A stretch of 64,000 bases of DNA from Bremerella sp. TYQ1 (GTDB lineage Bacteria; Planctomycetota; Planctomycetia; Pirellulales; Pirellulaceae): positions 4,092,001 to 4,156,000 of the forward strand of contig NZ_CP083740.1 of NCBI RefSeq assembly GCF_020150455.1, written 5' to 3'. Positions 1 through 64,000 of the stretch are shown in pieces. The notes under the pieces were generated by a model. It saw only the letters and a program-made list of their open reading frames with translations. It did no database searches and was not told the origin of the DNA. Made by a program: the position numbers and the translations under genes. The first letter of the stretch is position 1, and every line of letters starts with the position of its first letter.

Positions 1-2
1 TG

Positions 3-3000
3 CTGGATAACTGCCCCGAGAACATGACGCAGCGACTCAACGAAGAGTCGATTCAGCGTCGTCAGCCATTTGGTGCTGCTCGTCAACACTTGAACGCTTA
101 CCTGAGCAACCGGCGAGCGAAACAACTGGCCCACGTCCGCTTGGCACTCATCTATTCTCGGATGGGTTACCCCGACGCAGCTGGCAAACAAGTGGATGTC
201 GTTCCGACCGCTTCAGCACGCATGCAATGCCGTATCGAGTGTTTTATCACGCTCGCTCATCAGGCCATGCGTCGCGACGACTTGAACGAAACGATCGAAT
301 ACATCCACAAGATCGTCGATCGCCTGCATCGTGCGATCGAATGTGGTGCGATTGTCGACCCCTGGAATATCTTAGGCTTCGACGGTCAGTTCAGCCTGTT
401 TCCGGCGTACGAGAACAGCGTCCGCGATCATCGCGTCGACGATTTGGCTCGGATGATCGAACAGATCTTCGACTTGATGTCTCAAGCACTCAGCGAAGCG
501 GCTGTCCGCGATGACGAAGCGGTTCGCTCGAAAACAGCTTGGGCATTTGAAGAGTTCAGCATGTGGTGGCATCAGTTTGCGACTCATGAACTTTCGAGCG
601 TCGACAGTCCAAGTGGGGATGACGCGTTCGCGGCGGCCAGGCGTGTCGCCGATGCTCTTCGCTTGTGGCATAAAGCAGGTGCAGAAGCTGGCGATGTCGC
701 ATTCTGGTCGCCCCACGCCGAGATGTTTGATTCGCCCAAAGCGTATGGGTTGGTGATCCAGGCTTTGCTCGAGCGAAACGATTTCGTCACGACGATGGCT
801 CTGCTGATGCATTGGCTGGAGCAAGCGGACGACATTCCGCTACACCACCTCGATACGTCCTATTTCAGCATGGCGACGCAGTGGTTGCTGACGTTTCAGA
901 AGCATCGCGATGGCATGCCGGATACTCCAGAGAATCAAACCGAAGCCTGGCAGATGATCCAGCGTTTCCTTGATTTCCAGGAGGCCAACGCCGGTATTTA
1001 TAATCAAGTGCCTGGATGGTTTTCGAGACAGGCCAAGAAAGGGCAGTTCGACGAAGAACTGGACGCCCTCTTTCAAGGCGAAGAGCCAGGGGATGAAGAC
1101 GACATCTTCCAAGCCGCCTATGAAGATGTCACTTTCACCGACAGCACCGACGACGGCAACGAAGGCGCCGTTTTCGATGGCAGCACCAGCGGCTCCGACT
1201 CAAGCGAAGATCTGCAAGTGGAATCGCGCCGCGTGAACATGCACATCTCGTTTCTCAGCTGCGTTGCCCAGCAGTGGCAAATGGCCGCCTTCCAGGCACT
1301 TCGCACGCAAGGCGAAGGAGTCGTCATCGAAAAGCTTCTGCAATGGCGCGAGCAAGCGATCAGCAACTACCGTGAGCTGCTCGAGCTGTTGCTAGTCGTC
1401 AATCAGCACAAGCTAAGCGATATTAGTGGCGATCACCAAGAGATGGTCGAATATGATCGTCAGCGAGCCGTGAAGGAATTCATGCTCGAACGTATCATTA
1501 TGACGACCGTCAGTACTGCTTCGGCCGCACGAATTTTGTCGTCCGTGGTCGCCGCGATTGCTCCCGAACATAAGCAGTCGCTGGAGAACTTGGAGAAGGA
1601 GATTGGCGCCGAGCAGACCCTCGCGGTCGATCTCTTAGCGTCGATCCTAGCGGGTGATGCGGAAGGGGTTCAAAAGCATTTTCCGCCGATGCTGAACACG
1701 CTGAAAGACAAGCCGCTGCTCTATGTGCCGATCTCGAAACGGGGTGGGCCGCTGCGAATTGTTTCGACCCGTGTCCGCCAATCCACCATCCGAGAACTGC
1801 TGCACTGGTTGCCACGTGTGGGGCAGTACGATCTTTCTCGCCAGTTGCTCGACACGGCGCGAAAGATGGAGAACGACAACCCGATCGGCCCTGGTGCCAT
1901 TACCGAATTCGACGCCCTCTTCGAGACCGGCTTCCTCGCTATCATCGATGCCGTTGTCGCTTCCTCGGAAAGCTGGGAAGTTGCCAACGAAGGCTCTTTA
2001 GAACTCGATAACGCTTTAGTCGAGTGCCTTGAGCATGTCACGCAAAACCTGCTGATCGTATGGCTCAACCATAGTCGAACGCTACGGCTATCAGCAGTCG
2101 AAAAGTTCTCGGACCCCGCTCAGTGGAAGCTGGTACAAGCTTTCATTCAAAGGTATGGCGCCGACTTGTTCACCCAGCACTTTTTCAATCGAGGCAACAT
2201 CCGCAGTATCTTACATGGCGGCGTTGAAACGTGGATCGAGAAAGTCCGCCAGCAATGGCCTGACGATGACTGGCCGTTGTTCATTCAAGCGATGGGGACC
2301 AACATCAATCGCACGGAATCGATTGCTTGTTTCAGCATGGTTCTGGAAGCAGTCCTCGAGAATTTTGCCGAGTACCGCGACTACAACAGCACCACCACGC
2401 AAAGCGACCGTGGCGAGTACTTGTACATGTTCCTCGATTTCCTGAGACTTCGTACGGCCTACGATCGTGTATCGTGGAACTTGAAACCGATCGTGATGAC
2501 CCATGAGATCCTCGTTCGAACCGGGCATGCCGATGCCGCACAGATGTGGCGAAAGGCCCTCGCCGATCGCATCGAGGACGAGGCCGACAAGTACGTTCGC
2601 AAGCTCCGCGATCTGCAGCGGGAGTATGCCATGCAGATGCCGACGGTGGCCGATCGTATCAAGGAGCGATTTGTCCGTCCCCTGGCCGTCGATCGGATCT
2701 GCTCCCTGGTCGAACAAGCAATGACCAATATGGGTAGCGAAGAGGCCGACACTGCTTTCCATTTGCTGTATGACGAAGCAGAAGCATTGGTCGAGGAGCC
2801 AAGCGGAGTTGGACTTGATATTCCGACATGGCTCAAGGCCCTCGATGAAGAAGTGACCAAGGTAGAACTCGAAGCTAGCTTCTCGACCGAGAACGAAGCC
2901 TGGCAACCTGGCGAAGCGATTCCGCTCAGGAAACTCTCTCTGGAAGAAGTTCACGACCAAATCGACAGCTGGACAACGCATTTCCCTTCCGGCGGAGACG

Positions 3001-3014
3001 AGGAAGAGGAATAA
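3..3014 (+). CDS. Large alpha-helical (TPR-like) protein of unknown function, 5' end probably outside the window
   Basis: The frame is open from the window edge; the first ATG is at 24, but no stop precedes it and no convincing ribosome binding site is seen, so the true start may lie upstream. The visible part is about 1000 residues, almost entirely helical in character, with TPR-like A/L/Y periodicity near the N-terminus. An acidic linker (about residues 350-395, many D/E/S/T) divides the chain, and it ends in a run of glutamates. No signal peptide, membrane segment or catalytic motif is visible, so a cytoplasmic scaffold or adaptor is the best inference. It stands about 125 nt upstream of scpA on the same strand and could be co-transcribed with it. 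I do not recognise the family. Confidence 0.8.
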   Translation: MDNCPENMTQRLNEESIQRRQPFGAARQHLNAYLSNRRAKQLAHVRLALIYSRMGYPDAAGKQVDVVPTASARMQCRIECFITLAHQAMRRDDLNETIEYIHKIVDRLHRAIECGAIVDPWNILGFDGQFSLFPAYENSVRDHRVDDLARMIEQIFDLMSQALSEAAVRDDEAVRSKTAWAFEEFSMWWHQFATHELSSVDSPSGDDAFAAARRVADALRLWHKAGAEAGDVAFWSPHAEMFDSPKAYGLVIQALLERNDFVTTMALLMHWLEQADDIPLHHLDTSYFSMATQWLLTFQKHRDGMPDTPENQTEAWQMIQRFLDFQEANAGIYNQVPGWFSRQAKKGQFDEELDALFQGEEPGDEDDIFQAAYEDVTFTDSTDDGNEGAVFDGSTSGSDSSEDLQVESRRVNMHISFLSCVAQQWQMAAFQALRTQGEGVVIEKLLQWREQAISNYRELLELLLVVNQHKLSDISGDHQEMVEYDRQRAVKEFMLERIIMTTVSTASAARILSSVVAAIAPEHKQSLENLEKEIGAEQTLAVDLLASILAGDAEGVQKHFPPMLNTLKDKPLLYVPISKRGGPLRIVSTRVRQSTIRELLHWLPRVGQYDLSRQLLDTARKMENDNPIGPGAITEFDALFETGFLAIIDAVVASSESWEVANEGSLELDNALVECLEHVTQNLLIVWLNHSRTLRLSAVEKFSDPAQWKLVQAFIQRYGADLFTQHFFNRGNIRSILHGGVETWIEKVRQQWPDDDWPLFIQAMGTNINRTESIACFSMVLEAVLENFAEYRDYNSTTTQSDRGEYLYMFLDFLRLRTAYDRVSWNLKPIVMTHEILVRTGHADAAQMWRKALADRIEDEADKYVRKLRDLQREYAMQMPTVADRIKERFVRPLAVDRICSLVEQAMTNMGSEEADTAFHLLYDEAEALVEEPSGVGLDIPTWLKALDEEVTKVELEASFSTENEAWQPGEAIPLRKLSLEEVHDQIDSWTTHFPSGGDEEEE

Positions 3015-3140
3015 TAAATCAGTCCCGCGTTTTCAGGAATTCAATGCCAGCAAGCAGAATCTACCTGAGAACTTTCCTTCGTCGACGTCTCCTGTGCAGC
3101 ATGTCGACATTCCAGGCCATCGTCGAGACGGTACCCATTA

Positions 3141-3923
3141 ATGAACTTTCGAGTTGAAATCCCGATCTATCGCGGACCGCTCGATTTGTTGCTGTACCTT
3201 GTGCGAAAGCATGAGCTCGACATCGTCGATATCCCCATCGCTCAAGTCACCCAGCAATATCTTCAGTACCTCGAGATTCTGAAAGCACTTGATGTCAATA
3301 GTGTCGCCGACTTCCTGGAGATGGCGAGTACGCTGATCGAAATCAAATCGAAGCTCGTTCTTCCCCAAGTCGAAGATGCCGATGAGGAAGCCATCGACGA
3401 CCCCAGGGAACAGCTCGTCGAGCGACTGCTGGAGTACAAGCGATTCAAAGATGCGGCCAGTCTGCTTGAAGACCAAGGCCGCAATTGGCAGAGACGCTTC
3501 ACTCGGATTGCTGACGATTTGCCTCCACGTAAGATCGACATGGCCGATCAGCCGATCAATGAAGTAGAACTGTGGGACTTAGTCAGTGCCCTCAATCGCC
3601 TTCTCAAAGACAACAAGGCCCAGCAGCCTACCAATATTGTTTACGACGACACCCCCATACGCGTACACATGAAAGCCGTTCATCAACGGATTGTCGAAGA
3701 AGGAAAAGTCCGCTTTCACACGCTTTTTCCGTCGGATGCTGCCAAGACACGGATTATCGGCATCTTCCTCGCCCTGCTCGAATTGATTCGGCACTATAAT
3801 ACGCTGGCCCATCAGGATGAAGGGGAAGACGAAATCTGGATTACCGCCGGGGAAGGCTTTGAGGCAGAAGTCCAATTCGAAGACGTTGACGAATACGAAT
3901 CCGGAAAACTCACCTCTGAGTGA
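3141..3923 (+). CDS. scpA: Segregation and condensation protein A (kleisin)
   Basis: ScpA is the kleisin subunit that joins the Smc ATPase heads and, with ScpB, forms the bacterial condensin that compacts and segregates the nucleoid. The 260-residue product matches the usual 230-260 length. The N-terminus has the family hallmark FxGPLDLLLYLVRKxELDIxDIPI followed by ADFLEMASTLIEIKSKLVLP, the helical region that contacts the Smc neck. The C-terminal winged-helix part, with a typical LLELIRH segment, is present near residues 210-235. scpB, often the next gene, does not follow; an RNase Z-like hydrolase and hemW do. The ATG at 3141 is the natural start because the kleisin homology begins at residue 1. 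Confidence 0.95.
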   Translation: MNFRVEIPIYRGPLDLLLYLVRKHELDIVDIPIAQVTQQYLQYLEILKALDVNSVADFLEMASTLIEIKSKLVLPQVEDADEEAIDDPREQLVERLLEYKRFKDAASLLEDQGRNWQRRFTRIADDLPPRKIDMADQPINEVELWDLVSALNRLLKDNKAQQPTNIVYDDTPIRVHMKAVHQRIVEEGKVRFHTLFPSDAAKTRIIGIFLALLELIRHYNTLAHQDEGEDEIWITAGEGFEAEVQFEDVDEYESGKLTSE

Positions 3924-4013
3924 ACCTTACCGGATGGATGCGAGTCCCTTTCTTCCACGTTTCCCCGGAAGTTGGGAAACCCAAAGTGATACGCACGCTA
4001 GATACCGAAGACA

Positions 4014-4853
4014 ATGCTCGATAACGCCCCGCTGCGAAAACTGGAATTCAACGGACTGACGATCGAGGGATATTCCCGCGCGGCCGTGCAAACCTATTGG
4101 CGCATCCCCGAGATGAAGCTTGGCTTTGATCTTGGCCTACAGCCATGGGACTTCATGGGCACGGCAACCTGGTTTGTTTCGCATGCCCATCTCGATCATA
4201 TCGCTGCACTACCGGTCTATGTTTCTCGTCGACGACTGATGAAAATGCCGCCACCGGTCATCTATATGCCCGAAGTGGCTGTCGGCCCTGCACTTCAAGT
4301 TTTGAAAGCGTTTAGCCGACTCGATCGCGGTAAAATGCCCTGTACGATTCATCCGGTGCATCCCGGCGAAGAGATTGAGTTGTCTCGTGAGTTAGTCGTG
4401 AACGTGTACGAAACGAAGCATACCGTTCCGTCGGTCGGCTATATCGTTTCGCAGCGCCGCCGAAAGCTAAAAGCAGAATATCAAAGCCTGCAAGGCGATC
4501 AAATTCGTGATCTGCGATTGGCTGGCACCGAAGTCACCGAAGAGCATCGACATCCGCTGCTTGCCTACCTAGGCGATAGTCGCGCGGAAGCGATGGACGA
4601 CTCGCCGCAGTTTTACGAGGCCGATATCCTGATCATGGAGATGACGTTCGTTTCGCCTGAGCACCGCAAAGAAAAGATCCACAAGATGGGGCATATCCAT
4701 TTGGACGATGTCGTCGCACGAAAAGATCGTTTTCGCAATCAGAAAGTAATCGCTTCGCACTTCAGCACGCGTTACAACAATCGTCAAATCCAAGAGCACG
4801 TGAAGGCCAAACTCCCCGACATGCTCGACGGTCGCCTCCATTTGTGGCTGTAA
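4014..4853 (+). CDS. Metallo-beta-lactamase-fold hydrolase, ribonuclease Z-like
   Basis: The 279-residue protein carries the metal-binding HAHLDH motif at residues 57-62. Further likely ligands are the His in TKHTVPSVGY, the Asp in YLGDSRAEA and the His in ASHFSTRYN. This order of H-x-H-x-D-H, His, Asp, His is that of the RNase Z/ElaC branch of the superfamily, which cleaves the 3' trailer from tRNA precursors using two zinc ions. The flexible arm seen in classical tRNase Z is not obvious, so substrate assignment is an inference and a different phosphodiesterase role is possible. The gene lies between scpA and hemW on the same strand with short spacers (about 90 and 31 nt), suggesting a common transcript. 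Confidence 0.8.
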   Translation: MLDNAPLRKLEFNGLTIEGYSRAAVQTYWRIPEMKLGFDLGLQPWDFMGTATWFVSHAHLDHIAALPVYVSRRRLMKMPPPVIYMPEVAVGPALQVLKAFSRLDRGKMPCTIHPVHPGEEIELSRELVVNVYETKHTVPSVGYIVSQRRRKLKAEYQSLQGDQIRDLRLAGTEVTEEHRHPLLAYLGDSRAEAMDDSPQFYEADILIMEMTFVSPEHRKEKIHKMGHIHLDDVVARKDRFRNQKVIASHFSTRYNNRQIQEHVKAKLPDMLDGRLHLWL

Positions 4854-4884
4854 CATACTGAGTCCGCTTTGCGGAATTCGTTCT

Positions 4885-6012
4885 ATGATCCCGCCGCCTC
4901 GCAGTGCGTATATCCATGTTCCTTTCTGCACGCACCGCTGTGGATACTGCAACTTCACGGTAATCGCCGGTCGAAATGACCTGACAGGCGCTTACCTAGA
5001 AGCAATTGAAAAAGAACTTCAGCTTCTCGAAAAGCCGTACGAAGTCGACACACTTTTTCTCGGAGGTGGGACGCCAACGCATCTGTCGCCGAGTGAACTG
5101 GAATGCCTACTCAAGCTGGCTTCGCAATGGTTTCCGCTGAGCAAAGATGCTGAGCTTAGTGTCGAGGCGAACCCAATCGACATCACCGCTGAGAAAGTGG
5201 ACGTACTCCAAGCTGCCGGAGTCAATCGAGTCAGTCTTGGCGTGCAGTCCTTTCGCGATAAGAAACTGAAACTCTTAGAACGCGATCACGACGAACGCCA
5301 AATTAAAGATGCCATCGAGCTGATTCTCCCCAAGATTCCCAACCTGGGGATCGATCTCATTTTTGCGACCCCAGACGAATCGCTACAGCAGTGGGAGGAA
5401 GACCTGCGCAAGGCGATCGACCTTGGTGTTCCGCACATTTCTACTTATGGGCTCACATTTGAAAAAGGAACGACGTTCTGGAATCGACTGCGTCATGACC
5501 AACTCGCCGAAGTTGACGAAGAGATTCAGCGAGACATGTACTTGTCGGCAATCGCTCAACTGACCGCCGCTGGTAGGGAGCATTACGAAGTTTCCAATTT
5601 CGCAAAGCCGAAGCATTTCAGCCGACACAACATGCAGTATTGGCTCGGGAAAAGATATTTTGCCGCTGGCCCAGGCGCATCGCGGCATGTCGGGATGACT
5701 CGCGAAACGAATCATCGTAGCACCACCACCTACATCCGCAGAATGCAACAAGGCCAGTCTCCAGTGGCAGAACAGGAAGTGCTCAGCCAGGAAATCAAGG
5801 CCAGGGAAATGCTCGCTTTTGGTTTAAGAATGATCTCAGGCCTACACATTCCCACCTTCCAGAAGGATACAGGAATGACTCCATGGGACTTATGTAGGGC
5901 AGAAATTGATCACTTCTTGGAGCTAGACCTACTAACGTACCGTTATGAGCGCTTACGATTAACGCGTAAAGGACTACTCGTCGCCGATGCCATTTGCGTC
6001 GAGCTCTTTTAG
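4885..6012 (+). CDS. hemW: Radical SAM heme chaperone HemW-like protein
   Basis: This is a 375-residue radical SAM enzyme of the HemN/HemW family. The [4Fe-4S] motif CTHRCGYC is at residues 15-22, followed by a long GGGTPTHLSPSEL segment and the SVEANP and GVNRVSLGVQSF strands of the partial TIM barrel. The HNxxYW motif (HNMQYW) seen in HemW is present. HemW binds heme and is thought to insert it into respiratory proteins; these proteins were long annotated as oxygen-independent coproporphyrinogen III oxidase, but the short N-terminus argues against true HemN activity. It starts 31 nt after the upstream hydrolase gene. The assignment as HemW rather than HemN rests on length and the HNxxYW motif. 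Confidence 0.88.
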   Translation: MIPPPRSAYIHVPFCTHRCGYCNFTVIAGRNDLTGAYLEAIEKELQLLEKPYEVDTLFLGGGTPTHLSPSELECLLKLASQWFPLSKDAELSVEANPIDITAEKVDVLQAAGVNRVSLGVQSFRDKKLKLLERDHDERQIKDAIELILPKIPNLGIDLIFATPDESLQQWEEDLRKAIDLGVPHISTYGLTFEKGTTFWNRLRHDQLAEVDEEIQRDMYLSAIAQLTAAGREHYEVSNFAKPKHFSRHNMQYWLGKRYFAAGPGASRHVGMTRETNHRSTTTYIRRMQQGQSPVAEQEVLSQEIKAREMLAFGLRMISGLHIPTFQKDTGMTPWDLCRAEIDHFLELDLLTYRYERLRLTRKGLLVADAICVELF

Positions 6013-6383
6013 CCTTCGACAGCACAATACGCTGCAATACGCCCTTTACACACTCGCTCCGGGGGACATCCGGGCATCTGCAAACTATAAGCCTACTACC
6101 ATTTCAAATATGGAATATTGGCTCTATCTAATATTTTGTTCTTTGTGACGAAGAACGAATCAAGTAAGGTGAATAAGTGTGGTGCGAAAAGATTTTTCGA
6201 TCGCCACACGAAACTCTCCCTACTGAATTTGGTTCAACCTGAAGAGCTCTCGACGAAAGAAGCGTTAGACGGCTCTTCCTCTACGGAACAAAAAAAGTCG
6301 AGGCGTCGATTTTGTCGTCGCTGGGCCGTTCCCCTGCGACGTCACACCCCCAATTTTTGGCCAGTAACCCTGGGAGTGACGCC
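6013..6383 (+). other. Intergenic region between hemW and the pentapeptide gene
   Basis: This 371 nt stretch is more AT-rich than its surroundings. An 89-codon open frame (6118-6387) has no recognisable domain, unusual composition and no good ribosome binding site, so I do not call it a gene. The region probably carries the promoter of the pentapeptide-repeat gene, but I could not place -35/-10 boxes with confidence. Confidence 0.4.
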
Positions 6384-7013
6384 ATGATTCAGATTAAGCA
6401 TCGCAGCACCGGCGAAGTGCTGTACGAGGTCGATGCAGATACGCTTGCGGGCGCAAAGCTCGTCGGCAAGAACCTTGCCGGCGCTGACCTCTCTTCGCTC
6501 GTACTTCGCAACTGCGTCTTCGATAGCGATAACCTTGATGAGGTATCCTTCGAGAATTCGGATCTGGAAGGAGCCAGTTTCATGGGTGCCAGTGTGAAGC
6601 ATGCCTGCTTCGATGGTGCCAACATGGTCGGCGTTGTCATGACCGACGCGATCCTCAATGAGTCTTCATTGAAGAATGTTAACTTGAGCAAAGCGAACAT
6701 GCGTTACGCCAAGCTTCACAACTGCAATCTTTCCTCAGCACGGCTTGTTGAAGCCGATATCAGCATGTGCGACTTGCGCTGCGATATGCCTCGGACAAAT
6801 CTTACGAGAGCTGACCTGCGGGGCGCAAATTTGACAGGGGCCGATCTCACGAATGCCAAAGTCGACGAAGCAAACTTTACCGATGCTTCGATGACCGATG
6901 CCCATCTTGAGGGCTGCTACGTAGAAAGAGCCATTAACGCGTGTGCTAAGCACAAGCCCTTCAAAGCCAAGCCGCACGTCATTAAGCGTCCCTGGTGGAT
7001 GGTTTGGGCATAG
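6384..7013 (+). CDS. Pentapeptide-repeat protein
   Basis: The 209-residue product contains tandem A(D/N)LXX pentapeptide repeats from about residue 20 to 180 (for example DLRGANLTGADLTNAKVDEA), which fold into a right-handed quadrilateral beta-helix. Such proteins are structural scaffolds; a few (Qnr, MfpA) mimic DNA and protect gyrase, but nothing here marks it as a Qnr protein. The start at 6384 is preferred because GGGAG lies about 8 nt upstream and the product then begins MIQIKHRSTGEVLYEVDAD, directly before the repeats; an upstream in-frame ATG at 6312 would add a low-complexity leader. It has no signal peptide and converges with the DUF1501 gene across a hairpin. Confidence 0.85.
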   Translation: MIQIKHRSTGEVLYEVDADTLAGAKLVGKNLAGADLSSLVLRNCVFDSDNLDEVSFENSDLEGASFMGASVKHACFDGANMVGVVMTDAILNESSLKNVNLSKANMRYAKLHNCNLSSARLVEADISMCDLRCDMPRTNLTRADLRGANLTGADLTNAKVDEANFTDASMTDAHLEGCYVERAINACAKHKPFKAKPHVIKRPWWMVWA

Positions 7014-7032
7014 ACATAGACGCTGCTTAAAG

Positions 7033-7066
7033 AACTTGTCCTCTCACAGAACCGAGAGGGCAAGTT
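7033..7066. terminator. Hairpin between convergent genes, possible bidirectional terminator
   Basis: Arms AACTTG/CAAGTT and CCTCTC/GAGAGG form a 12 bp stem with one internal mismatch and an 8-nt loop, placed between the convergent pentapeptide (stop 7013) and DUF1501 (stop 7076) genes. There is no strong U-run on either strand, so its efficiency as an intrinsic terminator is doubtful. Confidence 0.5.
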
Positions 7067-7075
7067 GGCGCATAG

Positions 7076-8512
7076 CTACACCAAAATCTTTTCGACGATG
7101 TTCCCGTGCACGTCGGTAAGTCGAAAATCACGACTTTGAAAACGATACGTAAACTTCTCGTGATCGATCCCTAAGAGATGCAGCAGGGTCGCGTTGAGAT
7201 CGTGCACATGAACAGGGTCGGACGTGATGTTATAGCCAAACGGATCTGTGGACCCGAGCTCGAAGCCAGGTCGAACGCCAGCCCCAGCGAGCCACATCGT
7301 AAAACATCGACTATGGTGGTCTCGACCGTAATCTCCCGAATCCGTCTTTCCTTGAGCATATGCGGTTCGCCCAAACTCTCCGCCCCAAACGACAAGCGTA
7401 TCTTCCAGCAGGCCAAGGCGGCTTAAATCGTTAACTAATGCAGCGGAGGCTTGATCGGTGTCTCGACACTGAAGCGGCAGTTCGGTGTTCAAGCTTCGGT
7501 GCTGATCCCAGCCTCGATGAAACAGCTGAATGAACCGAACGTCTCGCTCCGCAAGCCGGCGTGCTAGTAAACAATTCGCCGCATAGGTGCCTGGCTTTCT
7601 TACATCTTCGCCATAGGAAGCGATAATCGACTCAGGCTCGCTTGAAAAATCGGTCAGACTTGGAATCGACATCTGCATACGATATGCCATCTCGTATTGA
7701 GCAATGCGACTCTCAATCTCAGGATCGCCGACGGCAGCGGCTTGGCGTTCGTTCAGTTGTGTAATCGTATCAATAACGCGGCGGCGGTCACGCATGGAAA
7801 CACCCCTGGGGTTGTTCACATACAAGACTGGGTCGCCACTTCCCCGGAACCGAACACCTTGATATTTTGACGGCAGGAATCCGCTCGACCACAAACGATC
7901 GAAGACTGGCTGCTGATCAAGCTTGGCACTCCCCTGCGATACCAAAACGACGAACGACGGCAGGTCGTTGCTTTCACTACCCAAGCCATAGCTAAGCCAA
8001 CTTCCCAAGCTAGGGCGTCCTGGAAGCTGATGCCCGCTAACGAGCAGCGTTAACCCTGGGTCATGATTGATCGCCTCTGTGTGCATGGAACGTATGCGGC
8101 ACATCTGATCCGCGATACCTGCCTGGTGAGGAACAAGCTCGCTAAACCACATTCCCGACTTTCCGTGTCGAGCAAATGCAAACTTGCTTGGCGTCAACGG
8201 AAGCATGTCTTGTTCGGATGTCATCGTCGTCAGGCGTTGTCCCATACGCACCGACTCTGGCAACTCCTCTCCCGCCATCTGCTGAAGGGCCGGCTTATAG
8301 TCGAACAGATCGTGCTGCGACGGGGCCCCTGACTGACAAAGATAGATGACGCGTTTCACTTTCGCCGGAAAGTGCGGAATGGTCGCTTCACTCGCCGAGA
8401 GAGGACCTGCCGAAAGCGCATGAAGCCCAAAAGCTCCAAGCGAAACGCCTGCCGAACTGAGAAAAGACCGCCTCGTTTGACGGTCGGCGAATTGCTGAAA
8501 TTCGTGTTCCAT
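7076..8512 (-). CDS. DUF1501 secreted protein (sulfatase-like fold), Tat substrate
   Basis: This 478-residue protein belongs to the DUF1501 family, which is greatly expanded in Planctomycetes and has an alkaline phosphatase/sulfatase-like fold. A twin-arginine signal TRRSFLSSAG at residues 13-22 leads into a hydrophobic segment, so export through Tat is expected. Features typical of the family are LCQSGAPSQHDLFDYKP, VVWGGEFGRTAYAQG, GRDHHSRCFTMWLAG and a C-terminal THLLGIDHEKFTYRFQSRDFRLTDVHG-type segment around residues 435-470. Substrate is unknown. Its ATG overlaps the stop of the upstream PSD1 gene by one base (TGATG), so the two are translationally coupled, the usual arrangement of these families; they probably act together on an extracellular substrate. 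Confidence 0.92.
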   Translation of the reverse strand: MEHEFQQFADRQTRRSFLSSAGVSLGAFGLHALSAGPLSASEATIPHFPAKVKRVIYLCQSGAPSQHDLFDYKPALQQMAGEELPESVRMGQRLTTMTSEQDMLPLTPSKFAFARHGKSGMWFSELVPHQAGIADQMCRIRSMHTEAINHDPGLTLLVSGHQLPGRPSLGSWLSYGLGSESNDLPSFVVLVSQGSAKLDQQPVFDRLWSSGFLPSKYQGVRFRGSGDPVLYVNNPRGVSMRDRRRVIDTITQLNERQAAAVGDPEIESRIAQYEMAYRMQMSIPSLTDFSSEPESIIASYGEDVRKPGTYAANCLLARRLAERDVRFIQLFHRGWDQHRSLNTELPLQCRDTDQASAALVNDLSRLGLLEDTLVVWGGEFGRTAYAQGKTDSGDYGRDHHSRCFTMWLAGAGVRPGFELGSTDPFGYNITSDPVHVHDLNATLLHLLGIDHEKFTYRFQSRDFRLTDVHGNIVEKILV

Positions 8513-11500
8513 CAGGGTGTCATCACCGCTTCATCCAGGTTAAACATCGCGTGGCACACGATCGTCATCGCAGCTAATCGCGGACTCGCTACCACTTTTT
8601 TATCTCCTAAGGATAAAAGCTGCTGCATCGACTCTGGATCGTTCTCGTATCGTTCCAATTCCTGGTCGTATAGCTTGCGCAGCATTCCAAGCTCGTCCGA
8701 TTGCAATGGACGGGAAACGATTCGTAAAAAGGCTTCTTCGATGGTGCGATCGATTTGATTTGGTTGAATCGATAAAAGATCCGCAGCTAAAACCTTAGCA
8801 GCTTCTACAAACGTTACGTCATTCAGCAGAACCAAAGCTTGAATCGGCGTATTGGTCCGACTACGTGTCGCGGTACAAACTTCTCGATTCGGAGCATCAA
8901 ATGCTGCCATGTTGGGAGGCGGACTGGAACGCTTCCAATAGGTGTACAAGCTACGCCGATAAAGCCGTTCCCCTTGATCCCGAACGTATCGTTGAGCCGT
9001 GTATTCAGCCCCCTTGGAAAGTTCCTCCCACAAACCTTCCGGCTGATAAGGCTTCACGCTGACGCCACCCATGGTTCGCACCAGCAAGCCACTAGCCGCC
9101 AAGGCTTGATCACGAATTTCTTCTCCGGACAATCGAAGACGCGGCCCTCTTCCAAGCAGGCGATTTTCAGGATCGTCTGCATACTCGGCACGCCCTACCT
9201 GACTCGATTGACGATAGGTTTGACTCGAAGCGATTAAACGATGTAAGTGTTTAAGATCCCACCCGCTTTGAACCAACTCACTCGCTAAATAATCGAGCAG
9301 CTCCGGATGACTCGGCAATGCTCCACGTGTTCCGAAGTCGTCGACCGTCTGCACAAGCCCGGTGCCAAAATAGTGCTGCCAGGCACGATTAGCCACCACA
9401 CGCGCGGTGAGTGGATTCTTGGCATCGACCAACCATTTCGCTAATTCAAGACGCCCCTTCGGACCATCAGGAACGCCACCAAAGATTTGTTTAGGAACAC
9501 CAGGCTTAACGACGTCACCAAGCTGATCCCACTCACCACGCTTCCGAATATGCGTCGTCCTCGGCTCGTCGCGTTCACGCATCACCATGGTTTCTGGAAA
9601 CTGTCGTTTAAGAAGCTCGATCTTCCGCTCTGTATCTTCCAAGCGTGCTTCTAGACGAACGAAATCTCCATTCGTTTCGCGTAGATAGAACTTCTTGAGC
9701 CGCAGCGATTCCGCTTCCGTTCGATCGCGGGGCGACTTGGACAACAAGGCCGAGATTGGGTCCTCTTCCGAAAACGTCCGAACTTCCGCGTCCGACCATG
9801 TTGCTGCATCGACGCGCACGTTGTCCAACAGTCCGCGTATCTGCAGGAAACTAATACCGGGGTCCCCGGCAGCGACCTCCAACATTGTTTCGTCGTCCGT
9901 CGAATCATCCCGCGTCCACGTGAGTGATTTGCCATTCACCCAGACTTTCGATTGCTTGGGCGTTTCGTGATCAATCGCATAAGCCAAATGCTGCCAGACA
10001 TTCGTTGTCCAGGCCTCGGCCGATGCTTGCCAGGCTTCCGTTGAACCATCTTCCGAGACATGCCTCAGCAAAAAGGTCTCGGCCGTTTGTACGAGCTCTA
10101 GTTGCTCTCCATTTTCCGCGATCCAATGAAAAAGAACCTGCGGCCGCGAGATGGTCGGATAGATCCATGCCGAAACAGAAAGATTGACGGGCAACTCTTG
10201 CCGCAACGCTAACTTCACGTCGCCGCCTGCGAGAATCGCATTGCCTTGTTTGCCGGGAACCAACGTTATGTCCCCCACGACTTCTACGCCACCAGAAGTC
10301 TTCTCATCATGATTGAAGCTCAGCTTCGCAAGCATGTTTGCTTCTGATACCACCTCCGCTCGCCCTTCTTCGCGGGCGGTAGACTCCCATTCCAGCATCT
10401 GCGGTTGAGGCGTAGTCATATAGTCGGCATACGACTGTCGCCACTTTTGGAGCTCTTGCTGCAAACCAGCCAATTGACGCTGCTGTTCGCGAGTCGGGCT
10501 AAGGATGACCGGACCTGCGTTCCCCTGCTCTCCATCCAACCCCTTTTCGTCGATGTTGTCGAAGAACGCGGCAAGCTGATAATAATCTCGCTGAGAAATT
10601 GGATCGTACTTATGATCGTGACACTGAGCACATCCAAGCGTCATGCCTAGCCATACAGTGCCAGTCGTGTTAACTCGATCGACGACGTAAGCGTGTCGGT
10701 ACTCTTCGTCAAACGCTCCATTCTCATCGTTGATCGGAACGTTGCGGTGAAATCCTGTTGCCGTCAGTTGATCGATCGTCGGTCTCGGCAACAAGTCGCC
10801 AGCAATCTGCTCGATGGTGAACTGATCGAATGGCATATTCTCGTTGAGGGCCTGAATGACCCACTCGCGATAACGCCACATATCGCGATGACTATCGACG
10901 TTGTAACCGTGAGTGTCGGCGTAGCGGGCCAAGTCGAGCCACTGCCTGGCGAAGTTCTCTCCATACGCAGAAGAAGCGAGTAACCGGTCGATCACTTTTC
11001 GCTCGGCGTCTTCTGAATCGTCAGCGACGAATGCCACGATCTCGCCTGTTGTCGGCGGAAGACCTGTCAGATCAAACGTGACTCGCCGCAGCCAAGCATA
11101 CTTATTTGCTGGCGGTGAGGGATCACGATGGTTTGCTTCTAACTTGGCAAGTGTGAAATAATCGATCCCGTTCCGCGGCCATTGCTTCTGTTTGACCTCG
11201 GGAAACTCTGGCCGCCTTACCGGCTGGAGACTCCACAGATCTTCCCACTCGGCCCCTTGCTCGATCCACCTTTTAAGCGTGGCAATCTCCGACAAGCTTG
11301 GCTGGTGTTTTGACGCAGGTGGAGGCATGCGTACGCCAGGGTCGCTTGAAATCAAGCGTTGGTAAAGCTCGCTTTCAAGCGGGTTCCCAGGCGTGATCTG
11401 TCGCAATGCGGAATCACTTTGATCAAGTCGGAGGTCCGCTTTTCGCGTTGCCGCATCAGGGCCATGGCATTCATAGCAATGCTGAGCAAGAATCGGCTGT

Positions 11501-11619
11501 ACTTCTTCCGCAAATGAGATCCTGGGAAGTTCCGCGCGCAGCGTTTGAATGGACATCAGCGCAAACGCTGAGACCATCGCCGAACGAACTACCCAAACAC
11601 CTAAAAGACGCACAGCCAC
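8512..11619 (-). CDS. Planctomycete cytochrome C / DUF1549 / LamG / DUF1553 (PSD1) secreted protein
   Basis: The 1035-residue protein starts with a signal peptide (about residues 1-29). A planctomycete cytochrome C domain follows, with a heme-binding CYECH at residues 48-52. Then comes DUF1549 (PSCyt2, about 140-350), which carries a second CxxCH (CAQCH). A LamG/concanavalin-like insertion (about 430-600) contains NLSVSAWIYP and VWVNGKSL strands. The C-terminal DUF1553 (PSD1) domain starts at GRLELAKWLVDAKNPLTARV. This architecture is nearly restricted to Planctomycetes and Verrucomicrobia. An electron-transfer or redox role in extracellular polysaccharide handling has been suggested from domain context only; no activity can be read from sequence. 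It is the first gene of a two-gene operon with DUF1501. Confidence 0.93.
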   Translation of the reverse strand: MAVRLLGVWVVRSAMVSAFALMSIQTLRAELPRISFAEEVQPILAQHCYECHGPDAATRKADLRLDQSDSALRQITPGNPLESELYQRLISSDPGVRMPPPASKHQPSLSEIATLKRWIEQGAEWEDLWSLQPVRRPEFPEVKQKQWPRNGIDYFTLAKLEANHRDPSPPANKYAWLRRVTFDLTGLPPTTGEIVAFVADDSEDAERKVIDRLLASSAYGENFARQWLDLARYADTHGYNVDSHRDMWRYREWVIQALNENMPFDQFTIEQIAGDLLPRPTIDQLTATGFHRNVPINDENGAFDEEYRHAYVVDRVNTTGTVWLGMTLGCAQCHDHKYDPISQRDYYQLAAFFDNIDEKGLDGEQGNAGPVILSPTREQQRQLAGLQQELQKWRQSYADYMTTPQPQMLEWESTAREEGRAEVVSEANMLAKLSFNHDEKTSGGVEVVGDITLVPGKQGNAILAGGDVKLALRQELPVNLSVSAWIYPTISRPQVLFHWIAENGEQLELVQTAETFLLRHVSEDGSTEAWQASAEAWTTNVWQHLAYAIDHETPKQSKVWVNGKSLTWTRDDSTDDETMLEVAAGDPGISFLQIRGLLDNVRVDAATWSDAEVRTFSEEDPISALLSKSPRDRTEAESLRLKKFYLRETNGDFVRLEARLEDTERKIELLKRQFPETMVMRERDEPRTTHIRKRGEWDQLGDVVKPGVPKQIFGGVPDGPKGRLELAKWLVDAKNPLTARVVANRAWQHYFGTGLVQTVDDFGTRGALPSHPELLDYLASELVQSGWDLKHLHRLIASSQTYRQSSQVGRAEYADDPENRLLGRGPRLRLSGEEIRDQALAASGLLVRTMGGVSVKPYQPEGLWEELSKGAEYTAQRYVRDQGERLYRRSLYTYWKRSSPPPNMAAFDAPNREVCTATRSRTNTPIQALVLLNDVTFVEAAKVLAADLLSIQPNQIDRTIEEAFLRIVSRPLQSDELGMLRKLYDQELERYENDPESMQQLLSLGDKKVVASPRLAAMTIVCHAMFNLDEAVMTP

Positions 11620-11809
11620 CCTAAGCCAATCGGAAAGAAAGACACCTCTCTTTCATCATATACGCCAAGGGGGAATTACGTCCAAGAGTAAGCCTGGTGG
11701 CTTTTCTTCGCCGGCGAGGCAGGTCCGATCGTAACGATTACGCGAATTGCCGTGCGATCAAAGCTCGATCCCGCGCAGCAATGCCTCCATTGGTTGGCAG
11801 CCCTCCACG

Positions 11810-11842
11810 AAAAAATGGCGAGACCCCAAGAGAGGTCTCGCC
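11810..11842 (-). terminator. Intrinsic terminator of the fatty-acid operon
   Basis: On the minus strand a perfect 9 bp stem GGCGAGACC/GGTCTCGCC (plus-strand 11817-11825 and 11834-11842) with an 8-nt loop is followed by ATTTTTT. It lies 30 nt beyond the ketosynthase stop codon at 11872. Confidence 0.85.
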
Positions 11843-11871
11843 GTTTAAAGTGTCTCAATTAATCTGCTTAA

Positions 11872-13164
11872 CTAGCCGTTGAACCGGCTGAGTGCCAGCG
11901 TAATATTCTGGCCGCCGAAGCCGAAGCTGTTGTTCAACGCGATGTCAACTTTCGCTTCGCGAGCCTCGTTTGGCACGTAATCCAAATCGCAATTGTCGTC
12001 CGGATTTTCGTAGTTGATCGTTGGAGGCAAAACGTTATCACGAATGGCCAGCATGCAAACAATCGCTTCCGTCACGCCAGCGGCGGCAATCAAGTGCCCC
12101 ATCATGCTCTTGGTGCTGGAAACGGGAATTTTCTTGGCCCATTCTTCACCGAACGCTTCCTTACAGCAAAGCGTTTCAACTTTATCGTTGACGGTGGTGC
12201 TTGTCCCATGAGCATTCACGTAGTTGACGCTTTCAGGGCCAATGCCGGCATCCTGCATCGCCATCTTCATACAGGCAATCCCACCGCGTCCTTCTGGATG
12301 CGTGTCCGTGATACGGAACGCATCGGCGGTGGTACCGTAACCGATGATTTCGCCGAAGATTGTCGCGCCGCGAGCCTTGGCATGCTCGAGTTCTTCGAGA
12401 ACCACCATCGACGCGCCTTCACCGAGGACGAATCCGTCCCGTTCACGATCGAAGGGACGTGACGCCTTGGTGGGCTCGTCGTTGCGTGTCGAAAGCGCAG
12501 TCAGCAGATTGAACCCCGTTACACCAAACGGATGAATCATCGAATGAGCTCCGCCGGAGAGCATCACGTCGACAGTGCCACGCTTAATCAATTCGCGTGC
12601 TTCACCGATTGCCTGACTCGAAGCGGCACAAGCGGTCAGACAGTTGAGGTTTGGTCCCTGGGCGTTGAAGAGCGAAGCAAGATGCCCACATGGCATGCTT
12701 GGATCTTGCTCCATTTCACGCTGCGAATCGAGCGTTGCCAGTCCCTTTTTGATGAACGCAGACTTATCCCAATCACCGTTGCCGCTGCTGATCGCGGCGA
12801 CCACCATGTTGGTGAACGTATGGAAGTCTTGGTCGCCTTCGCCACAGCCCAGATAAACACCGAAGCGCGTCGGATCCTTGATCACATCCAGCACGCCGGA
12901 AGATTCAACGGCTTGCTTGGCAGCACCAACCGCGAAGCGAGTATGACGCCCTGCTTTTTCCCAATCTTCAATCTTCTCGCCGCACTTCGAGACGTCCCAG
13001 TCCTTCACTTCCGCTGAGATCTTGGTGGGAAAGTTCGAAGCGTCGAAAATGCTGGTATAGCCGACGCCTGAAGCTCCTTCTTTCAGGCCCTTCCAGACCG
13101 TTTCCACATCGTGCCCCATGGGATTGACCATGCCGACACCGGTGACAACGACTCGCCTAGTCAT
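11872..13164 (-). CDS. Beta-ketoacyl-ACP synthase (FabF/KAS II-like)
   Basis: The 430-residue condensing enzyme extends acyl-ACP with malonyl-ACP. The Cys-His-His triad is visible in TACAASSQAIG (nucleophile Cys), VNAHGTSTTVND and KSMMGHLIAAAG. The N-terminus MTRRVVVTGVGMVNPMG fits the family exactly, so I prefer the ATG at 13164 over one nine codons upstream; AGAGAGA precedes it. It is the last gene of an operon with two FabZ-like dehydratases and a carrier protein and is followed by a strong terminator. Because the partner ACP resembles AcpXL rather than ordinary AcpP, this enzyme is probably a dedicated ketosynthase like FabF1XL/FabF2XL for a special acyl chain. I leave out the symbol fabF because it may not be the housekeeping copy. 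Confidence 0.9.
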   Translation of the reverse strand: MTRRVVVTGVGMVNPMGHDVETVWKGLKEGASGVGYTSIFDASNFPTKISAEVKDWDVSKCGEKIEDWEKAGRHTRFAVGAAKQAVESSGVLDVIKDPTRFGVYLGCGEGDQDFHTFTNMVVAAISSGNGDWDKSAFIKKGLATLDSQREMEQDPSMPCGHLASLFNAQGPNLNCLTACAASSQAIGEARELIKRGTVDVMLSGGAHSMIHPFGVTGFNLLTALSTRNDEPTKASRPFDRERDGFVLGEGASMVVLEELEHAKARGATIFGEIIGYGTTADAFRITDTHPEGRGGIACMKMAMQDAGIGPESVNYVNAHGTSTTVNDKVETLCCKEAFGEEWAKKIPVSSTKSMMGHLIAAAGVTEAIVCMLAIRDNVLPPTINYENPDDNCDLDYVPNEAREAKVDIALNNSFGFGGQNITLALSRFNG

Positions 13165-13463
13165 AGAAGATTCTCTCTGCACAGGAAGCAATATGGACGA
13201 CCAGATTAGGCCGACCGGGCTGATTATTCTATTGTATCTCGCCGTTTGGGCGGGGTCGCCACCCTAACGGCGGCAGTTGGATTGGATGCTGAAAATTCGC
13301 CAAATGTTACATGCATCGCCAGCTGCTAGCGATACCAGTGCGACGGCGTCGCTTACGTGTTGCGATGTTCCCTACGTTAAGCCTGATCGGCGATTTTTCC
13401 CCTGAAGGTTGGGAAATTCTGGGGCAGTCGCAGGATCGCAGGCGAAACGTCGGCGGCTTGACG

Positions 13464-14024
13464 TTACGGATTCGGCTCTAACGTGGATGGAGCACGAGCC
13501 GCTGTACACTCCGCTTCAAGCATGTATTCTGGCGGCTGAAGAGGCGAGCCGTCCTTTGCTTTGCCTACATCGTATAGCTTTAGCAGTCGTAGCATGGCGA
13601 GGAAGTCGGCGGGAAAGAACAACTCGCGATTCTGATGATCTTTATCGCTCAAATGGGCGAAGAACATCTCGACTTCTGCGTGAAGCTGATCCCCTTTGTG
13701 GCTTGTCGCCGAAATGTAGGCGCCATTCTCACGTATGTCGTTCATCGTGACCGAATAGGTCAGCTGATCGCCGGGGTGTGCCGAGCAGTGAAACGTCGCT
13801 TTGGCGACTTTCGCCAGCACAACACGTTCACGGAAGTCGTATACTTCACCGGCTAAAAGGCCACCCGTCTGAGCAATGCCTTCGATCACCAACGAATGCG
13901 GCATGACCGGCAAAAAGAGAAAGTGGTCGTGCAGGTGATCCTCGGCCAACGAGACACACTTGACCGACTTGGCCGACTTGCCACTCTCGAATTCGATGAA
14001 CTTGTCGATCCAAAACCAGCGCAT
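13464..14024 (-). CDS. FabZ/FabA-like hotdog-fold 3-hydroxyacyl-ACP dehydratase (second copy)
   Basis: A 186-residue single hotdog domain with a C-terminal extension. The segment HDHFLFLPVMPHSLVIEGIAQ aligns with the FabZ active-site helix: the catalytic His is in DHF and the acidic residue is the Glu of VIEG. The usual PGHPVMPG is altered to LFLPVMPH, so activity or chain-length preference may differ from standard FabZ. The start at 14024 (MRWFWIDKFIEFESG) is favoured because homology begins there; an upstream ATG would add 11 residues. About 35 extra residues at the C-terminus are not part of the hotdog fold. It lies between the carrier-protein and ketosynthase genes in the same operon. Confidence 0.85.
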   Translation of the reverse strand: MRWFWIDKFIEFESGKSAKSVKCVSLAEDHLHDHFLFLPVMPHSLVIEGIAQTGGLLAGEVYDFRERVVLAKVAKATFHCSAHPGDQLTYSVTMNDIRENGAYISATSHKGDQLHAEVEMFFAHLSDKDHQNRELFFPADFLAMLRLLKLYDVGKAKDGSPLQPPEYMLEAECTAARAPSTLEPNP

Positions 14025-14120
14025 CCCGAAGGTCCCTTCGACTTCACTTGGGCACAATTACAAATCGGCCCGTCAACGCGCAGTCGACGGACCGAAGTTT
14101 GATTACCGTGCCGAAACCAC

Positions 14121-14507
14121 TTAGGCCAGCTTCGACTTAACGTAGCTGCACATATCGTTGACGGTCAGCAGGTTACCGAAGTCAGAAACGACCGGGTTTG
14201 CTTCGAACTTGCTCAGATCGGCAAACGGCATGCGTTTCTTCAGTTCGGCCAAACCTTCGTCGGTGACTTTGCCACCCTGAACATATTCGGCGTTGGTCAG
14301 AATGTCTTCCGGGAACAATTCGTCACGCGGAATAGTAATGCCAAAAGCCTTTTCCAGGCGGAACACGATGTCCAGGAAGTCAATCGACTCGGCACCCAGA
14401 TCGCCGACCATGGTGGCCTCCGGTACCACTTCTTCCTCGTCAACGCCCAGGGCGTCTACCAAGGCTTCGCGGACCTTTTCAAAAACTTCGTCATCCGAGG
14501 GTGCCAT
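14121..14507 (-). CDS. Specialised acyl carrier protein, AcpXL-like
   Basis: The 128-residue product has the carrier-protein core with the phosphopantetheine-attachment serine at residue 41 in GDLGAESIDFLDIVFRLEK. The DFLDIVF..E..FGI.IP signature and the insertion GKVTDEGLAELKKRMP are closer to AcpXL/RkpF, the ACP for very-long-chain acyl groups of rhizobial lipid A, than to AcpP, which reads DSLDTVELVMALEEEF. At 128 residues it is longer than AcpXL (about 92) or AcpP (78) because of extra residues in the C-terminal half. The ATG at 14507 has GGAGAG nine nt upstream and is chosen over a longer frame. Operon partners are two dehydratases and a ketosynthase. The AcpXL likeness is from memory of that family and should be tested by alignment. 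Confidence 0.88.
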   Translation of the reverse strand: MAPSDDEVFEKVREALVDALGVDEEEVVPEATMVGDLGAESIDFLDIVFRLEKAFGITIPRDELFPEDILTNAEYVQGGKVTDEGLAELKKRMPFADLSKFEANPVVSDFGNLLTVNDMCSYVKSKLA

Positions 14508-14609
14508 AATTTCTTGCTCTCCGACTGGGAAAAGACTGGCTGTAAGTTGCTTGAAAAACGTTGCCCTACGCGGCAATTCGCAAGTCGCACGCACGACCGC
14601 GGAAGCTGC

Positions 14610-15089
14610 TTATACCGACGCTTTCTGGCGATACAGCAGGTTGTATTGATTTTTCAAAATCCGGATCGCATTCAGATCCGAACTGTTCGGTTCGTCGGTT
14701 CCCGACGAGTTATAACTTTCCAGGACAATCCGCGAACTGACCGCCACACTGCCGTTCAATTCGCCGGACACCTTCAGCGAGGCCAGGTTTCCGTCCATCT
14801 TGACCAACTCGGCCTTCACGATCAGCATCTCACCGGGTTCGACGAAGTTGCCGTACTTCACGTTACGGGCTTCTTTCAACACCGTCAGGCTGTGGCTGAA
14901 GTTGTTCGTGACGCGAACCAACCAAGCTCCCGTTTGGGTCATTGCTTCCAGCATCAATACGCCCGGCATGACCGGGAAACGCGGGAAGTGATCTTGTAAG
15001 TACTCTTCGGCCAACGTCAAACATTTGACCGCTGAAATCCGCTCGCCGGGATGAATCTCCGAGATTTGATCGATCAGACTGAACTTCAT
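14610..15089 (-). CDS. FabZ-like 3-hydroxyacyl-ACP dehydratase (first gene of the operon)
   Basis: This 159-residue hotdog protein has the FabZ active-site segment DHFPRFPVMPGVLMLEAMTQ, with the catalytic His in DHF and the Glu in LEAM. It dehydrates 3-hydroxyacyl-ACP to trans-2-enoyl-ACP in fatty-acid elongation. The N-terminus MKFSLIDQISEIHPGERI fits the family start. It is the first gene of the operon, with a promoter about 70 nt upstream, and its sequence is much closer to canonical FabZ than the second dehydratase two genes downstream. The paired, diverged dehydratases suggest either a heterodimer or two chain-length specificities. Confidence 0.9.
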   Translation of the reverse strand: MKFSLIDQISEIHPGERISAVKCLTLAEEYLQDHFPRFPVMPGVLMLEAMTQTGAWLVRVTNNFSHSLTVLKEARNVKYGNFVEPGEMLIVKAELVKMDGNLASLKVSGELNGSVAVSSRIVLESYNSSGTDEPNSSDLNAIRILKNQYNLLYRQKASV

Positions 15090-15467
15090 CTCAGCTCACT
15101 AGCGTCACGAATTTTCAAAAAGGTACTTACTGACCTACCGCCGGGAAATTAAAGCTTAGCAGTATACCTAGCCAATCTCACCCTCACAAGTTCACAACCC
15201 CCTGCCGCAAAGCGGTTTTCGGGCGAAACAAGTGCCAGCATTGATGCTGCTAACCTAAGAAATTCAAGTCACTTACGATAGATCACTTCCCCGACATCAC
15301 GTAATTTCACGAATTCACTGCCATATATAAGGTCTTCGCCGGCCAGTGCGTGGGTGGGTTAACTGGCCACCGACGCCTATAATACTCGGTAGTTTCGGTC
15401 CCTTCCGAAGCCAATTCCCCCAACCACGCGGATGCCAATCAACACTTGGCGCCTGAGAGAGCCCATC
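15090..15467. other. Divergent intergenic region, fatty-acid operon / nadA
   Basis: This 378 nt region holds the promoter of the leftward fatty-acid operon (15161-15189) and, near the other end, a perfect -10 hexamer TATAAT at 15378-15383 facing nadA, about 85 nt before its start but without a good -35 at 16-18 nt. No reading frame with coding character is present. Confidence 0.5.
15161..15189 (-). promoter_or_regulatory. Sigma-70-type promoter of the fatty-acid operon
   Basis: On the minus strand TTGTGA (plus-strand 15184-15189) and TATACT (15161-15166) are separated by exactly 17 nt. The predicted transcript would begin near 15154, about 65 nt before the first dehydratase ATG. Reading is by eye; no start site has been measured. 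Confidence 0.55.
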
Positions 15468-16604
15468 ATGTCGACTGTTTCCCTGGGATCCTTCGATTTC
15501 GCCCCTTATCGATCCCTTTCCAACGAAGAGCTTACCGATCGCATCCAGAAGATCCGCGATCAAATGGGAGACAAGCTGCTGATCTTGGGGCACCACTATC
15601 AGCAGGATGAAGTAATCGAGCTTTCCGACCTTCGCGGCGACAGCTATCAGCTGAGCAAAATGGCTGCCGAGAGCAGCGATTGCCGCTTTATCGTGTTCTG
15701 CGGCGTCCACTTCATGGCGGAAACGGCCGACATCTTGGCAAATCGCCCCGAAAAGGTCGCAGAACGCGACGGCCAACGCGTCACGGTTGTCTTGCCAGAT
15801 ATGGCTGCTGGGTGCTCCATGGCCGATATGGCTGCTATCGATCAAGTTGAAAATGCCTGGGAGGACTTGGGTGAAGTAATTGACACAAATGATATCACTC
15901 CAGTCACTTACATCAATTCCGCAGCCAGCCTGAAGTCTTTCGTAGGCAAGCACGGTGGAATCGTCTGCACCTCCAGCAATGCCGACAAAGCTCTGAAATG
16001 GGCTTTCAATCGAACGAGCCGCGTTCTGTTCTTTCCTGATCAACATCTCGGACGAAACACGGCCCTGACGATGGGCATTACTGAAGATCAGATGCCGGTC
16101 TGGAACCCGTACGCCGGCGACCTGGGAGGTAGTACCGAGGCGCAACTCGTTGATAGCAAAGTAATTCTGTGGCAAGGCCACTGCAGCGTTCACCAGATGT
16201 TCAAAAAAGAACATGTCGACGCGTTCCGCCAGAATCACGCAGGAATCAAGATCCTGGTTCACCCGGAATGCATGCGGGAAGTCAACGAAATCGCAGACGT
16301 ATCCGGATCGACAGGCAAGATCATCGAAACGGTTCGCAACGCTCCCGCAGGCACCAAATGGGCAATCGGCACCGAGCTCCACTTGGTCAATCGGCTCAAG
16401 AAGGAACACCCCGAGCAGGAGATTCATTTCCTCAGCCCAGTGGTCTGCATGTGTGCGACCATGTATCGGATTGATTTGGCCCACCTGTGCTGGTCCCTCG
16501 AGAATCTGGCCGCGGGAACGCCAGTGAACGAGATCCACGTCGATGACGAAACGGCTCAATGGTCGCGGGTAGCGTTGGAAAGAATGCTTGAGGTTTCGGC
16601 ATAA
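15468..16604 (+). CDS. nadA: Quinolinate synthase
   Basis: NadA condenses iminoaspartate with dihydroxyacetone phosphate to quinolinate, the first pyridine-ring intermediate of de novo NAD synthesis, using an oxygen-labile [4Fe-4S] cluster. The 378-residue product begins its conserved part with LLILGHHYQQDEVIELSDLRGDS. Candidate cluster cysteines lie in MAAGCSMADM, GGIVCTSSNA and HPECMREVNEIADVSGST. The ATG at 15468 is preferred over one 12 codons upstream because GAGAGA precedes it at a normal distance. No nadB or nadC is adjacent. A 432-codon open frame on the opposite strand is a shadow of this gene. Confidence 0.95.
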   Translation: MSTVSLGSFDFAPYRSLSNEELTDRIQKIRDQMGDKLLILGHHYQQDEVIELSDLRGDSYQLSKMAAESSDCRFIVFCGVHFMAETADILANRPEKVAERDGQRVTVVLPDMAAGCSMADMAAIDQVENAWEDLGEVIDTNDITPVTYINSAASLKSFVGKHGGIVCTSSNADKALKWAFNRTSRVLFFPDQHLGRNTALTMGITEDQMPVWNPYAGDLGGSTEAQLVDSKVILWQGHCSVHQMFKKEHVDAFRQNHAGIKILVHPECMREVNEIADVSGSTGKIIETVRNAPAGTKWAIGTELHLVNRLKKEHPEQEIHFLSPVVCMCATMYRIDLAHLCWSLENLAAGTPVNEIHVDDETAQWSRVALERMLEVSA

Positions 16605-16701
16605 TCGCTCCAACCCGCCCCATGGTCATTCGGATGACGACGGTCAGGGTACCTCTCGGGGGCCCATTCCGAGAGAACCTAACCTCAAAAGGCCCAAAAA
16701 C

Positions 16702-16731
16702 TTGACGCCTGTTAATTTGGGCAACTATATT
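16702..16731 (+). promoter_or_regulatory. Sigma-70-type promoter of the secreted-protein gene at 16810
   Basis: TTGACG at 16702-16707 and TATATT at 16726-16731 are separated by 18 nt. The predicted start, near 16738, gives a leader of about 70 nt before the ATG at 16810. Identified by eye only. Confidence 0.5.
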
Positions 16732-16809
16732 AGACTTTGAGATAAAATCGGACGGCGCCACTGCGCCTTCACCGTACGAGTTCCTTTTCCCATCTCCAGG
16801 CGTTTCCGC

Positions 16810-17817
16810 ATGACAGTTGCAACCATTCGCACTCGGTTTCTGCTTCTACTGACGATGCTCATGACCTGCTCGGTCATTTCGTCTCCTCTTGCAACAGCAG
16901 CAGCCCCCGAAGAAAGCAACGACGCTGCTGGCGATGCCATTCGCCTAGCCCAGGCCAACCCGCCCAATCGGAAGTTTGTCGATGGCGTTTTGACTACGAT
17001 TCCGATGAAGTTCAACGCTCAAGACACATTCTCGAACCCTGAGCAATATCGGGACATCCTGGAAGGTATTCCCAATTTGGATTGGACACCCAACTTCCTG
17101 GCCGACACGCGAACTCTGAAGGCCATGGCTAGCAAAGTCATCTATCGTCGCGATATTTGGGGCCTGGAATTCTCGTTCAAACCAATTCGCATGATCGAAG
17201 TCGACGTCCCTCAACCGAGCGGAAAACTACAGAAAAAGCTGATCTGGTACATGGTTTACAAAGTCACCAACCATGGCGATCCGCTTCGTCACGTCCCTGT
17301 CAAAGATCAATTCGAGAACGTGAAATTCGAAGTTCAGCAGATCGAAGGCTTGCCAGCAGCTCCGGTTCGCTTCTTCCCTCGATTTGTCCTTGAAACGAAG
17401 GACACTCGGGAAAAGAAGGAGTACCTGGACCGCATTATCCCGTCTGCTGTCGATAAGATTGCGGAACGCGAAACTGGCGGCAGCAAGCTTTATAATACGG
17501 TTGAAATCAGCCGATTTGACATTCCTGTCACCACGGAAGATGAAGACAACAGCATCTGGGGTGTTGTGACATGGGAAGATGTCGATCCTGAAACCGACTT
17601 CTTCAGCATCTATATCGATGGCTTGACGAATGCTTTCCGCTGGAAAGACTCCGACGAAAAAATCGATGCGAGTGCTAACCCCCTTTCTTACCGAGATTAC
17701 GAGCAAAAGACGCTGAAACTCAACTTCTGGCGTCCTGGCGATCGTCTCGAAGAAAACGAACGGGAAATCCGGTTCGGTTCGCCTGGGGAGGTTGACTACG
17801 AGTGGATCTTTCGATAA
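16810..17817 (+). CDS. Secreted protein of unknown function
   Basis: The 335-residue product starts with a clear signal peptide (charged MTVATIRTR, hydrophobic LLLLTMLMTCSVIS, then a likely cleavage site around ATAAA near residue 31). The mature part is rich in charged and aromatic residues with blocks such as KVIYRRDIWGLEFSFKPIRMIEVDVP and LIWYMVYKVTNHG, suggestive of a beta-rich periplasmic domain. I do not recognise a named family and see no catalytic motif. It lies just upstream of rpmA but has its own promoter. The linked position to rpmA is notable because rplU would normally be expected there. Confidence 0.85.
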   Translation: MTVATIRTRFLLLLTMLMTCSVISSPLATAAAPEESNDAAGDAIRLAQANPPNRKFVDGVLTTIPMKFNAQDTFSNPEQYRDILEGIPNLDWTPNFLADTRTLKAMASKVIYRRDIWGLEFSFKPIRMIEVDVPQPSGKLQKKLIWYMVYKVTNHGDPLRHVPVKDQFENVKFEVQQIEGLPAAPVRFFPRFVLETKDTREKKEYLDRIIPSAVDKIAERETGGSKLYNTVEISRFDIPVTTEDEDNSIWGVVTWEDVDPETDFFSIYIDGLTNAFRWKDSDEKIDASANPLSYRDYEQKTLKLNFWRPGDRLEENEREIRFGSPGEVDYEWIFR

Positions 17818-17930
17818 AAAACTAGTTTCCCCTGGGCATGCTACCGCACCCTGGGGGCCATAAGATCCATCGAGCAAGCTATCGCCGCATGTTTTTCGCG
17901 GCCCTATAAGATACCTCAGGAGCAGATGTC

Positions 17931-18182
17931 ATGGCCCATAAGAAAGGTCAAGGTTCTAGCCGCAACGGTCGCGATTCTAACCCACAGTACCGTGGCGTTA
18001 AGAAGTATGGCGGCCAGGCTGTGAAAGCTGGCAGCATTATCGTTCGCCAACTGGGCACCAAGTTCCGTGCTGGCAAGAACGTTGGCATGGGCAAGGACTA
18101 CACCTTGTTCGCTTTGACTGACGGCACCGTGATGTTTGACCAAGGCAGCCGTCGCGTCAACATCGTCGTGGAAGCCAACTAG
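17931..18182 (+). CDS. rpmA: 50S ribosomal protein L27
   Basis: L27 sits near the peptidyl-transferase centre of the large subunit, its N-terminal tail reaching the P-site tRNA. The 83-residue protein has the conserved [16 protein letters not shown] start, [15 protein letters not shown] and [16 protein letters not shown]. There is no N-terminal pre-sequence of the type cleaved in Firmicutes. The stretch [15 protein letters not shown] departs from the usual KRLGVKRFGGQ. A good ribosome binding site (CAGGAG) precedes the ATG. A strong terminator separates it from obgE, and rplU is not upstream. Confidence 0.97.
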
Positions 18183-18242
18183 GCGAATCGCCCTTCCCTG
18201 CCGGGAAGCTTAGGCGAACGATTCGCAAAAGATAAGACATGG

Positions 18243-18277
18243 TAGGGATGGCCTAATCGGGCCATCCCTATTTTTAT
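18243..18277 (+). terminator. Intrinsic terminator after rpmA
   Basis: A perfect 11 bp stem TAGGGATGGCC/GGCCATCCCTA (18243-18253 and 18260-18270) with a TAATCG loop is followed by TTTTTATT. It lies about 60 nt after the rpmA stop and 30 nt before obgE, so obgE probably has its own promoter or depends on read-through. Confidence 0.9.
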
Positions 18278-18306
18278 TCCATTCGCGCGAAGGTGAATCA
18301 CCATCC

Positions 18307-19317
18307 ATGTTTGTCGATCGGGTACAAATCGAAGTCGAAGCGGGCGCTGGCGGCAATGGCTGCTCCAGCTTCCGACGCGAACGATACATTCCCAAAGGCG
18401 GTCCCGATGGTGGTGACGGCGGCGACGGTGGAAGCATTATCATCGTTGCCGAAGAAGGCGTGAACAGCCTCGTTCAGCTAGCCCATCAACATCATTGGCG
18501 TGGCAAACGAGGCAGCCACGGAAGCGGCGCCAATCGTACAGGTCGCAAAGGCGAAGACGTCATCATCAAAGTGCCGCCAGGTACCGTCGTGATTGATGCA
18601 AAGGAAAACTTCGTCCTGAAAGACCTCGCTAACGACGGCGATCAATTAGTCGCCGCGCGCGGTGGCAAAGGTGGCCGCGGCAACTTAAGCTTCAAATCGA
18701 GCACCAACCGGGCGCCGCGCGAATGCCAGCCTGGTGATCCTGGCGAAAAACGATTGCTTTCACTCGAGTTGAAATCGATTGCCGACGTCGGCCTGATTGG
18801 CAAACCAAACGCGGGCAAAAGCACGCTCCTCTCTCGACTCTCGCGTGCCCGTCCTGAGATTGCGGACTATCCCTTCACAACCAAGTTTCCGAACCTTGGC
18901 CAAGTCCAGATCGACATGGACACGACGTTCATCATGGCCGATATTCCAGGGCTAATCGAAGGCGCCGCAGAAGGCGTCGGCCTGGGCCATGAATTTCTTC
19001 GACATGTCGAACGAGCAGGACTCTTAGTTCACCTAGTTGAACCATCACCAGTAGATGGCACCGATCCGCTAGAGAACTACCACTCCATCCGGAAGGAACT
19101 GGAAGCTTATAATCCGAAACTGGCTGCCCGTCCAGAAGTCGCTTGCGTGACCAAAGCCGAGCTACCTGATGCAGAGGACTTCCACGCCAAGCTTCAATCG
19201 GAACTCGGGCGTGACGTATTCCTGATCTCAGCAGTCACTGGACAAGGATTGAATGAAATGATTCGGCACGTCGCCACGCAGTTGGAGGCCGCCAAAAACG
19301 AAACGGAAGGTGCCTAG
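18307..19317 (+). CDS. obgE: GTPase Obg/CgtA
   Basis: Obg is an essential ribosome-associated GTPase acting in 50S assembly and stress signalling. The 336-residue product has the glycine-rich Obg fold first (MFVDRVQIEVEAGAGGNGC, GGDGGDGG), then a G domain with the P-loop GLIGKPNAGKSTLLS near residue 160, switch region DYPFTTKFPNLG, DIPGLIEGA, and a diverged G4 CVTKAEL. The variable C-terminal OCT domain found in some Obg proteins is absent. It shares one base (TAGTG) with coaX, so the two are translationally coupled. rpmA-obgE order is classical, but here a terminator lies between them. Confidence 0.97.
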   Translation: MFVDRVQIEVEAGAGGNGCSSFRRERYIPKGGPDGGDGGDGGSIIIVAEEGVNSLVQLAHQHHWRGKRGSHGSGANRTGRKGEDVIIKVPPGTVVIDAKENFVLKDLANDGDQLVAARGGKGGRGNLSFKSSTNRAPRECQPGDPGEKRLLSLELKSIADVGLIGKPNAGKSTLLSRLSRARPEIADYPFTTKFPNLGQVQIDMDTTFIMADIPGLIEGAAEGVGLGHEFLRHVERAGLLVHLVEPSPVDGTDPLENYHSIRKELEAYNPKLAARPEVACVTKAELPDAEDFHAKLQSELGRDVFLISAVTGQGLNEMIRHVATQLEAAKNETEGA

Positions 19318-20089
19318 TGCCGGTTGACTCTCTCATCGCTGTCGACATTGGCAATACGCGAGTGCACTTTGCTCGTTTCGAGAACTTCAACGCTCAGGAA
19401 GTCACGGCGCCGGTTTCGACTTACTCTTATTCGACCTATTCGTCCGACATTCAAGGGCTTCGCGACTGGCTGACAGAAAACAAGCTGCCCTGGTATGCGG
19501 TCAGTGTCCATAGATCGGCGCTCGCTTCGCTTGAAGCCTTCTCGAAAATCGAACCGCGCGTTCATTCATTCCTCGCTTTTGACTGCTCTCGGCTACCGAT
19601 CGAAATTGGTCTCGAAGCTTCGGAGAAGATTGGCCTCGACCGTCTCGCGGCAGCCGTTGCCGTAAATCACCTGCGAGAAAGTGATCGCGCCGCGATTGTC
19701 GTCGATGCGGGAACAGCGATTACCGTTGATGCCGTCTCCAGCGAAGGCAAGTTCGTCGGGGGCGCTATTCTTCCCGGAATGCGTACTAGCGCGAAAGCAT
19801 TGGCATCACAGACCGATGCCCTCCCACATATCACCGTTGACCTAGAGAACAAACCGGTCGCGATCGGGACCAACACGACCGAAGCGATGCAAAGCGGACT
19901 TTTCTGGGGTTCTGTCGGTGCCGTTCGAGAAACAATTCGTAGAGTCTCGGAGCAACTCGACTCAAAGAAACCACCGCAAATCTTCTTTAGCGGCGGCGAC
20001 GTCAATTATCTTGCACCTTGGATCGACTTAGAGATCGAAACGATTGACCACTTGGTTTTGCGTGGTGTCGCGTTGGCGGCCCAAACGAT

Positions 20090-20093
<4 letters not shown>
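19317..20093 (+). CDS. coaX: Type III pantothenate kinase
   Basis: CoaX phosphorylates pantothenate in the first step of coenzyme A synthesis, with a fold of the acetate and sugar kinase superfamily and no feedback inhibition by CoA. The 258-residue protein shows the family motifs DIGNTRVHFARF at the N-terminus (phosphate loop), KIGLDRLAAAVA, and VVDAGTAITVDAV. The start codon is the GTG at 19317, overlapping the obgE stop by one base. It converges with the epimerase gene, the stop codons overlapping by four bases. Confidence 0.93.
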
Positions 20094-21990
<1,897 letters not shown>

Positions 21991-24849
21991 TTACTCCTCG
22001 CCGCTATCTTGATCAGCACTATCCTGCTCGGCAGCATCGCTATCGGCTTGAGGCGACTCTGGTGCCTCTGCCTGATTCGGTGCGTCTGGCACTGGCGTTT
22101 CGGCATCTGCTGCTTCGTCTTCGGTATCTTCCTTCGGCACACGAACCACTGCCGCAAGCGAATCACCTTCGTCCATTGACATGATGCGAACACCTTGCGT
22201 GTTGCGACCCACCATGCTGATTTCCGCAGCCGAGATTCGCTGGATCTTGCCCCGTGCGGTCATCATCAAGACTTCATCCGAATCATCGACACGAGCCACG
22301 GCAACGACTTTACCGTTTCGCGCGGTGGTCTTGATATCTCGCAGACCCTTACCGCCACGCTTTTGAGTACGGTAGCGAGCACCGCTAGAAGTTGACTCTT
22401 CTTCCGAACTGCCATTTTCAGAACCGCCGTTTTCGGAATCACTGCCGTCCGAGCCGTTGTCGTCATCATCGACAGTCAGACCGGGGCCGAAGTTGGTTCG
22501 CTTGCCGTAGCCATGCTCGCAAACCGTCAGCAACTGTGCTTCTGGATCGGCGACGACCATGCCGACAAGATTGTCTCCCTTGGCAAGATTGATTCCCTTC
22601 ACACCGCTGGAATTGCGACCCATTGCACGGGCATCACTTTCCCGGAAGCGAATCGCCATTCCTTGTTCCGTAGAAAGAACCAATTCGTCGCCTGGTTTGG
22701 TGATCGCAACGTCGATCAGTTCGTCATCTTCCTTTAACTTGATCGCGATAATACCGTTTCGTTTGGGACGGCTGTACGCTTCCAAAAGCGTCTTCTTAAC
22801 CAAGCCTTTGCGTGTCGCCATCACCAGGCAGTGGTCCGGCATATCGAAGTCTCGGACGGCTCGGCAGTCGGCAATGTGCTCGCCTTCTTCCAGCTGCAGC
22901 AAGTTGACTACGGCTCGGCCGCGGCTTTCTCGGCTGAGGTTTGGCAGATCGTAAACCTTCTGCCACAACACTTTGCCCTTGGTCGTAAAGAACAACACAT
23001 AGGCGTGCGTCGAAGCGACAAACAAGTGGCGAATTGGATCTTCCTCTTCGCTCTTGGCTCCTTTGATGCCTTTTCCGCCGCGTCGCTGTGCTTTGTAAAT
23101 GCTTGCCGGCGTTCGCTTGATGTAGCCCTTGGTGCTGATCGAGACCACCATCGTTTCTTCTTCGATGAGGTCTTCAAGATCGAAGTTTCCAATCTCTTCA
23201 TGCGAGATCTCGGTACGACGATCGTCCCCAAAGCGGCGATCGATCTCTTCCATTTGCTCGCGAATAATGGCGAGGATGTTCGCTTCGTCCGACAAAATGT
23301 GCAGGTACTCGGCAATCTCTTCCAGCAGCTTGGAATGCTCGCCGGAAAGCTTCTCCTGTTCCAAGTTGACCAACTGACCGAGCGTCATTCGCAAGATCGC
23401 ATCGGTTTGAACCGACGTCAGGAAGTAGACGTCTGACTCGCCACGTTCCAATTGGAACTGAGCGAATCCTTGTTCGCCGAGAGCACGCGCCATCATCGAA
23501 GCGGGACATTCCACGCCCATCAATCGCTGCTTCGCTTCGGCCTGCGTACTGGAGGAGCGAATGATTCGGATGATCTCGTCGATGTCGGCAAGTGCGAGCA
23601 GCAAACCTTCAATGGTGTGCTTACGCTGACGTGCCTTGGCCAACAGGAACTGCGTGCGGCGACGAATGACCACCACGCGGTGACGAATGAACTCTTCCAA
23701 CAGCTCCTTGATCGACATCGTGCGTGGCTTGCCGTCGACCAAGGCCAGCAAGATGATCGAGAACGAATCCTGGATCGGCGAGAACTGGTACAGTTGGTTC
23801 AGCACGACATCGGGATCGGCATCCCGCTTCAGCTCAATGACAATCCGAACTGGTTCTTGCAAGTCGGACAGGTTGCTGACCGAGCGAATCCCTTGAATAC
23901 GGCCTTCGTTGACCAGCGAGGCGATCTTCTCTTCAACGCGGTCGCGAGTCTGCTGGTAAGGGATATCGTGAATGATGATCTTCGCGCCGCTCTTCCCTTC
24001 TTCAATCGTCGTATGCGAGCGCACGACGATCGTGCTGCGGCCGGTTTTGTAGCCTTGGCGAATGCCTGCGCGACCACAAATGATACCGCCGGTCGGGAAG
24101 TCAGGTCCCTGGACGATGTTAAGCACTTCGTCGATCGACGTGCCGGGATCGTCGATCAGCTGAATGACGGCTCGGCAGACTTCACGCAGATTGTTGGGTG
24201 GAATCGAAGTCGCCATACCGACTGCGATCCCGTTGGCACCGTTGACCAGCAAGTTCGGGAACTTACTCGGCAAAACGGTCGGCTCGGTGCGAGCTTCGTC
24301 GTATGTCGGAACGTAGTCGACCGTGTCGAGCTTTAAATCTTCCAGCAGAAGCTGGGCGAAGCCCGACATGCGAGCTTCCGTATATCGCATAGCGGCCGGT
24401 GGCAAACCTGCGATCGAACCGAAGTTCCCCTGCTTGTCGACAAGCACGTATCGCATGTTCCATTCCTGGGCCATACGAACGAGGGTCGGGTAGATGACCG
24501 ATTCACCATGCGGGTGATAGTTACCCGAGGTGTCACCGCTGATCTTGGCACATTTGACTCGCTGAGCCCCAGGGGTCAGGTTCAAGTCATTCATCGCCAC
24601 CAGAATACGTCGCTGCGAAGGCTTCAGCCCATCGCGAACGTCCGGCAGAGCGCGGCTGACAATCACGCTCATGGCATAGGTGAGGTAGCTCTCTTTGAGC
24701 TCGTCCTCGATCGACATGGTAAACAGCTTTGTCGGGTCCTCTGGCGACCCGCCATCACTACCACCGTTTCCGTTACTGCCGCCGTTGGGGTTATTACCGT
24801 CCGTTGCCAAGTGAGCGTCCTTTCGGAGGTTATCCAGCGCCGCGAGCAA
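21991..24849 (-). CDS. gyrA: DNA gyrase subunit A
   Basis: GyrA carries the breakage-reunion activity of gyrase, which introduces negative supercoils. The 952-residue product has the catalytic tyrosine at residue 156 in [10 protein letters not shown] and the GyrA-box QRRGGKG in the C-terminal DNA-wrapping domain, which separates it from ParC. Oddities are a Gly/Asn/Ser-rich N-terminal extension (about residues 17-38), an acidic Gly/Ser/Asp/Glu insertion in the C-terminal domain (around residues 805-840), and an acidic proline-containing tail. In the quinolone-resistance region the sequence GESVIYPT places Pro at the position of E. coli Asp87, while the serine of position 83 is kept. gyrB is not in the window. 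It heads an operon with gmd and rmd. Confidence 0.95.
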
Positions 24850-25128
24850 ATCGGCTCGGGGCGACTATCATTCTGCGTATTTCAAGGGTGCAAAAAAGGG
24901 GCGAAATCCCCGAGAAAACCGGCGTTTCCCCAGGCCACGCAAGCCTTTCAAATTGCACACCGTAATGTACCAAATCCGAGGGCGCCGAACCACTAGGGGA
25001 GCCCGGATTCGGAGAAGTGCTAAGTGGTTGGCAGATAGCCACTTAGAGAATCGTTTTTTCGGCCTGAAAGGCTCTTTGAAAAGCAACGTGCAAAACGAAC
25101 AATTTTGACCCCGAAAAAGCGGCTCGAC

Positions 25129-25890
25129 CTAACGAAAATCTTGGTACTTCTCGAAGAGTGCATCCGCTTGTTCCTGCGGCATATATTTGGGCAAACGATG
25201 TAGAATCGAGCGCCACTGCGAGTGCTTGCTTTCTATCATCTCAATCAATCTGGGGCCGATATCAACCGTCGGATCGAGTTCGGCCAGCGTGTACGCCGCC
25301 ATCGGTGCAAACCGGTCTTCGTCGTCCATCATGCGAGACCTCAAACCATCCAGAATGGCTTTGTCGGTTACCTTCGCGTCACGAAGCCACGGCAGCAGCT
25401 TGTTGAAACCCACGACCGAACGGCGATGCAACATCTTTGCCAGCCCATCGCGGTATGCCTGTTCATACGGAACAAACCGCTTGCCCCCACGAACCACTTG
25501 CAAAAGTCGCCATGCTCGTTGCCGTCGCGACGACTGCTCATCGTCGAGCATTTCGATCAAGCGTGGTACCGTCACGTCAAAGACCGGATCTTCGGCACGA
25601 TGAAGCGAGTGAGACTGCTTCTCGAAAACCGACTCTGGCTGAACGTAGTCGATCACGTGCAGCACTTCTTCCAGGCTATCGAATCCATCGAACGTTTCGA
25701 TTTGGTACATCCGAGCCTGCAGGGCATCGAGCTCTGCTTGCTTCTCGGCCGCGATGATTTGCAATGGCTGAAGCGACTCCTGCCACTGCATCCGATCGAC
25801 ACCCCAGCCAACCGCCAGCCCTAACAGCAAGAGCCCTGCCGTTGTACGCGAAACGAGGGCCCACCAAGACCGCTTGGCTACCATCGTCAT
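25129..25890 (-). CDS. Single-pass membrane protein with C-terminal HEAT-like repeats (operon gene D)
   Basis: The 253-residue product has one N-terminal membrane segment (about residues 13-33, LVSRTTAGLLLLGLAVGWGV), then a predicted coiled coil (ESLQPLQIIAAEKQAELDALQARM), then helical HEAT-like repeats (VPRLIEMLDDEQSSRRQRAW, DRFAPMAAYTLAELDPTVDI). The start at 25890 is fixed by a four-base ATGA overlap with the stop of gene C; a longer frame begins far inside that gene. It ends with the motif HSQWRSILHRLPKYM, which recurs in form in the upstream genes. Topology would leave the repeats in the periplasm if the N-terminus is cytoplasmic. Function unknown. Confidence 0.85.
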   Translation of the reverse strand: MTMVAKRSWWALVSRTTAGLLLLGLAVGWGVDRMQWQESLQPLQIIAAEKQAELDALQARMYQIETFDGFDSLEEVLHVIDYVQPESVFEKQSHSLHRAEDPVFDVTVPRLIEMLDDEQSSRRQRAWRLLQVVRGGKRFVPYEQAYRDGLAKMLHRRSVVGFNKLLPWLRDAKVTDKAILDGLRSRMMDDEDRFAPMAAYTLAELDPTVDIGPRLIEMIESKHSQWRSILHRLPKYMPQEQADALFEKYQDFR

Positions 25891-26846
25891 GGCGCGACCT
25901 CTTTGACAGTCGCAAATCTCTGCCGCCGCATGAGCCGGTTCAATTCTCGGGCAAACAGTTCGATGTCCGGCGTAATTGCCGTTTGACTTACCTGACTGGT
26001 CAGAAATGCCTCGGCTTCGTCGGGAGGCAAAATATCCGCAAGCAACTGCGTCGCGCATTCCCAATCAGATTTTCTCTGTTCGACCAGTTGCTTAAGACGC
26101 GGAATTGCGTCGTACTCCGGGTCGATCGATTCGAGCGCCAGCGCGGCGAAGATCGCCACCGGATCGTCGTCGTCCGCTGCGATCTCTTCCAGCGGCCCCC
26201 GAGCCAAATGAGCTTCAAGGCCTATTGTCTCCAGGGCCTGTACTGCTTCAATACGAACACGTTCGCCCGGATCGTTCAGCCGATTTATCAGCGCCGGTAC
26301 GATCACGTCGAAGTGCAATTCGATTCGCTTTCGATCGTGCGCGACCAACCCATGAAACATTCGGACCAGTTCGCGGCGTATGCCTGTTTCCGGAACTTCC
26401 AGCAGCGGAATCAGCGGAGCGATCGTTTCATGAAAAACTGGATCAGATGTCACCAACAACTGTTGGGTCCAGCCATTGGAATAGACTTCGCCATACCGGC
26501 CAGGCTGTCGATCGATCTCTTGATGTGCTTTCAGCACCTTGAGAAACTGCTCAGGACTCTCCAAGGGTACCCTGGGAATTGGATTCCACCAGCTGACGAC
26601 ATTCTCGGGCGTTACCCGTAAGGCTTTCGACCGATCGTAATAGTATAAGTCCCCTTTAATTTCGAGATTCAAGTCCGAAATCTGCCGGTTCATCACGTCA
26701 ATTTCGAGCGGCAGTTGGATCAGCTTCTGACTTGCTTCCTGATGAGCCCTAGCCCAGCCCATCGCAATCCCCGCAACAAGCATCCAATACGCCGCCCAAC
26801 CGAGTCCGAACTGGAACCAACGGCGTTTCCTTTCAGGGCTCGTCAT
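25887..26846 (-). CDS. Single-pass membrane protein with HEAT-like repeats (operon gene C)
   Basis: A 319-residue product with a basic N-terminus (MTSPERKRRW), one membrane segment (about residues 12-32), a short helical linker (LIQLPLEIDVMNRQISDLNLEI) and a long region of HEAT-like repeats such as VIVPALINRLNDPGERVRIEAVQALETIG and DPVAIFAALALESIDPEYDAIPRL. The motif RKSDWECATQLLADILP near the end corresponds to the terminal motif of gene D. The ATG at 26846 overlaps the gene B stop (ATGA) and its own stop overlaps gene D (ATGA). The family is not one I recognise by name; a scaffold that senses or binds a protein partner is the natural inference from the fold. Confidence 0.85.
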   Translation of the reverse strand: MTSPERKRRWFQFGLGWAAYWMLVAGIAMGWARAHQEASQKLIQLPLEIDVMNRQISDLNLEIKGDLYYYDRSKALRVTPENVVSWWNPIPRVPLESPEQFLKVLKAHQEIDRQPGRYGEVYSNGWTQQLLVTSDPVFHETIAPLIPLLEVPETGIRRELVRMFHGLVAHDRKRIELHFDVIVPALINRLNDPGERVRIEAVQALETIGLEAHLARGPLEEIAADDDDPVAIFAALALESIDPEYDAIPRLKQLVEQRKSDWECATQLLADILPPDEAEAFLTSQVSQTAITPDIELFARELNRLMRRQRFATVKEVAP

Positions 26847-27676
26847 TCGATGAACTCCTCGACATCGGGTCGCCACTCAAGCTTACCCTCAGGCGGAAAG
26901 CTGTTCAGATAACGCACGATGCCCCGATAACGTTTTCGAAGCGCCGCGTCCGTGGTCGCTTCGGCGGCTTGCTGGTATGCCTTCGCTACCATTGGGATCG
27001 AGTAGCCTCGTTCGAGACGCTCTAACGTTACCTTCCAGCTCTCCTTGCTTTCCCGAATATGACGCGTCAGGAGCGGAACAATATCGCATTTTGGATCCAT
27101 CGCCTGCGCGTGGCTGATCGCGGAAGTCACTTTGTTCCATGGAGTGGCATCCGCCGTTTCCAGTACGACAGGTGCCGCCGCGGCGGCACGTTTTCGGTAA
27201 TGAAACAGAAGCGAAACCGTGTCATCGCGAAGTCGCTCTTCCTGTAGTAGCGGTATCAAATAAGGGACCACCATCGGTGCGAAGACATCGAGACGATCCT
27301 TGTTGAGATTGATCGCCAGCAATCCTTTCAAGCCGTAATGCCGGACATAGTCTCGGTCGTCTTTCAATTGCCGCGTCAATGCCCCGACAATCTGGCCATC
27401 CATTTCGGTACTGAACTTTAACGAGTTAACCTGAGGCTCAAGGACCAGCGGCAATCCCCTATCAAGTTCCTTAATCAAAGACGCAACGACGATGTCGCGA
27501 GATGACTTTGCGTTTTCAAGTTCCTCAGCTAATCGTTCGTTGTCGTAATGCAGCTGGTGATTTTGCTCCGCAATGTAGCGAACCTGCATGAACAAAACGC
27601 CCAGCATCACGACGATCACAAGCGCCGAGATTGCCGCCAGCCACGCATGCGACTTCCTTGCAAATAAATCGTTCAA
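26843..27676 (-). CDS. Single-pass membrane protein with helical repeats (operon gene B)
   Basis: A 277-residue product with an N-terminal membrane segment (about residues 11-31, WLAAISALVIVVMLGVLFMQ), a predicted coiled coil (AEQNHQLHYDNERLAEELEN) and helical repeats (VGALTRQLKDDRDYVRHYGLKGLLAINL; VVPYLIPLLQEERLRDDTVSLLF). Near residue 210 it carries RESKESWKVTLERLERGY, similar in form to the terminal motifs of genes C and D. The start codon is TTG at 27676, set within a TTGA overlap with the gene A stop; no ATG lies before the membrane segment. It is the third known form of this architecture in the operon, supporting duplication within it. Confidence 0.82.
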   Translation of the reverse strand: MNDLFARKSHAWLAAISALVIVVMLGVLFMQVRYIAEQNHQLHYDNERLAEELENAKSSRDIVVASLIKELDRGLPLVLEPQVNSLKFSTEMDGQIVGALTRQLKDDRDYVRHYGLKGLLAINLNKDRLDVFAPMVVPYLIPLLQEERLRDDTVSLLFHYRKRAAAAAPVVLETADATPWNKVTSAISHAQAMDPKCDIVPLLTRHIRESKESWKVTLERLERGYSIPMVAKAYQQAAEATTDAALRKRYRGIVRYLNSFPPEGKLEWRPDVEEFIE

Positions 27677-28317
27677 GAGGCTGCCTCCCGCGAAATCGCT
27701 TCGTCATCCAGCTGAAAGGCTTCCCTCGCGTTGTTCGCTTTCGCTTGCACCATTGCATGGTCTTCGTCGGTTACTTTGGCCAGCAGCTCTTTCACATCCC
27801 GCCGCAACGTCTCCACTTTGCCCGGCACGAATTGCGGCAGTCGCGAAACGAGATCGAACATCGCATACTTCGAGCCTACACCAAAAGTGCCGTACTCCTG
27901 CTGCATCAACTGAAGCAGCCGCCGCAGGTCGTAGTCGTCTGCCTGATGAAAAAACAAACGCATTTCCGAATCTGACGGAACGGTCTCAAAGACGACAGGG
28001 CCTTGTTCGTGGCGTCCCATTTGAATCTTCAGATAATCGACCACTGCGTCGGCCGACTTCCACCGATCCCAGTTCCGACGAGCCCGCACTGCGATCACGT
28101 TCCAGCGTTTTATCTCCAGATCGACATCAACGTTTTTCGCTTGGAGGATGACCTGCTGCAGCTCGAGCGACTCACGCAGTTTCGCTTGCTCCTGGAAATT
28201 GGCGTAAATCGCAAACCCCAGCCCCGCAATCGTCGGCAGCACGAACAGCAAAAACCAAAGTGGAAACTGCGGCCGGGTAGCTCGTCGAGGTTGTTCTTCT
28301 AAGGTCGTTTCGTCCAT
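27673..28317 (-). CDS. Single-pass membrane protein, first gene of the HEAT-membrane operon (gene A)
   Basis: A 214-residue product with a membrane segment at about residues 18-40 (FPLWFLLFVLPTIAGLGFAIY), a coiled coil (EQAKLRESLELQQVILQAKNVDVDLEI) and a short helical domain. It is the smallest and most diverged member of the set; HEAT-like repeats are not obvious, though YAMFDLVSRLPQFVPGKVETL resembles the RLPKYMPQEQADAL ending of gene D. It opens the four-gene unit whose members overlap by four bases each. Upstream lies a 380 nt region with two strong hairpins. No promoter could be assigned with confidence. Function unknown. Confidence 0.8.
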   Translation of the reverse strand: MDETTLEEQPRRATRPQFPLWFLLFVLPTIAGLGFAIYANFQEQAKLRESLELQQVILQAKNVDVDLEIKRWNVIAVRARRNWDRWKSADAVVDYLKIQMGRHEQGPVVFETVPSDSEMRLFFHQADDYDLRRLLQLMQQEYGTFGVGSKYAMFDLVSRLPQFVPGKVETLRRDVKELLAKVTDEDHAMVQAKANNAREAFQLDDEAISREAAS

Positions 28318-28696
28318 CGATATCGCCGGGAACAGATTGGGAATATCGGAAACATCGCTACCAGCTTTCGATTTGGTTTATTGCGGCGAGTTTCTCATGC
28401 CCAATGTTTTACTACTCGAAATTGGCCGATTCCACTTTTTCTCAGGATTCGAAGCAACCGTCCGCGGTTCGCCGCGATAACCTTTTTGACTCGACGGGGA
28501 AACGGGTCAATCACTCGCGGCCGCGAGACATACTATGCGAGGGGCGATCGGCCGGCACGGCCCAACGAACGTGTCGGCCGATCCCTGATTTCAGTTGGCT
28601 TGCCAGAAATCGATGGCAAACCTAAGACACCGACCGCAGCCACATGGAATCTTCGGGGGTTGATTCCGTGCGCGTTGCGGTCGTGTATTTCTTGCC
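28318..28696. other. Non-coding stretch with two strong hairpins
   Basis: This 379 nt gap lies between the HEAT-membrane operon start and the CPBP stop, both leftward. It contains a 14 bp perfect palindrome CTCGCGGCCGCGAG at 28514-28527 and, 18 nt further, a hairpin with a 14 bp stem (arms 28546-28559 and 28570-28583, one G-U pair, 10-nt loop). Neither has a U-run, so they are weak candidates for intrinsic terminators. Short open frames here look like chance. Confidence 0.55.
28546..28583. repeat. 14 bp-stem inverted repeat (hairpin)
   Basis: Arms GATCGGCCGGCACG and CGTGTCGGCCGATC pair over 14 positions (one wobble) around the loop GCCCAACGAA. It is located about 110 nt beyond the CPBP stop and about 230 nt before the HEAT-membrane operon. 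It could be a transcript-end structure, a leader element, or a protein-binding palindrome. Confidence 0.6.
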
Positions 28697-29437
28697 CTAA
28701 GAAAACGCCACAAGCACGTCGTACATGGCGTGGGAACCGGCTGCGATACCAAAGCCGCGAAGGGCGAAGATGGATGCGAAGATCAGCCCCGCCGATAAGC
28801 GGAATAAGAAGGTGTAACCGTCGATTGGGTCACCACCAACGACGAAAAAATTGTAGTGGGCCGCCGCAAAGATCAGGCTGCTGATCAGCATCGCGGCGAA
28901 CGTGGCGATCACCTTCGGGAATGCAAACCCTTGAATAAAGATGATCAGCGCCGGGATCAGCATCAGCCGGAACAGCAGTTCTTCGTAAATGCCCGCACCG
29001 AAATAAGCGACGACCTGCTTGGTGGTGGTATCAACTTCGGGCCCCGCATTCGCCGCAACGACGTGCAACTGCATAATCGAGGCTTGAAAATGAGCCAAAC
29101 ACAGCAGGAACAGCCCGAGCACCATCGACTCGGCCGCCATCAAAGGCAGATTGGTTGCTCGGAATTGCCAGGGATACGCCTTCAAATGATGCCAGGCGAG
29201 CAAGATGGCTACCGTTAAAACGGGCAGCAAAAAGTACTGCCCCAAACCCATCAAGCTGAGAAATTGCCGTAGCCACACATCGACCCCGTTGCGGATTGCT
29301 TCGGGACCGAGCATCAAGATGCCTGCTTCGTAGATCGCCAACATCGGCAATACGAAGATTAAACTGGTCAGCGGCCGCGCGGTGGCCTGCCAGTAGTTGA
29401 TCGGTGGATTTTCAAGTTCCACTTCAGGAGCGGACAT
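28697..29437 (-). CDS. CPBP family intramembrane metalloprotease
   Basis: The 246-residue polytopic protein has about seven or eight hydrophobic segments. The family motifs are visible: EELLFR (glutamate pair plus Arg) in GIYEELLFRLMLIP and FAAAHYN (conserved His), followed by SHAMYDVLVAF near the C-terminus. CPBP (Abi/CAAX-like) proteases cleave membrane-linked substrates; in bacteria they serve in bacteriocin immunity or protein processing, and the substrate here is unknown. The ATG at 29437 (MSAPEVELENPPINYW) is preferred to one 15 codons upstream. Its 5' end lies close to, or overlaps, the start of the divergent glycosylase gene, which constrains both starts. Confidence 0.88.
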   Translation of the reverse strand: MSAPEVELENPPINYWQATARPLTSLIFVLPMLAIYEAGILMLGPEAIRNGVDVWLRQFLSLMGLGQYFLLPVLTVAILLAWHHLKAYPWQFRATNLPLMAAESMVLGLFLLCLAHFQASIMQLHVVAANAGPEVDTTTKQVVAYFGAGIYEELLFRLMLIPALIIFIQGFAFPKVIATFAAMLISSLIFAAAHYNFFVVGGDPIDGYTFLFRLSAGLIFASIFALRGFGIAAGSHAMYDVLVAFS

Positions 29438-30273
29438 GCACGCGTTCTTTGCTGGCGACGGTTGATCAAACGAAGTTTCCACACTCTTTTGCGTCGGAAT
29501 GGTTGCCAGCAGGACTTGATTCCTCTTCGCCTGACTGGAACAACTGTTACGACCGTATTTCGCCTACCCTCTCCTCATCGGACGCACTGGAAAAAGCGTT
29601 GAGCGACTCGAACGTTTCCCTGAATACCGTCTTTGAAAAGCTGCTCGAGCATTACGGTCCCCAACAATGGTGGCCAGGCGACTCGCCGCTGGAAATCATG
29701 ATTGGAGCGGTACTTACGCAAAACACGTCGTGGAAAAATGTCGAAAAAGCGATCGCCAACCTCAAGGATGCCGACCTCCTGCATCTGGGCCGGCTGCATG
29801 CGACGCGGCAGGAAGAACTCGCCGAGATCATCCGGCCGTCGGGCTATTACCGGCTGAAAGCGAAGCGTTTATGGAACCTGATTGACCACGTCATGACGAA
29901 GTACGATGGCGACTTGGAATGGATGTTCTCGCACGATGTGGCCACGCTTCGCGAGGAACTGCTTGGCATCAATGGAATTGGCCCCGAAACGGCTGACTCG
30001 ATTCTCCTTTATGCAGGAAACCTGAAAACGTTCGTCGTCGACGCCTATACGGCTCGGATTTTGAAGCGGCATGGCTGGATCGACTGGGAGGCGGACTACC
30101 ACCAGATCCAAGACCATTTCGTCAGCCAGGTCCCCGACGAAGTCTCGCATTACAACGAATTCCATGCCCTGATCGTCCGGACCGGCAACCAGTTTTGCCG
30201 CAAAACACCTAAGTGCGAGGGCTGCCCGCTGCAAAGTTATCTGCCAGCATCTGGGATCCAAGAGCCGATTTAG
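29404..30273 (+). CDS. HhH-GPD DNA glycosylase, endonuclease III-related (COG2231/MagIII type)
   Basis: The C-terminal 220 residues match the endonuclease III-related family that includes Helicobacter 3-methyladenine glycosylase MagIII: LLEHYGPQQWWPGDSP, GAVLTQNTSWKNVEKAI, helix-hairpin-helix LLGINGIGPETADSILLYA, and the catalytic Asp in VVDAYTARILKRHG. The lysine used by Nth for beta-lyase chemistry (GxGxKTA) is Glu here, so it should be a monofunctional glycosylase. Only three cysteines (CRKTPKCEGC) stand where Nth has four, so the iron-sulfur cluster may be absent. The long frame begins with a GTG at 29404, but this overlaps the divergent CPBP gene; a TTG at 29599, next to the homology boundary, is an alternative start. 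Confidence 0.85.
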   Translation: MDFQVPLQERTCTRSLLATVDQTKFPHSFASEWLPAGLDSSSPDWNNCYDRISPTLSSSDALEKALSDSNVSLNTVFEKLLEHYGPQQWWPGDSPLEIMIGAVLTQNTSWKNVEKAIANLKDADLLHLGRLHATRQEELAEIIRPSGYYRLKAKRLWNLIDHVMTKYDGDLEWMFSHDVATLREELLGINGIGPETADSILLYAGNLKTFVVDAYTARILKRHGWIDWEADYHQIQDHFVSQVPDEVSHYNEFHALIVRTGNQFCRKTPKCEGCPLQSYLPASGIQEPI

Positions 30274-30370
30274 CCGCCAGTTTCCACCGGGTATTTTGCC
30301 AATTCGACTTAAACCGCACTTCCCTCCCCCTTAACGGGCCATTACCTGCCACAGCTGGAACGGCCACTTC

Positions 30371-30399
30371 TTGAAACACATCCATCGGCGTGTCAGAAT
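30371..30399 (+). promoter_or_regulatory. Possible promoter of groES
   Basis: TTGAAA (30371-30376) and CAGAAT (30394-30399) are 17 nt apart, about 65 nt before the groES ATG. The -10 box is poor. No CIRCE operator and no clear heat-shock sigma sequence was seen. Confidence 0.3.
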
Positions 30400-30464
30400 C
30401 ATTCCTTGCAGAATCTGCATCTTTGCGTGATCCCCTTTTGTTTTGAGCCGGAGCTGAAGCAAGT

Positions 30465-30752
30465 ATGAAAGTTGTTCCCCTGGGAGCCAATGTGGTCGTG
30501 CGGCGGATGGAATCGGAAGAAACCACAGCCGGCGGCATCGTCTTGCCCGGTAGCGCTCAAGAGAAACCGAAGCAGGGTCGCGTCCTCAGCGTTGGCGATG
30601 GCCACGTGCTGAAGGACGGCACCAAGACTCCTCTGAGCGTCAAAGAAGGGGATCAAGTCCTCTTCAGTAGCTGGGCTGGTACCGAAATCAAAGTCGAAGG
30701 CGAAGAGCTGCTGATTATGGCCGAAAGCGATATTCTCGCCATTCGCGGCTAA
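30465..30752 (+). CDS. groES: Co-chaperonin GroES
   Basis: The 95-residue protein forms the heptameric lid of the chaperonin folding chamber. It shows the beta-barrel start [16 protein letters not shown], the GroEL-binding mobile loop [28 protein letters not shown] and the C-terminal [15 protein letters not shown] ribosome binding site (CCGGAG) precedes the ATG at 30465. groEL is not adjacent: the next gene encodes a secreted prenyltransferase-fold protein. Planctomycetes often have several groES/groEL copies, so this may be a stand-alone paralogue serving a distant groEL. Confidence 0.95.
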
Positions 30753-31069
30753 GCGGCCCCTTCCTGGCGACCAAACTGATTTTCGCTAAGCCTTTCTCTG
30801 TACAAGGTTTAGCCCCACAGTGGTTGAATCGGCATTCGCCGTTTACAATGGCGTATCCTATGCTTTGGTTTCATGGCGAACGTGTTGGTTCGTCCTGGGC
30901 TTCGCAACGGTGCCATAGGAGTCGTTCCTTCTGCGAACGAGCACCTTTTGGCGGCTGCCATCCCCTTTTCGCCATCGGCAGCCCGACACGCACCTAGCAA
31001 CTCGCCCCGATGACGCCTCGTTTTGTCATCCGCGTTGACTTGTTTTCCTTAGAGATGAGGTCCTCCTAC
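30753..31069 (+). other. Intergenic region between groES and the prenyltransferase-fold gene
   Basis: About 317 nt with no coding character. An in-frame ATG at 31010 belongs to an upstream extension of the next gene and is not preferred. No terminator of the usual hairpin plus U-run type was seen after groES. Confidence 0.35.
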
Positions 31070-32197
31070 ATGTCTCAGTTGCTCGTAAGTCCGTTTCGAT
31101 TTGGCCTCGCGATCCTCCTTGTCGCGTCGCTGTTGCTTTCGCCGGCAATCGTTCACGCCGCCGATAACGCTGCTTATGAAAAAGCGGTCGAGAAAGCGAT
31201 CTCCTACCTCACCAATCAAGGCCAGGCCTCCGATGGCACATTCAGCGGCAACACCGGAATTGGTGTGACTGCCGTCTGCACGCTCGGTCTTTTGGAACAT
31301 GGCCGTACGCCGCTCGACCCCGCGGTGAAGAAAGGGCTCGCCGCGCTCGAAAAGCATGTCAAACCCGACGGTGGCATCTACGTCGAAGGAACGCGGCATC
31401 GTAACTACGAAACGTGCCTGGCGCTGATGACATTCGCCGCGGCCAACAACGACGGCCAATACGACAAGCTACTGGCCAACGCCAACAAGTTCCTCAAAGG
31501 TCTACAGTGGGATCAAGAGGAAGGCAAAAGCGAAGACGACGCCTTCTTTGGTGGGGCTGGCTACGGCGGTCATTCGCGACCAGACATGTCGAACACCACT
31601 TTCCTAATCGAAGCCCTGAAGGAAAGCGGCACCAGCGATGACGATCCCGCGATGCAGAAAGCGTTGATCTTCATCAGCCGCTGCCAGAACCTTGAATCGC
31701 CGCACAACCAGTTCGAGTTCGCTCCGAAAAATCCGGATGGTGGCTTCTATTACACGGTTGCCGCCGGCGGTACCAGCCAAGCAGGTCAGACCGAAAATGG
31801 TGGACTTCGTAGCTATGGCTCGATGACGTATGCCGGCTTGAAAAGCATGATCTACGCTGGCGTCGACAAAGACGACCAACGTGTCAAAGCGGCCGTTGCT
31901 TGGCTTGGTAAAAACTACAGCACCGAGCAAAACCCAGGCATGGGCGATACCGGGCTGTACTACTACTACCACACCGTAGCGAAAGCCCTGGATGCCTACG
32001 GCGACGAAGCGTTTGTCACCGCTGACGGCAAGTCGCACGACTGGCGCAAGGAGTTCACCGAAGAACTGATCGGCCGCCAACAAGTGAACGGCAGCTGGGT
32101 GAACGAGAAAGCGGAACGCTGGATGGAAGGCGACCCGAACCTGGTCACCGGATACAGCCTGTTGGCGTTGGCTCACTTGCAAAAAGACGCCAAGTAA
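31070..32197 (+). CDS. Secreted prenyltransferase/squalene-cyclase-repeat protein
   Basis: The 375-residue product starts with a signal peptide ([23 protein letters not shown]). The mature protein has alpha/alpha-barrel repeats of the prenyltransferase/squalene-oxidase type: [75 protein letters not shown] and [10 protein letters not shown]. The DxDD motif of squalene-hopene cyclase is not visible, so it is not a canonical terpene cyclase; related secreted proteins are common in Planctomycetes and their role is unknown. The ATG at 31070 is chosen because it leads directly into the signal peptide. A strong terminator follows. Confidence 0.85.
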
Positions 32198-32221
32198 CGC
32201 GACAGCAAAGCTCACTCGCAG

Positions 32222-32253
32222 AGGCCCGACGAATACCTGTCGGGCCTTTTTTT
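32222..32253 (+). terminator. Intrinsic terminator after the prenyltransferase-fold gene
   Basis: A perfect 9 bp stem AGGCCCGAC/GTCGGGCCT (32222-32230 and 32239-32247) with an 8-nt loop runs into TTTTTTT. It lies 25 nt after the stop codon. Confidence 0.92.
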
Positions 32254-32536
32254 ATGCGCTCGCAGGAACACGCGGAGGATACCTACAAGTTGTGAAAGAG
32301 CGACACTTTGGGGTGAAGAAATCAGCCCCTGAAAGAGAGTCGCTCGCTATTGGAACGAAAAAGTGTACACGCTACCAACGTTCTTTTGGCAATTCGCAAA
32401 AACCGCCTAAAAACCAGTCTCATTCGCAATCTGAAAGCACCCGCCGGTTGCCGTATCAGCGCAACAATGGCGTTTCGAGCGGCCAATAACTGCCTAAGAG
32501 ATGCTACACACCCTGTCATTATTTCGCGCATACTTT

Positions 32537-32566
32537 TTGACATGTACGCGCAAACTTCGTTAAAAT
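32537..32566 (+). promoter_or_regulatory. Orphan sigma-70-like promoter sequence
   Basis: A perfect -35 TTGACA and near-consensus -10 TAAAAT are 18 nt apart. Downstream on this strand lies only the end of the opposite-strand methyltransferase gene, so a small RNA or an antisense transcript is possible, or the match is chance in AT-rich DNA. Confidence 0.35.
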
Positions 32567-32649
32567 ATCAGCAGCTTCTCGCAGAGCCCTGTTTGCGTGC
32601 GGTTTAACCAGACCGCCTCTCTTGGCCGGGCAGTTCTCGCTTGCGTAAT

Positions 32650-33432
32650 TTACTTCTTTCGCAGCACGAAAACGGCGTCGCTGATCTCATCGTCGAACGG
32701 CATCGGATCGTCGATGTCATAATTGAAGTCGTACACTTCACAGATTTCCAACTCAGGAAATTTCTTCAAGAGGCTGCGAAGCTGCGTTGGATTATAGAGG
32801 CGGTAAGGATACTCCGCTTTGAGCATCAACTTCTTCGCGCCATCGCGAACTTGCAGATGAAACAGCAACGTTTCCAGGCGATTGTCACGACACGATTCGA
32901 CCACTTCCAACGTCGTCGTTACTTCGACTTCCCCATCCCGATTGGTCCAATGTTCTTCGCATTCAGGGTCGTCGTAGTCTTGCAGAATGTGCAGCCCCAG
33001 AATGTACAGCCCGCCAGGTCGCAAAGCGGTCGAGACACTCTTCAAATGACTTTCCGCTTGTTCTTCGGTCAGCAGATGACGAAACGTATTGAACGTGCAG
33101 AGCGCCGCATCGAGAGGCTGCTCGATTTGAAAGTTAGCCATGTCGGCCAACATCGTTTCGGCGGTCAGGTTTCTCGTCAGCAGCTGCTCGTTTAGAAAAG
33201 CGAGCGACGGTTCGTTGTTATCCAAACCGATCATCTGAAAACCGCGATCAGCCATCTCGATCACGTTCCGCCCGCCGCCGCAGCCGAGATCCAACACGCG
33301 ATGCGTTTCCCCCTGGCCAAACTTTTTGAAAGCGTCCTCGAAGAAGTCGCATTCCAGTTCGGTTTCGTCCTGAAAGGAAAGATCCCAGTACTTGGGATAG
33401 TCGTAGCAATCGACGGTTTCAAATGGCGTCAA
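32650..33432 (-). CDS. Class I SAM-dependent methyltransferase
   Basis: The Rossmann methyltransferase motif I VLDLGCGGGRNVIEMA is followed by the acidic strand end MIGLDNNEPSLAFL and motif IV-like DAALCTFNTFRHL, then LRPGGLYILGLHIL. The substrate cannot be deduced. The frame stays open up to an ATG at 33615, but that leader would run through an inverted-repeat element and has no family character; the TTG at 33432, giving MTPFETVDCYDYPKYWDLSF at the normal domain start, is preferred. With that start the protein has 260 residues. It is followed by the AT-rich gap and flanked upstream by repeat DNA, with no functional partner nearby. Confidence 0.82.
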   Translation of the reverse strand: MTPFETVDCYDYPKYWDLSFQDETELECDFFEDAFKKFGQGETHRVLDLGCGGGRNVIEMADRGFQMIGLDNNEPSLAFLNEQLLTRNLTAETMLADMANFQIEQPLDAALCTFNTFRHLLTEEQAESHLKSVSTALRPGGLYILGLHILQDYDDPECEEHWTNRDGEVEVTTTLEVVESCRDNRLETLLFHLQVRDGAKKLMLKAEYPYRLYNPTQLRSLLKKFPELEICEVYDFNYDIDDPMPFDDEISDAVFVLRKK

Positions 33433-33563
33433 AGGATTGATCTCGTTGATAGAAGTGCGGCCCCATGGGGTAATCTTGCATTGTGCCCTGATTTGGCAGG
33501 GGCCGATAGGAGCAAACGGAACGATCGGCCAAATGAACGAAAAGTAATTGCGGCAACACGCGA

Positions 33564-33759
33564 GTAGGATCCGCTGTGCGGACGCGGAATCGGGGCCAGC
33601 AAGCAATGATGGCATCGCCTTTAAGTGGATAGCCCATGGTTGCTTGCAACCTGGGGAGGCGAAGCCGAAACGAGGTCTTCATCGTGAACGAGCGTCAATC
33701 AAAGACCCGACTTGCTGCGCTCCCCGGTTAGTAGTCCGCGTCCGCACAGCGGACCCTAC
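33564..33759. repeat. Pair of 25 bp inverted repeats enclosing 146 bp
   Basis: Positions 33564-33588 and 33735-33759 are inverted copies with 24 of 25 bases matching (core TCCGCTGTGCGGACGCGGA). The enclosed DNA has no gene but includes a small GGTTGC/GCAACC palindrome near 33640. The element sits between the methyltransferase and the osmoprotectant-transporter genes. The form suggests a small non-autonomous mobile or REP/MITE-like element. Confidence 0.7.
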
Positions 33760-33792
33760 GTAGCTTCACGATCCTGGGGTGATGCCGCTGCG

Positions 33793-35349
33793 TTATGAAT
33801 CGCCCAGCGATTGGGCTGCTTCGGTGACGGCTTTCTTTTGAATGTCGACCATGCCGTTGGCGCGGCGCATCTTTTCGGTCGAGATTTTGTTGACCATCTT
33901 TCGCAGGCGTTCGGTCGCTTCGCGGTCTTGGGCAAGTCGGGGCGAAACCAGCAGCACGGCATCGTATGGTGGAAGCACGAAGCGTGGGTCGGTCAGTTCG
34001 ACGATTTCGTCTGAGGCAAGACGGCCATCGGTGCGGTAGCCTACAATCACGTCGGCATCGCCACGCAGCAGTGCCCCGTACATCAGCGTCGCATCCATCG
34101 ACTTCGTTTCGCCAAATTGCAGGCCATACTTCGCTTGGACGTTTTTCCATTCTGGCCGCGACCAAAACTCGATCTCGCAGGCTGCCGTCAGTTGATCGGC
34201 ATGCTGCGCCAGATCGCTGAGCGACGTGATGCCCAACTGATCGGCTTGTTCCTTTCGCATGGCGAAGACATAGTCGTTGCTGAAACCGAGCGGCCCCAAC
34301 GCAAGCACGCCGCTGCTTTCCTTCAAGTTCGTGCCGATGTCGATCAGCATTTCAGCCGACGAGACGTTATCGGTCCGCTTCATTTCGTTCGCCCAAAGCG
34401 TGCCGCTGTAGTCGACGTAACAATCGATCTCGCCACGCTGTAGCGACTGCAGAACGACTGTCGAACCAAGCCCTGCTTTGACATCGGTCTGGCGATTGAT
34501 GTCGGTCAACGTGTTCTGCAGGTGTTCGATCAGAATGTACTGCTCGGTGAATGGCTTGCCGCCAATGACGTACGGCTTGTCTTGCTGGAACTCGGTTGTT
34601 TCGGCCAATTGCTCGACCGGAGTGATCGATGGCGACGGCTGGATTGCTTTGAGCAGCATTGGGCTGACGGCGACAAGCAGCATGCCGCCGATCGAACCGA
34701 AGGCCCACGCTTTGCTGCGCTGCTGCGAAGCTTTTTCCAGTCCGCCGAGCAGCATGTCGAGCACCAACGCCAAGCCGGCGGAGAAGACGCAGCCCACGAA
34801 GAGCGCGACCGGATTGGTTGTTTGTAGCCCGGCGAAGATGTAGTCGCCCAGGCTGGTCGCACCGACGGGATAAGCGAGCGTTGCCGCCCCGACAACCCAA
34901 GCCGATGCGGTGCGGATTCCGGCAATGATGGTAGGGGACGCCAACGGAAGCTCGACGATGCGGAGGCGTTGCCATTTGTTCAGCCCGATACCGTCGGCCG
35001 CTTCAATGCAGCCAGGGTCGACCGTTTTCATCCCGGCAATCGTGTTTCGCAAGATCGGCAGAATGCTGTAGAGCACCAGCGCAATCCAAGCCGGCAAGAT
35101 CCCGGTACGATTGAGAGCGAAGACCATGATCGCCAGCAACGCCATGCCGGGAATCGTTTGAATGATGTTGGCAATCGTCACCGCAATGCGTTCCACCTTT
35201 GGCCGCCGCGAACAGTAGATCCCCAGCGGAATGCTGATTAGCACGCCAGCGAGGATCGACGTGAACGCGAGAAACACGTGCCCACCCAAGCGATCGGGAA
35301 GAAAGCTGAGTTGATAGGGAACGCGAGTCCAGAAGTCGAGGTTGAACAT
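33793..35349 (-). CDS. Osmoprotectant (glycine betaine/choline-type) ABC importer: permease fused to substrate-binding domain
   Basis: The 518-residue protein joins two parts. Residues about 1-245 form an OpuBB/ProW-type permease with several membrane segments and the EAA loop region (EAADGIGLNKWQRLRIVELPLASPTIIAGIRTA). Residues about 260-518 form an OpuAC/ProX type-II binding domain (VIGGKPFTEQYILIEHLQNTL, GEIDCYVDYSGTLWANEM, DADVIVGYRTDGRL). Such fusions keep one receptor per permease on the outer face of the cytoplasmic membrane. The ligand is probably a quaternary amine such as betaine, carnitine or choline; the exact one is not read here. The ATPase gene lies upstream across a repeat-filled spacer of about 300 nt. 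Confidence 0.9.
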   Translation of the reverse strand: MFNLDFWTRVPYQLSFLPDRLGGHVFLAFTSILAGVLISIPLGIYCSRRPKVERIAVTIANIIQTIPGMALLAIMVFALNRTGILPAWIALVLYSILPILRNTIAGMKTVDPGCIEAADGIGLNKWQRLRIVELPLASPTIIAGIRTASAWVVGAATLAYPVGATSLGDYIFAGLQTTNPVALFVGCVFSAGLALVLDMLLGGLEKASQQRSKAWAFGSIGGMLLVAVSPMLLKAIQPSPSITPVEQLAETTEFQQDKPYVIGGKPFTEQYILIEHLQNTLTDINRQTDVKAGLGSTVVLQSLQRGEIDCYVDYSGTLWANEMKRTDNVSSAEMLIDIGTNLKESSGVLALGPLGFSNDYVFAMRKEQADQLGITSLSDLAQHADQLTAACEIEFWSRPEWKNVQAKYGLQFGETKSMDATLMYGALLRGDADVIVGYRTDGRLASDEIVELTDPRFVLPPYDAVLLVSPRLAQDREATERLRKMVNKISTEKMRRANGMVDIQKKAVTEAAQSLGDS

Positions 35350-35647
35350 GGGGGTTAGTTTTCAGTGTTCAGTTTTCAGCAAGATTTGATGGGACGGTTG
35401 GGGGTGGTTTGAGCCTGGTTGGTGTTGCCCATCCCTCTGGTTCCCTCTCCCCTGAGGGGAGAGGGGACCGGAATTATGGGCTGAGTTCGCAGGGCAGTTT
35501 CATCCTGATCGGGTAACCATCCTGATTAGGTGACCATTCTCATTGGGTGCCATGCCGTCGTCTTCGTCGGCATGCGTTTCCAGTGCCTCTTCAACGCGGG
35601 GAGCGGCAGCTCCTTCCGGCTGAAAACTGAACACCGAAAACTGAAAA
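35350..35647. repeat. Repeat-filled spacer between the transporter genes
   Basis: This 298 nt gap has inverted copies of a TTTTCRGTGTTCAGTTTTCA-type sequence at 35359-35380 and about 35619-35650 (21 of 22 bases). It also has a perfect palindrome CCCTCTCCCC-TGA-GGGGAGAGGG at 35443-35465 and three tandem 16-17 nt units of the form CCTGATYRGGTRACCAT at 35504-35553. Parts recur at 36415-36474 on the other side of the ATPase gene. No gene is present. Confidence 0.7.
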
Positions 35648-36412
35648 CTACCCCCCTCCCAACTCCTGCACCAATTCGCCATGTCGGCGTGGGGTTTCCA
35701 GCAGCTTGGCGACGTAATCGTCGCCGGGATCTTGGAGGAGTTCTTTAGGGGTGCCGATGCGGAGGATTTCGCCTTGGTTCATGACAGCGATCACGTCAGC
35801 CAAGAGCAACGCTTCGGCCATGTCGTGGGTCACAATCACCGCGGTCAGGCCGAGGTTTTGTTGGATGCGTTGAAATTCAATCTGCAGCGTGTCTCGGGTG
35901 ACGGGGTCGAGGGCGCCGAATGGTTCGTCCAGCAACATCACTTTGGGTTCGGCTGCTAAAGCGCGCGCGAAGCCGACGCGTTGCCGCTGCCCGCCGGAGA
36001 GTTCGCTGGGAAGCCGCGTGGCGAACGTTTCATGCGGCAGGTCGACCATGTCGAGCAGTTGGTTGGCTTTATCGGTTCGCTGGTTGGCTGGCACGCCTTG
36101 CAGTTTCAACAGAAGCGTGACGTTGTCGGCCACGCTTAAATGGGGCAGCAAGCCGATGCTTTGAAAGACGTAGCCAATACGGCGTCGCAATTGGACAGGG
36201 TCTTGGTGGGTGATGTCTTCGCCGCCGACGAAGATGTTGCCGGAGGTCGGCTCGATCAGGCGGTTGATCATCTTCACCGTCGTGCTCTTGCCACTTCCGC
36301 TGCCGCCGAGCAGAGCAAGGACCTGGCCTTCGGGAACTTCCAGCGTGACGTCCTTGACCGCAAACGTCTGCCCGGCGTCCCACGATTTGCAAAGGTTTTG
36401 AAGCTGAATCAT
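35648..36412 (-). CDS. ABC transporter ATP-binding protein, osmoprotectant importer
   Basis: The 254-residue ATPase shows Walker A (LLGGSGSGKSTTVKM), Q-loop YVFQSIGLLPHL, signature LSGGQRQRVGFARAL, Walker B VMLLDEPFGALDP and the switch His in VTHDMAEALLLAD. The sequence type (MINRLIEPTSGNIFVGGEDI, RRIGYVFQSIGLLPHLSV) is that of ProV/OpuCA/OpuBA. The C-terminal CBS domains that sense ionic strength in OpuCA are missing: the protein ends soon after the core. It powers the permease/receptor fusion encoded downstream. The two spacers flanking the gene share repeated sequence. Confidence 0.92.
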   Translation of the reverse strand: MIQLQNLCKSWDAGQTFAVKDVTLEVPEGQVLALLGGSGSGKSTTVKMINRLIEPTSGNIFVGGEDITHQDPVQLRRRIGYVFQSIGLLPHLSVADNVTLLLKLQGVPANQRTDKANQLLDMVDLPHETFATRLPSELSGGQRQRVGFARALAAEPKVMLLDEPFGALDPVTRDTLQIEFQRIQQNLGLTAVIVTHDMAEALLLADVIAVMNQGEILRIGTPKELLQDPGDDYVAKLLETPRRHGELVQELGGG

Positions 36413-36557
36413 TTGGGGGTAGCTTTCAGTGTTCCGCAGGACGACGACGCCGTGCCTGGTTGGTGTTGCCCATCGTTTGGCTTACCCGTTATTGGCGAAA
36501 AAGGGTGATCGTTAGGGTAGAAAGTTTTTTGATTTTCCTTGGGATGCTTTGTGCAGC

Positions 36558-37994
36558 CTAACCGATCACTTCGCCGCTGGCCTCCCCTTCGTCGCTCGAT
36601 TCGTCATCGTTTGGATTTTCGTCTTCGTCTGGCGCCTGCTGTTCTTTTTGCTGAATCAAGGGCTGAAGCTGATCGGTGAGACGCTGGAACTGTTCCTGGA
36701 TCACCTTCATGTCGGCCGGATGATGCGACTGCTCGAGGGCGCCTTCCATGGTGAGTCGCGCCTGGTGCAGAACGTCTTCGGCCTGATCGCCACCAACGAC
36801 GGCATCGGCGATGCGCTGATAGCCTTCCATCAATCGTTGCGAAACGGCCGCGCTGCTGATCGCGTAGCTTCGCATCTGATCGAACGCCGCATGCATGACA
36901 CTGGAAAACGTCTGCCGATCGACGACCAGCCGGAGGTGCCCATCGTGGTCGAAGCGGTTCGGGGAAGGCATCTTCCGCTGAGCCAACTGCGCCAACGCGG
37001 ATGAGAGGCGATCGATGCAGTTGACCGCCGTGTAGGGATCGTTAATCCCGGGGCTGAGAGCTCGGACGCCCATTTGCGAAAGTTCATGCACCGAGCAATT
37101 GACATCTTGCCACGGGGTCCGGTTGTTGCCGATGAAGAAGGCTTCGTTAATGGCGGCGGACAACTTCGACTCGTCCACTTGTCCTTTCACCGCGACTTTG
37201 GCCATCGTTTCGCCGCGGGAAAGGAAATCGCCAGGTCGCTTGGGCAGCTGAATGATCAAGTCTTGCTTGGTCGCCAAATGAATGAGATCGTCCCCTTCAA
37301 TCCCCTGGATGTACCCTTCCCTGCGGCACTCGACGGTGATGCCATGGCGAAGCAGTTCCCACTCTTCGTCGGTCACGTCGCGGTCGTGCGAGTTTTGTTT
37401 CGGAGGTGGGTCGCCAATCCTGTCGGGAAAGATCCGCTCCATCGAGTGTTTCAAATCGGAAGCCAGGCCGGCGACAATTTCGGGGGCCTGGGCAATCATC
37501 GCGACATGATGGATGAAGTAGAGCAAGATCGTCAGGCTGCCGAGCGCGAAGATGATGGCCGCCATCACGGACAGATGCGGAATGAAGAAATTGTCTTCGC
37601 CTATGCGTCGAACCATCTTCAGAACCACCAAACTGTAAACGGCAGTTCCCATGAACGCACCGATGGTCCACTGCGTGGTGCGATCGCCCAAGCGACTTCG
37701 AAGAACACGCGACCCAAACTGCGAGGAGGTAATCGACAGCGTGACCATTTCCATCGAAAGCACCACACCAGCGACGGTAATCATGCCACCGGCAATGGTT
37801 GATAGCACCGTCTGAGCGCCGTTGGTCGTGGTTTGCAGCCAGAAGTAGTCGTCCCACGAAAGGTCCAGCGAATGATCCAGCGTCAACATGCAGATTGCCG
37901 ACGCGACCCCTCCTAATGTGCAAAGCACCGGGATAAACCATAGGCTATGTTGTATGCGGTTCCAGTAGTTCAATAGTTTGTTAGGCGCAATCAT
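36558..37994 (-). CDS. DUF2254 family membrane protein
   Basis: The 478-residue product has four N-terminal membrane segments (LWFIPVLCTLGGVASAICML; VLSTIAGGMITVAGVVLSME; IGAFMGTAVYSLVVLKMV; SVMAAIIFALGSLTILLYF) and a cytoplasmic C-terminal domain with the conserved motif SPGINDPYTAVNCIDRLS. These features match DUF2254. No function is established for the family. The C-terminus is strongly acidic. Transcription is divergent from the arsR-type gene across a 240 nt spacer, so shared regulation by that repressor is possible but unproven. Confidence 0.88.
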   Translation of the reverse strand: MIAPNKLLNYWNRIQHSLWFIPVLCTLGGVASAICMLTLDHSLDLSWDDYFWLQTTTNGAQTVLSTIAGGMITVAGVVLSMEMVTLSITSSQFGSRVLRSRLGDRTTQWTIGAFMGTAVYSLVVLKMVRRIGEDNFFIPHLSVMAAIIFALGSLTILLYFIHHVAMIAQAPEIVAGLASDLKHSMERIFPDRIGDPPPKQNSHDRDVTDEEWELLRHGITVECRREGYIQGIEGDDLIHLATKQDLIIQLPKRPGDFLSRGETMAKVAVKGQVDESKLSAAINEAFFIGNNRTPWQDVNCSVHELSQMGVRALSPGINDPYTAVNCIDRLSSALAQLAQRKMPSPNRFDHDGHLRLVVDRQTFSSVMHAAFDQMRSYAISSAAVSQRLMEGYQRIADAVVGGDQAEDVLHQARLTMEGALEQSHHPADMKVIQEQFQRLTDQLQPLIQQKEQQAPDEDENPNDDESSDEGEASGEVIG

Positions 37995-38232
37995 TTTTCG
38001 CAGTTGTCAATCATGTTGTTCGCATCTCCGAAAGTACGGAAGATTGCTATCCAGATCATAGACGAACGTAACCGCCGAGACGAATCTTGTTGCGATTGCG
38101 GTGGACCCGCACTGTTAGCGGATTGCCGCGTAAGCGAAAAGCTCCCTGGTGAAAGAAGACAAACCAATCTACAATCGCGACAAACCACGAACATTTCCAG
38201 CCTAACGCCAGCGAAATAGTGGCCTGAAAACG

Positions 38233-38559
38233 ATGCCATTCACCATCATGAAACAAAAACGTGACTACGAACTGTGTGCTGGACGCCTGAAGGCGCTTGC
38301 CGATCCTGATCGGCTGCGGATCGTAGAGCGGCTGTTCGATGGGCCCAAGAATGTCAGTGAATTGTCTGAGGAGTTGGGCGAAGAAATCGTCAAGATCTCG
38401 CATCACCTCGGCGTTTTGCGGCACGCGGAAGTGGTCCAGACCGAAAAACAGGGCCGATTCGTCATCTACTCGCTGCATCCGGAAGTGGCGGCCCAAGGGA
38501 AAGACAAGATGCGACGTATTGATTTCGGCTGCTGTTCGATCGATCTCGAAACCGAATAG
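38233..38559 (+). CDS. ArsR/SmtB family transcriptional regulator
   Basis: A 108-residue winged-helix repressor: LKALADPDRLRIVERLFDG, then the recognition region NVSELSEELGEEIVKISHHLGVLRHAEVV and the wing TEKQGRFVIYSLHPEV. The metal-binding ELCVCDL motif of arsenic or cadmium sensors is not present; a C-terminal FGCCSIDLETE pair of cysteines could sense a metal or redox change. An alternative start five codons downstream (38248) would give 103 residues. It precedes an SRPBCC/GyrI-like gene and a cation antiporter gene on the same strand and is divergent from a DUF2254 gene, any of which may be its target. Confidence 0.9.
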   Translation: MPFTIMKQKRDYELCAGRLKALADPDRLRIVERLFDGPKNVSELSEELGEEIVKISHHLGVLRHAEVVQTEKQGRFVIYSLHPEVAAQGKDKMRRIDFGCCSIDLETE

Positions 38560-38707
38560 TTCGGTTTGCTTCTTCGCCGCGAACTTCTCTTGAAATTCTT
38601 TGACGCGGCGATCTCGGAATTCCATAATCGGAACTTTCCGTATCCCTTGCCCTCGTGGGCCTTTAAGGCAGTTCTCGCTTTTCCCTGCCGCAATCGAAAG
38701 AAGACCG

Positions 38708-39640
38708 ATGCCGCGCTTCCATGTTGACCGCTCGATTGAAATCGCTGCGCCGCCAGAAACGGTTTACAAAAAAGTCGTCGACTTTGGAACATGGACAACC
38801 TGGTCACCTTGGCTGTGTGCCGAACCGGATGCCGATGTGACGGTGACCGACAATTCCAACTCGGTTGGTTCCATTTACCGCTGGAGCGGCGAAGTGGTCG
38901 GGGCCGGAGAAATCGAACATAAGCAGCTCGTTCCGAATCAAAAGATCGAAGACGAGATTCGCTTTCTGAAGCCGTTCGCATCTACCTCGAAGGTAGCTTT
39001 TACGTTCGCTCCCTCAGGACTCGGAACGAAAGTCTCTTGGATCATGGATGGCTCGCTCCCCTGGTTCATGTTCTGGATGAAGGGCATGATGCAAGGCTTC
39101 ATCAGCATGGACTACGACCGTGGCCTGAAGATGCTGAAAGAATGGATCGAAACTGGTTCGATCCAAAGCCAAACCAACATCCAAGGGGTGCAACCGATCG
39201 GTCCTCTGACGATGGCTGGCGTGCGCCGGACAAGCTCGTTGAAAGATATCGGCGGCACGATGCAAGGAGCGATGAGGGAACTGTCCGATCTGCTGGCCAA
39301 GCATGGCATTCCGTCCGATGGCAAGCTGATGGCGTCCTACCACAAGTTCCATATTGGCAAGCAGACATGCGAGTTCACGCTGGGGCGAATCATACCTCCG
39401 GCCGAAGGTGAAGCCCCGGCTCCGCTCGAGCAATGGACGTGCCCCGAAACGAAAGCCTTCTGCGTCGAACATCTGGGCGATTACAATCACCTGGGCAATG
39501 CGTGGAGCGCGGCCAATCAGCACGTTCGCTACAAGAAACTGAAGCAGCGCGGGTGCAGTGCTTTCGAGATTTACGAGAACAATCCGGACGAGACCCCGAT
39601 TGATCAATTGCGGACCAACATCTACCTTCCACTAAAGTAA
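38708..39640 (+). CDS. SRPBCC-domain protein fused to a GyrI-like small-molecule-binding domain
   Basis: The 310-residue protein begins with a START/SRPBCC (polyketide cyclase-like) domain: FHVDRSIEIAAPPETVYKKVVDFGTWTTWSPW, GAGEIEHKQLVPNQKIEDEI. From about residue 150 a GyrI/AraC-effector-binding-like domain follows (FCVEHLGDYNHLGNAWSAANQH, CSAFEIYENNPDETP, TNIYLPLK). Both folds bind hydrophobic small molecules. The ATG at 38708 is chosen since homology starts there; the longer frame adds an unrelated leader. Placed after an ArsR-type regulator and before a cation antiporter, it may be a sensor or detoxification partner; no catalytic residue can be assigned. Confidence 0.85.
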   Translation: MPRFHVDRSIEIAAPPETVYKKVVDFGTWTTWSPWLCAEPDADVTVTDNSNSVGSIYRWSGEVVGAGEIEHKQLVPNQKIEDEIRFLKPFASTSKVAFTFAPSGLGTKVSWIMDGSLPWFMFWMKGMMQGFISMDYDRGLKMLKEWIETGSIQSQTNIQGVQPIGPLTMAGVRRTSSLKDIGGTMQGAMRELSDLLAKHGIPSDGKLMASYHKFHIGKQTCEFTLGRIIPPAEGEAPAPLEQWTCPETKAFCVEHLGDYNHLGNAWSAANQHVRYKKLKQRGCSAFEIYENNPDETPIDQLRTNIYLPLK

Positions 39641-39696
39641 ATCGCGTTCCCTCCCCTTCCCCTTCTCGCAAATTATCTCTCCTTTAGGAGCCGTGC

Positions 39697-41076
39697 ATGA
39701 GTCAGGATGTCGATCAGAATCATCAAGAAGATGAAGGCGGAGCCGATTGGGTGGCCATTGGGGTCACCATTTTGTCGCTGATCTTGCTGGTCGTTTTCTC
39801 CCCTTGGGTGCTCAACATTCAGCTCGGCTTTCTCATTATTCAAGTCGTGCTGATCTCGATTGTCATTTGGCAGGCCTGCGATCCGTTTGCCGACGCGGCC
39901 CAGTGGGTCGGCGAGACATTGCGTTTGCCCGGTTCGGTTCGTGGAGCAACGCTCGACGCGGTGGCGAGCAGCATGCCGGAACTATTCAGCGGGATCTTCT
40001 TTGTCGTCGTCGCGGTAATGAGCGTCCAAAGTGATTCGGTCGCCGACATGGCTTCGACGGGCGCCGAAGGGTACGGCAGCACGCTCGCCACATGTGCGGG
40101 AAGTGCCGTCTATAACATGATTTTAATTCCTGCGTTCTGTGCGCTGGTGATCTCGATTTATCGCAAATCAAAACCGACCGTCGATGTCGAACGCGAGGTG
40201 ATTACCCGCGATGGGTTTTGGTTCATTGCCTGCGAATTGGTGCTGATCCTGTTCCTGTTCAACGATCGCATGTATTGGTGGATGGGGCTGGTCTTCATCT
40301 GCATGTATATCGCTTACATCGTGCACTTGTTCATCGATGCAAAACGGTATCAGCACGCGATGGATGCGATTCATGCTCACCTGGGCGAAGTCGGTCACGA
40401 TACGCCCACCGAGCAAATCGTTGCCACGCTGCAGGAAGAAAAGATCAAAGCGACCCATACGCTGGTCGATAAGATCAAACGCTCTGCCGACGAGGATGAA
40501 GAAGAGGACGAAGCCGACACCGCGGGCGCCTTCTACGGAATGTTCGACATTCCGCTGAATGGTGTCACCGCCACCGTCGTGCTGCTGACATGCACGGCTT
40601 TGGCAGCCATCTCTTGCTATTGGCTGGTTGAAGTCACCAACGAAACGGCTCACGCGTTGAACGTGCCGGTCTTTTTTGTTGCGGTGATCTTAGCAGCAGC
40701 CGCTTCCAGTGTGCCTGACACGTTTCTTTCGATGGGTGCTGCGATGCGGGGCGACGACTCCGGCGCGGTCTCGAACGTGTTTGGTTCGAACATCTTCGAC
40801 ATCTGCATTTGCCTTTCGATTCCGCTGCTGGTGAACTCGTATTTAATCGGCTGGGAACCGGTGTTGTTGATTCAAGATGGCAAACCGATTGAAGGCTTAG
40901 TCGACTTGCGTTTGCTGCTGGTGACGTTCTCGGCGATCACCCTCGGCGTACTGTGGCACAAGCATCAATTGACGCGCGGCAAGTCGCTGTTCCTGATGTT
41001 TCTGTACGCGTTGTTCATCGCCTACGCAGTTGCCGGATCGTTCGGTTTCAGCATCGTCGGCTGGTTTGGTTGGTAG
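39697..41076 (+). CDS. Na+/Ca2+ exchanger-family cation antiporter
   Basis: The 459-residue membrane protein belongs to the CaCA superfamily. Two alpha-repeats are visible: the first has GATLDAVASSMPELFSGIF, the second AAAASSVPDTFLSMGAAMRGDDSGAVSNVFGSNIFDI. Each supplies acidic ion-binding residues within GATxxxxxSSxPE-type sequences. A cytoplasmic loop (about residues 215-285) with acidic ADEDEEEDEAD separates two sets of about five membrane segments. It most likely exchanges Ca2+ for Na+ or H+ across the cytoplasmic membrane; cation choice is not certain. It ends a rightward group with the ArsR and SRPBCC/GyrI genes. Confidence 0.9.
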   Translation: MSQDVDQNHQEDEGGADWVAIGVTILSLILLVVFSPWVLNIQLGFLIIQVVLISIVIWQACDPFADAAQWVGETLRLPGSVRGATLDAVASSMPELFSGIFFVVVAVMSVQSDSVADMASTGAEGYGSTLATCAGSAVYNMILIPAFCALVISIYRKSKPTVDVEREVITRDGFWFIACELVLILFLFNDRMYWWMGLVFICMYIAYIVHLFIDAKRYQHAMDAIHAHLGEVGHDTPTEQIVATLQEEKIKATHTLVDKIKRSADEDEEEDEADTAGAFYGMFDIPLNGVTATVVLLTCTALAAISCYWLVEVTNETAHALNVPVFFVAVILAAAASSVPDTFLSMGAAMRGDDSGAVSNVFGSNIFDICICLSIPLLVNSYLIGWEPVLLIQDGKPIEGLVDLRLLLVTFSAITLGVLWHKHQLTRGKSLFLMFLYALFIAYAVAGSFGFSIVGWFGW

Positions 41077-41105
41077 ACCGAATCAACCGAACCATGCGAA
41101 TGATA

Positions 41106-41137
41106 GGGTGGTCCGGGTTTGCAAACCCAGACCACCC
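41106..41137. repeat. Palindromic interspersed repeat, copy 1
   Basis: A 32 bp palindrome with one mismatched pair: outer arms GGGTGGTC/GACCACCC and inner arms GGGTTT/AAACCC around GC. It lies 30 nt after the antiporter stop. A related palindrome occurs at 46407 and a degenerate one at 52115, both outside genes. No U-run follows, so it is not a standard terminator. Confidence 0.7.
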
Positions 41138-41339
41138 CTCCACAGCGCATGCCGCGGCTTGAATGCGGTTGTGATTGCCTGAATCTTCCCCCTTAAATTC
41201 TCCGAAAATTTAGAGGCATCGCGTCCTTTTCTTTTGTAGACTGGCGAACGTCGCGTCTCTCGCGACATCACCCAACCAACACCCTTTCTCATCCTACGAT
41301 CTGTCTACTACTCACTTGTCGATAAAGGGAATCCAAACG

Positions 41340-41783
41340 ATGGGATTACTTGATTCGCTGTTTGGAGGAATGGAAGGTTCCTCGAAGCTGACGCCACAAG
41401 AATCGTTTGCTGGCATCCTGATGGGCGCCAGCGGCTGTGATGGACACATAGCTGACGAAGAAGTGAACAGCTTGATTACCTGCTTAGTCCGCATGAAGCT
41501 GTACCAACGTTACGATGGTCGGCAATACGGAAAAACCTTGAATAAGCTGCACGGATTTATGAAAAAGAAAGGGGTCGATGCCCTGATCGATTCGTGCACC
41601 GCAACGCTTCCCAAAGAGTTGGCCAAAGCTGCGTTCGCCAACGCGTGCGACATTGTGCTCGCCGATGGGATTGTGGAACCGGACGAGAAGGCTTTCATCG
41701 AAAAGCTCCGCGAGAAGCTGAAGATCGAAAGTAAAACGGCCAAGACGATCGCCGAAGTGATGGTCATTAAGAATCGAGGTTAA
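41340..41783 (+). CDS. TerB-like (tellurite-resistance B family) protein, copy 1
   Basis: A 147-residue all-helical protein of the TerB/DjlA-like family, recognised from the repeated acidic turns CDGHIADEEVNSL and ADGIVEPDEKAFIEKL, which resemble metal-binding loops. TerB proteins are small cytoplasmic or membrane-associated modules linked to stress and tellurite resistance systems. The start at 41340 is an ATG with GGGA upstream; a longer TTG frame is not needed. It is followed 60 nt later by a second, related gene, so the pair arose by tandem duplication. No other ter genes (terC, terD, terZ) are present. Confidence 0.85.
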   Translation: MGLLDSLFGGMEGSSKLTPQESFAGILMGASGCDGHIADEEVNSLITCLVRMKLYQRYDGRQYGKTLNKLHGFMKKKGVDALIDSCTATLPKELAKAAFANACDIVLADGIVEPDEKAFIEKLREKLKIESKTAKTIAEVMVIKNRG

Positions 41784-41843
41784 CGACGTTTTCAGACACG
41801 TCGCGAAAGCAAAAACCAACCCTTCAGACGATTGGGATTATTC

Positions 41844-42290
41844 ATGTCACTATTCGATGATGTATTGGACGATTCGTCGTTCGCCCCGGAACAGTTCGGT
41901 CCGCAGGAAGGTTTCGCTGGCACCCTATTGGCCGCCTCGGCATGCGACGGGCATATCGCCGACGAAGAAGTCGGTGCCCTCGTTACCACGCTCGGCCGCA
42001 TGAAGATGTACCAGCACGTTCCGCCGCACAAGTTCAACTCGATGATGGATCGCCTGCTGGGCATCCTCAAACGAGGCGGCCCGGAAAAGCTGATCGCGTC
42101 GGCCGTTCCTGCGATTCCGCCTGAGCTGCGAGAAACAGTCTTCGCCAACGCATGCGATATCGTTCTCGCCGACGGCGTGGTCGAAGCAGATGAAAAGGAA
42201 TTCATCGACGACTTGATGATCAAGCTCGAAATGGACAAGACGAGAGCTAAAACGATCGTTCAAGTCATGGTCTTCAAAAACCAAGGCTAA
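41844..42290 (+). CDS. TerB-like protein, copy 2
   Basis: A 148-residue paralogue of the preceding gene, with the corresponding CDGHIADEEVGALVTTL and ADGVVEADEKEFIDDL loops and the shared ending AKTIVQVMVFKNQG versus AKTIAEVMVIKNRG. Divergence is greatest in the first 25 residues and in the middle helices, so the copies may have separate partners. The ATG at 41844 is preferred over a TTG four codons earlier. An intrinsic terminator follows, closing the two-gene unit. Confidence 0.85.
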   Translation: MSLFDDVLDDSSFAPEQFGPQEGFAGTLLAASACDGHIADEEVGALVTTLGRMKMYQHVPPHKFNSMMDRLLGILKRGGPEKLIASAVPAIPPELRETVFANACDIVLADGVVEADEKEFIDDLMIKLEMDKTRAKTIVQVMVFKNQG

Positions 42291-42314
42291 CTACCTCAGC
42301 GAACCCGAAACAAC

Positions 42315-42347
42315 ACTGCCCACAATCGTGTGGGCAGTTTCTTTTCT
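42315..42347 (+). terminator. Intrinsic terminator after the TerB-like pair
   Basis: A perfect 10 bp stem ACTGCCCACA/TGTGGGCAGT (42315-42324 and 42329-42338) with an ATCG loop leads into TTCTTTTCTT, 25 nt after the stop codon. Confidence 0.88.
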
Positions 42348-42389
42348 TGCCGGTGTTACGTTCGCCTAGGATGTCTCTTCGGTCGACGG

Positions 42390-42749
42390 CTACTTCACGA
42401 CGGGGATCCCTTCCAGCGGAAACAGCGGCCGAATCTCGACGGTGCCTCGTTTGGCGGCGGGGAAACGTTCGGCGATGGCAATCGCTTCGTCGAGATTCGG
42501 GACATCGACAATCACGTATCCGCCGAGCTGTTCTTTCGTTTCCGCAAACGGTCCGTCGCGAACTTCGGTACGGCCCGACTTCGCGGTTAAGCTGGTCGCC
42601 GTGCGGATCTCTTGCAGCGGCGAAGCCCCCACGAACTGCCCTTTGGCCAGCAGCTCTTCGCATAGACCCACCGAGTATTTCATTTCGCCCGGCAGTTCCT
42701 CTTTGGTGAAAACGCCTTCGGTGTGGTACATCAGCAAAATATATTTCAT
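42390..42749 (-). CDS. YCII/DGPF-domain protein
   Basis: The 119-residue product is a dimeric alpha/beta (ferredoxin-like) YCII-related protein with the hallmark EVRDGPFAETKEQLGGYVIVD and the start MKYILLMYHTEG. Family members are often linked to ECF sigma factors of the SigJ type and probably bind or turn over small molecules; a His-Asp pair serves catalysis in some, and no activity can be stated here. The ATG at 42749 is fixed by AAAGGA ten nt upstream; the frame continues 41 codons further without family similarity. No sigma factor gene is adjacent. Confidence 0.88.
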   Translation of the reverse strand: MKYILLMYHTEGVFTKEELPGEMKYSVGLCEELLAKGQFVGASPLQEIRTATSLTAKSGRTEVRDGPFAETKEQLGGYVIVDVPNLDEAIAIAERFPAAKRGTVEIRPLFPLEGIPVVK

Positions 42750-43034
42750 CGTGCCAAATCCTTTTTCAATAGACATGCCCGCCGCGCAGTACGTCCGCGG
42801 TCTCGGCTGCATAGTAGCCGAACGGAAGATCGCACATTCGACAGTCGCTGGCAATTTTTCCGTCAGATTCACCGGTCGTACGGCTGAAATGCTCTACGAC
42901 ACGACGCTTTTGACCGATTGCCCCCCTCGCGTGTGAGGCGGGTTAGATATCTCGCGTTGTTTCTGATTAGAATGAAGTCTCGCGCTTCCATCCCCTAATG
43001 ATCCCCCCTCACCCCGATTGGAAGAATTGGATTC

Positions 43035-44516
43035 ATGAAATCTTTGCTGCATGCGTTCGCCGGCTGCCTGCTGGCCCTCGTGCTGACTTCAGCTGCGTCA
43101 GCGGAAACAAAGAAACCGAACATCATCGTCATCATGGCGGACGATCTCGGCTACGGCGACGTCGGTTGCTACGGCGCGACAGGAGTTGAAACTCCCCACA
43201 TCGATTCACTTGCCAGCGATGGGCTGAAGTTCACCAGCGGGTACTGCTCGACGTCGACTTGCACGCCGACACGTTTCGCATTTCTGACCGGCATGTACGC
43301 GTTTCGTCAGCAAGGAACCGGCATCGCCCCGCCCAACGCCACGTCGATCATCAAGCCTGACACAACCACGACGCCCGACGTGCTGCAGTCGGCAGGCTAC
43401 AAAACGGCGGTTGTCGGTAAGTGGCACTTGGGTCTCGGCGAAGGCAAAGGCCCCGACTGGAATGGCGATCTCAAGCCAGGCCCGCTCGAAATCGGTTTCG
43501 ATTACTGCTTCCTGCTGCCGACCACCAACGACCGCGTCCCGAGTGTTTATGTCGAGAACTACCGTGTGCGTGATCTCGACCCGAGCGATCCGCTGTGGGT
43601 GGGCAATAAGAACCCCAACAATCAGCCGACCGGTGTCACGGCTCGCGATACCCTGAAGCTCGACTGGAGCCATGGGCACAACCAAACCATCCACAACGGC
43701 ATCGGCCGAATCGGTTTCTACACCGGTGGTCATGCGGCTCGCTGGCGCGATGAAGACCTGGCCGACGAATGGGTCAAGAAGTCGAACGAGTGGATCCGTG
43801 CTAACAAAGACGAACCGTTCTTCCTGTTCTTCGCTTCGCATGATCTGCACGTGCCCCGTATGCCGCACGAACGTTTCCAGGGCAAGTCCGAAATGGGCCT
43901 TCGCGGCGACGCGATCGTGCAGCTGGACTGGTGTGTCGGCGAACTGACGAAGACGCTCGACGAATTGAACCTGACCGACAACACGCTGATCGTGTTCTGT
44001 AGCGACAACGGTCCTGTGCTGGACGATGGTTACAAAGATGGCGCCGTCGAAAAGCTGGGCGATCACAAGCCGGCCGGTCCGTATCGCGGCGGCAAGTATA
44101 CGCCGTTTGAAGGAGGCTGTCGCACACCGTTCATCGTCAAATGGCCTGGCGTTGTGAAGCCTGGCACCACGTCCGACAAGATGATCACCACCACCGACCT
44201 GGGTGCGACATTCGCAGCACTCGTCGGTCAGGAAGTTCCCCAAGGTGCTTTGCCCGATAGCGAAAACCTGAAGCCAACACTGCTGGGCGAAGCGAGCGCC
44301 AAAGGTCGCGACTACGTCGTGGAAGAATCGCCGCGTGGCATCGGCCTGCGTGTCGATCAGTGGAAGCTCGTCCGCCAAGGTCGAAACAAGAACCAGAGCT
44401 ACTCGCTATTCAACCTGGCCAACGACCCCGGCGAAGAAAAAGATGTCTCAAAGCAAAACGCTGACAAGTTCGCCGAAATGAAAAAGCTGCTCGCCCAAAT
44501 CGAAGCAGGCAAGTAA
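43035..44516 (+). CDS. Secreted arylsulfatase-type sulfatase
   Basis: A 493-residue type I sulfatase exported by a signal peptide (FAGCLLALVLTSAASA). The catalytic Cys at residue 76 lies in CTPTR, the CxPxR motif converted to formylglycine. Metal ligands are likely in IVIMADDLGYGD and FCSDNGPVLDD; GKWHLG and KYTPFEGGCRTPFIVKWPG are also typical. Sulfatases release sulfate from marine polysaccharides, and Planctomycetes have large numbers. The substrate is not evident. It converges with a second sulfatase gene; no formylglycine-generating enzyme or anSME gene is nearby. Confidence 0.95.
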   Translation: MKSLLHAFAGCLLALVLTSAASAETKKPNIIVIMADDLGYGDVGCYGATGVETPHIDSLASDGLKFTSGYCSTSTCTPTRFAFLTGMYAFRQQGTGIAPPNATSIIKPDTTTTPDVLQSAGYKTAVVGKWHLGLGEGKGPDWNGDLKPGPLEIGFDYCFLLPTTNDRVPSVYVENYRVRDLDPSDPLWVGNKNPNNQPTGVTARDTLKLDWSHGHNQTIHNGIGRIGFYTGGHAARWRDEDLADEWVKKSNEWIRANKDEPFFLFFASHDLHVPRMPHERFQGKSEMGLRGDAIVQLDWCVGELTKTLDELNLTDNTLIVFCSDNGPVLDDGYKDGAVEKLGDHKPAGPYRGGKYTPFEGGCRTPFIVKWPGVVKPGTTSDKMITTTDLGATFAALVGQEVPQGALPDSENLKPTLLGEASAKGRDYVVEESPRGIGLRVDQWKLVRQGRNKNQSYSLFNLANDPGEEKDVSKQNADKFAEMKKLLAQIEAGK

Positions 44517-44541
44517 GCTTCCACTGCGTCATTTCAAACCT

Positions 44542-44573
44542 AAAGCCAGGGGCCATTCGCTCCTGGCTTTTTT
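44542..44573 (+). terminator. Intrinsic terminator after the first sulfatase gene
   Basis: A perfect 9 bp stem AAAGCCAGG/CCTGGCTTT (44542-44550 and 44562-44570) is followed by TTT and then CG; the loop is 11 nt. It lies 25 nt after the stop codon. Confidence 0.8.
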
Positions 44574-44645
44574 CGTTGGGAAACAGCAATGCTTGGTGGT
44601 GCATCGCTCTACGCCTGCGATGCACCACATTATTTCAGGAACTGT

Positions 44646-46283
44646 TTACCGTTTCCGGTTCGGTTGAGGGCCGCCTTTGGGGAGGGGGCCGGCCATCGGA
44701 GGCGTTTCGAAGAACTTGCCTCCTTCGACCACGCGAGGATCACCGCTCGTTTTTAGTTCTTCCATCAGACGCGCGGTAAGTTCCGCTTTGACTTTCGCGT
44801 ACTTCGGATCGTCGGCGACGTTGGTCATCTGATCCGGGTCGGCCTTCAAATCGTACAGTTCCACTTCGGGACGTTTGCCGAAACAACGTTCGAAAACAGG
44901 CTTCACCTCAGGGTCGTTTCGGTGCAGCACCATGAACGCTTTCGTCGGTCCGGCGTCGTCGTCCGGGAACGTCACGAACGTTTTGTTGGTCAGTTCGTCC
45001 TTCGTGGGCGGGTTATCACTATCCAAATGATAAGGAGCCCCCATTGGCCAGCGATTCGGCTTGAAGTTGACAATCAGTTGGTAGTCGGCCGTTTGAATAC
45101 CTCGCATCGGATACGGCAGATTCCCTTCTCGGGCCATCTCGACATGGCGTTCGCGTCCGGTGAATGCCGCCGTGCGAGAAGGATCGACAAGGCCTTCCTT
45201 CTCCGACTTCAAAACAGGCCACAAGCTTTTCGCGGTCATCACTTCGGGAATCTCCTGTCCGCCCGCTTCGAGGAATGTCGGAGCGAGATCGGGCAAGATC
45301 GTGAAGTCGTCGACGACGCGTCCGCCGTTCACACCAGGCCCGGCAACGGTCAACGCGACATGCGTGCCGAAGTCGTACAAGTTGCATTTCCCCTGTGGAA
45401 AGCCAGGTGGGCCATGGTCGCCACTGACAACGATCAGAGTGTTGTCGAGTTCGCCTGCCTCTTTCAATTGTTCCATAAGAACGCCCAACGCCGCATCAAA
45501 CGCCTGAATCTCGCCGAGGTAATCGGCCAGGTCTTCTCGCACGACGGGAACATCTGGCAGGAACTTCGGCATCTTCCCTTTCAGATCATCCGGGTTGATG
45601 TCCCACAACTGCTTACCGCTGCCGGCGATCCACTTACGATGCACATTGGTTGGCCCGAACCAATAACAGAACGGCTGGTCTTCGTTACGATCTTTCAGGA
45701 AGTCGGCGAAGTTGCCGCGTACCTGACCATACAGTTCGTCCTTTGCTTCTTGAGCGGACTTCCCTTGTTTCATGAGCGCCGTAGCACGCTGCGAGAACTG
45801 ATTGAACGACCCGCCTGCTTTCTGATAGGCATACTTGCCGCCACCGTAAGGAGCATCGACAGGAGTCCCAGGGCTCCACACTTTATAGGTTTCGCCAATG
45901 TGGTAGCCGGCATCCTTCAGCAGCAGCGGATAGCTGGGAATCGCGGGATCCCAAACGGCACCACGCAAAATTGCCCCACGTCCGGTTCGCCAAAAGTATT
46001 GCCCTGACAACAGAGAACTACGGCATGGCGTACAGGACGGAGCATTGACGAAGGCGTTCTTAAACAGCACGCCACGCTTGGCCAACGCGTCGAAGTGCGG
46101 CGTCTTCACGACATCGTTGATACCACCAGGTTCCAGTTGACCGTAGGCGCTGGCCTGCTTGCCCCAATCGTCGGCGAAGGCAAACAAGATGTTCGGGCGT
46201 TTCGTTTCCGCGGCTTCCAGAGAGGCTGCTTGCCAAGCAAAACAGCCGGCCGCAAGCACAAGCAATAGGGTGCGTCGAATCAT
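44646..46283 (-). CDS. Secreted sulfatase (second, divergent)
   Basis: A 545-residue sulfatase with a signal peptide ([22 protein letters not shown]). The formylglycine site is the Cys at residue 84 in [13 protein letters not shown] (CxPxR with a second Cys inside). Metal-binding [10 protein letters not shown] and [17 protein letters not shown] segments are present. It is quite different from the neighbouring sulfatase and belongs to another subfamily, resembling the heparan-N-sulfatase-like group in TSLLS-type features, though substrate remains unknown. The ATG at 46283 leads straight into the signal peptide; an upstream ATG would add a 50-residue leader through a palindromic repeat. It is convergent with the first sulfatase gene. 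Confidence 0.93.
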
Positions 46284-46406
46284 GTTGAGGTGTTCCAGAT
46301 CGAGGTGCGGGGCGAGATAAGTGGAGGCTTGTATTCTAGACAGAATGAAACCACGACGCACGAACCGAATGCGGGAAATGGGCATCGAGCGCCGAACATC
46401 ACTGGA

Positions 46407-46432
46407 TGGTCTAGGTTTACAAACCTGGACCA
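46407..46432. repeat. Palindromic interspersed repeat, copy 2
   Basis: A 26 bp palindrome with one mismatched pair: TGGTC/GACCA outer arms and AGGTTT/AAACCT inner arms around AC. Its layout is the same as the palindrome at 41106-41137, with compensating base changes in the stem. It lies between the second sulfatase and the flavin monooxygenase. Confidence 0.65.
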
Positions 46433-46451
46433 CTCTTTCACTTGGGATGAC

Positions 46452-47771
46452 TTAGACCGAATCGAACTGGCGGAGGATCTTCGTCAGCAGCTTTCGATAC
46501 TCGAAGTAGTCGACTTCCAATCGATGTCGCGGGGTCGCGAGAAAGTGTTCGCGAGAAGGGAGGCCGACGCCGCTAGACTGCTTCTGCGAACGGAACTTGT
46601 CCGCCACCGCATCTCCGCTGAGCCGAGCTTTGAGATAACGAGCCATGATCTGCGTTTGCAAATCGGTTAGCGGCCATTGGCCACTGTTGGGCTGAATCAT
46701 TCCGGCAACAAACAACGTATCGTCGCTCGGATGAAAGGCATGCAGGTAAAGCTTCGGCACACCGTTGTGCGTGTTGAGAAGATCGGCGTCGATGAATGGA
46801 AACGTCAGCTGATACCCGGTCGCGAAGACGACGACATCGAACCGTTCACGACGGCCGTCGGTAAATTCAACATGGTCACCATCGAATTGCCGTACGTCGG
46901 GAAAGACGTCCAGCTTGCCATGCCCGGCATAGTAAGGAAGCTGCGAATTGATGATCGGGTGGGTTTCGAACAAGTCATGTTCCGGCTTCGGCAGGCCAAA
47001 TCTCTGCGGCTTGCCCACTGTCCAGTCGACCACTAACTTCGAAATTCGATCCTTCACAAAGCGAGGGAGCGGCCATCGCCGGAGACGATCGCCCACGACA
47101 TCGGCCGGTTTACCACGGATAAACTTGGGGAAGAAGTGGTAACCCCGCCGCATACTGATGGCCGCCGACTTGGCATGAATGGCCGCTTCGACAGCGATAT
47201 CGCAGCCACTGTTGCCCGCCCCGACGACCAACACGCGGCGATCGGTCAGCTGCCGATGATGCTTATAGTCGTGGGCATGGATTGCTTCCCCGTGGAACTG
47301 GCCAGCGATTTCAGGCCGCATCGGTACCGCATGATGCCCATTGGCAATCACGATGGCATCGAAGCTCTCTGATGTAACGGGACCGTCGTCCCCCTCTTTC
47401 AGCCGAACATCCCAGACTGTCTCGCCTTTTTTAACGGAAACAACCGAAGTTTTTTTCCGAACTACGCGATCCAAATTAAAACGTTCTGCGTAAAAGTGTA
47501 GGTATGCCAGCACTTCACGATGGCTGGGGTACTCGGGATACGCATCCGGCATCGGGAAATCGAGAAACTCGGTCATCCCCTTCGATGAGATCAAATGGGT
47601 CGATTCGTAGACGCTGCTGTGGGGTGAATCGATGTCCCAATTGCCCCCGACACCAGAATTGCGGTCAACCGCAATGGCGTCGATTCCGACCTGGCGCAGG
47701 TTTTTTAGCGCAACAAGACCGGATGGTCCCGCACCGATTACCAGTACACGAAAATCACGAAGTGAGGTCAT
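46452..47771 (-). CDS. Flavin-containing monooxygenase (FMO-type)
   Basis: The 439-residue FAD/NADPH enzyme has two Rossmann motifs, VLVIGAGPSGL near the N-terminus and VLVVGAGNSGCD near residue 180. The FMO fingerprint FHGEAIHAHDY precedes the second one. The ATGYQLTFPF motif near the C-terminus is also conserved. FMOs add oxygen to nucleophilic N or S atoms, and related Baeyer-Villiger enzymes to ketones; the presence of FxGxxxHxxxY type sequence favours FMO but does not fix the substrate (for example trimethylamine). Its neighbours give no pathway hint. No signal peptide is seen, so it is cytoplasmic. Confidence 0.9.
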   Translation of the reverse strand: MTSLRDFRVLVIGAGPSGLVALKNLRQVGIDAIAVDRNSGVGGNWDIDSPHSSVYESTHLISSKGMTEFLDFPMPDAYPEYPSHREVLAYLHFYAERFNLDRVVRKKTSVVSVKKGETVWDVRLKEGDDGPVTSESFDAIVIANGHHAVPMRPEIAGQFHGEAIHAHDYKHHRQLTDRRVLVVGAGNSGCDIAVEAAIHAKSAAISMRRGYHFFPKFIRGKPADVVGDRLRRWPLPRFVKDRISKLVVDWTVGKPQRFGLPKPEHDLFETHPIINSQLPYYAGHGKLDVFPDVRQFDGDHVEFTDGRRERFDVVVFATGYQLTFPFIDADLLNTHNGVPKLYLHAFHPSDDTLFVAGMIQPNSGQWPLTDLQTQIMARYLKARLSGDAVADKFRSQKQSSGVGLPSREHFLATPRHRLEVDYFEYRKLLTKILRQFDSV

Positions 47772-48293
47772 ACGGCCAATTGTAACGATTTTCAGGAATG
47801 AACGAGATGAGGCATTCTGCGCGAAATTCTATTCCCTACGAGCGGGTCGAATTGAGAATGATCTCGCCTTAAAAAAAGGTGGTCAAAGCGTGACCATAGA
47901 TATTTTTCACTTGAATGTAGCATTTTTACAGAAACTAAATGAGCTCTTCAGGGTTTCAACTGATAATTCCTGATTTGTTGAATAATTGCCACCCTGCCTG
48001 TAAACGATTTACTTGCCTAGTGTTAGGCGCATAAGCTATGTTTAGCGATAGCTCACACAGCTGCTGCGGACTGCCGCATACTAATTTTGTTGTCTTTTTG
48101 CGAATTACCGAAATAATAAGTTTCTTAGGTAGCGAAATTGTTCTGTGTGAGACTACAATTTAATTGCACGGGATATCGCAATCCCTGGAGACTTACGGAA
48201 CACCTCCTGATTGATTGACCCTCCGGCACCTGCCCCAGATGTGCCGCCCAACTCGACCCAAGTTGTCGGAAACATATTGAAGAGGCTTAGGAC
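47772..48293 (+). other. Long AT-rich intergenic region upstream of the HhH/HTH gene
   Basis: This 522 nt region between divergent genes is clearly more AT-rich than the rest of the window. No coding frame has support. It contains a small GGGAT/ATCCC hairpin near 48170-48192 and several TACAAT/TTAATT-like boxes, none with a convincing -35 partner. A long leader or several regulated promoters for the gene at 48294 would explain its size. Confidence 0.4.
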
Positions 48294-49400
48294 ATGCGTT
48301 TTAACAAGATCACCTCGGCTGAAGACTTTCAGCTGATTAACAGCTTCGATGAAGTCAAACAGCGACTGCTCGAAGACACCAAGTATGCTGACCGTCTAGA
48401 CAAGCCACTGGCTTACTGGGCACTTCCAAACGACCGCCGCTTGCCGCTGGCGTTCCTGGGCCGCACGATCGGCGATTTGCTTGCAACGCCATTCGACGAG
48501 CTTTCGGCTACCCCTGGCATCGGTCAGAAGAAGATCAGCTCGCTGGTCACGCTGCTCAACCGTGCTACGAAGGAAGACGCCGGTTTCGAGCCTTCGGTCG
48601 CTACGCCGAAAGAAGCGCCTGCCGAAGACAACTTCTCGACGAAGAGCCCACTGGATGCCGACGGCAACTTCGATCCTTCGCTGGTATCGGAAGTCCTATG
48701 GCTTCGCTGGCGAGAAACGGTTCGTCGCCATAACCTGGGCAACGAACGTCTTGGTCGTCTTGCCCCAACGCTGAACGATCTGCCAACGGTCATCTGGAAC
48801 ACGCCACTCGAGTTCTACATGGGCCACAGCCTGGCTGAAATCCGCCGCTTGAAGACCCACGGCGAAAAACGCGTTCGCGTCGTGCTGGAAGTCTTCTACC
48901 GCGTTCACGAAACGCTTGATCTCGCTCAAGGCCAACCACACCTGGCCATCACGCTTCGTCCGAAGTTCGTCCCTGTGCTCGATACGTGGGGATTGGACCG
49001 CCTGGTAAGCGAATCGCCACTGAGCCGCAGCGAAGTGATGGATCGCCTGACGCGTCCTCTGCTGCAACAGATCATGACCGACGCCGGCGAAACGGTTCAC
49101 GACCTGGCCGCAGGACGTCTCGGTTTGGAATCGGCTCCACAAAGCGTTCGTATGCAGGCTCGTAACCTGGGCGTGACTCGTGCTCGCATCTACCAACTGC
49201 TGGAAGATTGCCAGAAGATCATGGCCGTTCGTTGGCCAGAAGGTCGCGCTTTGCTCGATTCGCTCTGCAAGAAGATCGAAGAAAAGCCAGGCGAAGGGGA
49301 AGCTTGCCAATTGCTGACCGCCACGCGTGATCTCTTCTACGCCACCAAGACCGAAGAAGAAGAAGCTGGTGCCGATGAAGTGGAAGTCAGCGTCAACTAG
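48294..49400 (+). CDS. Putative DNA-binding protein with two HhH (alpha-CTD-like) segments and a sigma-4-like HTH
   Basis: I know no named family for this 368-residue cytoplasmic protein. Residues about 52-90 (LGRTIGDLLATPFDELSATPGIGQKKISSL) resemble the RNA polymerase alpha C-terminal HhH domain. Residues 162-206 (SLAEIRRLKTHGEKRVRVVLEVF) form a second, weaker copy. Residues 288-320 (QARNLGVTRARIYQLLEDC) resemble the recognition helix-turn-helix of sigma region 4, where LGVTRERIRQIE is typical. Between the HhH segments lies a Pro/Ala/Ser/Thr linker, and the C-terminus is acidic. Codon choice is strongly uniform (CTG, CGT/CGC, GAA, AAG), as in highly expressed genes. A long upstream region and a strong terminator show it is monocistronic. 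Confidence 0.8.
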   Translation: MRFNKITSAEDFQLINSFDEVKQRLLEDTKYADRLDKPLAYWALPNDRRLPLAFLGRTIGDLLATPFDELSATPGIGQKKISSLVTLLNRATKEDAGFEPSVATPKEAPAEDNFSTKSPLDADGNFDPSLVSEVLWLRWRETVRRHNLGNERLGRLAPTLNDLPTVIWNTPLEFYMGHSLAEIRRLKTHGEKRVRVVLEVFYRVHETLDLAQGQPHLAITLRPKFVPVLDTWGLDRLVSESPLSRSEVMDRLTRPLLQQIMTDAGETVHDLAAGRLGLESAPQSVRMQARNLGVTRARIYQLLEDCQKIMAVRWPEGRALLDSLCKKIEEKPGEGEACQLLTATRDLFYATKTEEEEAGADEVEVSVN

Positions 49401-49431
49401 TTGGCCGCTTCACTTCTCGCAAGAAACAACC

Positions 49432-49465
<34 letters not shown>

Positions 49466-49586
49466 GCGCGTGTGAAATCGATTCGAGCAATGCCTGCGTT
49501 AGAGCGTTTTTCCGATAGGTGTATCGGCCTTGGGCACTAGCGCCACAGCAGCCAGTCCAAGACACTACAGTTTTTGGAGAACCGCT

Positions 49587-50534
49587 TTAGGCGGCACTGC
49601 GATGAATGGGCCGCGTCGGACGATCGTTACGTGGGTCGAAGCGGAACGTTTGATCCCGTCCTTCGATCACCGCTCGAACGTCGTCCAAATCTGGCAGGCG
49701 ATGCAGCGCCGCTTTGGCATCTGCTTTGGCCGTGAGTGCGGACATCATTGTCGAAATCGACCCGCTGCCGACGCTACGCGAAAGCCAACCCAGCTTGCCG
49801 CTGCTGGCTTTCCCTCGAGCAGCGAACCACTCTTGATGACGCAGCTGGAGAGTCTTCGCGAGGCGAATGCGATCGGCCGAAACCGAAGCCAGATCGTTTG
49901 GCACATTCAGCTGCACGACCGAGCCAGAAGCGACTTCACACTGACCGCCTGCTTCGGCGAGCCAGAGTCCGATGTCCAAGTCGGCGTACTCTTCCATCCG
50001 TGTACTGAAGCCGCCCAAAGCAGCTAGCAGTGAATAACGGTAGAAGCCAGCTTGCCGCATCGGTGCTTGCACTTGGGCGGTGGTTCCCGCGGCACGCATC
50101 CCGAAGTCATCCGCCACGACACCGTAGGTCGCGTCGCCGTCGCTGAACTGCGACTGCGGGGCAACGGCCATGACTTCTGGCTGTTGGAAACGAGCCAACG
50201 CATCGTCCATCCAACCAGCTTCCACAGTCGCTCCAGGAGCGAGCGTGTGGACGATCGGGGCCTGGCACATCGACCAGCCGACAGCCAGCAACTCGACCTC
50301 GGTACGAGCGGCAGGCACATCGATCAGTCGGACTTCATCAGCGATATCGTAGGGGTCGTCGTAGTAACCGGAGTGAGGTACGACGATCTCGCAATCGCTG
50401 GGTCGGTTTTCCAACAGCGAGATCAACGTCGTTTCCAGTCGACGAGCGTCGGAAACACTCGGAATGACGATAGAAGCGTTCAGCACAGAAACAATTCCTT
50501 CTGCCACGGCCTTTTCACTCAGGGGGAATGACAA
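49587..50534 (-). CDS. Family 2-like glycosyltransferase
   Basis: A 315-residue GT-A fold protein. It starts with the nucleotide-binding strand ASIVIPSVSDARRLETTLISLLENRPSDCEIVV and has the late acidic motif EYADLDIGLWLAEAGG, in the position of the GT2 (E)DxDLxxRLxxxG acceptor-site signature. A typical central DxD metal site is not clear (LAPGATVEAGWMDDALARF is a candidate), so activity is inferred. No membrane segment is visible. Upstream lies pepT on the same strand with a 200 nt spacer, so no sugar-pathway neighbour helps to define the acceptor. A role in glycan or glycoprotein assembly is likely. Confidence 0.75.
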   Translation of the reverse strand: MSFPLSEKAVAEGIVSVLNASIVIPSVSDARRLETTLISLLENRPSDCEIVVPHSGYYDDPYDIADEVRLIDVPAARTEVELLAVGWSMCQAPIVHTLAPGATVEAGWMDDALARFQQPEVMAVAPQSQFSDGDATYGVVADDFGMRAAGTTAQVQAPMRQAGFYRYSLLAALGGFSTRMEEYADLDIGLWLAEAGGQCEVASGSVVQLNVPNDLASVSADRIRLAKTLQLRHQEWFAARGKASSGKLGWLSRSVGSGSISTMMSALTAKADAKAALHRLPDLDDVRAVIEGRDQTFRFDPRNDRPTRPIHRSAA

Positions 50535-50742
50535 AGTACGCTAGGTATGGGGCTAGGTTGGCCGGGCTCACGTTGGAATAATTCGGACCGAACGTGGTCA
50601 CAAGTTTACCTGTTTTGCCTCAAAACCGACGATGCCGCTGGCAGAATCGGGAAGTGCCAGCACGACAGCAGCTAGCACTCGCGACACGTTTGCCCAACAG
50701 AAGTGGTGCTATTGGTAAAACCACACATGCGAATCTAGCCGC

Positions 50743-51993
50743 TTATGCGTCGGCCGTCTTCGTTTCTTTGGCCCACAACTGAAGCATCTTCAGCACCAAC
50801 TGAACGGCTTGTTCCATCTCGTCCAAGCAGGCCCATTCCAGCGGCGAGTGGGGATTGTGCTGTCCGGTCGAAAGATTCGGCGTCGGGAGTCCCATCGCGG
50901 TCAACTGCGAACCATCGGTCCCACCACGAATGACGCGCTTGTGACATGGACGGTCGAGCGCCTTGTGGGCTTGTTCGGCGATCGGCACAGCACGCGGCTC
51001 TTTGTCTAAGCCATCTCGCAGATTGCGATACTGCGGCGTGATGGTCACGCTGATCTCGCAGCCGGGGAAGTCGGCTTCTACTTCTTTTGCCAAGTCACGG
51101 ATCAACTGAGCCTGGGCATCCAGCTCATCCGTTTCGAAGCTTCGCAAGATGCACTGCACCGTCGTTTCTGCGACGCCCCCTTCGACGATATAAGGATGAA
51201 TGAATCCGTCGCGCTCGTCGGTCGTTTCCGGCGAAAGCTTATCAGTGGGCAGTTTCGCCACCAATGCCGACGCGGCACGAATCGAATTAACCATCCGCCC
51301 CTTGGCGATCGAAGGATGGATGTTGACTCCTTGGACCACCACGGTCGCCAAGTCGGCCGAGAACGTTTCGGCATTCAGCTCGTTCGCTCCTGGCCCATCA
51401 AGCGTGTAACAAACATCGGCGCCCACTTTGTCCAGATCGACATGATCGACGCCGTGACCGATCTCTTCGTCGCAGGTAAACAGCACCTTCAGCATGCCGA
51501 CGTTGCTGCCTCCCTCTTCCAAGATCCGCTGGGCGACTTCCATGATGACGGCGATGCCGGCTTTATCGTCGCCACCCAGCAGCGTTGTCCCATCGGACGT
51601 GATTAATGTGCAGCCGTGCAGGTCGTTCAGTTCCGGATTATCCCGAACGGTAATCACCTTCGACGAATCGCCAGGCAAGTTGATATCGCCGCCGGCATAC
51701 TTCTCGATCACTTGTGGCTTCACATCTTTGCCGGTCGTTTCCGGCGAGGTATCGACATGCGAGTTCAGCGCCACCACCGGGCAGCCCATCACTTTGCCGT
51801 GAACGGTCGCGTAGACCAATCCATGTTCGTCTTGATGGGCATCGGCAACCCCCATCGCGATCAGTTCGTCCGCCAACACTTTTCCGAGCACCAATTGGCC
51901 GTCGCTGCTGGGGTACTTTTCGCCAGGCTCGCCGGCCGTGGTATCGATTTGGACATATTTCAGGAAGCGTTCAAGAAGGCGCTGACGGCTCAT
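50743..51993 (-). CDS. pepT: Peptidase T (tripeptide aminopeptidase)
   Basis: PepT removes the N-terminal residue from tripeptides in the cytoplasm, using two zinc ions (M20 family). The 416-residue protein has the metal ligands in LNSHVDTSPET (His), LLGGDDKAGIAVIM (bridging Asp), FTCDEEIGHGV (Glu catalytic base), YTLDGPG (Asp) and GQHNPHSPLEW (His), all in order and spacing of PepT, plus RGGTDGSQLTAMGLPTPN. It starts MSRQRLLERFLKYVQIDT, the usual N-terminus. It stands alone, with no peptide transporter nearby. Confidence 0.95.
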   Translation of the reverse strand: MSRQRLLERFLKYVQIDTTAGEPGEKYPSSDGQLVLGKVLADELIAMGVADAHQDEHGLVYATVHGKVMGCPVVALNSHVDTSPETTGKDVKPQVIEKYAGGDINLPGDSSKVITVRDNPELNDLHGCTLITSDGTTLLGGDDKAGIAVIMEVAQRILEEGGSNVGMLKVLFTCDEEIGHGVDHVDLDKVGADVCYTLDGPGANELNAETFSADLATVVVQGVNIHPSIAKGRMVNSIRAASALVAKLPTDKLSPETTDERDGFIHPYIVEGGVAETTVQCILRSFETDELDAQAQLIRDLAKEVEADFPGCEISVTITPQYRNLRDGLDKEPRAVPIAEQAHKALDRPCHKRVIRGGTDGSQLTAMGLPTPNLSTGQHNPHSPLEWACLDEMEQAVQLVLKMLQLWAKETKTADA

Positions 51994-52114
51994 GGAATTT
52001 CCTCGGTGCGATGGGATCTCGATATCTATCAGCTTAGTGAAACCGCACGGAATTCAACACCCGCCGTCGTGGCGGTCCATGGGATGTGATAGGTTGATGT
52101 TCGTAGAACTTGGG

Positions 52115-52140
52115 TGGTCGCGGTTTGTCAGCCCAAGCCA
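52115..52140. repeat. Degenerate relative of the palindromic repeat
   Basis: TGGTCGCGGTTT followed by GTCAGCCCAAGCCA aligns with the palindromes at 41106 and 46407 at about 20 of 26 positions but no longer forms a clean hairpin. It is located in the leader of the exonuclease gene. The relation is weak and could be chance. Confidence 0.35.
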
Positions 52141-52185
52141 ACCCAACATTCGATCATTCATTCGCAACAACGGAAGGCAGTCCCC

Positions 52186-53016
52186 ATGGCGGAAACGGCG
52201 GTTCGATACCTGGTGTTCGATGTAGAATCGGTCGCCGACGGCAACCTCGTTTCGCGACTGAAATACCCCGGCGAAGGGCTCCCCGCCGACGAGGCCGTCA
52301 ATCGCTTTCGTGCCGAGCTGATGGAAGAAAAAGGAAGCGATTTTATTCCTTATACTTATCAGATGCCCGTTTCGGTGGCGATTGCCAAGCTGGACATCGA
52401 ACTGAACCTGATCGATCAGGTTGTCCTCGATGCCCCCCAGTTTCGCCCGCCGGTCATCACGGATCATTTCTGGCGAGGCTGGAAAGCATATCGACGGCCA
52501 ACGTTCGTGACGTTCAACGGCCGAGCGTTCGATATTCCGTTAATGGAGCTTGCCGCGTTTCGGTTCGGGCTAAGCGTGCCGGACTGGTTCAACTTAAACG
52601 CGAAGAACTTCGAGCAGTCACGTTATCGCTACAACAACGATTCGCATTTCGATTTGTACGATGTGCTGACCAACTACGGAGCGAGCCGCTTTACTGGCGG
52701 TTTGAATCTTGCCGCCAACTTGCTGGGTAAGCCTGGGAAGATGGAAATCGAAGGGCATATGGTTCAAGACTTGTATCATGAGGGTCGCCTGGAAGAGATC
52801 AACGAGTATTGCCGCTGCGACGTGCTGGATACCTACTTCGTCTTTCTGCGCTGCTGTGTGCTGCTGGGAAAGATTACCCTCGATCGCGAGCAGGAATTGA
52901 TTCAGGACACCAAAAGCTGGCTCCAGCAGCGAACGACCGAAACGCCCATCTATCAGACTTACCTTGAAGGCTGGGGCGATTGGGAAAATCCGTGGGAGTC
53001 AGGCGAACTCGCATAA
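52186..53016 (+). CDS. DnaQ-fold 3'-5' exonuclease related to the PolB exonuclease domain
   Basis: A 276-residue DEDD-type exonuclease of the DNA_pol_B_exo2 family. Exo I is YLVFDVESVADG (DxE), Exo II is VTFNGRAFDIPLM, and Exo III is EEINEYCRCDVLDTYFVFLR (YxxxD). It probably acts on DNA ends in repair, without a polymerase. The ATG at 52186 is chosen because the beta-strand RYLVFDVES starts nine residues later; a longer frame from 52114 passes through a repeat. It heads a rightward group with DUF1499, glycosyltransferase and HEAT genes with gaps of 5 nt or overlaps. The link of an exonuclease to the other functions is unexplained. Confidence 0.88.
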   Translation: MAETAVRYLVFDVESVADGNLVSRLKYPGEGLPADEAVNRFRAELMEEKGSDFIPYTYQMPVSVAIAKLDIELNLIDQVVLDAPQFRPPVITDHFWRGWKAYRRPTFVTFNGRAFDIPLMELAAFRFGLSVPDWFNLNAKNFEQSRYRYNNDSHFDLYDVLTNYGASRFTGGLNLAANLLGKPGKMEIEGHMVQDLYHEGRLEEINEYCRCDVLDTYFVFLRCCVLLGKITLDREQELIQDTKSWLQQRTTETPIYQTYLEGWGDWENPWESGELA

Positions 53017-53020
53017 CCGC

Positions 53021-53527
53021 ATGAACGACCAGCCGCCAGCCACCGAAACTTCACCACCGAAGAAAGGCCGACGCATGATTTGGCTTTATCTGCTATTAGG
53101 TCTCTTGGCGGTCATCGTGATCGGACCGCTCGTGACGTTGGCGCTGATCGTCGACGATTGGTCGCGCGATCTGACAACCAATCATGCCGAAACAACCCCT
53201 AGCCATCCCAACGCCGACTTGCATCCGATAACCGTTTCTGGCGATCGGAGCGAGATCGCTCAAACTGTCGTCGACGCCGTCCAGGACATTCCCAACTGGA
53301 AAGTCGAAAGCACTTCCAAAGAAGCCCGTCGCACGATCATTCACGCAACACGCACCACCAAGCTGATGCGGTTCGTTGACGACATTCGCATCTATCTCAA
53401 CGACACCGACGATGGCATTCATATCACCGCGACCAGTCAATCGCGTGTCGGCAAAGGGGACCTCGGGCAGAACCCGCGGAACTTAATCGAAGTCATGACC
53501 GGTATTCGGCAAAAGCTGGAGCCATGA
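53021..53527 (+). CDS. DUF1499 membrane-anchored protein
   Basis: The 168-residue product has a proline-rich cytoplasmic N-terminus, one membrane segment (about residues 18-42, IWLYLLLGLLAVIVIGPLVTLALIV) and an extracytoplasmic DUF1499-like domain with RFVDDIRIYLND and TATSQSRVGKGDLGQN, the conserved RSxSRxGxxDxGxN element. Function of DUF1499 is unknown. The ATG at 53021 follows the exonuclease stop by four bases, and its stop overlaps the glycosyltransferase ATG (ATGA), so it is translationally coupled. The longer frame starting inside the exonuclease gene is not the real start. Confidence 0.8.
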   Translation: MNDQPPATETSPPKKGRRMIWLYLLLGLLAVIVIGPLVTLALIVDDWSRDLTTNHAETTPSHPNADLHPITVSGDRSEIAQTVVDAVQDIPNWKVESTSKEARRTIIHATRTTKLMRFVDDIRIYLNDTDDGIHITATSQSRVGKGDLGQNPRNLIEVMTGIRQKLEP

Positions 53528-54804
53528 GGATTGGTCTCCATTGCCCTGAAGTGCCGGGGCATCTAAATCCGCTGACAACGCTGGGATGCGAACTGCAGCG
53601 ACGCGGACACGAAGTGACGTTTCTTGGCTGTCCCATGGCCGAAAACATCGTCCAGCGTTCCGGCCTTCCCTTCCTATCGCTTGGTTCTGGCGACGAGCTT
53701 TCCCAACAACTGGACGAAGGGTTTCAAGCGCTCGGGAAAATGTCTGGCATTCAAGCGATGATCCAGACAGGTCGTTTATTCGGCGTGCAATCGAAGATCG
53801 TTCGAACCTACTTGCCGGCCGTACTCGAAGCGGAACAATTCGACGGCCTAGTGATCGACCAAGTGGCCCCAGCGGCGGCGATGGAAGCAGAGCAGCGAAG
53901 CATTCCTTACGCGGTCGCTTGCAACGCGTTGTCGGTCTATTGGGATCCGCTGATGCCGCCGCCACCGTTGGCATGGGACTTTCGCGACGATCTATACGGG
54001 CGTCTTCGCAACGGAGTGGCCAAGCATTTGGTGTTGTCGGCCTATCGATTATTCGCTGCGGAGAAGACCGTCGGAGTCGATCCTCTAAAACTCATTCGCG
54101 AAGATGACAAAGCGCTCGTTCACCTGGCTCAGCAACCGGCGTTCTTCGAGTACCCACGAACTCGGTACCCGGAGCGACTGCACTATACCGGGCCATGGCA
54201 TCGCGCGGCACGCGACGATACTTCCATCGACTTCCCGTGGGATTGGCTCGATGGCCGCCCGTTAATCTACGCGTCGATGGGGACACTGCAAAACGGGGTG
54301 AGCCATGTCTTCCGCTGTATCATCGATGCCGTCAAAGACCTTCCGATGCAAGTGGTGCTGAGCAAAGGAGGCGGTCAGGTCGACCTGCCGGGCCCCTTCC
54401 CCAGCAACGTGCTGCTGGTCGACAAAGCTCCCCAGCTGCGGCTGCTGGAGAAAGCGACTTTAGTGATCACCCATGCCGGCATGAACACCGCTATGGAATG
54501 TCTCGCCCATGGCGTGCCGATGCTTTGCTTACCGGTGACTAACGATCAGCCGGGCGTGGCGAAACGTGTCGAATACCTCGGCAACGGCCGCATGATTCCT
54601 GTTCAAAAGGTAACGACCAAACGTCTTCAGCGAGAGCTCGATCAACTGCTCAACGATCCGTCCTACCAACAGAAAGCAAGGCAGTTCGCCCAGCAGCTGG
54701 CCAAGCTGGATGGACTAGAGCTGGCTGCAAAACTCATCGAACAAGCCTTCGAGACCCAACAGCAAGTCCTTAATCCCTGTCACCTTCGTCAAGGAAACGC
54801 ATGA
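53524..54804 (+). CDS. GT1-type glycosyltransferase (CrtX/MGT-like)
   Basis: The 426-residue GT-B enzyme has an N-terminal acceptor domain (MRIGLHCPEVPGHLNPLTTLG, the classic GHxxPxxxL start) and a C-terminal nucleotide-sugar domain with ASMGTLQNG and the signature LVITHAGMNTAMECLAHGVPMLCLP. This is the layout of UDP-glycosyltransferases that modify lipophilic acceptors such as carotenoids (CrtX), macrolides or sterols. Carotenoid glycosylation is plausible because many Planctomycetes are pigmented, but no carotenoid gene lies here. It overlaps the DUF1499 stop (ATGA) and the downstream HEAT gene start (ATGA), so four genes are coupled. Confidence 0.88.
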   Translation: MRIGLHCPEVPGHLNPLTTLGCELQRRGHEVTFLGCPMAENIVQRSGLPFLSLGSGDELSQQLDEGFQALGKMSGIQAMIQTGRLFGVQSKIVRTYLPAVLEAEQFDGLVIDQVAPAAAMEAEQRSIPYAVACNALSVYWDPLMPPPPLAWDFRDDLYGRLRNGVAKHLVLSAYRLFAAEKTVGVDPLKLIREDDKALVHLAQQPAFFEYPRTRYPERLHYTGPWHRAARDDTSIDFPWDWLDGRPLIYASMGTLQNGVSHVFRCIIDAVKDLPMQVVLSKGGGQVDLPGPFPSNVLLVDKAPQLRLLEKATLVITHAGMNTAMECLAHGVPMLCLPVTNDQPGVAKRVEYLGNGRMIPVQKVTTKRLQRELDQLLNDPSYQQKARQFAQQLAKLDGLELAAKLIEQAFETQQQVLNPCHLRQGNA

Positions 54805-55763
54805 TGAGCAGCGACCCCATCGCCGATCAACTTCGTCACGCGACTGCCGACCAACTGGACGAGAAAGTGATGCGGGCTGCGCTGGGGCATGCTTCTAATC
54901 GCATCGTCCAACAAGCGGCCGACTTGATCGGCGACGCGGAGATGGCATCTGTTGCGGCCGATTTGGTGAAAGCTTACTGGCGGCTGAAACGAAACCCGCT
55001 GAAGAAAGACCCCGGCTGTCTGGGGAAGACAAGTCTACTGAAAGCGCTCATTCAAATTGAATATACCGACGCCGAATTGTTTCGTGATGGGATCGGCTAC
55101 GTTCAGCTGGAACCGCACTGGAAAGGCGAGATCGACTCGGCCGCGGAACTGCGAGGCGTTTGTGCGATTGGCCTAGTCCACTTCGCTCCGACGTTGGAGG
55201 TGCTCAACTACTGCGCGGCGCTGCTGTGCGATCCCTGGCCGGAAGCGCGGCTTGGAGCGGCACAGGCCATTGGGGCTCTCGGTCAGGTCGAAGCGGCGCC
55301 TCTGCTTCGGCTGAAACTCCTTTCAGGCGACACTCAGCCAGAAGTGCATGGCGAATGCTGCTCGGCGATGCTCAAAGCGGATCGCGAAGAAGGCCTTGCG
55401 TTCGTTCAGCAGTTTCTCCCATCGCACGACGCCGACACTTGCGTTCAAACCGCGCTGGCACTCGGCGAGGCCCGGCTGCCAGGCACGTTCGATATTTTAC
55501 GAACCGCCTGGGGGCACCGCAGCGAATTGAACGTTCGCGAAAGCTTGCTGCTGTGCATCGGTTTGCTCCGAACGACCGAGTCGCAAGACTTTCTGCTCAG
55601 CTTGATCGATAAACGCGACATCCGTACCGCCGCCGACGCCGTCAAAGCCCTGCGACTTCACGGAGACATCGGCGATCTTCGCCAACGCACCGAAACCGCG
55701 ATCGAAGCCACCCAAAGCGAACCACTCGCGCGGGTCTTTCAGGATGAGTGGCTACGTTCATAG
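54801..55763 (+). CDS. HEAT-repeat protein
   Basis: A 320-residue soluble protein made of HEAT-like helical pairs, for example ELRGVCAIGLVHFAPTLEVLNY, PWPEARLGAAQAIGALGQVEAAPLLRLKL and DTCVQTALALGEARLPGTFDIL. Such proteins are usually scaffolds or phycobilin-lyase-like adaptors, and the related PBS-lyase HEAT family is very common in Planctomycetes. No catalytic motif is visible. The ATG at 54801 overlaps the glycosyltransferase stop by four bases (ATGA), so it is co-translated with it. Its substrate or partner may be the upstream glycosyltransferase or its acceptor; that is inference. Confidence 0.85.
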   Translation: MMSSDPIADQLRHATADQLDEKVMRAALGHASNRIVQQAADLIGDAEMASVAADLVKAYWRLKRNPLKKDPGCLGKTSLLKALIQIEYTDAELFRDGIGYVQLEPHWKGEIDSAAELRGVCAIGLVHFAPTLEVLNYCAALLCDPWPEARLGAAQAIGALGQVEAAPLLRLKLLSGDTQPEVHGECCSAMLKADREEGLAFVQQFLPSHDADTCVQTALALGEARLPGTFDILRTAWGHRSELNVRESLLLCIGLLRTTESQDFLLSLIDKRDIRTAADAVKALRLHGDIGDLRQRTETAIEATQSEPLARVFQDEWLRS

Positions 55764-55859
55764 TTTGTTTGTGGCATAGTGATTGCACCGCATTCTGCCC
55801 AGAAATGGGACGACGCCTATCGGTCGTCAGATTCGTTGGTAATTTTCGAGGAGGACGAT

Positions 55860-56198
55860 ATGTCACACGAAAAATACGCGGAATGCATCCAAGCTTGTAT
55901 CGAATGTGCTAAAGCATGCGAACATTGCGCTGACAGCTGCCTAAGTGAGTCGGATGTGACCAAGATGGCTGAGTGCATTCGCACTGATCGCGACTGTTCG
56001 CAAATCTGCTGGACTGCGGCTGCGTTGATGAGTCGCGACTCGCAGTTTGCCGCGGAACTATGTCGACTTTGCGCTGAAATATGTGAATCGTGTGCGGACG
56101 AGTGTGAGAAACACGACATGGATCATTGTCAGGCCTGTGCGAAGGCATGTCGTCGCTGTGCAGACGCATGTCAAAAAATGGCCGGAGCTCACGCATAA
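55860..56198 (+). CDS. Four-helix-bundle copper-storage protein (Csp3/DUF326-like)
   Basis: A 112-residue cytoplasmic protein with 19 cysteines in the heptad-like spacing CxxxC (ECIQACIECAKACEHCADSC; CRLCAEICESCADEC; CQACAKACRRCADAC). The same pattern defines the Csp family, whose tetramers of four-helix bundles store many Cu(I) ions inside the bundle. No signal peptide is present, so it is of the cytosolic Csp3 type, not the Tat-exported Csp1. The ATG at 55860 has GAGGAGG five to ten nt upstream. It lies about 100 nt after the HEAT gene, with no copper-transport gene adjacent. Confidence 0.92.
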   Translation: MSHEKYAECIQACIECAKACEHCADSCLSESDVTKMAECIRTDRDCSQICWTAAALMSRDSQFAAELCRLCAEICESCADECEKHDMDHCQACAKACRRCADACQKMAGAHA

Positions 56199-56303
56199 TC
56201 GTTTTCGACCGTTCGCTTCTGTTGGCAATCTCCTCCCCCGAGTCCGCAATGCTATGGGAGAACGTCATGCGGGCTTTTGGGGCGGGAGTGCGCGCCAGCA
56301 GTA

Positions 56304-57062
56304 TCATTTCTCTAAGACAGAATGAGTATTGGCGAGCCATTCCGCCTCCCTTGAACTCGATTCGTCTCGTTCCGCAGCATTCGATTCACGGCAACAACAA
56401 CCGTCGTCGTACACAGCCGAAGTGTTGCCGTGCTGCAAGGCTTCCAGATAAGTGATTGCCCGGTTGAGCATTCGATCCTGAGATTCATCGCCACGTCCGA
56501 CACGCGAGCGGAGTTTCGGCAAGGCGGCGACGCTGGGCTGGCCGATCCTGGCGATAGCATCGACGGTATCCTCAAAGCTGGTGCCTGTCGAATCGCAGCG
56601 TTCGAGATAGCTCACCAACTCAGGCAGCGCTTCAGCACTTACGGGGCCAAGTTTCTCCAGCGTACGCACTGCTTCCATCCGCACCCAGCGGTCTTCGTGC
56701 CGTAGTAGTTTAGCAATCTGTGGTATATGGGGACGTGCCGCTTCTCCCATCAAGCCCATGGCATTAGTGGCTTTACTCGCATCATAAAATTCGTCGCCGT
56801 TGGCCATGGCCAACAGTTTCTTCGCGGCACGTGAGTCGCTCGGGTCTTCTCGGGCCGCATAGCCTAGCTGAAGGACTTCATGGGCGAGACGTTGGCGGCG
56901 TTGGTCTTCCCACTCGCTTTCAAAACGAATCGCTAAACATGCAAAAACGAACAAGGCGAAAAGCATCGCCGGAATGCCAAGAAGCAGGCCGAAAATGGCC
57001 AGACAGATCCGACCGAAGTGGATCGTTTCGACGTCCTCTTCGCGTTCATACTCGTATTGCAT
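56304..57062 (-). CDS. Single-pass membrane protein with HEAT repeats
   Basis: A 252-residue product with an acidic N-terminus (MQYEYEREEDVETIHF), one membrane segment (about residues 18-43, ICLAIFGLLLGIPAMLFALFVFACLAI), a charged linker and HEAT-like repeats (KATNAMGLMGEAARPHIPQIAKLLRHEDRWVRMEAVRTLEKLG). A short cysteine cluster CCCRE follows near residue 228. The layout (membrane anchor, linker, HEAT) is like the four genes at 25.1-28.3 kb, although the sequence is different. The start could also be the ATG eight codons upstream (57083). Function unknown. Confidence 0.8.
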   Translation of the reverse strand: MQYEYEREEDVETIHFGRICLAIFGLLLGIPAMLFALFVFACLAIRFESEWEDQRRQRLAHEVLQLGYAAREDPSDSRAAKKLLAMANGDEFYDASKATNAMGLMGEAARPHIPQIAKLLRHEDRWVRMEAVRTLEKLGPVSAEALPELVSYLERCDSTGTSFEDTVDAIARIGQPSVAALPKLRSRVGRGDESQDRMLNRAITYLEALQHGNTSAVYDDGCCCRESNAAERDESSSREAEWLANTHSVLEK

Positions 57063-57164
57063 TCCCTCGGCCCCGCGGTGCATGAGTGTTCGATTCCGCT
57101 ATGGGAACCGTCACTAGGGCTGGTCGATAACCGCCCCTGGGAGGAGAACGGCGAGAAACGGGTG

Positions 57165-58163
57165 TTATCGCTTCTCGCTCGGTACCGCGGCGACAGGAGC
57201 ACTCGGCGCGCCCCCTTCATAGATACTGAACTCGGCCCAAACGGGAAGATGGTCGGAGACCTCCAGGCCTTCGTCGAGTGTTAGATTGAACTGCCGCAGG
57301 AAGTCGTACACACCACTCCGTCCCGTGTATTCGCTGGTGGCGCTACGCTGCATGAAGAGATTGTCGTACAGCTTCGTTCCGCGGGTATTCGTTGTCACTC
57401 CACTGATCGCCCAGGTAATTCCTGGAATGGTTGCCAATTGGCCGATCTGCGATTCGTTGGCGTTAAAGTCGCCCAGCAGGATCACGTCGTCTTCGCCGCG
57501 AGCATCGTCACGCACGGCTCGGAAGACGTCGTCCATCACGTTCATCTCTTGTTCGACTTCGTCGGGATCGACATGCACGTTGACCAGGCTGAAAGTGAAC
57601 GCCTGGCTGGGATCTGGCCCACGCACGCGAAACCACGCCACAAGCGGTTCGCGATGCAAGACATCCATGGGGTCTTCCACCGTGTAGACTTGCGAACGGT
57701 CGACTTGCAGACTGGCCGTGTCGAAGATGTAGGCGAACTGTTCTTTGCTGGATGTTCGGCCAAGCCGCGGACCGATGACGTAGTCGTAGTGCCGTCCAGC
57801 CGCGTTGATCATTTCGACGAAGCGAGGAATGATACTTTGATCGGTGGCGCGGATCTCTTGAATGGCGACCACGTCGAACTGCCGAATGATTTCGGCCAAG
57901 CGCGACATGACTTCCGGCTTTTCCATCTTCGCAGTGCCGAAGACTTGGATGTTGAAGGATGCAATGCGAATGGAATCTTGCTTACGCGCCATCGCAGGGA
58001 CGGCCACCATCGGATCGCCAGCCGGAGCAGCTGGTTTCGCCGTAGCCGCATCGCGCGGAACGACCACCAGGTTATCAATCCCTTCGATGCGATAGTTCTG
58101 AAAAAAGAACCAAGCGCCGGCACCAGCGATTACTGCCAACAGCAAGGCACTCGTCCGTTTCAC
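57165..58163 (-). CDS. Secreted or anchored endonuclease/exonuclease/phosphatase-fold protein
   Basis: A 332-residue DNase I-fold protein. Motifs are IRIASFNIQVFG (Asn), VVAIQEIRATDQ (catalytic Glu), VNVHVDP, LLGDFNANES (Asp/Asn pair) and SDHLPVWAEF (Asp-His). This order is that of DNase I-type nucleases and phosphodiesterases. An N-terminal hydrophobic stretch (ALLLAVIAGAGAWFFFQNY) acts as signal anchor or signal peptide, so the enzyme probably works outside the cytoplasm. The start is GTG at 58163, with GGAGAA nine nt upstream. A role in scavenging DNA or nucleotides is likely. Transcription is divergent from the HEAT-like secreted gene at 58275. Confidence 0.88.
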   Translation of the reverse strand: MKRTSALLLAVIAGAGAWFFFQNYRIEGIDNLVVVPRDAATAKPAAPAGDPMVAVPAMARKQDSIRIASFNIQVFGTAKMEKPEVMSRLAEIIRQFDVVAIQEIRATDQSIIPRFVEMINAAGRHYDYVIGPRLGRTSSKEQFAYIFDTASLQVDRSQVYTVEDPMDVLHREPLVAWFRVRGPDPSQAFTFSLVNVHVDPDEVEQEMNVMDDVFRAVRDDARGEDDVILLGDFNANESQIGQLATIPGITWAISGVTTNTRGTKLYDNLFMQRSATSEYTGRSGVYDFLRQFNLTLDEGLEVSDHLPVWAEFSIYEGGAPSAPVAAVPSEKR

Positions 58164-58274
58164 CGTGTGATTCTCCTCACATAACCATTGCTTCCGTGAC
58201 CCGCGCGTAACGCGGGGTGGCAGACAATAGCTCAAACCATGTGAGCGATTCCATATCAATTCGAGGAGAAATCG

Positions 58275-59591
58275 TTGTCGTTCGTGCTATCAGTGCCTAT
58301 CCTGAAAGGTGCTTGTCCTTTCTATTTCACGGAGCGCGGTTTCTTGCACCGGAGTGCTATCATTGCGAGTTTCTTGGGCCTGCTGGGGCTACCCCTTTGC
58401 GCCAATGCCCAAGTGGTGATGCTCGCCAATGGGGGGCAAGTCGAAGCGGCCGTGCATCATCAGTCGGAACTCGCCGGGCAAGGCAACGTCGAGCTGATCG
58501 TGGAAGGGGTCGGATCCGTCGTATTGGCCGAACATCAAGTCGAGCGAACCGAAACGCCCAAAGTTACCGAAGACGAGTACTTCGATTACGCCGCCAACTT
58601 TGCCGACTCGGTCGGTGATCAATGGAAACTTGCCAAGTGGTGCCGGAACCAGGGGCTTGAGTTCCCTTTTCAGCGGCATGCATGGCGAGTCCTTGAGCTC
58701 GACCCGAACTATCTTCCGGCGCGAAAAGCGTTGGGATTTGAACGCCGCGATGGCCAATGGGTAAGTCGCGCAGAGATCTTGTCAGAGCGTGGGTACGTCC
58801 GCTTCGATGGCCGCTGGATGACCATGCAACAGGCCGCCCTGCTTGTCGCCAAAGAACAACAGAAGCAAAAGGTAATCGACTGGAAAACGCGGCTCGATCG
58901 CTGGAGAAAGCAGCTCGGCAGCAATCCGGCTCCTGAGGTTCAGATTGACTTCTCGGAACTGAACGACCCTAGCGCGATCGAAGGATTGATTCAATTGCTG
59001 GGCAACGAGCCTGATCCGAATCTTGCGTTTTTGTACTTAGAAACGCTGGGGCAAATCGACAGCCCTGTCGCTCGACGGTTTCTCATGGAGAACGCGGTCT
59101 TTCAAAACAACGTGCTTTACCGCGAGAAGTGTGTGCATGTCGTGCTACGGCATCGTGACCCGCACATGGTCGAATTCTTCGCGAACTTGCTGAAGAGCTA
59201 CGACAACACCATCGTCAATCGAACCGCGTTCGTGCTGGCCAAGTTGAACTATCCGACGGCCGTCTATCCGCTGGCCGACGCGTTGCAAACGCAGCATCTC
59301 GCATCCCATTCCACGCGGTATACCTATTTCTATACGGCGCAGCAGCCAACCGATCGGTTTGATGTCGTTGGCCCGAAAGAGTCGTACCGCATGCTGACGC
59401 TGCCAGAATTCTTAGGCCGCAGCCGCAACGCTTACGATACCGTCCGCGTTCAGAATCAGGGCGTCCACTTAGCGCTCATCGAGTTATGCGACGGACAAGA
59501 CTTTGGCTACAACATTTCGGCTTGGAAAGAATGGTACCAACGCATTCACGCTCCCAAGTCCCCCTCGATCCGATTGGCCCGGGACGAATAG
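58275..59591 (+). CDS. Secreted protein with HEAT-like repeats
   Basis: A 438-residue product with a signal peptide ending near LPLCANAQ (about residue 45). The N-terminal part of the mature chain has a beta-like stretch (VVMLANGGQVEAAVHHQSELAGQGNVELIVEGVGSVVL), then helical blocks (ERRDGQWVSRAEILSERGYVRFDGRWMT is a repeat typical of planctomycete secreted proteins), and HEAT-like repeats near residues 225-340 (SAIEGLIQLLGNEPDPNLAFLYLETLG). The start codon is TTG at 58275 with AGGAGA a few nt upstream. Function unknown; a role at the cell surface is inferred from the signal peptide. Confidence 0.8.
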   Translation: MSFVLSVPILKGACPFYFTERGFLHRSAIIASFLGLLGLPLCANAQVVMLANGGQVEAAVHHQSELAGQGNVELIVEGVGSVVLAEHQVERTETPKVTEDEYFDYAANFADSVGDQWKLAKWCRNQGLEFPFQRHAWRVLELDPNYLPARKALGFERRDGQWVSRAEILSERGYVRFDGRWMTMQQAALLVAKEQQKQKVIDWKTRLDRWRKQLGSNPAPEVQIDFSELNDPSAIEGLIQLLGNEPDPNLAFLYLETLGQIDSPVARRFLMENAVFQNNVLYREKCVHVVLRHRDPHMVEFFANLLKSYDNTIVNRTAFVLAKLNYPTAVYPLADALQTQHLASHSTRYTYFYTAQQPTDRFDVVGPKESYRMLTLPEFLGRSRNAYDTVRVQNQGVHLALIELCDGQDFGYNISAWKEWYQRIHAPKSPSIRLARDE

Positions 59592-59629
59592 CCGTTCGCT
59601 GTTTCGCCCCACGTTTGAAGGCTTGCCGG

Positions 59630-60028
59630 TCAGATAACACGCTCTTCGCGAATCGGCACTAACGTTTCGTCGTACACCCCGTTGAGTGACGGATCGGTCC
59701 ATTTGCCTTCTAAAGATCCATTCTCTTTGATCTTATAGAGCACCACCCCTATGGCGGTTCCGTTCTGAGTTTTGACGGTCCAAGCGACGCTGAAACGGTC
59801 TTCGTCGACGAAACCGATCCCAGAATACTTCGTTTTGCCGACCACCCAAGTTATTTGATAGCCCTTGCGAACTTTCTTGATCTGTACCTGACCGGTGTAC
59901 TTCGTTCCTTGATCGGACGTCCCGACGCAGCGGTACGTTCCGCTTAAGTCAGGCGGCGCTGCCTCTGCATAAGCTGTTGTCGCAGCCAAAGTTACGGCAC
60001 AAATCGCAGCTATAGCCAAGCGGTGCAT
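59630..60028 (-). CDS. Small secreted protein of unknown function
   Basis: A 132-residue product with a signal peptide (LAIAAICAVTLAATTAYA). The mature part reads as one small beta-barrel-like domain: DLSGTYRCVGTSDQGTKYTGQVQI, YQITWVVGKTKYSGIGFVD, SVAWTVKTQNGTAIGVVLYKI and LEGKWTDPSLNGVYDETL. Alternating strands with a closing repeat suggest a lipocalin-like or avidin-like ligand-binding fold, but I see no named family. It converges with the HEAT-like secreted gene and stands alone. Confidence 0.78.
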   Translation of the reverse strand: MHRLAIAAICAVTLAATTAYAEAAPPDLSGTYRCVGTSDQGTKYTGQVQIKKVRKGYQITWVVGKTKYSGIGFVDEDRFSVAWTVKTQNGTAIGVVLYKIKENGSLEGKWTDPSLNGVYDETLVPIREERVI

Positions 60029-60138
60029 GAGGGAAACCTTTCAGGCAAAGTTGGTCCGAACGCAGGGAATTCACTTCCTTGCACTGTAGCAGCGATCGAA
60101 ACGAGATAAAGCCTTTTTCCCCAGGAACTTAGCGAAAC

Positions 60139-60501
60139 TTACGGTTCGACCGAATGACGCTGCAGATCTTCCAAGTCGATGAACTCGAGCGTCGAGATAT
60201 GGGTCGACTCCAGAACCACCGCCGGGGCCACCCCAGCTTCAAAGGCTTCTTTCCAGCGAAGTGCACATAAACACCAGCGGTTACCCGGTTTAAGTCCAGG
60301 GAAGCCAAACTCGGGATGGGGCGTAGAGAGGTCGTTTCCTACGCGCTTGGAGAACGCCAGAAACTCTTCGGTGACCTCGCTACAGACGATGTGCAGTCCC
60401 ATATCTTCCGCCCCAGTATTACAGCAACCATCCCGGAAAAATCCGGTTAAAGGGTCGTGGCTGCAATCTTGCAGATCGGTTCCGAGGACATTTTTTGCCA
60501 T
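60139..60501 (-). CDS. DUF2237 family protein
   Basis: A 120-residue protein that matches DUF2237 along its whole length: NVLGTDLQDCSHDPLTGFFRDGCC, EDMGLHIVCSEVTEEFLAFSKRVGNDLSTPHPEFGFPGLKPGNRWCLCALRW. The conserved Cys, Asp and Arg positions of the family are present. Function of DUF2237 is unknown; it is a small cytoplasmic protein spread in marine bacteria. It has no evident operon partner. Confidence 0.92.
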   Translation of the reverse strand: MAKNVLGTDLQDCSHDPLTGFFRDGCCNTGAEDMGLHIVCSEVTEEFLAFSKRVGNDLSTPHPEFGFPGLKPGNRWCLCALRWKEAFEAGVAPAVVLESTHISTLEFIDLEDLQRHSVEP

Positions 60502-60902
60502 GACAAGAGCTGCCTTGAGATAGACTGAAGGTGAGGATTCGTCCGCGAGTCAGTGCTCATCTTAACATGACTCGACACGCCGCAAGTCCTCACCGCTCGG
60601 GAACTTACCCCAAATGGGCGGGATCACGGTCGAAACTTGCAATCCGATGAAATGCCAACTACGATACCGGAAAGCCGTGGTCCCCGTTCCAGGGACGGTT
60701 TCAATGCTGCCTGAGCCGCTGATTCCTAGCCGTCTCGGGTTCTCTTCATGGACGAAGGACGAAATGCCAGTCATTTTGTCGGGTGAAAGGCTTCGCCGGC
60801 CCACAAGATCTCCACGAGCACGTCCACTTCCCAAACAAGTCTTATTAACACTTGCGCCCTTCGAGCGCTGCCAACCGATCGGTACCCAGGGAGTTTTATT
60901 TG
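60502..60902. other. Intergenic region upstream of the DPFG-repeat gene
   Basis: About 400 nt without a supported gene. Frames of 90 to 157 codons occur on both strands, but they have no family resemblance and overlap each other. A GTCCC/GGGAC repeat near 60690 is the only local symmetry. A promoter for the gene at 60903 is expected but no clear boxes were found. Confidence 0.4.
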
Positions 60903-62525
60903 ATGACGAGGAACGTTATCGCCTGCGGAATTTTGTCCTGCCTGACTCTGTTTCTCACGGTATGTACGACCCAGGAGGCAGCCGCGCAAGACACGGTTCT
61001 TCTCGACCTTTACGGCCGAGGCGTGCACGCTTACAACCGCGGCGACTACCTGGAAGCGCAAAAGCTGCTCGGTGCCGTCGTCGATGAAGGCACCACCGAT
61101 CCACGCGTCTACTACTTCCTTGGCCTGGCCAACGCCAAGATGGGCAACGAGGACGAAGCAAAAGCCGATTTCACCAAGGGTGCACAGCTGGAACTTGATC
61201 GAAGCCAGGTCTACCCTGTCGGCAAATCGCTGGAACGCGTCCAAGGCGCAGAACGTTTGATGCTGGAAGATTACCGCGCCAAAGTTCGTGCCGAGATGTA
61301 CCTGCAAAAGAAAGAACGCGATCGAGCCATCTACGAAGAACTTAAGCGGGCCGAAGATCAGGTGCTGCGAAATCGTCAGCAGCGTGCAACGACCGATGTT
61401 CCTGTCGACGTTCCTGCCGAAGACGAAACCGATCCCTTCGGTTCCCCTGGCGCCGCGACGGTAACGCCACCCACTCCGGCACCGGCTCCTGAAACACCTG
61501 CTGACGGTCCGGAAATGACGCAAGATCCTTTCGGTAGCGCCGCTCCGACGGAAACGCCTGAGAATCCAGCTCCGGCCGATCCTTTTGGTGCTGCTCCGGA
61601 ACCTGCTCGTCCGATGCCAACCACGGAAGCACCTGCCGATCCATTTGGTGCCGCACCTCCAGCGAACGACCCTTTCGGTGGTGCTCCGATGCCGATGGAT
61701 ACCCCAGCCGATGATCCTTTCGGCGCGGCTCCTATGCCAGAAATGACGGCCCCTGCGGACGACCCGTTTGGTGCCGCTCCGGCTCCATCGCCCATGGCCG
61801 AACCAAGTGATGACCCATTCGGCGCCGCCCCTGCTCCTGCAGGCGGAACTGCGAATGACGATCCATTTGGCGCTGCTCCGATGCCTGAGATGACTGCTCC
61901 CGCGGACGACGATCCGTTCGGTGCCGCTCCGGCCCCCAACGCTGGCGCAGCCGCTCCTGGAAGCAGCAAGCCGAATCCTGTGACGGCCGCTTTTGGGGCG
62001 CTCGGCGACGCGTTGATCCCCAGTGTGAAAGTTCCTTCCGTTCCTGGAATGGGTGGTCCTTCCGGAGCTTCGACTCCCCCGGGCGCGATGCCATCGGACG
62101 CGATGCCATCAGGCGGCAACGATCCTTTCGGCGGACAGCCAGCTCCTGGGGCTGACCCATTTGGTGACGCACCTCCTGCTGGCAACGACGATCCGTTCGG
62201 TGCTCAGCCGATGCCAGAAATGGATGCTCCTTCCGACGATCCATTCGGAGCCGCTCCACCGGCTGCCGGCAACGACCCGTTCGGTGCCGCTCCAGCTCCG
62301 ACGACTCCAACGCCAATGAATCCGCCTGCGGACGATCCTTTTGGTGCTGCTCCAGCCCCAACGACCGAGCCAAGTGACGACCCATTCGGGGCCGCACCTG
62401 CTCCTGCGGATACGACGCCAAACGACGATCCATTCGGTGCGACGCCAGCTCCTTCGGACGACCCTTTCGGCGCCGCTCCGATGCCCGAGATGACGCCACC
62501 TGCCGACGATCCATTCGGCAACTAG
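60903..62525 (+). CDS. Secreted TPR protein with long DPFG-repeat tail
   Basis: The 540-residue product has a signal peptide (MTRNVIACGILSCLTLFLTVCTTQEAAAQ), then a TPR-like segment (AYNRGDYLEAQKLLGAVVDEGTTDPRVYYFLGLANAKMGNEDEAKADF) and a charged helix (AEMYLQKKERDRAIYEELKRAEDQ). About 370 residues of low complexity follow, with 20 DPFG motifs in a degenerate DDPFGAAPxPxx repeat and one non-repeat block (about residues 360-405). The sequence ends DDPFGN. The ATG at 60903 has GGGAG nine nt upstream and is chosen over one 17 codons earlier. Codon use in the repeats varies, so the copies are not recent at DNA level. Function is unknown. Confidence 0.85.
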   Translation: MTRNVIACGILSCLTLFLTVCTTQEAAAQDTVLLDLYGRGVHAYNRGDYLEAQKLLGAVVDEGTTDPRVYYFLGLANAKMGNEDEAKADFTKGAQLELDRSQVYPVGKSLERVQGAERLMLEDYRAKVRAEMYLQKKERDRAIYEELKRAEDQVLRNRQQRATTDVPVDVPAEDETDPFGSPGAATVTPPTPAPAPETPADGPEMTQDPFGSAAPTETPENPAPADPFGAAPEPARPMPTTEAPADPFGAAPPANDPFGGAPMPMDTPADDPFGAAPMPEMTAPADDPFGAAPAPSPMAEPSDDPFGAAPAPAGGTANDDPFGAAPMPEMTAPADDDPFGAAPAPNAGAAAPGSSKPNPVTAAFGALGDALIPSVKVPSVPGMGGPSGASTPPGAMPSDAMPSGGNDPFGGQPAPGADPFGDAPPAGNDDPFGAQPMPEMDAPSDDPFGAAPPAAGNDPFGAAPAPTTPTPMNPPADDPFGAAPAPTTEPSDDPFGAAPAPADTTPNDDPFGATPAPSDDPFGAAPMPEMTPPADDPFGN

Positions 62526-62685
62526 CGAACCACTTCGACGAGACACCATGATCTCGCACACGCGGAACTTCGGCAGCGTTTTTCCTTGACGCGCCGTTGT
62601 TCCGTTTCGGACAATGAGTCCGAACTTTTCCTGCCCCACTGCTCCCGCCGGCGGTCTCGCCATGCAGAACCAAGGAACCTATCTC

Positions 62686-64000
62686 ATGAAGCGCTACGTA
62701 GTGCTAGTCAGTCTCGTGCTGACTCCCCTTCTTGCCTCGATTGCGTTGGCTGCCCCTCGAATCGATAACGTTTCGCTACGTGGTGTGACGATCGGCCAAA
62801 CAACGCGGCTAAGCTTGCAAGGAAAGCAGCTCGGTCCAGATCCGAAAATTCATCTCGATTTCCCGTCACAGGAAATCCGCGTTCTGCCGGAATCGAATGC
62901 CGAGAAACTTGAAATCGAAATTGATCTTCCTGAAGGTGTGCCGCCGGGGCTTGGTCGACTGCGTGTTGCCACGGCCACCGGAATCAGTGCCCCGGTTACC
63001 CTTGGCGTCGATATGCTTCCGAATGTGGCATTTCGCGACACGATTGACGAATTGCCGATCGCATTAAACGGAAGCCTGACCGGCTCGCAGCTTCTCAGCA
63101 CAACGCTTTCAGGAAAGCGTGGCCAGGCGGTTGTCGTCGATATCGAAGCTCAAAGGATCGGCAGCAAGCTACAGCCCTTGGTCAGCATTGTGGACGAACG
63201 GGGTACTCAGCTGGCATATTCGTCGCGAGAAGTCACGCTGCGGGGCGATGCTCGCGTAGCAGTCAAGCTTCCCGCCGACGGTCCTTACACGATTAAACTG
63301 CAAGACGTTTTGTTCAAAGGCGCGTCGCCCGGGTACTTTCGAATGAGGATCCGTACGACTGGTTCCGTCGATCCGATCTTCCCTGCGGCGCTACGTTTGC
63401 CGAACGAAACCGAAGCATGGCAGAACTCTGTTGATTCTCTTTCGCAGACGTTCGTCGAAACCCGCCGGTTAATGGCGAACGATGCCCATGCGTTCAGCGA
63501 ACCTCTACCGGTGATTCTGTATGGGGGAACTCGCGAAGTTGTCGAATCCGCGGATACGGACGGTACCGCGATGACCGTCGGCGCTGTGCCTGTAGGTATT
63601 CGAGGAATTCTTTCAGAGCCAAAGCAGCGTGACGAGTTTCTGGTAGATGTGACGCCTGGTACCAAGCTGCGTGCAGAAGTGTTTGCCCAGCGAATTCATT
63701 CTCCGGTCGATGCGGTTCTGGAAATCCGTAAACCGGACGGAGGCATGCTGGCCAGTTCGGACGATCAGAAAGACACGCCAGATCCTGCGGCTCTGTTTGA
63801 TGTTCCCCAAGGTGTGAACCAAGTCAAAGTATCGATCCACGATATTGGTCATTCTGGCGGCCCGGTGAATGCTTACGATCTTTCGATTACGCCAGCCAAC
63901 GCCGCCGATTTTCACCTGCATGTGCGTTCGCCGTCGGTCAATGTGCCAGCCGGCGGTAGCGCGGTACTGGAAGTAGTGGCCGTTCGTCGTGGCTTCAACG
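62686..64000 (+). CDS. Large secreted protein (PPC-domain-like), 3' end outside the window
   Basis: A frame starting at ATG 62686 (AAGGA ten nt upstream) stays open to the end of the window, giving at least 438 residues. It begins with a signal peptide (MKRYVVLVSLVLTPLLASIALAA), then a beta-rich chain: RIDNVSLRGVTIGQTTRLSLQGKQLG, GVPPGLGRLRVATATG (IPT/TIG-like), VTPGTKLRAEVFAQRIHSPVDAVLEIRKPDG and DGPYTIKLQDVLF segments that resemble bacterial pre-peptidase C-terminal (PPC) domains. Such proteins with several PPC-like domains are frequent planctomycete secreted proteins of unknown function. The C-terminal part is not visible. It follows the DPFG-repeat gene after 160 nt. Confidence 0.85.
   Translation, partial: MKRYVVLVSLVLTPLLASIALAAPRIDNVSLRGVTIGQTTRLSLQGKQLGPDPKIHLDFPSQEIRVLPESNAEKLEIEIDLPEGVPPGLGRLRVATATGISAPVTLGVDMLPNVAFRDTIDELPIALNGSLTGSQLLSTTLSGKRGQAVVVDIEAQRIGSKLQPLVSIVDERGTQLAYSSREVTLRGDARVAVKLPADGPYTIKLQDVLFKGASPGYFRMRIRTTGSVDPIFPAALRLPNETEAWQNSVDSLSQTFVETRRLMANDAHAFSEPLPVILYGGTREVVESADTDGTAMTVGAVPVGIRGILSEPKQRDEFLVDVTPGTKLRAEVFAQRIHSPVDAVLEIRKPDGGMLASSDDQKDTPDPAALFDVPQGVNQVKVSIHDIGHSGGPVNAYDLSITPANAADFHLHVRSPSVNVPAGGSAVLEVVAVRRGFN

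Follow-up and report, generated by a model that had tools for sequence, protein, structure and literature searches.

Modules resembling promoter readers and their long relatives in a defence operon

In the part of PMC2988021 covered, region 4 of sigma factors is described as binding the beta flap of RNA polymerase. R584 of this region contacts position -31 and E585 position -33, and a substitution of R588 relaxes position -33, although the crystal structure shows no specific contact by R588 (sections covered of PMC2613000). Among defence systems, PbeABCD includes a PbeB that is 66 residues long and a PbeD that is 152, and many pairs of pbeA and pbeC occur without modification genes (PMC6459918, in part). 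The covered portion of PMC10853773 lists the partners of this CxC-ATPase system, identifies PbeD as DndE and records a sigma-related helix-turn-helix (HTH) only in some DndH, and MzaA is called a sigma factor in the accessible text of PMC9523054. Here we describe a gene of Bremerella sp. TYQ1 (48294..49400, + strand, of the window, that is, the whole stretch of 64,000 nucleotides analysed), whose 368-amino acid product joins helix-hairpin-helix (HhH) modules to a domain resembling sigma region 4.

The gene, its flanks and its distribution

The open reading frame, its 368 residues and its motifs, as first described from the letters, agreed with the translation, with a check of the sequence and with an alignment of 70 diverse members (mean column identity of 42%), and the choice of start codon is backed by an N-terminus kept among relatives. 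A single copy of the gene is present in its own genome, and it stands alone in the window, as the claim of a monocistronic unit had anticipated. Neighbour families are common to at most 11 of 57 loci (the window gene plus 56 relatives), many of them with short flanks, so that no neighbour is conserved beyond a minority of these loci. Beyond an FAD monooxygenase-like gene divergent to 48294..49400, two sulfatase-like genes are found at 43035-46433 of the window (named by eye).

The sequence-only reading had also proposed codon use of a highly expressed gene, a long AT-rich upstream region and a strong terminator. The CAI of 0.75 is the highest among 49 non-overlapping ORFs of 150 codons or more in the window, inside the range of 18 reference ribosomal-protein genes (0.63-0.78) and above that of rpoA (0.715). 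The protein is probably abundant in the genus. This bias holds for the own genome but not generally: in six other genomes (seven loci, the gene being recognised in six, with a ribosomal reference of two genes only in three of the six genomes), it ranks 1st of 10, 2nd of 9, 4th of 8, 7th of 11, 8th of 13 and 11th of 12. The AT-rich region was borne out at 47785..48160 (+), with 39.9% GC as compared to 55% for the window, a value equally low in 0.03% of 376-base windows, and so was a terminator-like hairpin of 12 pairs followed by a T run (49432..49459, +). A promoter-like TTGTCT-16-AATAAT (48090..48117, +) belongs to a block that is for the most part conserved across the genus. An inverted repeat, CAACT-7-AGTTG (48249..48265, +), is placed 28 bases upstream of the start. 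This repeat is found once per genome in six of nine genus genomes, always before the gene, and therefore looks gene-specific; it may be an autoregulatory site, and the idea of a shared operator was discarded for the same single exact match per genome. Leader folding was not better than that of shuffled sequences (z -0.95), and an Rfam match to RcsR1 at 49372-49463 (27.3 bits, threshold 60), overlapping the terminator, was dismissed.

A protein search with 7999 candidates scored gave 1687 relatives at E <= 0.001, and the 120 relatives among the matches listed are either unnamed or annotated as hypothetical or uncharacterized. The gene is carried by all nine genus genomes (own included), two of four other family genomes and four of seven other order genomes, 15 of 20 in total. 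In larger samples, carriers amount to 89 of 297 genomes and 54 of 123 genera of the order (a long form in genome G550 counted in) and to 11 of 292 genomes of the phylum, where the single carrier outside the order, G288, has a long form. This uncharacterised protein is thus one of a single planctomycete order, the Pirellulales by record titles and names, where its short family is widely present and mostly single copy. The 56 loci mentioned above come from scanning the contigs of public genomes and are nearly all labelled as planctomycetes or plain 'bacterium'; one labelled Candidatus Nealsonbacteria (L052) is probably a misbinned contig. A long-form query of a 392-genome phylum sample added 55 genomes with weak matches only (E 1.7e-6 to 1e-3), which with few exceptions fall on the sigma-4 region of the query. 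In one Pirellulales genus (G354 and G296; loci L166, L167, L168 and L169), tandem and dispersed paralogues have diverged, six of them with other or decayed recognition helices.

Single-sequence searches of Pfam, NCBIfam and PDB sequences with the window protein gave nothing firm, and neither did the 70-member alignment against PDB sequences; weak matches to LON, OmpR-type regulators and glutamine synthetase were dismissed as insignificant. A literature search, with most subscription papers outside its reach, found no published account of the protein.

HhH modules resembling the alpha C-terminal domain

The AlphaFold2 model, built from the 70-sequence alignment, is all-helical (mean pLDDT 88.7, pTM 0.66), with low confidence at residues 97-113. 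The order of its helices is similar in 9-92 and in 133-208, and a C-terminal domain (about 225-348) comes after them. The HhH repeats that had been expected in the N-terminal part are modelled there. The first of the two alpha-CTD-like segments claimed corresponds to module 1 (residues 32-92, IGDL..EL..TPGIGQKK; 48387..48569, +), which in the predicted structure has the HhH fold of about 60 residues of the RNA polymerase alpha C-terminal domain (PF03118), superposes on it over 59 of 62 residues and shares the pattern IGDL..EL..TP.xG.K with RpoA. The fits of RuvA, UvrC, RecR, NusA and LigA to this module were poorer than that of RpoA. The second HhH-like repeat (residues 146-208, KTHGEKRVRVV; 48729..48917, +) shows a similar helix order and matches module 1 weakly by profile (probability 28); in the paralogue L021, Pfam HHH_5 matches residues 193-233 below cut-off (E 9.3e-5). 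No member reached the Pfam cut-off of PF03118 (four of 70 matched at E up to 1, the best at 0.052), and Foldseek with the N-terminal model gave no significant hit, the VIA rows covering mainly residues 1-107.

The DNA-contact set of the alpha-CTD, which we take to be R265, N268, C269, G296, K298, S299 and E302 (letters checked), is kept only at G296 and K298, as G77 and K79, the remaining places being occupied by N46, R49, L50, K80 and S83. E. coli R265, N268 and C269 align to N46, R49 and L50, a placement that is uncertain owing to a one-residue gap, with an invariant R48 nearby.

Alpha-CTD domains are also encoded elsewhere in these genomes, with at least four matches in 19 of 20 (own included) and two in the 68%-complete G003. 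A 444-amino acid protein at L143 (1456-2790, - strand; G000:C1, about 2158955-2160289), adjoining a tgt-like gene, combines TPR-like repeats (by eye) with two true alpha-CTD domains; L144 (1594-1920, +) encodes a stand-alone alpha-CTD protein of 108 amino acids, with similar short frames (about 100-134 amino acids) in Pirellulales relatives; and in two genomes the match lies within open frames of about 1420 codons (G006:C274:871130-871300 and G017:C1:4104907-4105074).

A sigma region 4-like domain with altered contact residues

The proposal of a C-terminal sigma region-4 HTH was supported by comparisons of both fold and sequence profile. The domain (residues 238-326; 49005..49271, +) resembles the primary-type sigma-70 region 4 (PF04545) in its fold over 80-95 residues, in the RxG motif of 4.1, in an [VI]TRxR[IV]xQ helix and in a WPEG..LL end similar to H5. 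PF04545 clears its cut-off in one protein, the long relative P0121; it reaches 24.0 against 24.1 in P0123 and stays below in the window protein. An ECF-type origin was not supported by comparison, and a viral fold library returned nothing beyond weak matches, some of them to sigma factors. Sigma region 2 was not matched: at E up to 10 the window protein hits two Pfam families, neither of them region 2, which is also absent among the 25 of 38 Pfam families listed for the 70 members.

In the recognition helix (residues 296-313; 49179..49232, +), R296, A297, Y300 and Q301 occupy the places of E. coli RpoD R584, E585, R588 and Q589. Among the 70 members, R584 and Q589 are kept in 69 and 70, and E585 and R588 are Ala and Tyr in 69 each. 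The helix reads RAR[IV]YQ in the 120 short forms listed and RER[IV]RQ, the sigma pattern, in all 21 entries from long queries, of which P0123 and P0124 are one protein. The hydrophobic L276 and L278, at the places of F563 and I565, are compatible with docking on the beta flap. More generally, the three presumed DNA-contacting motifs, GIGQKK (75-80), THGEKR (188-193) and VTRARIYQ (294-301), are nearly invariant and among the best-conserved stretches of the protein, with G75, G77, K80, T188, H189, G190, R193, T295 and Q301 present in 70 of 70 members and K79, K192, R296, A297, R298 and Y300 in 69.

Long relatives in PbeABCD operons

Long forms are rare (one in 241 family genomes, plus G288 in the phylum sample) and comprise 770 amino acids in G550, matching P0124 of Rhodopirellula sp. 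SM50, and 988 in G288 (Alienimonas californiensis, P0121). In both loci with known neighbours (L171, 8212-15414; L172, 7876-15798), the long gene opens a PbeABCD operon, overlapping the pbeA start by four bases; after pbeA come a small ORF that resembles PbeB only in its place and size, then pbeC and dnd_assoc_4. PADLOC scores in G550 and G288 were 704 and 615 bits for PbeA and 421 and 410 for PbeC; TIGR04062 exceeds its cut-off of 74.25 (78.8 and 82.4 bits), and TIGR04095 lies under its cut-off of 600 (554.6 and 526.1 bits). A divergent gene at L171 encodes a methyltransferase associated with PT (TIGR04096, 566.8 bits), and the operon there is followed by a protein that partly resembles PD-Lambda-5_A. 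The long protein is apparently a fifth component of some PbeABCD operons, not named in the covered parts of PMC6459918 or PMC10853773, and this suggestion links sigma-like promoter readers with anti-phage defence.

Possible roles

The reading as a transcription factor with alpha-CTD and sigma-4 parts is partly supported: computation establishes the make-up of HhH, HhH and sigma-4, and the full alpha-CTD contact set and region 2 were not found. We give about an even chance to a DNA-binding transcription factor linked to the polymerase. Fold and conservation argue strongly for DNA binding by the three motifs, and contact of the sigma-4 domain with RNA polymerase is plausible. The HhH module or modules would grip the minor groove upstream, the sigma-4 helix would enter the major groove to read a -35-like element and the domain would touch the beta flap, so that the protein would recruit, steer or compete at promoters instead of starting transcription alone. 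Since R584 (-31) is kept and the places tied to -33 hold Ala and Tyr, the short family should keep the -31 preference, change that at -33 and recognise a -35 sequence that is shifted or relaxed. In a bolder version, which we consider unlikely, a single chain would imitate the half of RNA polymerase that reads promoters upstream (alpha-CTD plus sigma-4). It would stand in for sigma region 4 at the beta flap and provide a second -35 code for Pirellulales promoters, with -31 read as usual and -33 differently, and it would share descent with, and perhaps be domesticated from, a protein of the Pbe operon.

Without regions 2 and 3, the sigma-4 domain may have turned into a plain HTH, and a DNA-only regulator or nucleoid-type protein that never contacts RNA polymerase is possible, if doubtful. 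The change of two of the four -35 contact residues in all 120 short forms listed, the unmatched region 2, the ribosomal level of codon bias in the own genome and the lack of a widely conserved gene partner would suit such a protein, but the likeness to primary-sigma region 4 (RLG[IL] for RFGI, WPEG..LL for HPSRSEVL) exceeds what a plain HTH needs. A continued role of the short form in anti-phage systems, of the PT/Pbe type or others, is quite unlikely, even though its long cousins open PbeABCD operons in both loci inspected: no Pbe gene was found near the 57 short-family loci, apart from one 44.7-bit fragment match in L037, and single copies widely present in the order suit a household role better. 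PADLOC gave no match with the window protein. In the own genome TIGR04095 stays at or below 30.6 bits (cut-off 600), a level equalled in 14 of 14 control genomes, and dnd_assoc_4 is silent, as it is in the controls. HhH and HTH folds can also bind RNA, and the codon use is like that of ribosomal proteins, but an RNA- or ribosome-linked protein seems very unlikely, as the two nearest folds belong to readers of promoter DNA, and inspection by eye of a few shared neighbours turned up no translation gene.

Comparison with known systems

The co-occurrence of an alpha-CTD-like module and a primary-sigma-like region 4 in one conserved protein offers a residue-level test of bacteria reusing polymerase parts as stand-alone factors, made concrete by the predicted change of -33 reading. 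Unlike RNA polymerase alpha, the protein lacks the alpha N-terminal domain, and unlike sigma-70 factors, it shows no matched region 2 or 3 and is fused to HhH modules. In NCBIfam, both long forms match best to MzaA (NF041931), a sigma-like protein from the defence system MZA (25.0 and 28.8 bits), but only on their C-terminal sigma-4 part and far from the cut-off of 800 bits, the window protein having no match. The long proteins P0121 and P0124 share with the window protein the HhH repeats (two to four, by eye) followed by sigma-4, aligned over 342 columns, whereas they differ in a C-terminal extension of about 420 residues, in the canonical RER[IV]RQ helix and in their place as first gene of a PbeABCD operon.
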